A stretch of DNA of 29,834 nt from IMG/VR virus record IMGVR_UViG_3300033141_002596, positions 1 to 29,834 of that record; one strand, given 5' to 3'. Numbering within the stretch: the stretch's first letter is position 1; each line of letters opens with the position of its first letter. The stretch comes from a virus. The notes beneath the pieces were generated by a model. It had not been told where the DNA came from. It did no database searches and saw only the letters and a program-made list of their open reading frames with translations. This document shows positions 1 to 29,834 of the stretch, piece after piece. A program made the position numbers and the translations under genes.

Positions 1-740
1 GCATCATACATCCTGTCTTTATTTAATACCCTGATCTGCAATTCATTTGCCGATATATTTCCCACAGGCAACGAACCTACCGAAACATCTCTTTCCTCAA
101 GTAGGCTTATAAGAAACACTTCATCCCCCTCGTGTATAGTTCTCATACTCGACATTGCCGACACTATTTTGCATTGCCTACCCCCATGACTCCACTTTTT
201 TATTGTATATACTATTTTCACAATATCTACAAGTGCCAATTCCTTTTCCCATTTTACTATTGTATTGCCAGTTACATTTTCCGAATGTTCCAGTACATCC
301 TCTTCCTTGTAGAAATCTATATCGAAATCTTCGGGATACTCCTCTCTTTTCGAATCTCCATAACATTTTATTATACCAATCGGTCTTGCCGAAAAAGTTA
401 ATGTCATTACCGGATTAGTAGTCCAATCTTTTGTTATTTCATCCGACAATTCCGCACCCCACCATCCAACTTCATTCATCGCCTCCTCACTCTCGTTTGG
501 CATCGGATGATATGTACCATCAGCAAGACAACTCCCGTCCAATGAAAGCCATTTATATCTTGGGTCATCAATCACATTTATTAGATGCATTTTGTACGAA
601 ATTCTTGCCTCATTGTTCACCTGCACCTCAATATTTTGATCGTATTCAGGGGAAGTCCAGTCTATTTGTACTTTCCCGTATACTTTTCTTAATGTTCTTT
701 TGTCTATCTCATTTTTGTATTCAGCCGATGTTTCTATCAT
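1..740 (-). CDS. Tail protein, probably tail tip/baseplate (partial, runs off the left edge)
   Basis: An open frame starts at ATG 740, three bases after the stop of the preceding gene, and has no stop before the window edge (246 full codons visible). Near the visible C-terminal part it carries LPVGNISANELQIRVLN, which resembles a segment I associate with phage tail-tip proteins (a G-N-I-S-x-N-E-L core followed by a short beta segment). It is rich in Trp, Tyr and acidic residues, with no signal peptide or membrane segment. Its place two genes after the tape measure fits a distal tail or baseplate component. The family assignment comes from position and this motif only, so the exact role (Dit, hub or fibre base) is open. 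The remainder of the gene must lie outside the window. Confidence 0.7.
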   Translation of the reverse strand, partial: MIETSAEYKNEIDKRTLRKVYGKVQIDWTSPEYDQNIEVQVNNEARISYKMHLINVIDDPRYKWLSLDGSCLADGTYHPMPNESEEAMNEVGWWGAELSDEITKDWTTNPVMTLTFSARPIGIIKCYGDSKREEYPEDFDIDFYKEEDVLEHSENVTGNTIVKWEKELALVDIVKIVYTIKKWSHGGRQCKIVSAMSSMRTIHEGDEVFLISLLEERDVSVGSLPVGNISANELQIRVLNKDRMYD

Positions 741-743
741 AAT

Positions 744-1112
744 TCATACCTCAATAAGTGATATTACAACCCCTTCCCATTCCCAATCTCCCAATACACT
801 CACCCTCTTTTTCTCAATCGGCATCATCTTCACCGTGTAACTCGACCATTCTCCCGTCCTTTCCTCAACTAAAAGTGATAACTCCGTCAAGTTATCATAT
901 AACCCTATTATCGTTTCCAGATCAGTACCTTTCAGAGAACTATATTCTATCCTGAACTCCTTTTTTGTCGCTATTATGTCACTTACAAGAGTCCCATCAA
1001 TCGTTCTATCTTCTCTTGCTATTTCCACCGTTCTTTCGCTATATGTCATCCCGTATGGTGTTAATTCTATTTCATTATCCGGCAACCCCAGTTTTATGTT
1101 TCCTATTTCCAT
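744..1112 (-). CDS. Minor tail protein, distal-tail-like, 122 aa
   Basis: I place the start at ATG 1112 rather than at an in-frame TTG 18 bases upstream, because AAAGGGG lies just upstream of this ATG and the tape-measure stop (1114-1116) directly precedes it. The protein is predicted to be mostly beta, with a C-terminal segment ending WEWEGVVISLIEV, and has no membrane segment. A small beta-rich protein straight after the tape measure is usually a tail-tip connector, comparable in position to distal tail proteins, though it is shorter than typical Dit. I cannot name the family. It is followed after three bases by the next tail gene, so the two are very likely translated from one message. Confidence 0.6.
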   Translation of the reverse strand: MEIGNIKLGLPDNEIELTPYGMTYSERTVEIAREDRTIDGTLVSDIIATKKEFRIEYSSLKGTDLETIIGLYDNLTELSLLVEERTGEWSSYTVKMMPIEKKRVSVLGDWEWEGVVISLIEV

Positions 1113-1113
1113 C

Positions 1114-3240
1114 TCATCCCCTTTCGCCAAATCTTATATTCTCTTGTATTCTGATATCTCTCAATTTTCTTTCCAATTTTTTCAAACCATATTCATCCGC
1201 TACCAATGTCCCTATGTTCAACGTCACCGGCCTACTTATTGCCCCTCTCCTTGCTTCAAGCCTCGAAACAATCCCTTCAGCCAGCCCCTCAAAACTTTTT
1301 TCCGTCAACGGTATTACAGCTTCACTTGCCTGCCCTTCTCCCACCATTGCCATTACGGGTTTTTGCACAATTGCACCTTCCTGCAAAGCCCTTATTCCCT
1401 GTGCCGCCAGAAACAAACCTGCCGACGCAGCTGCATATTTTACCGCTTTCCCCCATTGCAATGTGACTGTAAACATTGCTGCCAGTGCTGAGTATTTTTT
1501 TGCCAAGCCAGTCAAAACTGATGCAATCAAATCTTTTACAGCTTCTTTTATTTTTTTTGTGGTATCTCCTGTTGTTGTCCATATTGCTTCCCATGAATCT
1601 GCAAATGAATCTGCCAGAATTTTTTGATACCATTTCAGTTTCCCATATTCTTCCATCATGGTTTCTACTGCATCGCTGGTTTTATTTTTCATATTATCAC
1701 CCAGCTTGCCAAACCATTTAGATATCTCCTCTACCATTTCAGGTATTATTGATTCTCCAACCGTAAAATCAAAAAGATCTTGAAAAAACCCTTTCACCTT
1801 TCCTATTGCACCTTTGATTTTTTCTACTATTGTGTTGAATTTATCAACAAGATATGTCTGGAAAAAACCTGCTATTTTCTCAAGCACTTCTTTCAAGAAA
1901 GCCTTAACTTCATCCCAGTTTTTAATGATCAATAACGCTGCCGCAGCCGCAGCCGTGATAGCCAATATCATCCATCCCGCAGGCCCCATAGCTCCCATTA
2001 TGATCGGTTGCAATGCCGTTACAACAGGCGCAATTGCACTTATAGCAGTAATCATCTGCCCTAACACAATAAGCAAAGGCCCGATTGCTGCAGCAACTCC
2101 GGCCACAATAATTCCTACCTTAAAAAGTATAGGATTCGCTTCACTCAGATTTCTTATTAATTCTGCTGCTTTTCCTACAAAGTTTGTTGCCCATTCAAGC
2201 AAACCGGACTCAGCTATGGCCAAAGCTAACCCTTCTATCGCACTCATAAAAGCCTTAAATTCACCTCTTAATCCTTGCATTGTTACGTCTGCCATCCTTT
2301 TTGCTGTCCCATCAGCATTCTCAAGACTATCTCGTAAATCTGCAAAAGAATCTGCGCCCTGTTTGACAAGTGCAGCCATAGCAGGCCCTGCCCTCTGGCC
2401 AAATATCTGCATAATTTCCGCAGTGGAAGCTCCTGAGTCTTCTAACTGCCGGATAATATCCTCCATTGATCTTAAGTTTCCATCTGCATCTAAAACTTTT
2501 ATACCTAATTCATTCATAATCTCGGTGGCTTCATCACTTGGGGTTAAAAGCCTGGAAATGGCTTGTCGCAAAGATGTGCCGGCCATAGACCCTTGGATGC
2601 CTGCATTACCCATCATCCCTATGGCAGCTGCTGTCTCTTCAATTGTAAGGCCTGCTCCACTCGCTATTGGCCCGACATATTTAAAGGATTCACCTAACAT
2701 GTTCAAATCTGTATTAGTGCTGGTCATAGTTTGTGCAAGCACATCATTCACATGACTCAGGTCATCAACATTTATACCGAAACCGGTCAAAATGTTTGAA
2801 ACAATATCAGCTGCACTTCCTAAGTCCATTGACGCCGTGGCAGCCAGCTCAAGAGTCCCGGGCATAGCCCCCAAGATTTCATTCGTATCAAATCCCGCCA
2901 TTCCCAGAAAATTCATTGCTTCAGCAGCCTGCGAGGCACTAAACTGTGTGGTTCTTCCCAGCTCTTTAGCTTGATTTTCCAACGCTTCGAAATCTTCACC
3001 AGCTGCTCCCGTGATAGCTTGAATTCTATTCATACTGAACTCAAAATCACTTGCAGCTTTCAGAACACCAACACCGACCCCCACAATTGGTGCGGTAACG
3101 AACATGGACATCTTTTTACCGACATTCCTCATGTTTCTACCTGCATTTTCCAGCTTTTTTTGAACACTGGCGAGAGATGCATTAAAATCTTTTGTATCTC
3201 CCATTATTGATATGAATATTTTCCCAAGTTCGCCTGCCAT
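1114..3240 (-). CDS. Tail tape measure protein, TP901 family, 708 aa
   Basis: This protein sets tail length and is threaded into the tail tube during assembly. Residues about 40-340 show the TP901-type core, including GRTTQFSASQAAEAMNFLGM and repeated Gly/Ala-rich helices such as GMMGNAGIQGSMAGTSLRQA. Two long hydrophobic stretches follow (about 372-410 and 418-440), as expected for a tape measure that may insert in the host membrane, and then an amphipathic helical C-terminal half. By the usual rule of about 0.15 nm per residue, 708 residues predict a tail near 105 nm. The ATG shares one base with the stop of the chaperone extension (TAATG), so translation is probably coupled. The length is at the short end for siphoviruses. 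Confidence 0.93.
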   Translation of the reverse strand: MAGELGKIFISIMGDTKDFNASLASVQKKLENAGRNMRNVGKKMSMFVTAPIVGVGVGVLKAASDFEFSMNRIQAITGAAGEDFEALENQAKELGRTTQFSASQAAEAMNFLGMAGFDTNEILGAMPGTLELAATASMDLGSAADIVSNILTGFGINVDDLSHVNDVLAQTMTSTNTDLNMLGESFKYVGPIASGAGLTIEETAAAIGMMGNAGIQGSMAGTSLRQAISRLLTPSDEATEIMNELGIKVLDADGNLRSMEDIIRQLEDSGASTAEIMQIFGQRAGPAMAALVKQGADSFADLRDSLENADGTAKRMADVTMQGLRGEFKAFMSAIEGLALAIAESGLLEWATNFVGKAAELIRNLSEANPILFKVGIIVAGVAAAIGPLLIVLGQMITAISAIAPVVTALQPIIMGAMGPAGWMILAITAAAAAALLIIKNWDEVKAFLKEVLEKIAGFFQTYLVDKFNTIVEKIKGAIGKVKGFFQDLFDFTVGESIIPEMVEEISKWFGKLGDNMKNKTSDAVETMMEEYGKLKWYQKILADSFADSWEAIWTTTGDTTKKIKEAVKDLIASVLTGLAKKYSALAAMFTVTLQWGKAVKYAAASAGLFLAAQGIRALQEGAIVQKPVMAMVGEGQASEAVIPLTEKSFEGLAEGIVSRLEARRGAISRPVTLNIGTLVADEYGLKKLERKLRDIRIQENIRFGERG

Positions 3241-3470
3241 TATCTTGATACCACCTTTCTGCCTTTCATCAATCTTTCTATTGCATCATAATCCGGCTTA
3301 TTATCTTTCTTTCTTGCCATTATTCTACCTTCCATAGGTATGTTTTTATAGTAGAGAAGAAACTGTTTCAAGCTCATTTTTTTAAGAATATAATTTGGTG
3401 TTGCCCAAGGGTACCAATGTCCCATTTCACAAAACATTCTACCCAGCTCAATTTTTGCATTCTTTATGTT
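3240..3470 (-). CDS. Frameshift extension of the tail assembly chaperone (T part of a G-T-like fusion)
   Basis: This frame is reached by a -1 shift at the A9 run (3469-3477) inside the end of the upstream chaperone gene. It adds 76 residues, giving a fusion of about 192 aa. Read alone, an ATG at 3437 would give 65 aa (MFCEMGHWYPWATPNYILKK and onward) but has no ribosome binding site. Gene order (tail tube, chaperone, overlapping -1 frame, tape measure) matches the lambda gpG/gpGT arrangement used by most long-tailed phages. In that system the long product binds tape measure and tube subunits and is absent from the virion. The stop overlaps the tape-measure start by one base. Confidence 0.8.
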   Translation of the reverse strand, partial: NIKNAKIELGRMFCEMGHWYPWATPNYILKKMSLKQFLLYYKNIPMEGRIMARKKDNKPDYDAIERLMKGRKVVSR

Positions 3471-3817
3471 TTTTTTTCTCCTTCTCCAAATTGCTCAACC
3501 ATCGGTGTCATGAGCTTCTGTATTAATATCGTCATCTGCTGTCCTGATATATTGTCTTTGACCCATTCCTCTGTGATTTCTTTATCTGCCCTGTTCAGAA
3601 TTTTTATCACCGCCTTGTACATCGTATCCATGACCGTCCTCATTCCCGTTCCATCTGTTTTCCCATCACCCAGTTTCATAAACTCATCGTAATGCTCTGC
3701 GATATCCAGCGTTACCTCAAACGGAATAAAATCTATTTCTATCACTTTACCCCCGATCTTGAACTTCTTCCCCTTAGGTTTTATCGCATCCAGATCAATT
3801 ATCTCATTATCTCCCAT
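3464..3817 (-). CDS. Tail assembly chaperone, short form (gpG-like), 117 aa
   Basis: This is a small, mostly helical protein between the tail tube and tape measure genes. It has an acidic N-terminus, a short beta hairpin (FKIGGKVIEIDFIPFEV, residues about 19-35) and helices rich in Met and Lys, a composition common in siphovirus tail chaperones of the gpG/gp14 type. Its role there is to coat or fold the tape measure and recruit tube subunits. The start at 3817 has a strong GGGGAGG site seven bases upstream. The gene ends at an A9 slip site, where a fraction of ribosomes should shift to make the longer form. The assignment rests on synteny plus the frameshift, not on a sequence match. Confidence 0.8.
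   Translation of the reverse strand: MGDNEIIDLDAIKPKGKKFKIGGKVIEIDFIPFEVTLDIAEHYDEFMKLGDGKTDGTGMRTVMDTMYKAVIKILNRADKEITEEWVKDNISGQQMTILIQKLMTPMVEQFGEGEKKT
3469..3477 (-). promoter_or_regulatory. Slippery A9 run, programmed -1 frameshift site
   Basis: In the chaperone frame the codons read GAA AAA AAA ACA TAA. The A-AAA-AAA core is a classic -1 slip heptamer placed just before the stop. After slipping, the frame continues through 3240 with no stop, into the extension expected for a tail chaperone. Confidence 0.82.
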
Positions 3818-3832
3818 TTGTTACCTCCCCGT

Positions 3833-4648
3833 TTAGCTCACACTTTGTTCATCTTCCATTGTCCACACTTGCTTTCCTACTGCCCTCGATGTGTCAGGTA
3901 CTCCAAGTAGAGAAAATGGGTTCACCGCAGGTTCTTCTCCTTCATCAGGCTGGAATGTTATATCAAAGTTGGCATTGTAGTAAGCTTTCCACAGTGTCAA
4001 TTTGTATGTTTTTCCTTCCTGATTTGTGTTTGTCAACCTCACCACCTTGGGAGTCAACTGTATCAGGTTTCCACCGCTTTCCAAGACTCTTTTCGCAGCT
4101 GGTGTATAATCATAATCAATTGTGATGCTCTGAGATTCTGTCGTCACATTTGCAGAATCGATTATGAATATCCCTGTCCTGCCTATCGGGTCTTGTCCGA
4201 CGAAGTAATCTGTGTCCTCCGTAAGCAGTCCGTCTTCAGAACCTGTCACGGAGTTTATCGTTAGTGCTGAAAGGTCATGGTTCTGGTTCTCTATCAAAAT
4301 AAAATCATTGTATCCCCAGTCTCCAGATACCACTACCTGTTCAGCCCCCGATACCGGTGTTCCTGCAACTGTTGAGTATGTGTCCATCTCCCCCCTGACT
4401 TTGAACAGAACCGACAGGTCGAGCTCCTCCTGGTCGCCCGTGACAACGGCTCTTACTTTTCTCAGAAACCTCACCAGCTCAGCATTGTCCGCTCCTCTGT
4501 CCGTGAATGTCAGCTCCTCAGTAAATTTCACATTCTTTACGATCCCGACATCCTCCAGACTTTCAACTCCATCGCCAATCTCAATCTTACAACTTCCAAA
4601 CCTTATTGAGTTCACCTTCTGTACTGTTGTCTGAAATGGATATGCCAT
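3833..4648 (-). CDS. Major tail tube protein, 271 aa
   Basis: I place the start at ATG 4648 (MAYPFQTTVQKV) because AGGAGGTG lies seven bases upstream; a longer in-frame form starting at 4687 would begin in a poly-Lys/Arg stretch and has no such site. The N-terminal 60 residues contain FGSCKIEIGDGVESLEDVGI and VKFTEELTFTD, a beta-rich pattern common in tube subunits of long-tailed phages. The middle (about 110-210) looks like an inserted Ig-like or bacterial-repeat beta domain with many Thr/Ser and VVSGDWGYND, and probably decorates the tail surface. The C-terminal part (GKTYKLTLWKAYYNANFDIT) returns to the tube fold. Its position just before the chaperone pair supports the call. Confidence 0.8.
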   Translation of the reverse strand: MAYPFQTTVQKVNSIRFGSCKIEIGDGVESLEDVGIVKNVKFTEELTFTDRGADNAELVRFLRKVRAVVTGDQEELDLSVLFKVRGEMDTYSTVAGTPVSGAEQVVVSGDWGYNDFILIENQNHDLSALTINSVTGSEDGLLTEDTDYFVGQDPIGRTGIFIIDSANVTTESQSITIDYDYTPAAKRVLESGGNLIQLTPKVVRLTNTNQEGKTYKLTLWKAYYNANFDITFQPDEGEEPAVNPFSLLGVPDTSRAVGKQVWTMEDEQSVS

Positions 4649-4673
4649 CTCTTTCCACCTCCTGTATTTTTTT

Positions 4674-5117
4674 TTAAACTTCTCCATATTTTGAAATATG
4701 AAGTACTGAATATTCTATATCGCAAGCTATTACATTCTGTTCTTGCGTATTATAAACCCTTCTCCTCACTGGCATTGTATAATTCGCATATCCCCCCCTC
4801 GTACTATCCTTTTCCATAGCTATTTTCACATTGTCAATATATTCATTCAATTTTTTCTCCAGATTCTTACTCGCTTTTATATATCCTCTCAATAACACCT
4901 TTAACCTACTCAATATATATGTCGCATTTGCCCCCGCCGGTTCGTCTCCCTCCTCAGTCCAGACCACTATTGTTGCCGGATACTGTTTCTGTTTCAAATT
5001 ATGATACTCATTCCATTCTCTTGTTACATATTTCATATCAAAGTCATAACCGTTTTCTTTCGTTATTCCCGACAATGTTTCCACAATATTTTCAAGTATC
5101 ATTTCCGTTTTGCCCAT
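4674..5117 (-). CDS. Probable tail terminator protein, 147 aa
   Basis: The gene lies between the gp10-like protein and the tail tube gene, where tail terminator (gpU-like) or tail completion genes normally sit. The protein is mixed alpha/beta, with YPATIVVWTEEGDE (about 41-54) and RLKVLLRGYIKASKNLEKKL (about 72-91), a layout common in small terminator proteins in which a strand is followed by a long helix. It overlaps the upstream gene by 19 bases. The start is uncertain: ATG 5117 has GAGG only one base away, and ATG 5102 has no clear site. There is no signal or membrane segment. It could instead be a minor head-tail joining protein. Confidence 0.6.
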   Translation of the reverse strand: MGKTEMILENIVETLSGITKENGYDFDMKYVTREWNEYHNLKQKQYPATIVVWTEEGDEPAGANATYILSRLKVLLRGYIKASKNLEKKLNEYIDNVKIAMEKDSTRGGYANYTMPVRRRVYNTQEQNVIACDIEYSVLHISKYGEV

Positions 5118-5506
5118 TCCTCAATCCCCTCAGCTATTTTCTTTAATCCAACACTTTCCCATTCTTCTCTTTTTTCTGTCTTCGGTGGTGTCAAGAAAGG
5201 CCTCGGCCCACCATGCCTCTTCCCCGACACTTCCCAATATCGAGGATAATTAAATCCCTGATCTGACCTTGCATTCGCCGACACAATTGCCCTCATCCCT
5301 TCCACTTCTGCCTGTATCGAGCCTATCAGTCTTGTTGATTGAACTCCCAGCCTTTCGGGTCTCGGCCCCTGCAAATAATCCCTCTGCACTATTCCCGCAT
5401 ACACAACTGCCGACGCCTTTAGCCCCTTTCCCACTATCCCCGGAAGCTTACTTCTCAGATCGTCTATTCTTTCTCTCAGGTTTGTATCTTCAATTATTAT
5501 TCTCAT
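5099..5506 (-). CDS. HK97 gp10-like tail completion / neck protein, 135 aa
   Basis: The gp10 family joins head and tail in HK97-like phages. Features typical of the family are visible: an N-terminal helix (LRERIDDLRSKLPGIVGKGL), a central ALKASAVVYA-like helix, and the Gly/Pro-rich segment RYWEVSGKRHGGPRPFLTPP (about 90-109), close to the 'E.Gt..mparPFl.pa' signature. Length is as expected. The preceding connector gene ends four bases upstream, and the next gene overlaps by 19 bases, so this is a tightly packed late operon. The start at 5506 has only a weak ribosome binding site, suggesting coupling to the upstream gene. Confidence 0.78.
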   Translation of the reverse strand: MRIIIEDTNLRERIDDLRSKLPGIVGKGLKASAVVYAGIVQRDYLQGPRPERLGVQSTRLIGSIQAEVEGMRAIVSANARSDQGFNYPRYWEVSGKRHGGPRPFLTPPKTEKREEWESVGLKKIAEGIEEWAKRK

Positions 5507-5510
5507 TCTT

Positions 5511-6113
5511 TTACCATTTCTTTCTATATTTTTCCAGTATTTTCATGATCCATTTCGGGAAATCTGTTTCATAAGATATTGTCCCTTCACCCAAACTCTT
5601 GCTTTTTGTCCCAAGCCTTTTCTCCTGTGACGAATACCACATAGTCCCTATTATTCCAAGACATGCCATTTTCAGGTCATCCGGTATTGAGTCCCCGCTG
5701 TATCCTGCATTATATATAACCTTTACATTTCCTCGTCCGTCTAAGAACCGTCCATTATCATAAACTATCATATATTTCAATTTGTCGGGTCTTATTACAA
5801 GATTATCAGTCAATATTTCTGTATCCGCATCCCAAACTCTCCCCGGGTCATCATATACTGCCGTAATATTCTGCACTGGATAGTTATTTAGCATTATAAT
5901 GTTTTGCCCTTTACCATCGTAATATTCCGTAAGTTCTCTCGCCCTCAAAAGTCTATCCGTATACTGATTGCAATATTGGCTCGCAGCATTCACATAAAAG
6001 TTCAGTATATTATTAAATCCCGTCTCGTCCTCTTCATTCAAATATGCTTTTACCAAATCAAGGTCATCCCCTACCAACGAGTTTGTTGTATCTATATTTA
6101 CTGACAATGCCAT
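5511..6113 (-). CDS. Head-tail connector / adaptor protein (gp6-like), 200 aa
   Basis: The protein has the typical order of the adaptor family: an N-terminal helical DLDLVKAYLN segment, a helix with ASQYCNQYTDRLL, a strand-turn region LNNYPVQNITAVYDD (the 'L..yPV..i.sV.' feature seen in this family), then VKVIYNAGYSGDSIPDDLKM, which closely matches the common 'v.v.Y.AGy...iP.dlk.A' pattern. A C-terminal extension follows, rich in Lys and Trp. Adaptors form a ring under the portal and receive the tail. The start has AGAGG about eight bases upstream, within the last codons of the preceding gene, which stops directly before this ATG. Confidence 0.85.
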   Translation of the reverse strand: MALSVNIDTTNSLVGDDLDLVKAYLNEEDETGFNNILNFYVNAASQYCNQYTDRLLRARELTEYYDGKGQNIIMLNNYPVQNITAVYDDPGRVWDADTEILTDNLVIRPDKLKYMIVYDNGRFLDGRGNVKVIYNAGYSGDSIPDDLKMACLGIIGTMWYSSQEKRLGTKSKSLGEGTISYETDFPKWIMKILEKYRKKW

Positions 6114-6326
6114 TTACTTTTTCCTCTTTGTATTTTTTTTCTTTTTCACGGTCTTTGTTTCATATTCTGTAACCATCTTATTTTCAATCGGTTTATTCTG
6201 TTTCAATACTTTCACCAAATCTTTATACTTTCGATATATCTTTTCAGATATTTCTATCTTCTGCCCTTCAGTGCCTCTTTGAAATGTTTCTGGATCATAA
6301 AACGATTGCAAAACCAATACTTTCAT
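6114..6326 (-). CDS. Small basic structural-region protein, 70 aa
   Basis: This short protein has an N-terminal MKVLVLQSFYDPETFQRGTE segment followed by helices and a tail made almost only of Lys, Thr and Arg. Proteins with a 'VLVLk.F.d...f..GtEG' start sit between capsid and connector genes in many tailed phages. Their function is not established; head-closure support or DNA contact is possible given the basic tail. The ATG overlaps the stop of the preceding gene as ATGA, and a GAAGGGGG site precedes it, so it is efficiently translated with its neighbours. Confidence 0.6.
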   Translation of the reverse strand: MKVLVLQSFYDPETFQRGTEGQKIEISEKIYRKYKDLVKVLKQNKPIENKMVTEYETKTVKKKKNTKRKK

Positions 6327-6601
6327 CTCGCCTTCCCCCTTCTTTCAAAATATTCCGCCACCCTCCTGAACTCCTTCTCAAACCTCTCAAGAGATTCTTC
6401 TTCAGAAACAACTATTAATAACCTATATTTATCCTCGTCAGCACAAAGTATAAAACCGTCATGTTCACCATGTCCACAACAACTCATCGCTGTTTTTATG
6501 CCTCCCTCATTCAATGCTTTTATGATAGGAGCAAGACACCTATCGACATCCTGCTCCTTATCTCCAATTCTTATTTTAACTCTGTCTCCATGCCTGCACA
6601 T
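6323..6601 (-). CDS. Conserved phage protein with a CCGHG motif, 92 aa
   Basis: The start is put at ATG 6601 (MCRHGDRVKIRIG) because the upstream in-frame codons overlap the previous gene and look random. The core DRCLAPIIKALNEGGIKTAM and the following SCCGHGEHDGFI match a small protein family I know from many phage genomes, in which an Asp-x-Cys helix is followed by a Cys-Cys-Gly-His-Gly loop. That loop may bind a metal; no function is established. There is no strong ribosome binding site, and the ATG lies just past the stop of the previous gene, which suggests re-initiation. It is an odd resident of a structural operon. Confidence 0.7.
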   Translation of the reverse strand: MCRHGDRVKIRIGDKEQDVDRCLAPIIKALNEGGIKTAMSCCGHGEHDGFILCADEDKYRLLIVVSEEESLERFEKEFRRVAEYFERRGKAR

Positions 6602-6602
6602 A

Positions 6603-7199
6603 TTACTTATTAATATATGCCCAGAGCATATACATGATCTGGCTTGCATTTGTACCATTCGCTATATACAGATACAACGGGTCTCCCATAAACGGCGCTA
6701 TGGCAAATATGCTTCCTGCATTTTTGTTTGTAGTATCAGCTGCAAGAGATATTACCTTTTTCGCATTATCTGCTGTCACACCAAACACAAAATATCTTGC
6801 TCCATCCTTGACATTCTTTGCCAGATTGTTCTGGTGCGTGATTGCTTTTGTTGACAATGATGCCACAATATTAAACTCCCAGCTCCCGTCTTCTGTCTCA
6901 TAAGCCACTATGTCATTATTCGCAACTGCATTACCTGCGGGGTCTGTCGGTGCAGTCACAACATCAATCACCTTCTGCCCACTTGCTGCATCCCCATCTA
7001 CTGTGTTCCTGCATCCTGCAAGCAGCCCTGGATACATAATGTTCAGTGTGTGAGCAGTTGCACCGGTAACTATCTCATACCCAATCAGAGCAAGCCTTGC
7101 TCCATCCCTTCCAGGTATCTCCTCTGTTATTGCTGTTCCGGCATTTTCTGTGTGGAAATCCACATCAAAAAACCCTTTCACATATGCTGGTATTGACAT
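6603..7199 (-). CDS. Probable virion structural protein after the capsid gene, 198 aa
   Basis: The gene lies directly downstream of the major capsid gene, separated from it by a hairpin. The protein is rich in Ala, Thr, Asn and Gly, predicted to be mostly beta, and has no Lys/Glu-rich helices, unlike the early proteins. Segments such as GYEIVTGATAHTLNIMYPG and GDPLYLYIANGTNASQIMYM suggest an exposed beta-sandwich. Decoration or head-fibre proteins often occupy this place. I do not recognise a family, so the role is inferred from position and composition. The start at 7199 has a good AAGGAG site nine bases upstream. Confidence 0.6.
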   Translation of the reverse strand: MSIPAYVKGFFDVDFHTENAGTAITEEIPGRDGARLALIGYEIVTGATAHTLNIMYPGLLAGCRNTVDGDAASGQKVIDVVTAPTDPAGNAVANNDIVAYETEDGSWEFNIVASLSTKAITHQNNLAKNVKDGARYFVFGVTADNAKKVISLAADTTNKNAGSIFAIAPFMGDPLYLYIANGTNASQIMYMLWAYINK

Positions 7200-7236
7200 C
7201 TCTTTCTCTCCTTCTCTTTGAGATTTTTAAATCAAA

Positions 7237-7253
7237 GGGGAGCACCGCTCCCC
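7237..7253 (-). terminator. Hairpin after the capsid gene
   Basis: GGGGAGC and GCTCCCC form a 7-bp stem around a 3-base loop, between the capsid stop and the next gene. The stronger T-run (T7) is on the plus-strand side; on the minus strand the stem is followed only by CTTTGATTT. It could act as a partial terminator or as an mRNA-stabilising 3' end that raises capsid expression. Which strand it serves is uncertain. Confidence 0.5.
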
Positions 7254-7260
7254 CGTTTTT

Positions 7261-8502
7261 TTACGATGCTGCTGTCTTGAGCCTTGAAATTGCCGACGGT
7301 ATTCCACCGACAAATCCTTGCCTGATCCTAAACCTCAGGAATATCTGGTCATAATCTACATTGCGGATAGTGTCTCTATAAATCTTGAACTCCATTCCGA
7401 CCTTTTCACCGTGCAACCAGTGTTTCGGGTTTCCGTAGATTATGAACGATGTTGATGCTGCACTCCCTGACACTTTCGGCATCTGATCCGCCAGTATGTA
7501 CGGTACTCCTGCTATCGTGGCCGGCACTCCTTCCGCCATTTTTTGATATATCGGTTGTCCATCGTCGTCGGTCAGTTTCCTGATGACATTGAATATCGTC
7601 CTATGCATGATATATATAGCCCCTATATGATGTGCCTCCATTGTCAAGGCATCCTGCAGATTCAATAGGTCTTCATAAGTCACGTCAGAAAACGATGTCT
7701 TCCCTGCTCCCATTATCACTTCTTGAACGCCTGTATCGTGCAACATTCCGGTGAACGGTGCAGCATTTGCCGTTAAAACCTGCTTGTCGAATTCCTGTCC
7801 CCATGCTTCTGCGAATAGTTTCTGAAAATACTGTACCAGATTGATTGTAGAATCCTCTTCCAGCTCTTCTGTCCAAGTCAACCATCCTGCACAGGTTTTC
7901 GCTTCTAAATCCTTTTGCCCGAATGTTGGGTTCGTTTCTGATTTTGCCGAACTCTCATCCGATGGCCATACCAATGTTACCCCAGTTGCCCCAGTCTGAA
8001 CTTCCATCTTTCTTCTGCCCATTGGCAGTGTGGTTACCTTGCCCATCATCGTCGAAGCCTGAAGTGAAAGTCGCATCACCTCATCGTACCATTCTGTCGG
8101 CACAAGGTACGATCCCGTGACTGCATCTCCCCTTAAAACCGTTCCAAGCGCTGCTTTCTGATCCGCCTGTGCATTCAGGAACATGTTCCAGTTTTCAACT
8201 TCGCCCCAATCTTGGGTTACCAACTTCCCACCGGACTTCGCTACTCCTGTCAAGTCGCTTTTCCATGCAGATTTGAGAAACAATGCGCTTTTCTCTTCCG
8301 GCTTCATATTCTCAAACTCCCTCTTTCTCCAGTTTGCGCTTTCTTCAAGAAGTTTCTGGAGCTTCTCGGACAGACTCTTAATCTCCTCATCTTTTTTCTT
8401 GATTGTCGCCCCTGTCTCCTCCTGCATTGCTTTTATCAGGTTTTTGAAATCCGACAGCGTGCTGTTTTCATCCAGATCGTCAATCATCTTGAAAATATCC
8501 AT
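7261..8502 (-). CDS. Major capsid protein, HK97 fold, 413 aa
   Basis: The start is ATG 8502 (MDIFKMIDDL), with AAGGAGG ten bases upstream; the in-frame codons further upstream overlap the protease gene and look like shadow. Residues about 1-100 are charged and helical, as in the scaffolding delta domain removed by the prohead protease. The HK97 fold follows, with DAVTGSYLVPTEW (N-arm), AGWLTWTEELEEDSTINL (E-loop/spine region), LQDALTMEAHHIGAIYIMHR (spine helix), and GVPYILADQMPK plus IIYGNPKHWLHG (A-domain), ending with VGGIPSAISRLK. It overlaps the protease gene by 23 bases. Order portal, protease, capsid is standard for this class. Confidence 0.94.
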   Translation of the reverse strand: MDIFKMIDDLDENSTLSDFKNLIKAMQEETGATIKKKDEEIKSLSEKLQKLLEESANWRKREFENMKPEEKSALFLKSAWKSDLTGVAKSGGKLVTQDWGEVENWNMFLNAQADQKAALGTVLRGDAVTGSYLVPTEWYDEVMRLSLQASTMMGKVTTLPMGRRKMEVQTGATGVTLVWPSDESSAKSETNPTFGQKDLEAKTCAGWLTWTEELEEDSTINLVQYFQKLFAEAWGQEFDKQVLTANAAPFTGMLHDTGVQEVIMGAGKTSFSDVTYEDLLNLQDALTMEAHHIGAIYIMHRTIFNVIRKLTDDDGQPIYQKMAEGVPATIAGVPYILADQMPKVSGSAASTSFIIYGNPKHWLHGEKVGMEFKIYRDTIRNVDYDQIFLRFRIRQGFVGGIPSAISRLKTAAS

Positions 8503-9814
8503 TGTTTTTGTCCTCCTTGAATTCAAATATTGATCCGAGCTTTCGCTCACGCCTAAAAAATCCACCCTGTTTTTTCTGCGGTTTGTCTGCCTCCCGGCCC
8601 GCCAGAATGGTTGAATATAGGCCACTTTTGTACTTTTCTGTATTATTTTGTATTTCTTTTCTTAATTTTTTGATTTCTTCTATCATATCTAATACCATCT
8701 CATCAATACTTTTGAAGTCCGGCACATCTTTGTCGAATTCTTTATAATGTTTTGCCAGATGATTATATACACCTTTCTTATCATTTTCTGGTATCTGGAC
8801 CCCACCTCTCGCTCCTAACAGTGCAGCCATTGCTGCAGCTACTCCTCCCCAAACTACCGGATGTTTTCCTCCCGCCTTGTGGTGTGGTAGTTTATATGAA
8901 GATTTCACATCTGGATTTTCAGAGTCATACCATGCGCACATTATCTTCAGATCATCAACATCAGCATTCCTCACTTCTGCCGCCGCATCCCAATCCTCGC
9001 CTTCCGGTGCTTTCGGTGTTTCCTTGTACGGTATTACCTTTTTCTCTTCCATGTATTGTATCTTTTTCGTTTTCTCTTCTATACTCTTCAATTCTATTAT
9101 TGCATTTGGATTCGCCCCCACATTCACAAGCGACAGCTCATACAATTCCGCCTCTGTCGTTATCATCCTCGGTTCTCCATCTTTTGGTTCATCTTTTGCA
9201 TATTCTCTTTTAAGTGGTATATATCCCACACTTACCGCCCTCAATATTTTCTGATCTACCAGCCTCCTCACAACATCCGCCAGATCATAAGTCCCCGGCT
9301 CTGCAAACTTCACCTTAAACTTTAATTTTTCTCCGTGCTTGTATGCTTTCGCCGTTCCTATCCCCGGTATGTCGTGCCTATGCCCCCACAAAATTATCGG
9401 ATTCTTGTTATTATAATTTTCCAGTTTCCATCCCGACATCTTTATTATTTCAGAATCCCTGTCGAGGGTCTCATCGCTCCCCACAAATACATATGTATCT
9501 TCTGCATCTTTTTCTACATCACAATGAAATATTGCTTTCATCATCATTTTCTTTTCCTCCTTCTTGATTTCTTTTTTTGCCGGCTCAAATGTTCCCCCTT
9601 TTTCACGGCAATGTTTCCTTGCATCTCTCTCTGTCCATATATTTGTTCTATATCTTAACGCTTGTGCCTCTGCATCTCCTTTCTTTATCCCAAAGATGTA
9701 GTCTATGCATTTCCCATCACTTTTTTTATAACAATTTACTCTTGCGAATCTTTCATATTTGTCTGGGTTCTCAAGTCTACATGAATGCTCTTGCTCGTAC
9801 GGAATAGTAACCAC
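8480..9814 (-). CDS. Prohead protease (peptidase S78) with extra N- and C-terminal domains, 444 aa
   Basis: This serine protease matures the prohead by cutting scaffold from the capsid protein. The S78 core spans about 105-245: TLDRDSEII, LWGHRHDIPGIG with the probable catalytic His145, and LRAVSVGYIP with probable nucleophile Ser195, then the YELSLVNVGANPNA end. Two additions stand out. Residues 1-78 form a separate small domain (EHSCRLENPDKYERF ... DARKHCREKGGTFEPA) known as a fused or adjacent unit in other phages. Residues about 272-370 hold a Trp/His-rich domain (YKLPHHKAGGKHPVVWGG, HLAKHYKEF) also seen elsewhere. The whole is about twice the usual length. The GTG at 9814 overlaps the SD-like AGAGGGGGTGG; an ATT five bases after it may be the real start. 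Confidence 0.87.
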   Translation of the reverse strand: MVTIPYEQEHSCRLENPDKYERFARVNCYKKSDGKCIDYIFGIKKGDAEAQALRYRTNIWTERDARKHCREKGGTFEPAKKEIKKEEKKMMMKAIFHCDVEKDAEDTYVFVGSDETLDRDSEIIKMSGWKLENYNNKNPIILWGHRHDIPGIGTAKAYKHGEKLKFKVKFAEPGTYDLADVVRRLVDQKILRAVSVGYIPLKREYAKDEPKDGEPRMITTEAELYELSLVNVGANPNAIIELKSIEEKTKKIQYMEEKKVIPYKETPKAPEGEDWDAAAEVRNADVDDLKIMCAWYDSENPDVKSSYKLPHHKAGGKHPVVWGGVAAAMAALLGARGGVQIPENDKKGVYNHLAKHYKEFDKDVPDFKSIDEMVLDMIEEIKKLRKEIQNNTEKYKSGLYSTILAGREADKPQKKQGGFFRRERKLGSIFEFKEDKNNGYFQDD

Positions 9815-9825
9815 CCCCTCTCATT

Positions 9826-11898
9826 TTAATCCACCACCGGCACAGTTATACATGAGCAATTTATCACTTCTTCCGGTGGGCCCACCTCGTCATGAGGATA
9901 TCTAATCCCCGACGGAAAATATTCTCCCACTTTCCTTATTTCCATGTGGTTTCCAATGTGGCTCTCACGAATAAGTCTTGTCGAATACCATTGATGCCTC
10001 TCTATCCCCGCTTCATTCATTCCGTCCCATCTCGCTTGACTCATCGTCCCGTTTACCTCTGTTCTTGCTACCGTCTTTGTTCTCCTTCTTGCATTGTTGA
10101 ATATATTCTTCACTTCTGTTGCCAGTTCTTTTGCCAGTTCATCATAACTTGCTCCTACTTCCAGCCCCCTGCTGATAATCGGTCTTATTCCATCAATTAC
10201 CTGCTCCCTTATTGTTTCGTTTATCTCCACTATCTTAATGGCCTTGCTGTTTATTGTTCTTATCGCCCTCTGTGAAGTCGACGTAAATGTTGATCCGAAT
10301 GTCTCCACCATATCTTCCACACTCGCTTCATAAACCGCCTCGTATCTTGGTTTCGTTATGTCCATAAGTTTTATATTCCAATCGTCTTCTTTCCACAGAA
10401 AATCCGCCTCTATTCTTTCCATCTCCACCGCTTTGATGCTTTTCTTTGCAAATATTTTTGTCATCACTTCCGTTCTCAACTCATAGAAATAATCTTCAAT
10501 ATCTTTCTGCATCGCATTCTGAAACGGCCTTATTGTCATCATTATTCTTTTCCACATTCTTTCATATCGTTCCGTTTTTTCTTTCTCTGTTATTATTGCT
10601 GCCCGGGGTTCTACAATCATTTTCTTACTTTTATCGCCCGTCCCGTTTCCTTCTGTTGCCGGTATCAGATTCATCGGTATCCACCATATGTCCCTCCATG
10701 GCTTTTCTTCAAACCCAAGTTCCAGCCTCTTGTTTATCTCATTCGCCGTGAACCCCAAATCTTTCAATCTTATCGCTACCTTTATCTTATCCGACAAGGT
10801 CTCTGACAATACCGAAATGCTTGATATATCGAATTTTCCTTTAATTTCTTTTAGCCCTTCCCTGTCGAAAAACTCCGTCCTCAATACATCTTCAATATAT
10901 TTCATTATTGGGATCAAGGTATTTTCATACAGCTGTTTTCTCTGTTCTCTTATATTCGACTTTATTGATGCATGCTCCAGAACCTGCGACAGAGCCGGTG
11001 GTACTCCCAGCACCGCAAACACTTCATCTCTGCTCCACTTTTTTTGTTCTATATACATTACATCTTTTTGCGCCAGAGCTATCGGCACATATTTCGTTCC
11101 TCGACCGGTTACAAGTATTTTACCTCTCTTTTTCAGCCCGCCCAACTTTCGCCTTATTCTTGTCTCTATTGCTTCTGCTTCTTCTGGGGTCAAATCCTGA
11201 TCTGTAGATAACTGACCCGCTGGCGAGGAATCATTATTGAAAAAGTAATAGTTATATGCTGTTGCAGCAAAATCTACATCCATCCCAAGACTTGCAGCTA
11301 CCAAAGGAGATAATCCCCTATACGGATGAAATGGATTATAATATTTGAATTGAATTACATCTTCCAGCTCATGATATATCCTGTTCGACCCCTGCCATTC
11401 TCCCCACATTACCAATTCACCGTTTCTCACTATCGCTTCCATCGTGTCAGGATGGGGAAACCTTATTGATACCGGAGTCCCCTCTGCTGCCCTTTTCAAT
11501 ATCCAGAATGCTTCCCCCCTCAATGATAACCATGTAACTATACTTTCAAATAACGTGAACTTGTTCTGATTTACTGACACATAATCGAATAATCTTTTTA
11601 TCCAGCCGTATTTTGTACCCGTCAATTCTACTTCTTCTCCATCCGCCATCACCTGATACAGTTTGAAGTCTACCATCGATAGGTTCATCGCCATTATTCT
11701 AATCGCCGAAAATACCCATGCATTTTGTAGGTACGGATTTGTAACCTTTACCTGTCTCGGTGAATCCTCTTCCTGCCCCATCGCCAGAAATCTCAAAATA
11801 AGACTTGAGCTCGAAAAATCATAATCACTCGGTGGCATCACTGTTTGAACCGTCCTGAATCCTGCCCCGATGGCCTTTATTATATCTCTTATTTTCAT
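9826..11898 (-). CDS. Portal protein fused to a MuF-type minor head protein, 690 aa
   Basis: Residues about 40-410 are an HK97-type portal: VFSAIRIMAMNLSMVDFKLY, FTLFESIVTWLSLRGEAFWI, HPYRGLSPLVAA, YYFFNNDSSPAGQLSTDQDL, KWSRDEVFAVLGVPPALSQV. The portal forms the ring through which DNA enters and leaves the head. Residues about 440-690 form a helical linker and a phage Mu gpF/SPP1 gp7-like domain: KTVARTEVNGTMSQARWDGM, then WYSTRLIRESHIGNHM and a C-terminal INCSCITVP that matches the 'npnCRC' end of MuF domains. Normally these are two adjacent genes. The ATG overlaps the terminase stop as ATGA. No frame break or separate start is evident at the junction. Confidence 0.9.
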   Translation of the reverse strand: MKIRDIIKAIGAGFRTVQTVMPPSDYDFSSSSLILRFLAMGQEEDSPRQVKVTNPYLQNAWVFSAIRIMAMNLSMVDFKLYQVMADGEEVELTGTKYGWIKRLFDYVSVNQNKFTLFESIVTWLSLRGEAFWILKRAAEGTPVSIRFPHPDTMEAIVRNGELVMWGEWQGSNRIYHELEDVIQFKYYNPFHPYRGLSPLVAASLGMDVDFAATAYNYYFFNNDSSPAGQLSTDQDLTPEEAEAIETRIRRKLGGLKKRGKILVTGRGTKYVPIALAQKDVMYIEQKKWSRDEVFAVLGVPPALSQVLEHASIKSNIREQRKQLYENTLIPIMKYIEDVLRTEFFDREGLKEIKGKFDISSISVLSETLSDKIKVAIRLKDLGFTANEINKRLELGFEEKPWRDIWWIPMNLIPATEGNGTGDKSKKMIVEPRAAIITEKEKTERYERMWKRIMMTIRPFQNAMQKDIEDYFYELRTEVMTKIFAKKSIKAVEMERIEADFLWKEDDWNIKLMDITKPRYEAVYEASVEDMVETFGSTFTSTSQRAIRTINSKAIKIVEINETIREQVIDGIRPIISRGLEVGASYDELAKELATEVKNIFNNARRRTKTVARTEVNGTMSQARWDGMNEAGIERHQWYSTRLIRESHIGNHMEIRKVGEYFPSGIRYPHDEVGPPEEVINCSCITVPVVD

Positions 11899-13070
11899 AT
11901 GAATATCTGTACTCTCCTCTTTCGTATTTCTTTACAATGTCCGTATCGTATTGAGTCTATACAATGATTGTACGCATCGAGCACTATCGGCAACACTTCG
12001 TTCGTGCTCTTATCCACTTTATAGCTATATAATTTTGCCTCCTGTGCTGTGTGGTGGCATCTTTCATGTATTATAATTTCATCAAAGTTTCTCAGGTATT
12101 CAATCCCATCCTCTACCGATCCTTTCCATGCTTCTGCCGGCATTATCCTGAATCCCCTTCTTCTCATGTATGATATTGTCTCTGGCCTCGATGGATCAGC
12201 ATATGCCGGCCACTTGTCTGATCCCGGGACCGACCTGAATAACTCTTCCAGCTCCTCCAGTTCTACCCCCACACCATAAGCTTCGTGATCTATATACAAT
12301 TTCCTGTCCCTTTTCCAGCTCCTCGTCATCACTGTCGGGTCATGCGCAAATCCCCAGTCAATGCCATAATAAAATCTCTCCACATCTTCCGGAGTCTCAA
12401 AATCTTCTACCCGCCACCTTTTCAATATTCTCGCCTCTGTCAGCTTTCTGGGGTTTCCTTCCCAAATCCAATCATACTTGTCCGGATCATGCCTCTTGTC
12501 CCTTTCCGCCGTCTCCTCCAGAATCTTCGGCAACCACGGGTTATCTCTATATGTCGTCTTTACCAGTATCATGCTTTCGTCGCATTCTTTTACGAATCGT
12601 CTATATGTTTCTCCATCCTCATCCTCAGGGTTGAAACTTATCCATATTTGACTTCCCTCCGTCCTTATTGTCGGTATCAGGTAATCCCACGAATCCCTTG
12701 ACACATTCTCAGCCTCCTCAACCCAGCACAGGTCTATACCTTCAGTCGATTTTATTTCTGCTGCATTATGTCTCAATCCTTTGAATATGAACTCACTTCC
12801 ATTCAAACACTTTATGCTATTTCTTTCTATATTAAAATAATCATCATATCCCAACATCTTAATCTGATCTGATAATAGTTTATGCACTGATTCCCTTATC
12901 GAATTTTGAAATTCTCTTGTGCACAATATCCGCTTTTCTTCACTTACCGCTTGCACTATAAACCATCTTGCTATACTCCAGCTCCTACCCCCTCCCCTAC
13001 CTCCGTATGCCACATTAAACCTATTTGGTTCTTTGAACTTACTAAACTTAGGTATTATCCTGACCTTCAT
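11895..13070 (-). CDS. terL: Terminase large subunit, 391 aa
   Basis: This motor cuts concatemeric DNA and pumps it into the prohead. The ATPase domain holds a Walker A-like GGRGGGRS (residues 23-30), in which Arg replaces the usual Lys before Ser, and a Walker B with LCWVEEAE (114-121). The C-terminal nuclease domain is RNase H-like: GIDWGFAHDP (Asp238), AYADPSRPE (Asp292) and VLDAYNHCIDSIRY (Asp365/Asp372) are the probable metal ligands. I chose ATG 13070, with AGGAGG just upstream, over an in-frame TTG at 13091; the spacing is short, so the start is not certain. The gene overlaps terS and, by ATGA, the portal gene. Confidence 0.93.
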   Translation of the reverse strand: MKVRIIPKFSKFKEPNRFNVAYGGRGGGRSWSIARWFIVQAVSEEKRILCTREFQNSIRESVHKLLSDQIKMLGYDDYFNIERNSIKCLNGSEFIFKGLRHNAAEIKSTEGIDLCWVEEAENVSRDSWDYLIPTIRTEGSQIWISFNPEDEDGETYRRFVKECDESMILVKTTYRDNPWLPKILEETAERDKRHDPDKYDWIWEGNPRKLTEARILKRWRVEDFETPEDVERFYYGIDWGFAHDPTVMTRSWKRDRKLYIDHEAYGVGVELEELEELFRSVPGSDKWPAYADPSRPETISYMRRRGFRIMPAEAWKGSVEDGIEYLRNFDEIIIHERCHHTAQEAKLYSYKVDKSTNEVLPIVLDAYNHCIDSIRYGHCKEIRKRRVQIFI

Positions 13071-13377
13071 CTTCCTCCTCGCCCTTTCCAAATACTATCT
13101 CTATCTTCTTTGGAAACTCAATTCCCATGTGCTGAAGTTTCTGAGTCGGCAACCCGTCAACTCTGTCCCATATTATCCTTCTCGCCTGTGCATCTCCTTT
13201 CATTGCATCCTGTATTGTCTTCAGAACGAAAATGTCTTTGCTTATCAGCCTTTTTGTGTCTAACCTGTTGAGCTCCCCCTGAGTCATCTCCAGATAGTAT
13301 CTCAACCTATCCGCCAATGATGACCTGCCCAAGGGTCTGCCTCCAGGGTTACCTGACTGTCCTTTCTTGAACGGCAT
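13048..13377 (-). CDS. terS: Terminase small subunit-like protein (DUF5681 type), 109 aa
   Basis: The N-terminus MPFKKGQSGNPGGRPLG is the hallmark of DUF5681-like proteins found directly upstream of large terminase genes. Residues about 20-85 are helical (LADRLRYYLEMTQGELNRLD, IQDAMKGDAQARRIIWDRVD) and can recognise DNA; the C-terminus is strongly acidic. Small terminases bind pac or cos sites and recruit the large subunit. It is the first gene of the late operon, after a 247-base control region, and its 3' end overlaps terL by 23 bases, counted to the chosen terL start. The function is inferred from family and position. Confidence 0.8.
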   Translation of the reverse strand: MPFKKGQSGNPGGRPLGRSSLADRLRYYLEMTQGELNRLDTKRLISKDIFVLKTIQDAMKGDAQARRIIWDRVDGLPTQKLQHMGIEFPKKIEIVFGKGEEEDEGQDNT

Positions 13378-13441
13378 TGTTTTGAAACCTCTTTGTCATT
13401 TTTCTCTTTTTTTTACATATTGTCTATTTATGACCAAAGAC

Positions 13442-13471
13442 AAAAAAATCCTTGCGCCATAGACACAAGGA
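13442..13471 (-). terminator. Intrinsic terminator between early and late regions
   Basis: On the minus strand TCCTTG and CAAGGA form a 6-bp stem with an 11-base loop, followed at once by T7. It lies downstream of the last early gene and about 40 bases after the predicted start of the late promoter at 13521-13549. It can end early transcripts and also attenuate late ones. A T6 run on the other side lets it act weakly on the plus strand. Confidence 0.8.
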
Positions 13472-13520
13472 CTTATCTTTTTTGCTCTTTATTAGGTTTC
13501 TTTTGTATTTTCACGTATAA

Positions 13521-13549
13521 AATATAGTAATATAGCACATTATAGTCAA
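13521..13549 (-). promoter_or_regulatory. Sigma70-type promoter for the late operon
   Basis: Read on the minus strand, TTGACT (13544-13549) and TATATT (13521-13526) are separated by 17 bases. Transcription would start near 13514 and meet the terminator at 13471-13442 before reaching terS at 13377. An 11-base palindrome (AACATAATGTT) lies just upstream of the -35 box and could be an operator. The whole gap 13378-13624 holds no gene that I can support. Confidence 0.7.
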
Positions 13550-13624
13550 TATTATAACATTATGTTCTATTATTAATCATTTTGCTTTTCCCCTTTCAAC
13601 TTATATTATTACATAAATATTTCT

Positions 13625-13840
13625 CTACTTTAACAGTCCAATATTATATAAAACCTGAAAATTAAAAGGCAATATGAGAATTACAAGTATTACCGTTCCC
13701 ACAAAAAGAAATCCCATCGCCCCGGCTACCCTTGCCTTTTTCCCCTTTTCCCAAACTGCCGATATAAATAGTCCCAATGAAACCAAATAGCATATCCATG
13801 GTGTCATTATCGACCCGTGCATAAGAAACCATAATTTCAT
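13625..13840 (-). CDS. Small membrane protein, two TM segments, 71 aa
   Basis: The start is ATG 13840, with AAAGGAG eight bases upstream; an in-frame TTG at 13861 is less likely. Two hydrophobic segments (about residues 9-29, with TPWICYLVSLGLFISAVW, and about 40-60, with GAMGFLFVGTVILVILILPF) flank a short basic loop WEKGKKARVAG, giving a hairpin with both ends on one side. The size and topology are holin-like, but the gene closes the early region, far from the lysis genes, so holin is only one option; superinfection exclusion is another. I recognise no family. Confidence 0.6.
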   Translation of the reverse strand: MKLWFLMHGSIMTPWICYLVSLGLFISAVWEKGKKARVAGAMGFLFVGTVILVILILPFNFQVLYNIGLLK

Positions 13841-13857
13841 ATAGTCATCTCCTTTTT

Positions 13858-14049
13858 TCAATATCCTCCTATTATTTTATCTTCTTTCAAATTACTTGTA
13901 AGTCCATTTCTTATATCCATTATGAAATATGAGTTTATATATTGCATATTTTCTTCAAATCTCTCATTTGACACAAGGCCTGGTAAATACTGAAATTCTG
14001 GCTTTTTATACCACCATTTTATTTTTTTATATATTTCCCACAGTTTCAT
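13858..14049 (-). CDS. Hypothetical protein, 63 aa
   Basis: I recognise no family. The protein is soluble, rich in aromatic and basic residues at the N-terminus (MKLWEIYKKIKWWYKK), and probably two-helical. Its ATG overlaps the preceding stop (ATATGA), so it is likely translated by coupling with the zinc-ribbon gene upstream. It ends just before the small membrane-protein gene, whose ribosome binding site is a few bases further on. Confidence 0.5.
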   Translation of the reverse strand: MKLWEIYKKIKWWYKKPEFQYLPGLVSNERFEENMQYINSYFIMDIRNGLTSNLKEDKIIGGY

Positions 14050-14246
14050 ATCGTTAAATCATCCCAATCTTTTTTCCCCGTAAATTTCAATTCTTTTATG
14101 TCTTTGTATACTTCATCTTCATAACATGTAAAGCACAATATCATCCCTTCGTATTCATGTGCCCTGTCAATATCTCCCGGCAGTACATCAAAACTTATTT
14201 TTGCACCGCAAATCTCGCATTCAAGTTCTTCATCGTAATAATACAT
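14046..14246 (-). CDS. Small zinc-ribbon protein, 66 aa
   Basis: Two Cys pairs, CEIC (10-13) and CFTC (38-41), are spaced as in a zinc ribbon. The rest is acidic (DELECEIC, GDIDRAHEYEG). A strong AAGGAGG site lies nine bases before ATG 14246. Small zinc-ribbon proteins of this kind often bind nucleic acid or host proteins during early infection. No exact family is recognised. It ends overlapping the next small gene by four bases. Confidence 0.65.
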   Translation of the reverse strand: MYYYDEELECEICGAKISFDVLPGDIDRAHEYEGMILCFTCYEDEVYKDIKELKFTGKKDWDDLTI

Positions 14247-14261
14247 TTTTTATTCCTCCTT

Positions 14262-14636
14262 CTATATTTCCCCATTTACATATTTTGCAATTTTTGGATG
14301 CCGTCTCAAAAACTTTTCATACTTCCAGCATTCGATGTCTGAAATTTTACCGTAACTTGGAAACATCGTGTGCATTCTTGAAACTGCCGTCAGATTCAGC
14401 ATAGAATCAATGAACAATGGCCATCGTTTCCTGTTTGCTTTTGTATTATGTGCTCTCGCATGGTGCAATTCCGTCGGTGAATAGTAAGACCAATTCTTTT
14501 CAAATGCAATTGGACATATCCCATTCCCCTTCGCCACTATCGCAGACAATGCTGGCCTGTCTTTGCAATGTTTTCGTATGAATACTCTTTTTTGATGCTC
14601 ACACAATATTTTGAACTTTTTTTCATAATTTTTCAT
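14262..14636 (-). CDS. HNH-like nuclease family protein, 124 aa
   Basis: The central part TELHHARAHNTKANRKRWPL, then SMLNLTAVSRMH, has the layout of an HNH (beta-beta-alpha-metal) nuclease: Glu56 and His58/His59 on the first strand, Asn81 in the loop, His89 on the helix. An upstream Cys (GICPIAFEKNW) may help. The remainder is basic, suiting DNA contact. In phages such proteins act in packaging, recombination or as homing nucleases. This one sits at the end of the replication region, close to the terminase genes, which would fit a packaging helper. The ribosome binding site is weak (AGGAAAA). The nuclease call rests on motif layout only. Confidence 0.6.
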   Translation of the reverse strand: MKNYEKKFKILCEHQKRVFIRKHCKDRPALSAIVAKGNGICPIAFEKNWSYYSPTELHHARAHNTKANRKRWPLFIDSMLNLTAVSRMHTMFPSYGKISDIECWKYEKFLRRHPKIAKYVNGEI

Positions 14637-14679
14637 TTTCTCATTTTCCTATATTAATTTTTCTATCTTTTTATTATTT

Positions 14680-14883
14680 TTATACCAAACCCTTTTTAAT
14701 CGCAAAAACTATACGTTCATGGTATAAACCTCTTCTTATTGTAATTCTCAATGCCTTCCAGTAATTCAATAAAGAAGCTGGAAGTAGAGGAGCTGCCCAT
14801 GCACATAACCAAAAATAAGTAGGCCACAATCTTATGTACACTGGCAACAAATTATTAATCTGTTTCTCAATTTTTTCTTTCAT
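14680..14883 (-). CDS. Hypothetical protein with one hydrophobic segment, 67 aa
   Basis: A charged N-terminal helix (MKEKIEKQINNLL) is followed by an aromatic, hydrophobic stretch LWPTYFWLCAWAAPLLPASL (residues about 19-38) and a basic C-terminus. It could be a single-pass or peripheral membrane protein. GGAGGTG lies seven bases before ATG 14883, so it is well translated. I recognise no family. The hydrophobic stretch is broken by prolines, so insertion in the membrane is not certain. Confidence 0.5.
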   Translation of the reverse strand: MKEKIEKQINNLLPVYIRLWPTYFWLCAWAAPLLPASLLNYWKALRITIRRGLYHERIVFAIKKGLV

Positions 14884-14930
14884 TTATTTTCACCTCCATA
14901 TAATTTTTATTAATATTAATTCTCATATGC

Positions 14931-15200
14931 CTAATCTTTATTTTCTTTCTTTTTCTTCCTGACCCATTCGTGGACTTTCTTTTCAGAACCCCAGCATTCA
15001 ATGGGTAATTCATTGCAAAGAAAATATGCCCATTCGAACAAGTTTTCCTTATTCACACTATCTGCCATACAACAAACTAGAACAAAATTATTCGTCAAGA
15101 CAGCATATTGAAAGTCTCCTCCTAATATTCCGTTTTCGACGTATTTTTTCATTCCTGCTCTCATATGTTCTGGTATTTTGCTATAATCTATATCTTCCAT
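14931..15200 (-). CDS. Conserved small phage protein ('IPEHMRAGMKKYVENG' family), 89 aa
   Basis: The sequence IPEHMRAGMKKYVENGILGG, then VLTNNFVLVCCMADSVN and ECWGSEKKVHEW, matches a small family I know from many unrelated phages: an N-terminal helix ending in Y-x-x-x-G, a 'F..aVL.Nd....a..AD' core and a C-terminal 'cWGS...v..W' end. No function is established for it. It is soluble and compact. GGAGGTAAAAA precedes ATG 15200. It is one of a chain of small early genes, each with its own ribosome binding site. Confidence 0.75.
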   Translation of the reverse strand: MEDIDYSKIPEHMRAGMKKYVENGILGGDFQYAVLTNNFVLVCCMADSVNKENLFEWAYFLCNELPIECWGSEKKVHEWVRKKKKENKD

Positions 15201-15244
15201 TTTTTACCTCCATTTTGTTTAAAAATTAATTTTGCTATTTTCAA

Positions 15245-15616
15245 TTAAAATCTCCAATATATATTCCATCTTAATATTTGTGGTGGTGATATCGGTATTT
15301 CAGACATGTGCCATGTATAACCTGCAAAAAAATGCAGGCCAGAGATAGCAAAACAAAATATTTCATTATTTATGAAGTTTAACATTAATAGATAACCTAT
15401 CCCAACCATCTCCAAATGTTCATAATTAAATATTTCAAATATTTTTCTTGCAATAGGGTAGCCTTCTGCATAAACGCCTCCTGGCATATATGGTATTGGT
15501 TTATTTATATTTAAAATAGTAATATAGTAATCATGATAGGCATTTATTAACATCTCTTGTTTTTGAATATTTGTAATATTTAAAACAAGTAATAAAGAGA
15601 ATATTATGTTTAACAT
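15245..15616 (-). CDS. Predicted membrane protein, 123 aa
   Basis: The N-terminus MLNIIFSLLLVLNIT is a membrane anchor or non-cleaved signal. Further hydrophobic segments are at about 69-80 (EMVGIGYLLMLNF) and 87-100 (FCFAISGLHFFAGYTW). The region between, with KPIPYMPGGVYAEGYPIARK, is polar. It probably spans the membrane two or three times. The gene has only a short GAGG site. It is more AT-rich than its neighbours, as are the genes up to about 16467. I recognise no family. Confidence 0.55.
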   Translation of the reverse strand: MLNIIFSLLLVLNITNIQKQEMLINAYHDYYITILNINKPIPYMPGGVYAEGYPIARKIFEIFNYEHLEMVGIGYLLMLNFINNEIFCFAISGLHFFAGYTWHMSEIPISPPQILRWNIYWRF

Positions 15617-15631
15617 TTTATGCCTCTTTTT

Positions 15632-15901
15632 TTATCTATAATTTTCTTTGAACCATTTTATATAATTCTCTATATTACTATCGTCAAATGCTTCGGGAAC
15701 AAACCAACCCCATTCTGTTTCAGGTTTGATACCATTATCAGATAGCCATTTATGATATTTGCCAAGGTGATCAACCCTGTTTTTTGTATTGCATCTTATA
15801 TCTAAATATCTCCCCAACTGTTCATGGTCATTAAGACATATCGAACAATTCTTATTCTTACAAAGTAAGTGGTTTAATCGAGGATAATTTAACTTTAACA
15901 T
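15632..15901 (-). CDS. Hypothetical Cys-containing protein, 89 aa
   Basis: Four cysteines (C14, C19, C22, C37) in the N-terminal half, in CKNKNCSIC and IRCN, could bind one zinc. The C-terminal half is aromatic and acidic (TEWGWFVPEAFDD, NYIKWFKENYR). The sequence just before its ATG (AGGCATAAAATGTTAAA) is nearly the same as that before the membrane-protein gene at 15616, suggesting that a small start region was copied. I recognise no family. Confidence 0.5.
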   Translation of the reverse strand: MLKLNYPRLNHLLCKNKNCSICLNDHEQLGRYLDIRCNTKNRVDHLGKYHKWLSDNGIKPETEWGWFVPEAFDDSNIENYIKWFKENYR

Positions 15902-15902
15902 T

Positions 15903-16088
15903 TTATGCCTTCTTTCTATTTATTATTTTTGATATATTCGCCATCTTTCTTCTTTTCCTATTTCGTTTTTTAACCTTATGCTCGTGGAGCATCTTATTAT
16001 GTTCTTCTCCTCCAATAAATACCAACTGCTTTTTCGGCATTATATCTTTTGAACAGTATTTTGATAAAAATAATATAGAATCTTTCAT
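15903..16088 (-). CDS. Small basic hypothetical protein, 61 aa
   Basis: The start is ATG 16088 (MKDSILFLSKYCSKD), one base after the stop of the preceding gene and nine bases after AAAGGA; an upstream TTG is less likely. The C-terminal third is almost all Lys/Arg (HKVKKRNRKRRKMANISKII), so it may bind nucleic acid. No family is recognised. Confidence 0.45.
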   Translation of the reverse strand: MKDSILFLSKYCSKDIMPKKQLVFIGGEEHNKMLHEHKVKKRNRKRRKMANISKIINRKKA

Positions 16089-16089
16089 T

Positions 16090-16467
16090 TTATAAAATCC
16101 TTTCAATAAGTTTTACTTTTTTATACATTTCAGTACCCTCGTGCCAATCTCTATATCTACTTATTATCAACATTCCTTTTTCTAAAGGAGAACATAATAA
16201 TAAGGGTGGTAATTTAACTTTACCTTTTACACTAACTTTCCATACTTCAAAGTTATTTGATATAGTAAAATTATAGAAATATTTAAGAAATTCTAAAGCC
16301 GTTTTTAAATTACAAAATACAGTTAAATTATAACCATTTTCTGTACACCATTGGGGAGCTTTTATATACTTTTTTGTAGAATATGTAACGCAAGGTTTAC
16401 CTCGAACAATAGTTGATACAAGCTCACCATTTCTATTATAAACTATTTTAATTTTTTCTTTTTTCAT
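16090..16467 (-). CDS. Hypothetical protein, paralogue of the gene at 16898-17299, 125 aa
   Basis: The C-terminal end WHEGTEMYKKVKLIERIL pairs with WPEGTVMFKKIKLLEEIKI in the 133-aa protein two genes upstream. The middle also matches: a Tyr-x-Leu strand, a helix with ALEFLKYFYNF (against TLDFIRTFEAF), then a Pro-Pro loop (PPLLLC against PPMCDI). The family appears in phages and bacteria as an uncharacterised protein ending in 'W..GT.m...vk...'; no function is known. A very strong AAAAAGGAGG site lies before ATG 16467. Confidence 0.6.
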   Translation of the reverse strand: MKKEKIKIVYNRNGELVSTIVRGKPCVTYSTKKYIKAPQWCTENGYNLTVFCNLKTALEFLKYFYNFTISNNFEVWKVSVKGKVKLPPLLLCSPLEKGMLIISRYRDWHEGTEMYKKVKLIERIL

Positions 16468-16532
16468 TAAAAACCTCCTTTTTTTACTACATTTTAGGAT
16501 TTTTCTACCATTCTAAAAATTATTGCCCGCCG

Positions 16533-16553
16533 GTACAGGCCATTCTCCTGTAC
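16533..16553 (-). other. Inverted repeat in the 16468-16681 leader
   Basis: GTACAGG and CCTGTAC (7-bp arms, 7-base spacer) lie in the non-coding stretch before the gene at 16467. The stretch is more GC-rich than the genes around it. If transcribed, it can fold into a hairpin about 50 bases before the ribosome binding site. An operator or a structured leader is possible. Confidence 0.4.
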
Positions 16554-16599
16554 ACAATTGACTTCACAGTCTATTGCCTACTTTGAGAAAAATGTGGCC

Positions 16600-16628
16600 A
16601 TTATTTTCCTCATTTCATGCATAGTCAA
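16600..16628 (-). promoter_or_regulatory. Possible sigma70-type promoter
   Basis: On the minus strand TTGACT (16623-16628) and AATAAT (16600-16605) are 17 bases apart. It would start transcripts in the leader that carries the 16533-16553 inverted repeat and leads into the gene at 16467. A second palindrome, TCCGCC-GGCGGA (16652-16665, 2-base centre), lies just upstream and could be a protein-binding site. Confidence 0.45.
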
Positions 16629-16681
16629 TCTACCTGATATAGCGTCTCTCTTCCGCCACGGCGGACAATTAATCGTTCATT

Positions 16682-16885
16682 CTATTCATCCCGTTCATTT
16701 AATGGATTTTTAACACAATCAAAACAAATATTTTCCCAATGATCAACTTTATATATTGATACCCATCCTCGTTCTTTCATTAATTCTACTAACAAATAAA
16801 AATCACCATCAGCATCAATTTCCTCTTCATACCCACATATATCACATATTACGTAAAAACTACTATATGTTGCTTTTTCTATCAT
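16682..16885 (-). CDS. Small zinc-ribbon protein, 67 aa
   Basis: CDIC (14-17) and CFDC (54-57) are spaced by 36 residues, as in a zinc ribbon; the residues between form an acidic hairpin (YEEEIDADGDFY) and a helix (LLVELMKERGWVSI). This 'C..CG....E.d......L...GW' layout is common in small phage and bacterial proteins of unknown function. AAGGGG lies seven bases before ATG 16885. It is the last gene before the GC-richer gap 16468-16681. Confidence 0.65.
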   Translation of the reverse strand: MIEKATYSSFYVICDICGYEEEIDADGDFYLLVELMKERGWVSIYKVDHWENICFDCVKNPLNERDE

Positions 16886-16897
16886 ATTGTTGTCCCC

Positions 16898-17299
16898 TTA
16901 TATTTTTATCTCCTCCAAAAGCTTTATTTTCTTGAACATGACTGTGCCTTCTGGCCAAGTTCGGTTAGGGTCAGGTATAAATTTTGTATGATGTGTTAGT
17001 ACATATATGTCACACATAGGTGGTAACGGTAAAATTTGGTTTTGTCCTTCTGCTTTATATATTTTAAACTTGGAACAAAAGGCTTCAAAGGTTCTAATGA
17101 AATCCAACGTATTTTCATAAGATTTAAACGCAGTCAAGTGATAACATTTCTTTGCAGCTTCTTTTAGGGCTTTAACAAACTTACCAACCTTATATTCTAC
17201 TGATAACTGGCTTTCGTATATTACTACTGATTTTAAATGTTGGTAATCATGTGACGTATATGGCCAAGAATACGGTCGAACTACTTTCCATATTATCAT
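16898..17299 (-). CDS. Hypothetical protein, paralogue of the gene at 16090-16467, 133 aa
   Basis: The two proteins share the same order of elements: N-terminal beta hairpin, Tyr-His-Leu/Tyr-Asn-Leu strand, helix with a Phe-rich face, PPM/PPL loop and a C-terminal W-x-E-G-T end. Sequence identity is low overall, so the duplication is old or the two were acquired separately. AAGGAG lies seven bases before ATG 17299. The function is unknown; the shape suggests a small soluble binding protein. Confidence 0.6.
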   Translation of the reverse strand: MIIWKVVRPYSWPYTSHDYQHLKSVVIYESQLSVEYKVGKFVKALKEAAKKCYHLTAFKSYENTLDFIRTFEAFCSKFKIYKAEGQNQILPLPPMCDIYVLTHHTKFIPDPNRTWPEGTVMFKKIKLLEEIKI

Positions 17300-17311
17300 C
17301 TTATTTTCTCC

Positions 17312-17632
17312 TTATATTTTTATCTTTTCATTTGCTGGTTTCTTGAAATTATACCATTTAATTGTATCATCTAATCTATTTTTTGATATTTCTTTTTCGA
17401 ACTCATTCTCAAACCATTCCTTCGCCTTTTGCCTTGTAGTAAAATCATTTACATTAAGTCCTGTAAATAATTCTGTTATTACCCAGCGTTTTCTCCACTT
17501 TCTTTCCTGCCACCAGCCTACTGCAAATTGAAACCCATATTTTTCACCAAGAAAATATCCTTGTGCTTTTACAAAACTATAATTCTGTTTTTCCATATTG
17601 AAACATCTTATATTATATTCTATTTTTTTCAT
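17312..17632 (-). CDS. Hypothetical protein, 106 aa
   Basis: The protein is basic and rich in aromatic residues. The core KWRKRWVITELFTGLNVNDF then TTRQKAKEWFENEF resembles small phage proteins with 'W.vth..TGl.v....tk..A...', an anti-parallel sheet followed by one helix; their function is not known to me. The ATG overlaps the RusA stop (ATGA), so it is coupled to the resolvase gene. It has no Cys pairs and no membrane segment. Confidence 0.55.
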   Translation of the reverse strand: MKKIEYNIRCFNMEKQNYSFVKAQGYFLGEKYGFQFAVGWWQERKWRKRWVITELFTGLNVNDFTTRQKAKEWFENEFEKEISKNRLDDTIKWYNFKKPANEKIKI

Positions 17633-18099
17633 TTTATTTCCTCCAAACTTGATATTTTAATTTCCATCCGGTCACTTTCTCCCCTCTTTCTTCTTTTCTT
17701 GTCAACAACAATCCTCAATATATTTCTATCATTCTCAATTATTCCAATTTCCTCAAGTGTATCACATACCATTTTTATTATATTGTCTATATCTTTATAT
17801 GTTTCTATCCTCATTCTCATTTCAATGCCTCCCCGGAAGGGTAAGCCTTCCAAGGGAGGTATCTGTTTTTTGATTTCTTTACATAATGCTTTGTAACTCC
17901 TTCTGTACTTCGGGTCCTGAACCGTTATCATGTATCTGTAAATTGTTCTTAACAATTCTTTCATATTCACATGTCCGGTTTCTGCCATTATTCTATACTG
18001 TTCGCAAAACTTCCCAGAATTGAACCAAGGTCTTTTGTTGTTATTCACACTCTCAAGTTTTATTTCATCTATCTTTATCCAAACATCCTTCCCTGTCAT
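17629..18099 (-). CDS. rusA: RusA-like Holliday junction resolvase, 156 aa
   Basis: RusA dimers cut four-way DNA junctions and can clear branched DNA before packaging. The key Asp cluster is present: YKDIDNIIKMVCDTL gives Asp103, Asp105 and Asp113 with Lys109, and IIENDRNILRIVVDKK gives Asp124 and Lys134, matching the family's 'D.DN..K...D.L......dD..i......K'. The N-terminal half (about 1-60) is longer than in E. coli RusA (120 aa) and has PWFNSGKFCEQYRI of unknown role. The gene overlaps both neighbours by four bases. The Rad50-like ATPase, RusA and the helicase form one recombination/replication block. Confidence 0.85.
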   Translation of the reverse strand: MTGKDVWIKIDEIKLESVNNNKRPWFNSGKFCEQYRIMAETGHVNMKELLRTIYRYMITVQDPKYRRSYKALCKEIKKQIPPLEGLPFRGGIEMRMRIETYKDIDNIIKMVCDTLEEIGIIENDRNILRIVVDKKRRKRGESDRMEIKISSLEEIK

Positions 18100-19367
18100 T
18101 TTATTTCTCCATTTTCAATATATACTGCACTTCCTTTTCCTTCTGCAACTTTCTCGATCCACACCTGATAGTCCTTCTCCTCTGCCATTTTGACAACTTC
18201 GCCCATTGACCTCTTATCAAGTAATGACCCGTCATGTATCAGAATTATCCTCAATTCTGGGTTCTGTGCCATCGCTATTGCCATTGAAACTTTGACTTTT
18301 TCTGAAAGTGAAGACAAGTTCTCAAAATCCACACCATTGTACAATATTTGATTTCCTTCTATTTTCAGTCCTTCGATTGGCACTTTTGCATTCATTATTC
18401 TTGCCGTTTTCTCTTTTGCCATTCCTGACATTTCTTTTTCTATCGCATTTATTACTGCATCATATTTTTCCTTTTCCTTCTCCAGTCTCTTGGTCATATC
18501 AATTTTTTCTTTTGCCATCATGTATTGTTCTATCTTTTCCAACTCCCCTTCAAGTTCCTTTGTCTCTTTTTCCTTTTTGTTTGACTTTTCAATTTGAGTT
18601 TTTTCAAGTGTCATTTTCCAATTATCATCCTCAAGTTTTCGCTTCTTTTTCGTCAATAAAATTATTTGCCTGTCTATTTCTGTAATCTGTTCTGAGTTTC
18701 TTTCTATTCTATCGCTTATTATATCTATCCTTGCTCTTTCTTCCCTGACTTTTGAATTCCATTCAACAATTTTTCCTATTTCCTCCATGACCTCTTTCCT
18801 GCCCCTTTTCGGTTCTGTAATATCTTCTGGTATTCCTGATTGTATTTCTTTATAAGACTTTTCGACTCTATCCCTGTCCCGTTTTATTTCTCTCCTTTTT
18901 TCATATAATTCATTATACTTCTGTTCCAGATCGTCAATGTCCAACTCCATCACCTTTTTCAGTTCCCTAATCTTCTTTTCCCTGTCCATCGCCAAAAACT
19001 TCAATGGGTCAAATGCTATCTTCCCTATTTTCCCATCCAGAAATGTCTGCGGAGACTTCGGAGTCATCCCATCTTCTGTTTCAATTTTCAAATAACTCCT
19101 ATCTGGATTAGTCCAATACCTTGTCACCACAAATCCCTCAACCGCTACCTTTATAACTGCTTTTTCCTCACCTTTTCGGACAACTCCTTTTGGAATGAGT
19201 TTCTCGCCCCCCAATGCATATGCTATAGCATCGAGGGTTGAACTCTTTCCTTGTGCATTTTTACCCTCGACAACTACAACATTCCCCTCAGGCTTGATGT
19301 CAACAACCTTAATTCTCTTGATGTTCTCAACATGCAATTCCTTTACTCCAAATTTTACCTCTTTCAT
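18096..19367 (-). CDS. Rad50/SbcC-like SMC-family ATPase, 423 aa
   Basis: The N-terminal ATPase half has Walker A GKNAQGKSS (35-43) within VVVEGKNAQGKSSTLDAIAY. A coiled-coil arm spans about 120-330, rich in Lys/Glu. The C-terminal half has the ABC signature NLSSLSEKVKVSMAIAM and the Walker B region RIILIHDGSLLD, in which Asp-Gly stands where Rad50 has Asp-Glu, as in other short phage homologues. The arm is much shorter than in SbcC, and no SbcD/Mre11 nuclease gene is in the window. Such phage proteins are linked to recombination or end processing. AGGAGGTG lies before ATG 19367. Confidence 0.87.
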   Translation of the reverse strand: MKEVKFGVKELHVENIKRIKVVDIKPEGNVVVVEGKNAQGKSSTLDAIAYALGGEKLIPKGVVRKGEEKAVIKVAVEGFVVTRYWTNPDRSYLKIETEDGMTPKSPQTFLDGKIGKIAFDPLKFLAMDREKKIRELKKVMELDIDDLEQKYNELYEKRREIKRDRDRVEKSYKEIQSGIPEDITEPKRGRKEVMEEIGKIVEWNSKVREERARIDIISDRIERNSEQITEIDRQIILLTKKKRKLEDDNWKMTLEKTQIEKSNKKEKETKELEGELEKIEQYMMAKEKIDMTKRLEKEKEKYDAVINAIEKEMSGMAKEKTARIMNAKVPIEGLKIEGNQILYNGVDFENLSSLSEKVKVSMAIAMAQNPELRIILIHDGSLLDKRSMGEVVKMAEEKDYQVWIEKVAEGKGSAVYIENGEIK

Positions 19368-19394
19368 ATTACACCTCCTATATTTTTTTATTGA

Positions 19395-19545
19395 GTTATC
19401 ATTTTACATGATAACTTATATTATATACTATTATCACGACGGTTACGGTTATCAGTTATCATATATATATATATATATATGATAACTGTCTGTAACCGTA
19501 ACACGCAGTATATATAAGATAACCTTGATAACTGATAATGATAAC
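19395..19545 (-). repeat. Iteron-like TGATAAC cluster with large AT-centred hairpin (candidate origin or operator)
   Basis: In 151 non-coding bases the heptamer TGATAAC or its complement GTTATCA occurs seven times (19395, 19409, 19448, 19455, 19480, 19526 and 19539), with near copies at 19517 and 19533. Two copies at each side of an (AT)n run form a long hairpin: GTTACGGTTA (19442-19451) pairs with TAACCGTAAC (19493-19502) and CAGTTATC (19453-19460) with GATAACTG (19481-19488). Iterons plus an AT-rich centre next to a replicative helicase gene are typical of an origin, but binding by a repressor is equally possible. Confidence 0.6.
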
Positions 19546-19546
19546 T

Positions 19547-20755
19547 TCATTTCAAATACCATAATCTTTCTATATTTTCTACCTTTCCCGACGCCCTTAG
19601 TCTTGATAATGTCATTTTAACTGTATTTTTATCTTCTCCCAGCCTATCAACTATTCCACCCAGATACATCCCCCCCCTGTTTTCCTCGAGCAATCTTAAT
19701 ATTCTTGTTGTTATCGGTACTTTTTGTTCTAATGAAGTCCCCTCGATCGGTATTTCATATATTTCTATTATGTCGGGTTTAAATATTAGTTTCAGTCCTA
19801 TCGGTTCGACAAGTTTCATTATATTAGACTTTCTATGGAATATCCCAACCAACAATTCATTCTCCCTGTCATAAGCCTTTGCTATTTCAAACAGGTTTCT
19901 TGCATTGTTCACGAAATATACACTGCCATAAGGTGTTTTTTGTTTTTCATTCGGGTTTTTTGATGTGTGGGTTATTAGAATATTAGTTGTCCCAAACTCT
20001 CGCAATATCGAACAAAGTTTATTTGCACCCATGGCCTCATTCAATTCTATTCCTGTTGCTATTCCAGCCGAATCGACAATAACAACCTCTACCTTATTCT
20101 CAACTATAATTTCCTTGATGTTATTTTCATCATGATGCAATGGAAGACAACATCTCCTGTATAATATTTTCAATCCGCTTAAACCCAGCCCTTTCAATAT
20201 TCGTCTGTATTGCCAGTTTATTATTTCTTTGCTGGTCTCATAATCCAGATACAATATGCTTTTGACTTTTTTTTCCAGTTTAAAACTGTTTATTATACTT
20301 TCTTCCTGCATCATTGCAGCCATCATCAGAGCAACAGTAGACTTCCCTATTCCACCCTCTCCATACATTATAGTTAATTGCTTTTCCATTACCACGGGGT
20401 ATAATATCCATTTTGGCATCTCCATATTCCCATTTCCGTCCAAAACAACCACAGGTTCGCCCTGTTCGAACTGCATTGCTGTATATACTCTTAATTGCTC
20501 TATTATAGTTTCCCAATCTGTTAAATCTTTATATTTATACAGGTCTTTCATGAGATAATTTTTTGATGTGATTGATGAGAAATTAAAGTTTGACTGGTGA
20601 AGATGTGGTTTATAGTTTTTTTCCCACGTCTCTATTCTTATCGCACCATGTATCGAATTCTTCTCATACCGCAAGTTTTTCACAAATATTTTTATCTTTG
20701 CCTCTTTCCACAAGAATTCATATCCGAGTATATTTTTAATAATTTCGGGTTGCAT
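19547..20755 (-). CDS. RepA-like replicative helicase/ATPase (AAA_25 type), 402 aa
   Basis: This RecA-fold ATPase probably unwinds DNA at the fork. Walker A is YGEGGIGKST (residues 131-140), followed by ILYLDYETS (168-175), Walker B VVIVDSAG (224-231) and the sensor NILITHTSK (258-266), the order seen in RSF1010 RepA and AAA_25 proteins. Residues 1-115 form a separate N-terminal domain of unknown type. The C-terminal 60 residues (ITTRILRLLEENRGGMYLGG, then LSRLRASGKVENIERLWYL) look like a winged helix for DNA binding. ATG 20755 lies inside the end of the primase-like gene, in the -1 frame, with a G7 run about 10 bases upstream. Confidence 0.85.
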   Translation of the reverse strand: MQPEIIKNILGYEFLWKEAKIKIFVKNLRYEKNSIHGAIRIETWEKNYKPHLHQSNFNFSSITSKNYLMKDLYKYKDLTDWETIIEQLRVYTAMQFEQGEPVVVLDGNGNMEMPKWILYPVVMEKQLTIMYGEGGIGKSTVALMMAAMMQEESIINSFKLEKKVKSILYLDYETSKEIINWQYRRILKGLGLSGLKILYRRCCLPLHHDENNIKEIIVENKVEVVIVDSAGIATGIELNEAMGANKLCSILREFGTTNILITHTSKNPNEKQKTPYGSVYFVNNARNLFEIAKAYDRENELLVGIFHRKSNIMKLVEPIGLKLIFKPDIIEIYEIPIEGTSLEQKVPITTRILRLLEENRGGMYLGGIVDRLGEDKNTVKMTLSRLRASGKVENIERLWYLK

Positions 20756-21054
20756 ATATCTATTCCCCCCCTGTGGTCTTTCATAATATTTTTTGGTTTG
20801 CTTTTTGTTAATATTTCTTTTTTAGGGTTATGACTGAAATCAATGCTTTCAAAAATACCTAAAAGTCGCAATGCTTGTACTATTTCTTCAAAAGAACATC
20901 CGGCAAAACAGTGCATTAAAACCCGATCCCCTTCCTGCCGAATTGAAAGAGAAGGGTTGTTGTCAGGATGTGCTGGACATCGTGCCCGCCATTTGTTGTT
21001 TCCGACCCTTTTGCCTTGCAATTTTTTTGCTATTTCCTCGCCAGTTACAAACAT
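20692..21054 (-). CDS. CHC2 zinc-finger primase-like protein, 120 aa
   Basis: The start is ATG 21054 (MFVTGEEIAKKLQG), nine bases after AAAGG. The DnaG-type zinc-binding domain fills most of it: ARCPAHPDNNPSLSI with Cys26 and His29, and LMHCFAGCSFEEIVQAL with Cys49 and Cys53. This domain reads the template in primases. No Toprim or polymerase domain follows; the last 50 residues are polar. The gene overlaps the helicase gene by 64 bases in the -1 frame, so the finger may act in trans or be fused by frameshifting. It lies directly after a pentamer-repeat array. Confidence 0.82.
   Translation of the reverse strand: MFVTGEEIAKKLQGKRVGNNKWRARCPAHPDNNPSLSIRQEGDRVLMHCFAGCSFEEIVQALRLLGIFESIDFSHNPKKEILTKSKPKNIMKDHRGGIDICNPKLLKIYSDMNSCGKRQR
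20764..20772 (-). promoter_or_regulatory. G7 run, possible -1 frameshift site between zinc-finger and helicase genes
   Basis: In the zinc-finger frame the codons read AGG GGG GGA, a G-GGG-GGA heptamer. A -1 slip here continues without a stop into the helicase frame, giving a fusion of about 500 aa. The same G-run may instead serve as ribosome binding site for ATG 20755, or it may be a sequencing indel. Confidence 0.4.
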
Positions 21055-21103
21055 TTTTATCATCCTTTTTATAAAAATAGAATATATAAATTCTTACCAT
21101 ATA

Positions 21104-21193
21104 ATGCCTCGCCTCACCCCACCTTATCGTACCAAACCGGACATTGCCTTATCCCACCACACTTGACCTTATCCCTTCCCACCAAACCGCACT
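21104..21193 (-). repeat. Degenerate pentamer array 1 (18 units, GGTNN)
   Basis: Read on the minus strand from 21193, the sequence divides without gaps into 18 five-base units such as AGTGC GGTTT GGTGG, then GATAA GGTCA. Position 1 is G in 15 of 18, position 2 is G or A, position 3 is T or C in 17, and positions 4-5 vary freely. It begins four bases after the stop of the 88-aa gene and ends in the leader of the primase-like gene. No open frame runs through it. Confidence 0.85.
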
Positions 21194-21196
21194 CTA

Positions 21197-21463
21197 TTAT
21201 TTCTTTGCATCTGGCAACATTTTCGGCAATGTTGCTCTTATATATCTCTCTCTTATTTCGGGATTTGTGAAAGCCATACCTATCATCTTCAATTTTTGGT
21301 CAATGGCTATTCTATCGTTTACCATGTATGAATGTTTTACTCTCAATGCAATATTTGCCTTTTGATATAATCTGCCGAATTCTTTTGCTTCGCATTTTCT
21401 TGCATCTGCATCTAAAAAATCCATAATTGCCTTGTCTGATTTTTCAAGCATTACATCATTCAT
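21197..21463 (-). CDS. Hypothetical protein enclosed by pentamer arrays, 88 aa
   Basis: A small helical protein with a mixed charge pattern: IMDFLDADARKCEAKEFGRL, then NIALRVKHSYMVNDR and NPEIRERYIRATLPKML. It has one Cys and no zinc motif or membrane segment. AGGAGGATTATT directly precedes ATG 21463. I recognise no family. What is odd is its position: repeat arrays lie about 30 bases upstream and four bases downstream of it. It may bind the repeats, or simply have been spared between them. Confidence 0.65.
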   Translation of the reverse strand: MNDVMLEKSDKAIMDFLDADARKCEAKEFGRLYQKANIALRVKHSYMVNDRIAIDQKLKMIGMAFTNPEIRERYIRATLPKMLPDAKK

Positions 21464-21493
21464 AATAATCCTCCTATTTATATAATTTTTAAT

Positions 21494-21563
21494 AACGCAA
21501 ACATTACTTTACCTGACCGAATCATACCACACCGAACCCAATTTAACCACACACGGCCTTGCC
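21494..21563 (-). repeat. Degenerate pentamer array 2a (14 units, GGTNN)
   Basis: From 21563 on the minus strand the units run GGCAA GGCCG TGTGT GGTTA and so on to GCGTT at 21494, with 13 of 14 having T or C at position 3. It ends about 25 bases before the ribosome binding site of the 88-aa gene. It is separated from array 2b by an AT-only stretch of about 40 bases (21564-21605) that contains AATATTTATTATT and AAAATTTT. Confidence 0.83.
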
Positions 21564-21605
21564 TCTTTTAATATTTATTATTCTTTTAATAAAATTTTTA
21601 TAATT

Positions 21606-21705
21606 AATCCTTGCCTCGCCACATTGAACAGCACCTCACAAGACCTCGCCAGATCATACTTTATCAGACCATACTCGACCTGACCTCACCATGCCTCACC
21701 AGATT
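21606..21705 (-). repeat. Degenerate pentamer array 2b (20 units, GGTNN)
   Basis: From 21705 on the minus strand the units are AATCT GGTGA GGCAT GGTGA and so on, 20 in register with no insertion. Position 3 is T or C in 19 of 20. GGTGA and GGCGA recur, but neighbouring units differ, so this is a period-5 pattern and not a simple tandem copy. It starts ten bases after the stop of the RAMP-like gene. Confidence 0.85.
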
Positions 21706-21714
21706 GAATATTCT

Positions 21715-22248
21715 TTATTTCTTCTTCTCCTCAAACTTTGATACAAAAAACCTTCCGAATCTTGGTCTATAACTCCCAAGACCTATTTTGACACCAGCAT
21801 ATTTCAAGGCTTCCTCTATCAACTGCTTCTGCAAATCAATCAATATCATCGTACCACTTATTTTCCACTCTTTCAATACTGGTCTATAGCATATCACAAG
21901 TGTTGTCTTTTCACCTTTCCCCCTTATGACTGGCCTTTCGTCGATAAAATCATACTCTTTCTTTCCAGTTAGAAAATATTCTTCCTTGAAAAATAGTCCC
22001 GCCATAATTTCCCTTCTCATCGGTTTTGCTTTGCCTCTTGGTGCTAAATTGCCAACCGCTTCTCTTATAGCAGCCAATAACATTTCACTTGTTATACATA
22101 TGTATCCGTCTTTATTTCTATGGCATTTCCTTTCTGCTTGTTCTCTATAACCTTCTTGAGTTTTTGGTGCTTTTTCGTCTATATACTTATTAAACATTAT
22201 TGGTGATAATGACTCTATTGTGAAATCTACTTCTATTTCTTTAAACAT
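21715..22248 (-). CDS. Stand-alone RAMP-like protein, 177 aa
   Basis: The start is ATG 22248, six bases after AAGGAGG; an ATG two codons earlier touches the ribosome binding site. The N-terminus has a strand FKEIEVDFTIESLSPIMFNK like the first strand of ferredoxin-fold RAMP proteins, and the C-terminus has a Gly-rich loop IGLGSYRPRFGRFFV (about 155-169) like the loops of Cas5/6/7 and Csm3. Its middle has WKISGTMILIDLQKQLIEEA, a strand plus helix. No cas gene or CRISPR is near. Short phage proteins with a 'GlGs.RprfGrf' end occur near recombination genes; RNA or single-strand DNA binding is likely but unproven. Confidence 0.6.
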   Translation of the reverse strand: MFKEIEVDFTIESLSPIMFNKYIDEKAPKTQEGYREQAERKCHRNKDGYICITSEMLLAAIREAVGNLAPRGKAKPMRREIMAGLFFKEEYFLTGKKEYDFIDERPVIRGKGEKTTLVICYRPVLKEWKISGTMILIDLQKQLIEEALKYAGVKIGLGSYRPRFGRFFVSKFEEKKK

Positions 22249-22268
22249 AATCATCCTCCTTAATTTTA

Positions 22269-22535
22269 TTATTGACTTATTTTACCACCCAAACTTTCTA
22301 TAATTTTCCCATATTCTATTATATCTTTTTCCAACATATCATATATTTTGTTCAGTCTTTTTAATACTCTTACTACTACTTTGACTATTTGTTCATATAC
22401 ATAAGAAGGTTCTGTACTATCAACTTTTTCCAAATATTCAACCAAAATTTCTTTCTGCCTCTTTACTTCTCTAATCTTTCTCATATTTTTTGCTATTAAA
22501 TTCTGATATGCCTGTATTGTCTCTGTTTTATTCAT
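22269..22535 (-). CDS. Hypothetical coiled-coil protein, 88 aa
   Basis: Almost entirely helical, with heptad-like spacing of Ile/Leu/Val in NMRKIREVKRQKEILVEYLE and VVVRVLKRLNKIYDMLEKDI (residues about 17-78). It is soluble, without Cys or membrane segment. It may be a small dimeric partner of a neighbouring recombination protein. GGGGATAAATAATT precedes ATG 22535. No family is recognised. Confidence 0.55.
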   Translation of the reverse strand: MNKTETIQAYQNLIAKNMRKIREVKRQKEILVEYLEKVDSTEPSYVYEQIVKVVVRVLKRLNKIYDMLEKDIIEYGKIIESLGGKISQ

Positions 22536-22572
22536 AATTATTTATCCCCTTTTCTTAATCTCTCTATTTCAT

Positions 22573-22956
22573 TTAATGCATTTTCTTTATTGATTCCTCA
22601 GTAACCTTTTTGTACTCTTCATATAGAATCTTATACTTTTCTGCAAGGTCTAAATAATTTCCAATTAATTCCATTTTAGTTGCATACTTAAATTTATATA
22701 TATCATCTTTTCTAAATTTCTCTATTTTATTTAAAGCATCACTTAAATCACTTTCTATCCCGTGTAATTTCACATATATTGTTTCACACTCTATTTTTAT
22801 TGGACATCCCTTGCATTGATTCTCCATATATTTGTATATCTTGCAATTGCTTATCATTTTTTCGATATATGCAAATCGACACATAACTTCCTTTTCGCAC
22901 AAATCAAAAAATTCTTCCGAAAAATATTCTCGAGCAAAAGGCTTATACACTCCCAT
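22573..22956 (-). CDS. Cys-rich hypothetical protein, 127 aa
   Basis: The start is ATG 22956, eight bases after AAAGGAG; an in-frame TTG at 22974 overlaps the nuclease stop and is less likely. Six cysteines lie in the first 60 residues: Cys20, Cys26, Cys38, Cys48, Cys51 and Cys57. The last three, in QCKGCPIKIEC, give C-x2-C-x5-C, which with Cys38 could hold zinc or an Fe-S cluster. The rest is helical and rich in Lys/Tyr. It follows the Fe-S nuclease gene directly and could be its partner; this is inferred from position only. Confidence 0.55.
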   Translation of the reverse strand: MGVYKPFAREYFSEEFFDLCEKEVMCRFAYIEKMISNCKIYKYMENQCKGCPIKIECETIYVKLHGIESDLSDALNKIEKFRKDDIYKFKYATKMELIGNYLDLAEKYKILYEEYKKVTEESIKKMH

Positions 22957-22970
22957 TTCTTTTACTCCTT

Positions 22971-24074
22971 TCAATATATAAATGTTTTTCTTATATTTTC
23001 ATTCTTGTACTTCTCAAGTTTCTCAAAAAAACTATCTGGCATAACCCTATCTCTTATCAATTTTTCAAATGATGTTTTTGGCAATGTCAAACCACTTATC
23101 GACACACCATATTCTTGCAAGAGTTTTATCGTTCCGGCAAGATCATAGTTCATATATCTTTTGTATTCATAACCCACCATTTGGCCATCGACCTCTATTG
23201 TATTTTCTCCAAGCTCTTCTTTGATTGTCTTTTTAATTGTCTTTGCCTCAAACTCTATTTTTCTCAATAACCTGACTTTGTCTTCAATCTCTTTCATTCG
23301 CCTCATTCTTTCTACTTCTTCCATCTCCCACAAAGGACATTTTCCTTCCTTCATCACAGCGCATCCATCGTATTCCCAGCACCAGGGCCCCCGCTCCGGA
23401 AGATAAACACCAGCCTCCTTGATCCTTTTATATTCTCTTTCTATTAAACTCTTTACAGTGTCGAAATCTGTTTTCAATTCCCCGACTGGCACATGATCCC
23501 CAGCCCACCTTGTGAATCCATAACGGACATGATTTATACCCATATTCACATAATCGAATCCCGGGTATAAATGGTTCACTGAAAAATATCTATATATCCT
23601 CAACTGTAGATTTCTCGCTACTTCATCCGCACTCATAACATTCCTTTGTGTTTTATAATCTATTATTTTCAGAACCGTTCTTCCTTCCATATAATCCACA
23701 TCCACCCTGTCTATTACACCGACATACATATATTCTCCCATATCTATCTCAAACCTTCTTTCCAATTCTAAAACATGATCCCAGTCAACCCCTCTCTCAC
23801 CAAATCCAAGACATATATCCGATATATCTGCAAACATTTCTGTGCTTATCTTTTCCTCACCTGTCACCTCATCTATCAATCTTTTCATCAGTTCATAGTC
23901 TCCTTCTGACCCGCTTTTCTTACATTCTTCGACATATTTTCTGATTATTTCATGTGCCAGTTTGCCGACAGTCATGGCAGGACTGCTGAAATCAACATCC
24001 TTGTCAATATATTTCTTTTTATATCTCAACAGGCATTTCGCCGTTTCTATTTGTGTATTGCTTATATATTTCAT
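22971..24074 (-). CDS. PD-(D/E)XK nuclease with Fe-S cluster (RecB/Cas4/AddB-like), 367 aa
   Basis: The nuclease motifs appear in order: VGKLAHEIIRKY (His41), GVIDRVDVDY (Asp122/Asp125), LKIIDYKTQR (Asp139, Lys141) and ARNLQLRIYRY (Gln157). Cys14 near the start and Cys232, Cys238 and Cys246 after the fold (PWCWEYDGCAVMKEGKCPLW) are placed like the 4Fe-4S ligands of AddB and Cas4. A helical C-terminal region of about 110 residues follows. Such phage exonucleases trim DNA ends to give 3' tails for the annealing protein, and Bet is encoded a few genes upstream. No CRISPR genes are present, so Cas4 function is unlikely. Confidence 0.87.
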   Translation of the reverse strand: MKYISNTQIETAKCLLRYKKKYIDKDVDFSSPAMTVGKLAHEIIRKYVEECKKSGSEGDYELMKRLIDEVTGEEKISTEMFADISDICLGFGERGVDWDHVLELERRFEIDMGEYMYVGVIDRVDVDYMEGRTVLKIIDYKTQRNVMSADEVARNLQLRIYRYFSVNHLYPGFDYVNMGINHVRYGFTRWAGDHVPVGELKTDFDTVKSLIEREYKRIKEAGVYLPERGPWCWEYDGCAVMKEGKCPLWEMEEVERMRRMKEIEDKVRLLRKIEFEAKTIKKTIKEELGENTIEVDGQMVGYEYKRYMNYDLAGTIKLLQEYGVSISGLTLPKTSFEKLIRDRVMPDSFFEKLEKYKNENIRKTFIY

Positions 24075-24265
24075 ATATTCTCTCCTTCTTTTTTCTTTCC
24101 ATCTGGGAAATGTTTATACCCCTGTGGTGGAGGTTCTATTGGTCTTAAATTTTGAGAAGGCGGATTTACAGGTATTCCATTATTTCCTCCTTTTTGAATC
24201 CCACCTTCTTTTATCTTCTGTTTTTCGATTTTTTTTGCTTTAATAATAATTCTTTTATCCTTCAT
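24071..24265 (-). CDS. Small basic Pro-rich protein, 64 aa
   Basis: The N-terminus is a basic helix (KDKRIIIKAKKIEKQKIKEG). The C-terminal half is unstructured and Pro/Gly-rich, with NNGIPVNPPSQNLRPIEPPP. There is no membrane segment. Its ATG overlaps the stop of a 16-codon reading frame (ATGA), and its own end overlaps the nuclease start by four bases, so it may be translated by coupling. No family is recognised; a flexible linker or nucleic-acid binder is possible. Confidence 0.5.
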   Translation of the reverse strand: MKDKRIIIKAKKIEKQKIKEGGIQKGGNNGIPVNPPSQNLRPIEPPPQGYKHFPDGKKKEGENI

Positions 24266-24312
24266 TTATATTTTTCCCTACCTACTAACATTAAGATTAT
24301 AAATATTTTCAT
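24262..24312 (-). CDS. Very short ORF (16 aa), decayed copy of a lipoprotein start
   Basis: AAAGGAGGGAG lies just before ATG 24312, and the peptide MKIFIILMLVGREKYK matches the first residues of the lipoprotein encoded at 24660 (MKILIIIMLAIIVG). The stop overlaps the next ATG. The strong ribosome binding site and short hydrophobic peptide would permit translation, so it may act as a leader that couples the next gene, but it is most simply a remnant of duplication. Confidence 0.4.
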   Translation of the reverse strand: MKIFIILMLVGREKYK

Positions 24313-24324
24313 ATTCTCCCTCCT
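24283..24324 (-). repeat. Diverged direct repeat of 24631-24672 (ribosome binding site and signal-peptide codons)
   Basis: These 42 bases match 24631-24672 at all but about six positions without gaps. Both copies run from the AGGAGGGA site through about ten codons of a secretion signal. Outside the 42 bases the similarity ends. Confidence 0.75.
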
Positions 24325-24330
24325 TTCATA

Positions 24331-24660
24331 TTACGATTGCCATGCAGCAAGTTTCCCATTTTCGAAAAATAAATATATATCACTTAATACAACTTCATAC
24401 GGCGTGCTCCAACCCTCATATCTCCATGTTTCCAACACGCCAAATTCTCCCTGCATTCTGATTGTGCTATTTGGTTTGCCCCATAAAGCCAATATTTCTT
24501 CTTGTGTCATGCCGACATATAAAGTTCCATCTTTTGTATGTTCATGACGTAATGGAGCCCCCCTGAGCCCGTGTGCATTTTTTGGTGATATATCAAGTGT
24601 TGCACATGCTGATGTTATCCCTACAATGATCGCTAACATTATGATTATAAGTATCTTCAT
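24331..24660 (-). CDS. Phage-encoded lipoprotein with BamE/SmpA-like domain, 109 aa
   Basis: A signal peptide MKILIIIMLAIIVGITSAC ends in an acceptable lipobox (TSA-Cys19), so it is probably lipid-anchored. The mature part has YVGMTQEEILALWGKPNS (about 49-66), then LETWRYEGW and a closing YLFFENGKLAAWQ, which is the pattern of the SmpA/OmlA (BamE-like) fold: 'GMt..ev..lwGkP....... W.Y......l.FenGkl'. In bacteria this domain serves outer-membrane assembly or binds other envelope proteins. A phage could use it to block later phages or alter the envelope. AGGAGG lies six bases before ATG 24660, inside the preceding gene. It sits unexpectedly among recombination genes. Confidence 0.75.
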   Translation of the reverse strand: MKILIIIMLAIIVGITSACATLDISPKNAHGLRGAPLRHEHTKDGTLYVGMTQEEILALWGKPNSTIRMQGEFGVLETWRYEGWSTPYEVVLSDIYLFFENGKLAAWQS

Positions 24661-24805
24661 ATTTTCCCTCCTGTTTTTTTATTTTACACCTTTCACATAT
24701 GTTGTCAAATATATATATTTGTATACCTTTTTCATTTTTCACTTTTAGAACCCCGAACTCTGTACTTTTTCTTATTCCACCGCAACAGCTACATTTTAAC
24801 TTCAT
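24593..24805 (-). CDS. Small zinc-finger protein, 70 aa
   Basis: The Cys ligands CSCCG (5-8) and CERC (37-40) are spaced as in a zinc ribbon. ATG 24805 overlaps the Bet stop (ATGA) and has AAGGAGG eight bases upstream, so the N-terminus is well supported. The last 22 codons overlap the lipoprotein gene in another frame and look less protein-like (YNHNVSDHCRDNISMCNT). A small zinc-ribbon protein right after the annealing protein may assist recombination, but nothing in the sequence shows how. Confidence 0.6.
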   Translation of the reverse strand: MKLKCSCCGGIRKSTEFGVLKVKNEKGIQIYIFDNICERCKIKKQEGKYEDTYNHNVSDHCRDNISMCNT

Positions 24806-25632
24806 TCCCTGTCCTCCTTGTCCAATATTTCAAGCAATCCCTCTAAGGCCGGCCTGCTTGCCATATGCAAATCCCCCGTTCCACACATCTCTACTACTAT
24901 TTTGACTCTTTCTGCCTCATTCAAGCCCATTAATGTAAACTTTTCTTCTATCTGGTCGATAAGATCTTCATTATCCTCAAATGACCTGATCGGTGTTTCG
25001 GCATTTGCCATCTCTTCCTCAGTATAAAGCCCGCTCAAATCGAATGGAAAAGCCTTTCTCAATGCCAGAGCCTCAGCAACTTTCCCTAACATCATAAAAG
25101 GCATTTTCTTCCAGTGGAATGCCCTTTTCGGATTTGAAGGGTAATATTCAATCCATCTTGCCGTCGCCGTTGTTTCTATTTTTATTCCATTCACCACTTT
25201 ATACACAGTACAACTTGCCGTATGCGGATGTACAATTATCTGGTCGATATTTTTTGATTCCCCCTTAATTTCTTGATAATATTTTCTCTTTTTCTCCAAG
25301 TATTCATACATCGTTAATCCACTGTCATAATAATAGTCAGAACATCCTCCATATTGCCCAGTCCTCTGAGCTATAGCTCGCAATGCATCTACTGTCGTTA
25401 TGAATGTTAATGTTTTTTTGCCGGTTTCTCTCTCGCTAAACTTCACGGGTATAACCTGCTTCAAAAACGGATCAAGCCCCCGTTTCTTACATACATATGC
25501 GAAAAGTAGAAATTCCGCATCCGTCAATTCCTGCCCGGGAGCTATCGTGTCTTTGATGAGCTGTTTCTCTTCATCAGTAAAACTATAAGCCATCAAATCT
25601 TTTTCATTGTTTCTTTTCATGATATCTTTCAT
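24802..25632 (-). CDS. bet: Single-strand annealing protein, Bet (Red-beta/RecT-like), 276 aa
   Basis: The protein anneals complementary single strands during phage recombination. Family features run in order: LTDAEFLLFAYVCKKRGLDP (about 36-55), then LTFITTVDALRAIAQRTGQY, an ATARWIEYYP strand, and the hallmark MPFMMLGKVAEALALRKAFP followed by DLSGLYTEEEM. These match the lambda Bet family closely. Residues 205-276 form a helical acidic C-terminus that may bind the partner nuclease or SSB. AAAGGAG lies before ATG 25632, which overlaps the stop of the preceding gene (ATGA). The matching exonuclease is encoded at 22971-24074, separated by small genes. Confidence 0.93.
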   Translation of the reverse strand: MKDIMKRNNEKDLMAYSFTDEEKQLIKDTIAPGQELTDAEFLLFAYVCKKRGLDPFLKQVIPVKFSERETGKKTLTFITTVDALRAIAQRTGQYGGCSDYYYDSGLTMYEYLEKKRKYYQEIKGESKNIDQIIVHPHTASCTVYKVVNGIKIETTATARWIEYYPSNPKRAFHWKKMPFMMLGKVAEALALRKAFPFDLSGLYTEEEMANAETPIRSFEDNEDLIDQIEEKFTLMGLNEAERVKIVVEMCGTGDLHMASRPALEGLLEILDKEDRE

Positions 25633-25898
25633 TTTTTTTCTCCTTTTTGCAAAAATAAATTAGTCCAATCATAAATCTCTATATCAAAATCATCTTTTAA
25701 TTTTGCTTTTTCTTTGTAATAAGCTTCATTCTTATCAAGCTTGAAGATAATACTATTAATACCGGTTGCATTTTGATAATATTTAATCTCTGCGATTTTT
25801 CCTCTCATCCCATCTCCGAGATCGAATTTTCTGCCTTCTCGAAAGGCAATTTCCACTTTTTCAATTAATTCTTCATAAGTTAAAACTTTAGTTTTCAT
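25629..25898 (-). CDS. Hypothetical protein, 89 aa
   Basis: The N-terminal helix LTYEELIEKVEIAFREGRKF is followed by a likely small beta sheet (MRGKIAEIKYYQNATGINSI, IIFKLDKNEAYYKEK) and an aromatic end (DIEIYDWTNLFL). It resembles small phage domains with a helix and three strands, but I cannot name it. AGGAGTGAATAA precedes ATG 25898. It ends overlapping the bet start, so it may be produced with the annealing protein. Confidence 0.55.
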   Translation of the reverse strand: MKTKVLTYEELIEKVEIAFREGRKFDLGDGMRGKIAEIKYYQNATGINSIIFKLDKNEAYYKEKAKLKDDFDIEIYDWTNLFLQKGEKK

Positions 25899-25902
25899 TT
25901 AT

Positions 25903-26118
25903 TCACTCCTCCTGTTTTGAAATAAAAAAATCCTGACCTTTTAGTTTAAGCCCCCATTCTTTTCGGACTTTCACCTCGCAGTCAGGACATATCCCATAAG
26001 ATATTATTAACTCTGGTTTCCCTGTGCCCGGCATATCAATTACATTCATATCCAGAACATGAAAATGCCCGAAATATTTTCTATGCCAAGCGCATTGTCT
26101 TAAAATGTATCTTTTCAT
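25903..26118 (-). CDS. Small zinc-binding protein (CxxH...CxxC), 71 aa
   Basis: RQCAWHRKYFGHFHVLD gives Cys9 and His12, and SYGICPDCEVKVRKEWG gives Cys44 and Cys47, together a likely zinc site. The 'SYGICPDC' end resembles the 'SHGICPEC' end of small phage proteins and of the C-terminal tails of some bacterial sensor proteins. Its role is unknown. It has no clear ribosome binding site of its own; its ATG follows the preceding stop by three bases, so re-initiation is likely. Confidence 0.65.
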   Translation of the reverse strand: MKRYILRQCAWHRKYFGHFHVLDMNVIDMPGTGKPELIISYGICPDCEVKVRKEWGLKLKGQDFFISKQEE

Positions 26119-26121
26119 TTT

Positions 26122-26301
26122 TTATCTACTTTCGGTTATTTCCCAATAACGATCCATGTAATCCATCAATGCTACAATCATCATTTCTCCTACTGTCATC
26201 TTTCTTGGTTTTTCCCGATTTATATCTTCCAAAAACTTTTCTGCTTTTTCTCTGATTTCGGGAGTTACTGGGATCGCCACAACCCATCTGTTTTTATTCA
26301 T
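26122..26301 (-). CDS. Ribbon-helix-helix-like protein, 59 aa
   Basis: The frame starts at ATG 26301 just after GGAGGATGAT and ends at 26122. A strand RWVVAIPV, a helix TPEIREKAEKFLEDINREK and a second helix TVGEMMIVALMDYMDRYW follow the order and length of Arc/MetJ ribbon-helix-helix DNA-binding proteins. Such proteins bind palindromic operators as dimers of dimers. It may regulate the early genes of this phage; the palindromes near 16652 and 13557 are possible targets, by inference only. Confidence 0.65.
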   Translation of the reverse strand: MNKNRWVVAIPVTPEIREKAEKFLEDINREKPRKMTVGEMMIVALMDYMDRYWEITESR

Positions 26302-26350
26302 ATCATCCTCCTATTTTTTTTAAAAATATAACTGTCATTATATATTTTTT

Positions 26351-26569
26351 CTATAGTTTTTTTATTATTTGTTCATATCTTTGATTTATTATTTTCGACC
26401 ATATTTCATCAATCTCATTAAAACTAATCAATTCACCGTAAAACTGTAATCCTTCATGATTAATGCATTTTTCCAATTCTTCAAAATAATCTTTATCGGT
26501 ACAACACCATATAATATATTGTATTAGCTCGAGTTCTTCTTCAGTCAAAGTTATTGTAATTTTTTTCAT
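26351..26569 (-). CDS. Hypothetical protein, 72 aa
   Basis: The N-terminal MKKITITLTEEELELIQYII resembles small phage proteins with a strand followed by a 'T.eE...l..al' helix. The rest is acidic and helical (KDYFEELEKCINHEG, ISFNEIDEIWSKI). The ATG is preceded by GGAGGGAAATAAAAA and overlaps the preceding stop by four bases. Unknown function; probably soluble. Confidence 0.55.
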   Translation of the reverse strand: MKKITITLTEEELELIQYIIWCCTDKDYFEELEKCINHEGLQFYGELISFNEIDEIWSKIINQRYEQIIKKL

Positions 26570-26808
26570 TTTTTATTTCCCTCCTTCGCCGGACACCAGC
26601 TTGGTGTTCTCCAGCTTTCCCCTATATATCTTACATCTCTCCCCATGATTTTGCTTTCATGTTCTTTTTTTATCATTTGGGGATGTTTGCAATAAAAATG
26701 ATAAATAGGTTGTCTCCCAGATTGTATCATTTCACGTTCCAGCCATTTACAAAATCCACAAGATAAATATTTATGACTTTGTATAAAAGGGCCTTCTTTT
26801 TTAGTCAT
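26566..26808 (-). CDS. Small zinc-binding phage protein ('SWRTPSWCP'), 80 aa
   Basis: Cys17 and Cys20 (SCGFCKWLERE), Cys40 (HFYCKHP) and Cys72 (PSWCPAK) form a probable four-Cys zinc site. The spacing and the ending GESWRTPSWCP match a widespread small protein of phages and plasmids in which the Cys before a final Pro closes the site; its function is not known. AAAGGAATAAAAAA precedes ATG 26808. Confidence 0.68.
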   Translation of the reverse strand: MTKKEGPFIQSHKYLSCGFCKWLEREMIQSGRQPIYHFYCKHPQMIKKEHESKIMGRDVRYIGESWRTPSWCPAKEGNKK

Positions 26809-26822
26809 TTTTTTATTCCTTT

Positions 26823-27020
26823 TTATGATTTTATTACATAGCTATCAAATCGGTTTAAAAAATATTCTTTTACATATTCATAAAATTCCGGTTCCGTAGC
26901 TTTGTATATTGTATGCGGAACTTCTTCTTCAATAAAAAGTATATCAATACCACAATCCTCGATAAATATCTGTTTTACATTATCAAGATTTATTAATTTA
27001 TTTTCATATCTTATCCACAT
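26823..27020 (-). CDS. Hypothetical protein, 65 aa
   Basis: AAGGAG lies seven bases before ATG 27020 (MWIRYENKLINLDNVKQIFI), which I take as the start. The same frame is open upstream for another 54 codons from a TTG, including CAFFEDDEKCTARN, but that start has no good site. The chosen form looks like small phage proteins with a short beta hairpin ('W....k.iNLdnV..i'), a second hairpin and a terminal helix. Function unknown. Confidence 0.55.
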   Translation of the reverse strand: MWIRYENKLINLDNVKQIFIEDCGIDILFIEEEVPHTIYKATEPEFYEYVKEYFLNRFDSYVIKS

Positions 27021-27136
27021 TTTTAAATCTCCTTCTATGGCCTTATTTCTTGCTGTGCATTTTTCATCATCTTCAAAAAATGCACAGTTTCTATCCCCAT
27101 TTTCAAAATCTATTTTATTTTTTCTCGTTAAAAACC

Positions 27137-27256
27137 TTATCCGTTGGAAAATCTCCTTCGTTGATGACGTACAAACCTGCAATTGTTTTTGCAGATTTGT
27201 TTTTTATATTTTATTAACACTTTCATTTTTTTTCTCTCCTTTAAATTTGTTTTCAT
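27137..27256 (-). CDS. Possible tiny basic protein, 39 aa (or 29 aa from 27226)
   Basis: ATG 27256 is preceded by GGAGGAAG and ATG 27226 by AAAGGAGAG in the same frame, so translation is likely. The product is strongly basic (KYKKQICKNNCRFVRHQRRR) with a Cys pair C-x3-C. It fills part of the gap between 27020 and 27269. The coding evidence is only the ribosome binding sites; no family is known. Confidence 0.35.
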   Translation of the reverse strand: MKTNLKERKKMKVLIKYKKQICKNNCRFVRHQRRRFSNG

Positions 27257-27268
27257 TTTTCTTCCTCC

Positions 27269-27667
27269 TTAACATCCGCAATAGTAATAACCGCTATTGA
27301 GGATGTTATATTTTTTATTTAATTCAAAAGTTGGCATATGACATATTTTTTTGAATTCATCATATGGTATTCTTTCTATACTGCCATTGTGAAATCTCCC
27401 CTGTATGCGATATCTACCGCATGACTCGCAGACTCTCACGACGAGAGCTCCTTCATAAAATTCATTTTTTAATAAACTTATTTTTGCATTATAAATTCTC
27501 TCAACGTCGTTCTTTGCATCGGCAAAAGCCTGACACCCTGGACATAGACTATAATCATAGTCTATGCAGGTACATTTCGTGAATGTTTTTCTATCAATTT
27601 TTTCAATCTTTTCTTGCATTTTTTTTACTAATTCTTCAAGTTTTTTTTCAAATTCTTTTCTATCCAT
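27269..27667 (-). CDS. Cys-rich hypothetical protein, 132 aa
   Basis: The N-terminal 25 residues form a charged helix (FEKKLEELVKKMQEKIEKID). Then come CTC (32-34), CPGC (42-45) and CESCG (about 80-84), two or three possible zinc sites, and the protein ends in YYYCGC. The region GRYRIQGRFHNGSIERIPYD looks like a beta hairpin. Together it resembles a small zinc-ribbon adaptor with a coiled-coil handle. AAGGAGGAAGGAA precedes ATG 27667. No family recognised. Confidence 0.6.
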   Translation of the reverse strand: MDRKEFEKKLEELVKKMQEKIEKIDRKTFTKCTCIDYDYSLCPGCQAFADAKNDVERIYNAKISLLKNEFYEGALVVRVCESCGRYRIQGRFHNGSIERIPYDEFKKICHMPTFELNKKYNILNSGYYYCGC

Positions 27668-27678
27668 TTCCTTCCTCC

Positions 27679-27993
27679 TTATTCGGCCTCAGCAACATCG
27701 CCACGGTTTATCATGTAGTGACACTGCTGAAACTCGTCATTTATTATTATGTCTATATTCTCATCATGTCTCTTTGAAAAATCAAGACACAATGAGACAA
27801 TATAGTTCATTCTTTTTTCTTGAGTTTCTACTAAAAGGTCTATATCTTTTCGTCGGCTTTCTTCGTCGTCATCGTAAAGTTTCGAGAGAGAACCGACGAG
27901 ACTGACACGAGCAAGTGGTCTCACAAGAGAATCTAACTCATCAGCAATTCTCTCTCCATCTTTTTTTGTATATATTTCATATTCTCTTTTCAT
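27679..27993 (-). CDS. Minimal nucleotidyltransferase-like protein (first early gene), 104 aa
   Basis: The signature of pol-beta-type nucleotidyltransferases is visible: VSLVGSLSK (Gly34-Ser35) and, 14 residues on, KDIDLLVE with Asp50 and Asp52; ENIDIII offers Asp81 as the third carboxylate. Members transfer NMP to proteins, RNA or small molecules, and many minimal forms are antitoxins or host-takeover enzymes. No HEPN partner with the expected Arg-x4-6-His motif is next to it. It has a strong GGAGT site and lies directly behind the promoter at 28028-28055, so it should be among the first proteins made. Confidence 0.7.
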   Translation of the reverse strand: MKREYEIYTKKDGERIADELDSLVRPLARVSLVGSLSKLYDDDEESRRKDIDLLVETQEKRMNYIVSLCLDFSKRHDENIDIIINDEFQQCHYMINRGDVAEAE

Positions 27994-28027
27994 TTTCTTA
28001 CTCCTTTCAAAAAACTTTCTACTATTA

Positions 28028-28055
28028 AATATAACATATCTTAATTTTCCGTCAA
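28028..28055 (-). promoter_or_regulatory. Strong sigma70-type promoter for the early operon
   Basis: On the minus strand TTGACG (28050-28055) and TATATT (28028-28033) are 16 bases apart, within AT-rich DNA. Transcription would start near 28021, about 28 bases before the first early gene. No other comparable promoter is seen upstream of the genes 27993-16682. Confidence 0.78.
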
Positions 28056-28263
28056 GTATTTTTTTACATTTTTTTAATATTTATTTTCATTCTTTTAAAC
28101 ATTTGCATAACTTTAGTTTATATATTCTTTATAATTACTGTTTACAGGGGTTATACATTTTATATATTTTCTTTCTTTGCCTATTTTCTATTTCTTTATA
28201 TATATAGACTTACACTGCTGCCTCTTTTTCTGCCTTACACCCCCCTGGGGGTATGCCCATTTT

Positions 28264-28446
28264 TTAGTACAAATATGTCAATAATTTTTCATAACTTATT
28301 GCCACACAAATAATTATATCTTCAAAATACTGCCGTTTTAGATACCCCCTTCTTTCAAACCCATGTTTTAATACCTTTTCTGGATTTTCTCTTAATGTGG
28401 TTAAGATATGCAAATGGTAGGAATTTGTATAACTCTTTATATTTCT
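28264..28446 (-). pseudogene. Possible disrupted small gene, about 60 codons
   Basis: From 28446 to the stop at 28264 one frame is open and protein-like (HLHILTTLRENPEKVLKHGF, then ERRGYLKRQYFEDIIICVAI), but it has no usable start. ATG 28450 lies one frame away and gives only 31 codons. A one-base change near 28430-28445 would join them. The ribosome binding site is poor. Treat as a remnant or an indel artefact. Confidence 0.28.
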
Positions 28447-28488
28447 TCATTTAAAATATTTTGCCTATTTTCATGAAAAATGGGTATT

Positions 28489-28716
28489 TTAGGGGTCTGG
28501 GAGGTTCTCTCTTTCCACAATTCTTTTAATTTCGTCAATTTTCCTGTTTATGTGCTTCAGTTCATTGCTGATTATTGAATATTCGTTACTCAATTCCACT
28601 ACCCTGCTTTCCATCTTGTCCATTCTTTTTGTTACATATCCAAATGATGTCATTGCCACTGTAATAAGAATAGATACAATTATTGCTATCCATTTTACCG
28701 TCGAATTGTTTGTCAT
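28489..28716 (-). CDS. Small membrane protein with coiled coil (XhlA-like), 75 aa
   Basis: One membrane segment (WIAIIVSILITVAMTSFGYV, about 9-28) is followed by a charged coiled coil (RMDKMESRVVELSNEYSIIS and onward). This is the topology of haemolysin XhlA-like lysis accessories, although XhlA has the reverse order of helix and membrane segment; proteins of this layout are common beside holins. It overlaps the holin-like gene by four bases (ATGA). It probably aids lysis or holin timing. The gene is the last of the lysis set; the 495-base gap follows. Confidence 0.65.
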   Translation of the reverse strand: MTNNSTVKWIAIIVSILITVAMTSFGYVTKRMDKMESRVVELSNEYSIISNELKHINRKIDEIKRIVERENLPDP

Positions 28717-28889
28717 CTTTTCACCTGCCCCAGTGCATCTATTGCAGATTGCCCCCCGATATAGATTACAGTCACAACAAAAAAGTATTGCAATACTCCT
28801 GCCCTGTCCTCAATACCCACGAACAGCACAACAACCGTAAGCACAAGCCATACTGCAAATGCAATAAACTTTCTGCTCTTGAATTTCAT
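28713..28889 (-). CDS. Holin-like protein, two TM segments, 58 aa
   Basis: The frame runs from ATG 28889 to TGA at 28713. It encodes a basic N-terminus (MKFKSRK), a first membrane segment (FIAFAVWLVLTVVVLFVG, 8-25), a short charged turn (IEDRAG), a second membrane segment (VLQYFFVVTVIYIGG, 32-46) and a basic end. This hairpin is typical of class II-like holins, which permeabilise the inner membrane at a set time. The ATG overlaps the stop of the 139-codon frame (ATGA), and its own stop overlaps the next start. The family is not assigned; size, topology and context support the call. Confidence 0.72.
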   Translation of the reverse strand: MKFKSRKFIAFAVWLVLTVVVLFVGIEDRAGVLQYFFVVTVIYIGGQSAIDALGQVKR

Positions 28890-29305
28890 AATAACACCGC
28901 CACTAATAATATTATTAAAACCAAACTACCCACCGCCCCCAGCCTTGAGTATCTCCTTAATCTGTTGTATCTTTTCTCTAATTGCTCGTACTTGTTCAAT
29001 AGCTCTTGATAGTTCTCCTGATATTCTTGTAGTACCTTCTGATAACTCTCCAGCAATTCTTTCTGCTTCTGCAATTCGTTTTCTGTACTCTGCAATTTCA
29101 TATTCGAGTTGCTCAACACTTCTTGCAAACTCCTGATTTTGTCTTGATAATCTTTCATTAATTTTTGAATATTTATCAACCTCTCTTCCAAGCTCAGCAA
29201 TTCTTTCTCTATACTCTCTGTTAGCTGTAGAGCCTCTCCACCATAACAAACCGAATATGACACAAATAATAAGCAGAATAATAATAATATATTTTTCCAT
29301 TTCAC
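28886..29305 (-). CDS. Spanin-like protein in the second frame (signal peptide, coiled coil, C-terminal TM), 139 aa
   Basis: This frame overlaps the 124-aa gene in the +1 frame along its whole length. The GTG start at 29305 overlaps the preceding stop (GTGA), with GAGGGAG 11 bases upstream. The N-terminus is a hydrophobic signal (NILLLFCLLFVSYSVC) with Cys20 in a poor lipobox, then a long coiled coil (about 28-115), then a C-terminal membrane helix LGAVGSLVLIILLVAVLL. Signal plus coil plus C-terminal anchor is the layout of unimolecular spanins. Its stop overlaps the holin start as ATGA. The hydrophobic N-terminus could be a by-product of the T-rich codons of the other frame, so proof is needed. 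Confidence 0.5.
   Translation of the reverse strand: MKWKNILLLFCLLFVSYSVCYGGEALQLTESIEKELLSLEERLINIQKLMKDYQDKIRSLQEVLSNSNMKLQSTENELQKQKELLESYQKVLQEYQENYQELLNKYEQLEKRYNRLRRYSRLGAVGSLVLIILLVAVLL
28926..29300 (-). CDS. Spanin-like membrane-anchored coiled-coil protein, 124 aa
   Basis: ATG 29300 lies four bases after GGAGG, the best site in the region. The product has an N-terminal membrane segment (YIIIILLIICVIFGLLWW, 4-21) and a long charged coiled coil (about 28-115) that ends in AGGGG, the layout of an Rz-like inner-membrane spanin or of a tail-less lysis helper. Spanins join inner and outer membrane in the last step of lysis in two-membrane hosts. AGA dominates its Arg codons, as in the other genes, which supports this frame. 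It shares its DNA with the 139-aa frame. Confidence 0.72.
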   Translation of the reverse strand: MEKYIIIILLIICVIFGLLWWRGSTANREYRERIAELGREVDKYSKINERLSRQNQEFARSVEQLEYEIAEYRKRIAEAERIAGELSEGTTRISGELSRAIEQVRAIREKIQQIKEILKAGGGG

Positions 29306-29646
29306 CTCCGTTTATTCTCCCTCAGAAATTTATTTATTTTCTTTTTGATTATTTCCAGTGTCTTTATACAGTCCATACCATAGTGCCTTCTTTCCTTGTA
29401 ATTTTCATATTGTCCATTTAAAAATCTTATCAAGTCATCAAGGTGCTCATCAAATTCCCATTCATTATCTGTGAATTTCTCAATCAGATTATTTTTTGCT
29501 TTCGATATACTAACATAATTATGACACAATAATTCTATTTGCTTTACAATGCCCTCAATTTCTTCCCCCCTGTCCGACATCTCCTCAAGCTTATTCATCA
29601 TCTTTTGCATTTTATTCATGTACATTATTTCTGTTATATTCTCCAT
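29302..29646 (-). CDS. Hypothetical helical protein in the lysis module, 114 aa
   Basis: The protein is almost all helix, with MNKMQKMMNKLEEMSDRGEE and EIIKKKINKFLRENKRR at its ends and an acidic centre (TDNEWEFDEHLDDLIRFL). It has no signal, membrane segment or zinc site. It follows the endolysin gene by one base and its last codons contain the ribosome binding sites of the two overlapping spanin-like frames. It may regulate lysis, but nothing known to me matches it. Confidence 0.55.
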   Translation of the reverse strand: MENITEIMYMNKMQKMMNKLEEMSDRGEEIEGIVKQIELLCHNYVSISKAKNNLIEKFTDNEWEFDEHLDDLIRFLNGQYENYKERRHYGMDCIKTLEIIKKKINKFLRENKRR

Positions 29647-29647
29647 T

Positions 29648-29834
29648 TTAAACTCGCCTTCTTTCGAAGTGAGGAGTATCTATAAAATCTCCCTTATAAT
29701 TTCCACCCCATCGGTTGAGGGGATTAAGACTTTCCCAAAAATCTCCAATCGGCTGTAATATTTCTTTCGCATACGTAAGCTTTCCATTCACCCAGATATT
29801 ATAATCACGAGCTAACCTATATCCGTGGGGCCCC
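29648..29834 (-). CDS. Endolysin, peptidase M15 (VanY/Ply500-like), C-terminal part
   Basis: Only the last 61 residues are in the window; the start lies to the right. PHGYRLARDYNIW holds the metal-binding His and Asp of the M15 motif (H-x6-D), and RWGGNYKGDFIDTPHFE holds the closing 'WGG.....D.PHFE' with the second metal His. Enzymes of this family cut the peptide stems of peptidoglycan (L-Ala-D-Glu or D-Ala-D-Ala type bonds). The lysis genes follow directly. No binding domain follows the catalytic part. In the visible part the Gly usual three residues after the His is Arg. Confidence 0.85.
   Translation of the reverse strand, partial: GPHGYRLARDYNIWVNGKLTYAKEILQPIGDFWESLNPLNRWGGNYKGDFIDTPHFERRRV

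Follow-up and report, generated by a model that had tools for sequence, protein, structure and literature searches.

In the SaPI elements and in SCCmec Cch2, according to the relevant passages of PMC7581432, the replication origin lies directly 3′ of the helicase gene, where helicases of the D5/Primase_Cterm or DUF927 type recognize short iterons through their C-terminal domain; the Cch2 region, with an iteron of just 5 nt, also has inverted repeats. PMC4234260 describes a long stem-loop immediately downstream of the replication gene for pRN1 and, as a proposal, for phage BIP-1. The pRN1 stem-loop is ~100 nt long with a large loop, iterons are missing from the pRN1 origin as described there, and the pRN1 replication protein unites a prim-pol and a superfamily 3 helicase and ends in a winged helix. 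The same account describes the oriV of RSF1010 (IncQ), which combines iterons and stem-loops and is served by a RepA-type helicase of RecA fold together with a separate iteron binder, RepC, as well as the satellite phage P4, whose alpha protein is a fused Toprim primase–helicase with a winged helix that binds the origin repeats.

Here we describe a 179-bp intergenic region in a virus record of 29,834 bases, the whole of which is called the window below and which belongs to a tailed phage. Like the SaPI and Cch2 origins, the region has short iteron-like units immediately 3′ of a helicase gene, and the C-terminal domain that would recognize them is here a predicted one; unlike those origins, it is accompanied by a helicase of the AAA_25 family and is centred on an 18-bp palindrome extended by further arms. 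With pRN1 and BIP-1 it shares the long stem-loop 3′ of a replication gene, and the predicted helix-turn-helix at the end of the helicase resembles pRN1 with its C-terminal winged helix; the hairpin measures 61 nt, and neither a Prim-Pol nor an SF3 family was found in the helicase by Pfam. RSF1010 resembles it in helicase type and in pairing iterons with stem-loops, but no counterpart of RepC was recognized here, where most small ORFs match no family. The binding of origin repeats by a domain of the replication protein itself, as in P4, is what we propose by analogy, the P4 helicase being of another class. The region would work like the SaPI/SCCmec and pRN1 origins, yet it is a member of neither family, because the SaPI/Cch2 helicases are of another class and because pRN1 lacks iterons and relies on a prim-pol/superfamily 3 protein. 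A literature query on the heptamer brought up no evidently related work among the matches listed, as judged by title; for the layout, absence from the literature searched would be no proof.

Organization of the intergenic region

The terminase, portal and tape measure genes lie at one side of the window and a replication/recombination block at the other, and all likely genes are carried by the minus strand. Around the helicase gene are genes for RusA, a Rad50-like protein, a zinc ribbon, a PD-(D/E)XK nuclease and RecT. The sequence-only reading had placed the cluster between the helicase and the Rad50-like gene, and this context proved correct: an AAA_25 helicase gene ends at 19547, the Rad50-like ORF begins at 19367, and the minus strand carries both (Table 1). 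The zinc-ribbon protein upstream of the helicase is DnaG-like and lacks the catalytic primase domain; it stands alone, and because the scanned window proteins showed no Toprim or prim-pol domain, none of them accounts for the primase. No tRNA, intrinsic terminator or Rfam family was found.

Table 1. Features of the intergenic region and its flanking genes (window coordinates).
Feature	Position	Strand	Remark
Rad50/SbcC-like ATPase (P0002), 423 aa	18096..19367	-	strong ribosome-binding site upstream
Intergenic region, 179 bp	19368..19546		GC 0.25; helicase stop to Rad50-like start
Second palindrome, AGTTATCAT-N5-ATGATAACT	19394..19416		possible operator
TGATAAC copy 1	19395..19401	-
TGATAAC copy 2	19409..19415	+	sole left-of-centre copy pointing inward
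TATAAT hexamer	19420..19425	-	coding strand; possible promoter of Rad50-like operon
TGATAAT, one-base variant	19430..19436	-
Extended hairpin, 61 nt	19442..19502		outer arms 19442-19451 / 19493-19502 (GTTACGGTTA / TAACCGTAAC)
TGATAAC copy 3	19448..19454	-
Perfect 18-bp palindrome	19453..19488		(AT)n core; CAGTTATCATATATATAT / ATATATATATGATAACTG
TGATAAC copy 4	19455..19461	-
TGATAAC copy 5	19480..19486	+
AGATAAC, one-base variant	19517..19523	+
TGATAAC-TGATAAT-TGATAAC	19526..19545	+	three units head-to-tail; copies 6 (start 19526) and 7 (start 19539) exact, variant start 19533
AAA_25 / RepA-type helicase (P0001), 402 aa	19547..20755	-	family profile match
Predicted helix-turn-helix	19550..19753	-	helicase C-terminal 68 residues; profile and model
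CHC2 zinc-ribbon ORF, 123 aa	20692..21063	-	DnaG-like; overlaps helicase start

The seven exact copies of TGATAAC in both orientations that had been noted within 19395-19545 are all present, three on the minus and four on the plus strand, and three one-base variants bring the cluster to ten WGATAAY units. They stand directly downstream of the helicase gene, the nearest ending 1 bp before its stop codon (19547-19549). Dinucleotide shuffles of the gap contain on average 0.05 TGATAAC, with seven reached in none of 3,000, and any 7-mer with G or C reached seven in just one of 3,000. The whole window has 15 copies, against a shuffle mean of 5.2 and a largest value of 10; all eight copies outside the cluster fall within called ORFs. 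By repeated 8-mers in 200-bp stretches the gap is the densest short-repeat cluster of the window, with 0.17% of 200-bp windows scoring equally high, and the other intergenic regions of the window hold no second site of this kind. Relative to the palindrome centre, four minus units and one plus unit lie on the left and five plus units on the right, so that nine of the ten point outward (Fisher two-sided ~0.05). Their start-to-start spacing is irregular: 14, 21, 18, 7, 25, 37, 9, 7 and 6 bp. A separate pair was seen inside an ORF at 876-897, where TGATAAC and its inverse lie 8 nt apart (TGATAACTCCGTCAAGTTATCA) in the orientation opposite to that of the main palindromes.

The (AT)n core reported earlier is confirmed and occupies the centre of a palindrome. 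The two-part stem of 10 + 8 bp described with it needs revision: the 10-bp outer arms stand, whereas the inner part is not 8 bp long but a perfect 18-bp palindrome, the two together forming a hairpin that lies 44 bp from the helicase stop codon. The smaller palindrome has the same arms as the main one. Folded as DNA, 19436-19508 reaches -22.4 kcal/mol (z -7.7), a value equalled in none of 200 shuffles; as RNA of the coding strand, the fold has -33.8 kcal/mol. An 18-bp arm arose in none of 1,000 shuffles of the gap, in which the largest arm was 12, and among 77 sequences with 994,553 bases (window included) this is the sole hairpin that pairs perfectly over 14 bp or more and has a loop no longer than 8. 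Of the non-overlapping 100-bp segments of the window, the second lowest in stability lies in the gap. Two other hairpins occur in the window, at 27053-27087 (12-bp arms, loop 11) and at 27543-27566 (10-bp arms, loop 4).

The helicase and its predicted C-terminal domain

P0001 matches PF13481, AAA_25, with 52.3 bits against a cut-off of 27, and this is its sole helicase domain by Pfam. A study of a phage helicase (PMC8965321) groups this family with RecA-like relatives and states that no function has been described for it. Searched against PDB sequences, the full-length protein found no match at E up to 0.1, and a full-length model (pLDDT 32) was unusable.

A helix-turn-helix domain is predicted for the C-terminal 68 residues of P0001. 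Scanned alone, they score 22.9 bits for HTH_IclR, whose cut-off is 22, the helix-turn-helix matches within full-length P0001 being below the Pfam cut-offs, and AlphaFold2 run on the single sequence of this piece gives a helix-turn-helix without a beta wing (mean pLDDT 81.9). Compared with PDB structures, the model retrieved nearly exclusively winged-helix and other helix-turn-helix proteins among the 50 structures listed, with a best Z of 7.5, middling by the scale of the tool; the best E-value in Foldseek was 0.4. Three PDB sequences matched the 68 residues at E 0.2-0.3, which is not significant, and we take them, by name or from general knowledge, to be of winged-helix type. Nine further AAA_25 helicases (seven of the ten proteins in one set and two of the five in another) were scanned as well, and a helix-turn-helix family match at E up to 0.01 was absent from all of them.

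Relatives and conservation

Viral contigs were scanned with protein queries as well as with DNA patterns. The terminase found 70 loci there, the best at 57% identity, and the Rad50-like protein two distant matches (31-33%); the helicase, RecT, nuclease and portal found none. In genome contigs the terminase had six distant matches (28-30%), mostly in lactobacilli, and weak relatives of the helicase (21-23%) occurred in 2 of 199 genomes of one phylum. Among phages, neither the DNA of 17500-21500 nor, at E up to 1e-5, the helicase found a match; a further helicase search at E up to 0.01 was empty in all 19 records searched, an answer uninformative in itself. No close relative of the helicase or its neighbours emerged from these searches, and the cluster is absent from the distant relatives found. 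At the DNA level, AGTTATCAT and ATGATAACT occur no more than 30 bp from each other in 53 viral contigs, where at most four TGATAAC lie at up to 200 bp from the first of these sites, and a count over 141 sequences, window included (1,638,551 bases), gave no more than three TGATAAC per 151 nt outside the window.

Possible functions of the region

The earlier proposal of a replication origin or a cooperative operator was a fair pair and is partly supported, the evidence now leaning to an origin. This leaning comes from the position of the site directly 3′ of the helicase gene, the predicted DNA-binding C-terminus of that helicase, the outward units, the low duplex stability and the lack of a second intergenic site. 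Judged by this layout, the 179-bp region may well be a replication origin of the iteron type. The helicase, encoded directly upstream, would bind the TGATAAC units through its own predicted helix-turn-helix at the C-terminus and, as these units face away from the AT core to either side, two helicase sets could assemble facing away from each other. On the evidence of its base composition and fold prediction, the stem-flanked AT core might open as a bubble or cruciform and so offer single strands for loading, and the zinc-ribbon protein encoded beside the helicase may aid priming. The irregular unit spacing counts against such an origin, since the iterons of many plasmids are regular, at 20-22 bp. 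The RSF1010/IncQ oriV has 20-bp tandem iterons, whereas the units here are 7 bp long. Also on the negative side are the lack of the cluster in the relatives found, the outcome of the survey of 11 other phages given below and, for the helicase domain, the full-length scores under the Pfam cut-offs, the weak Foldseek E-value and the missing beta wing. GC skew, which had been put forward as a check, shows no turning point at the cluster; with every likely gene on a single strand, skew is blind here.

In an operator, a regulator of the phage or its host, or the helicase itself, would bind the inverted heptamers and control a promoter of the Rad50-like, RusA and following genes. The gap does separate two genes of the same direction, the Rad50-like gene is preceded by a strong ribosome-binding site, AGTTATCAT-N5-ATGATAACT is shaped like a dimer site, and a transcript driven by the TATAAT at 19425-19420 would begin within the palindrome 19394-19416 or next to it. 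Yet that hexamer has no fitting -35 hexamer (at most 2 of 6 positions), and promoter-like matches number seven against an expected mean of 4.4 (sd 2.3), about one standard deviation from chance. Because the other intergenic regions hold no second such site, there is no sign of a regulon, and no repressor or named regulator was recognized among the scanned ORFs, most small ones of which match nothing. An operator alone would also leave unexplained both the outer arms GTTACGGTTA / TAACCGTAAC and the three head-to-tail units ~100 bp upstream of the hexamer. We regard it as less likely than an origin but as a serious rival.

The very stable fold, as DNA and as coding-strand RNA, and the SbcC/Rad50-like ATPase encoded by the adjoining gene would also suit a folded element, be it a hairpin inside the operon at which the mRNA is stabilized or processed, a site of recombination or resolution, or a hairpin that serves the SbcC-like protein as substrate. 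This seems unlikely, as the region has neither an intrinsic terminator nor an Rfam family, no integrase or site-specific resolvase was recognized among the scanned proteins, and the heptamers outside the hairpin would go unexplained. Partition sites can be clusters of inverted repeats, and by that precedent the region could be the centromere-like site of a plasmid-like virus; with no ParA or ParB family in any scanned protein, and with the terminase and portal of a tailed phage in the genome, we consider this highly improbable.

A more specific form of the origin reading is put forward tentatively: a RepA-type AAA_25 phage helicase with its own helix-turn-helix might load itself at an origin of inverted heptamers and an AT hairpin, doing alone what RSF1010 splits between RepA and RepC. 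If the helicase itself binds the units, the RecA-fold helicase class would include a compact initiator made of one protein, whereas in RSF1010, whose helicase is of this class, finding the origin is left to a separate protein. If true, this would also provide a rule for finding origins in phages without known relatives, namely to look for short outward-facing repeats round a palindrome immediately 3′ of a gene whose helicase product has a DNA-binding domain at its end.

Certain types of amino-acid and codon use are linked to growth temperature. In 20 of the called ORFs of the window the IVYWREL fraction is 0.43, (E+K)/(Q+H) is 4.6 and AGA/AGG make up 86% of arginine codons, values that look like those of a thermophile's virus. 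High temperature would make the AT core easy to open.

Repeats near helicase genes in other phages

A general rule that repeats follow the helicase gene was tried on 11 phages with Zn-ribbon or RepA-type helicases and was rejected: the stretch 3′ of the gene was the top repeat cluster in none of them and among the top five in three (M8CR30-2, BcepGomr, where it was tied, and Chandler). Three of the 11 loci (Dismas, Euratis and Polewnik) are just 10-11 kb long, and of the ten helicases scanned three, those of M8CR30-2, Dismas and Euratis, are not AAA_25; that of M1EM-1 was outside the scan.

In the Salinibacter phages M8CR30-2 (locus L154, 17676-17873) and M1EM-1 (L146, 14656-14853) we observed inverted clusters of a TAACACA-based 9-mer, with two copies on each side of ~75 nt at nearly equal spacing in both phages. 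These clusters lie upstream of a like-sized ORF of 1.09 kb and might be an origin or an operator. They were dropped as support for a helicase-linked origin because in M1EM-1 they are 2.4 kb from the helicase gene, beside the same downstream ORF. In the Burkholderia phage BcepGomr (L145, 5199-5304), a 186-bp gap directly after the RepA helicase gene has repeats of the AAAATAAAT type in both orientations.

Follow-up and report, generated by a model that had tools for sequence, protein, structure and literature searches.

The DNA analyzed here, a 29,834-nucleotide stretch referred to below as the window, almost certainly holds a VIPR locus of a tailed phage, a diverged example of the kind described in 2026. 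This assignment follows from the match of the neighboring protein family to PDB entry 36pp and from the agreement of the locus with a preprint of April/June 2026 (PMC13142463). VIPR stands for Viral Interference Programmable Repeat and, according to this preprint, designates a CRISPR-like system directed against competing phages. In its account, Vipr is an ancestral RAMP protein which binds vrRNAs made of alternating GGY and NN elements, with 9-16 such repeats followed by a 3' tail, which in members of the SUSP1 clade is a pseudoknot. DNA is recognized through the NN pairs, one base being skipped each time, usually that at the wobble position of a codon. Seven types of VIPR are reported, accessory vap genes are typical of these systems, and RNP formation, the skip rule and repression were demonstrated for SUSP1 and P. 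fulva. This newly reported form of RNA-guided DNA recognition is proposed to predate CRISPR. A sequence-only reading of the window had known of no described element with such a structure; the preprint describes one. The anatomy, the protein pairing, the hypervariability and the pseudoknot presented below were found independently of it.

Anatomy of the locus

The 29.8-kb record is part of a tailed-phage genome, with terminase, portal, capsid and tape-measure genes. The locus of interest (Table 1) comprises, in order, RecT, an exonuclease, the RAMP-like gene, arrays 3 and 2, an 88-aa ORFan, array 1 and a CHC2 primase-like gene, followed by helicase-like, SbcC-like and RusA genes. The genes from RecT to RusA and the arrays are all on the minus strand, and the arrays therefore lie on the coding strand. 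The RAMP-like and CHC2 primase-like flanks recognized by the sequence-only reading are both confirmed, the former by its PHROG match (Table 1) and the latter with an E value of 3.8e-10.

Table 1. Position of the VIPR components in the window
Feature	Positions	Strand	Description
vipr	21715-22254	(-)	179-aa solitary Cas7-fold (RAMP) protein, phrog_4652 E 4e-10
vrRNA array 3	21611-21705	(-)	18-19 GGYNN units; 57 bits; sense strand of vipr
Linker between arrays 3 and 2	21564-21610	(-)	AT-rich, at the position of a vrRNA 3' tail
vrRNA array 2	21499-21563	(-)	13 units; 40 bits
88-aa ORFan	21197-21463	(-)	between arrays 2 and 1; vap position of other VIPR loci
vrRNA array 1	21094-21193	(-)	20 units, last 2-3 degenerate; 60 bits

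A run-scan with a GGY-position matrix delineated three GGYNN arrays on the minus strand, of about 18, 13 and 20 units. They score 40-60 bits, far above the best of 100 Markov shuffles of the whole window (19 bits), a score that is mildly circular since the matrix (G/A, G/A, T/C at positions 1-3) was set by eye on these very arrays. In unrelated genomes, this matrix likewise distinguishes arrays from shuffled sequence. Outside the three arrays, the best run in the window reaches 17.5 bits, and an exact search of the whole record for RRYNN x8 detected only arrays 2 and 3, on the minus strand only, the reversed control giving none. The degenerate five-base arrays announced by the sequence-only reading are thus real, and clearly so by the comparison with shuffled sequence that it had itself named. 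Its three blocks stand, while its 52 pentamers are counted here as 51-52, and the block that it placed at 21104-21193 corresponds to an array which runs about 10 nt further, to 21094. Array 3 starts 10 nt past the vipr stop codon; its 18 units occupy 21611-21700, and an extra unit, AATCT, fits 21701-21705.

The description of positions 1-3 as nearly fixed and of positions 4-5 as free holds in the window and in 359 unique arrays from related loci, where G is found at position 1 in 95% and at position 2 in 92% of cases, C or T at position 3 in 96%, and positions 4-5 are near-uniform. By composition, the window arrays combine hypervariable NN with conserved GGY; their register is kept and few units are broken. 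The claim that they do not constitute a microsatellite is upheld. Tests of slippage and of exchange between arrays gave weak results (33 adjacent identical units against 27 expected, and 15 shared three-unit words against 8). Array folding is slightly weaker than that of NN-shuffled controls (mean z +0.36). Folding of the window linkers is not superior to that of shuffles, no stable 3' tail structure being predicted, and vrRNA tails differ between VIPR types. Rfam matched nothing in the window, so that neither a hammerhead nor any other known RNA family is recognized there.

The window Vipr possesses a C-terminal glycine-loop motif (GLGSYRPRFGRF), an open frame and the invariant residues of its family. 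Its AlphaFold2 model (pLDDT 93.7) is closest, among PDB folds, to Csm3 and type VII Cas7, the backbone proteins of types III and VII, with a Z score of 12.9 over about 160 residues. As a single-sequence query the protein retrieved no relatives from IMG/VR, and it was matched by neither Pfam nor NCBIfam; its relatives were reached by profile searches. The family profile, in which the window protein is included, matches one PDB sequence, that of 36pp, entitled "SUSP1 Vipr protein", with an E value of 1.6e-42. In many relatives a conserved gene, phrog_5926 or phrog_15946, accompanies the RAMP gene and lies downstream of it in 61 of 62 pairings. The model of phrog_5926 shows a helical hairpin and a part that may be a winged helix, and a fold search with this vap-like partner produced weak winged-helix matches only. 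Both vap families are absent from the window and from all members of the 20-member clade (support 0.98) to which its Vipr belongs. The 88-aa ORFan shows no similarity to these two modelled families, no match in PHROG or Pfam and, as a single-sequence query, no relative in IMG/VR.

With the published VIPR systems the window shares a homologous single RAMP and several sense-strand, non-coding GGY/NN arrays in one phage-borne locus. It differs from them by the lack of a phrog_5926 or phrog_15946 vap gene, by the lack of a predicted pseudoknot tail, by arrays of 13-20 units (18-20 for two of them) against the 9-16 reported in the preprint, and by its location in a recombination-replication module. 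The Cas7 fold and the repeated binding of a guide RNA are also common to Class 1 CRISPR-Cas systems (Csm3/Cas7, types III and VII), from which the window is nevertheless distinct: a tandem-repeat scan detected no CRISPR direct repeats with spacers, no other cas gene lies beside the arrays, the neighbors being phage recombination and replication genes, and the units are of 5 nt with three fixed bases instead of 6-nt segments.

For the window itself, we infer the activity of the VIPR system, and its targets, along the following lines. The three arrays would be transcribed in the sense direction into vrRNAs, on which Vipr is expected to assemble with one subunit per GGYNN unit, holding GGY and presenting NN. 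The NN pairs would jointly base-pair with DNA, every third base, usually the wobble base of a codon, being skipped, and this binding would repress transcription in a competing phage or mobile element. The sequence-only reading was right to suggest a protein in contact with nucleic acid every five bases, which proves to be the neighboring RAMP, and its "assembly site for a filament" comes near the mechanism published in the preprint. The spacing by half turns of a double helix that it also invoked finds no support.

Arrays and RAMP proteins in phages and bacteria

The association of the arrays with the RAMP gene extends well beyond the window. A search of IMG/VR with the GGYNN x8 pattern returned at least 120 loci. 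Among the matches listed, 97 passed an array threshold of 28 bits; 72 of these 97 contain a RAMP homologue, mostly no more than a few hundred bases away, and in 70 of the 72 the nearest array lies on the RAMP strand. Conversely, all ten isolate phages chosen by RAMP similarity, which are Gordonia, Mycobacterium, Escherichia, Pseudomonas and cyanobacterial phages, carry arrays. The RAMP profile yielded 25 bacterial loci; in 17 of them an array outscores all shuffles, and in a further five a weak array lies just past the RAMP stop codon. In 13 whole phage genomes, all nine-unit matches fall at the RAMP-array locus, and the reversed pattern gave none. The pattern is thus present beside RAMP homologues, as the homologous-locus comparison named in the sequence-only reading asked. 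The role that this reading envisaged for the CHC2 gene is unsupported, neither arrays nor a RAMP homologue being found in any of 26 loci with CHC2 relatives, and these relatives were dropped as a lead.

The arrays display further variations among other phages. In L050, L081, L109, L131 and L157, successive arrays are register-shifted by one base and end with GGCAG, with no hairpins between them; they are possibly the staggered arrays of the preprint (PMC13142463). Very long arrays of more than 140 and about 280 units were observed in two phages, L055 (6301-7010) and L103 (7605-9177); RusA-like or comparable recombination genes lie close to them. In the Mycobacterium phage Brocalys (L157), one in-frame TGA was counted in the vipr match (record positions 32924-33487), which is nonetheless mostly covered by an open frame. 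Stem-loops separate the arrays of L036, L047, L144 and L188, with stems that vary within a genome and yet still pair.

In Felixounavirus genomes, each array has a long hairpin on its 5' side and a pseudoknot on its 3' side. In 13 distinct tail sequences, 99% of the cells pair, against 28-44% in slid controls, and eight of the nine tail pairs, with the pseudoknot helix among them, vary on both sides; these sequences are related and were gathered by eye, so that the counts do not represent independent events. The bracketing hairpins and the covarying pseudoknot indicate that the arrays act as RNA. The arrays themselves are hypervariable: when one slot is compared among 20 different Felixounavirus genomes, the arrays have an identity of 0.60, against 0.58 for a random-order control, and the 150 bases beyond this slot are 98% identical (median). 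One VpaE1 array is matched at 95% or more in two other phages only, and 230 records share its locus. Between VpaE1 and CL1, a homologous array shows five differences, all at position 4. In phage wV8 (L165:1201-1258 and 2594-2651), the "DR_4" direct repeats of the original annotators cover conserved array flanks.

The one-base-skip code and other readings of the arrays

The one-base-skip code comes from the preprint (PMC13142463), and an independent computational check of it is provided here. Guides whose NN copies the first two codon positions of their targets should have NN frequencies that resemble those of these positions. Over 88 loci, the correlation is 0.67 with codon positions 1-2, against -0.18 with positions 2-3 and -0.22 with positions 3-1. 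Once single-base composition is removed (sense strand), it amounts to 0.72 for positions 1-2 against 0.33 and 0.46, and the order of the frames was kept in 300 of 300 bootstraps of a strand-averaged version. Targets can moreover be read directly. A 12-unit stretch of the vrRNA of a P. entomophila prophage (L193:7192-7281), read with one skip and up to two mismatches, detected 20 sites distributed over 19 of the 299 Pseudomonas genomes searched, one site matching at 24 of 24 bases; the reversed pattern and a two-base skip both gave none. The four sites that were read lie in tape-measure-like genes of Pseudomonas prophages, where most of the other units also match. Under the same rule, a second Pseudomonas vrRNA (L188) had no match in the 299 genomes. 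For the window, seeds of eight units taken from its three arrays had 8, 24 and 5 matches in IMG/VR, which is a weak search; none of these 37 extends convincingly past chance, and the ORFs checked are unrelated. No self-target was found in the window under the code. An earlier judgement of our own, which rejected a discontinuous NN guide as physically implausible, was wrong.

These results bear on other ways of understanding the arrays. TRAP sites are (G/U)AG repeats with 2-nt spacers. They are likewise degenerate five-base RNA repeats, fixed at three positions and free at two, and the window arrays lie within or beside the operon, so that one could envisage a protein which binds GGYNN RNA in the leader of its operon to control expression, with no guide function. 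Such TRAP-like autoregulation is nevertheless very unlikely: the protein has the fold of Cas7, to which that of TRAP is unrelated, and NN is not neutral, as it follows codon positions 1-2 and, elsewhere, encodes real targets. Hardly any credit can be given to the arrays being a DNA element, namely an origin, a packaging site or a recombination site to which the RAMP or recombination proteins would bind. The location between the RecT/exonuclease and primase/helicase genes, in a replication-recombination region, is what recommends it, and the sequence-only reading had proposed an origin or recombination element. This proposal is unsupported and already largely refuted: the cassettes of other phages lie among tail genes or beside repressors, the strand of the arrays is fixed to that of vipr, and the Felixounavirus arrays are bracketed by RNA structures.

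A VIPR system that became inactive in the window phage, with the protein and the arrays persisting as relics, is more likely than these two readings, even if it is improbable. In its favor, neither a vap gene of the two modelled families, nor a folded tail, nor a target was found. Against this stand the open vipr frame with its invariant residues and the arrays, which are still in register with few broken units.

Probable orphan anti-vipr guides in Felixounavirus

The vipr-vap cassette is missing from about half of the Felixounavirus-like records, and those that were read retain one or two arrays; in five vipr-less genomes checked, phrog_4652 is found nowhere in the genome. The possible targets of such arrays were investigated by comparing 62 distinct arrays, under the one-base-skip code, with genes for vipr, vap and ligase; the match counts of orphan arrays leave aside the constant units at either end. 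Strong matches to the vipr gene of relatives were obtained for three of the 62, those of Felix O1 (L166, 20/20), L176 (86,231 bp, 16/16) and JH2 (L175, 17/18), which match neither vap nor ligase. All three genomes are vipr-less and have a single array, and none of the 45 arrays of VIPR-positive genomes reached p<0.01.

A follow-up test was performed on five more vipr-less single-array genomes, LF82P3, SPT-1, LNA1, D1-2 and radambza. LF82P3 and SPT-1 (the records L255 and L258) match at 20/20 the same vipr site as Felix O1. Another vipr site is shared by LNA1 (L259, 20/22) and D1-2 (L257, 18/22), the latter being the weakest match, one base over the best of 500 shuffles. The single array of radambza (L256) is unmatched to vipr. 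A vipr-matching orphan vrRNA is thus present in seven of eight vipr-less single-array Felixounaviruses, at four distinct vipr sites. With a skip of 0, 2 or 3 bases instead, no more than 10-17 bases match. The LF82P3 array differs from that of Felix O1 only at GGY bases, the NN string being identical, and the orphan vrRNA genes of Felix O1 and JH2 are preceded by a promoter-like sequence and have both a 5' hairpin and the pseudoknot tail. Six vipr-less Felixounaviruses with two arrays (L168, L169, L170, L177, L181 and L186) were also considered, and neither array clearly matches vipr in any of them.

On sequence grounds, a vipr-less phage likely turns the Vipr of a rival on the rival's own vipr gene. 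The orphan vrRNA would probably constitute a guide-only countermeasure against VIPR: on co-infection, it would be loaded by the rival's Vipr and silence vipr, a hijacking that we infer. It is possible, instead, that the orphan guides are the relic of a self-regulation, and yet no VIPR-positive genome contains such a guide (0 of 45 arrays). The main text of the preprint (PMC13142463) reports vrRNAs directed against other VIPR systems in a Pseudomonas clade and vrRNA-bearing satellites; orphan anti-vipr guides go beyond this main text. A comparable situation is found with the RNA anti-CRISPRs (Racr, PMC10651486), which are also lone, phage-borne, guide-like RNAs without an effector. Racr mimic CRISPR repeats, whereas the orphan vrRNAs would redirect the Vipr of the rival to its own gene.

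The window represents a deeply diverged VIPR, from a clade without the two modelled accessory genes, and could show the minimal needs of such a system. Felix O1, a classic phage, offers a directly testable case of guide-only counter-VIPR.
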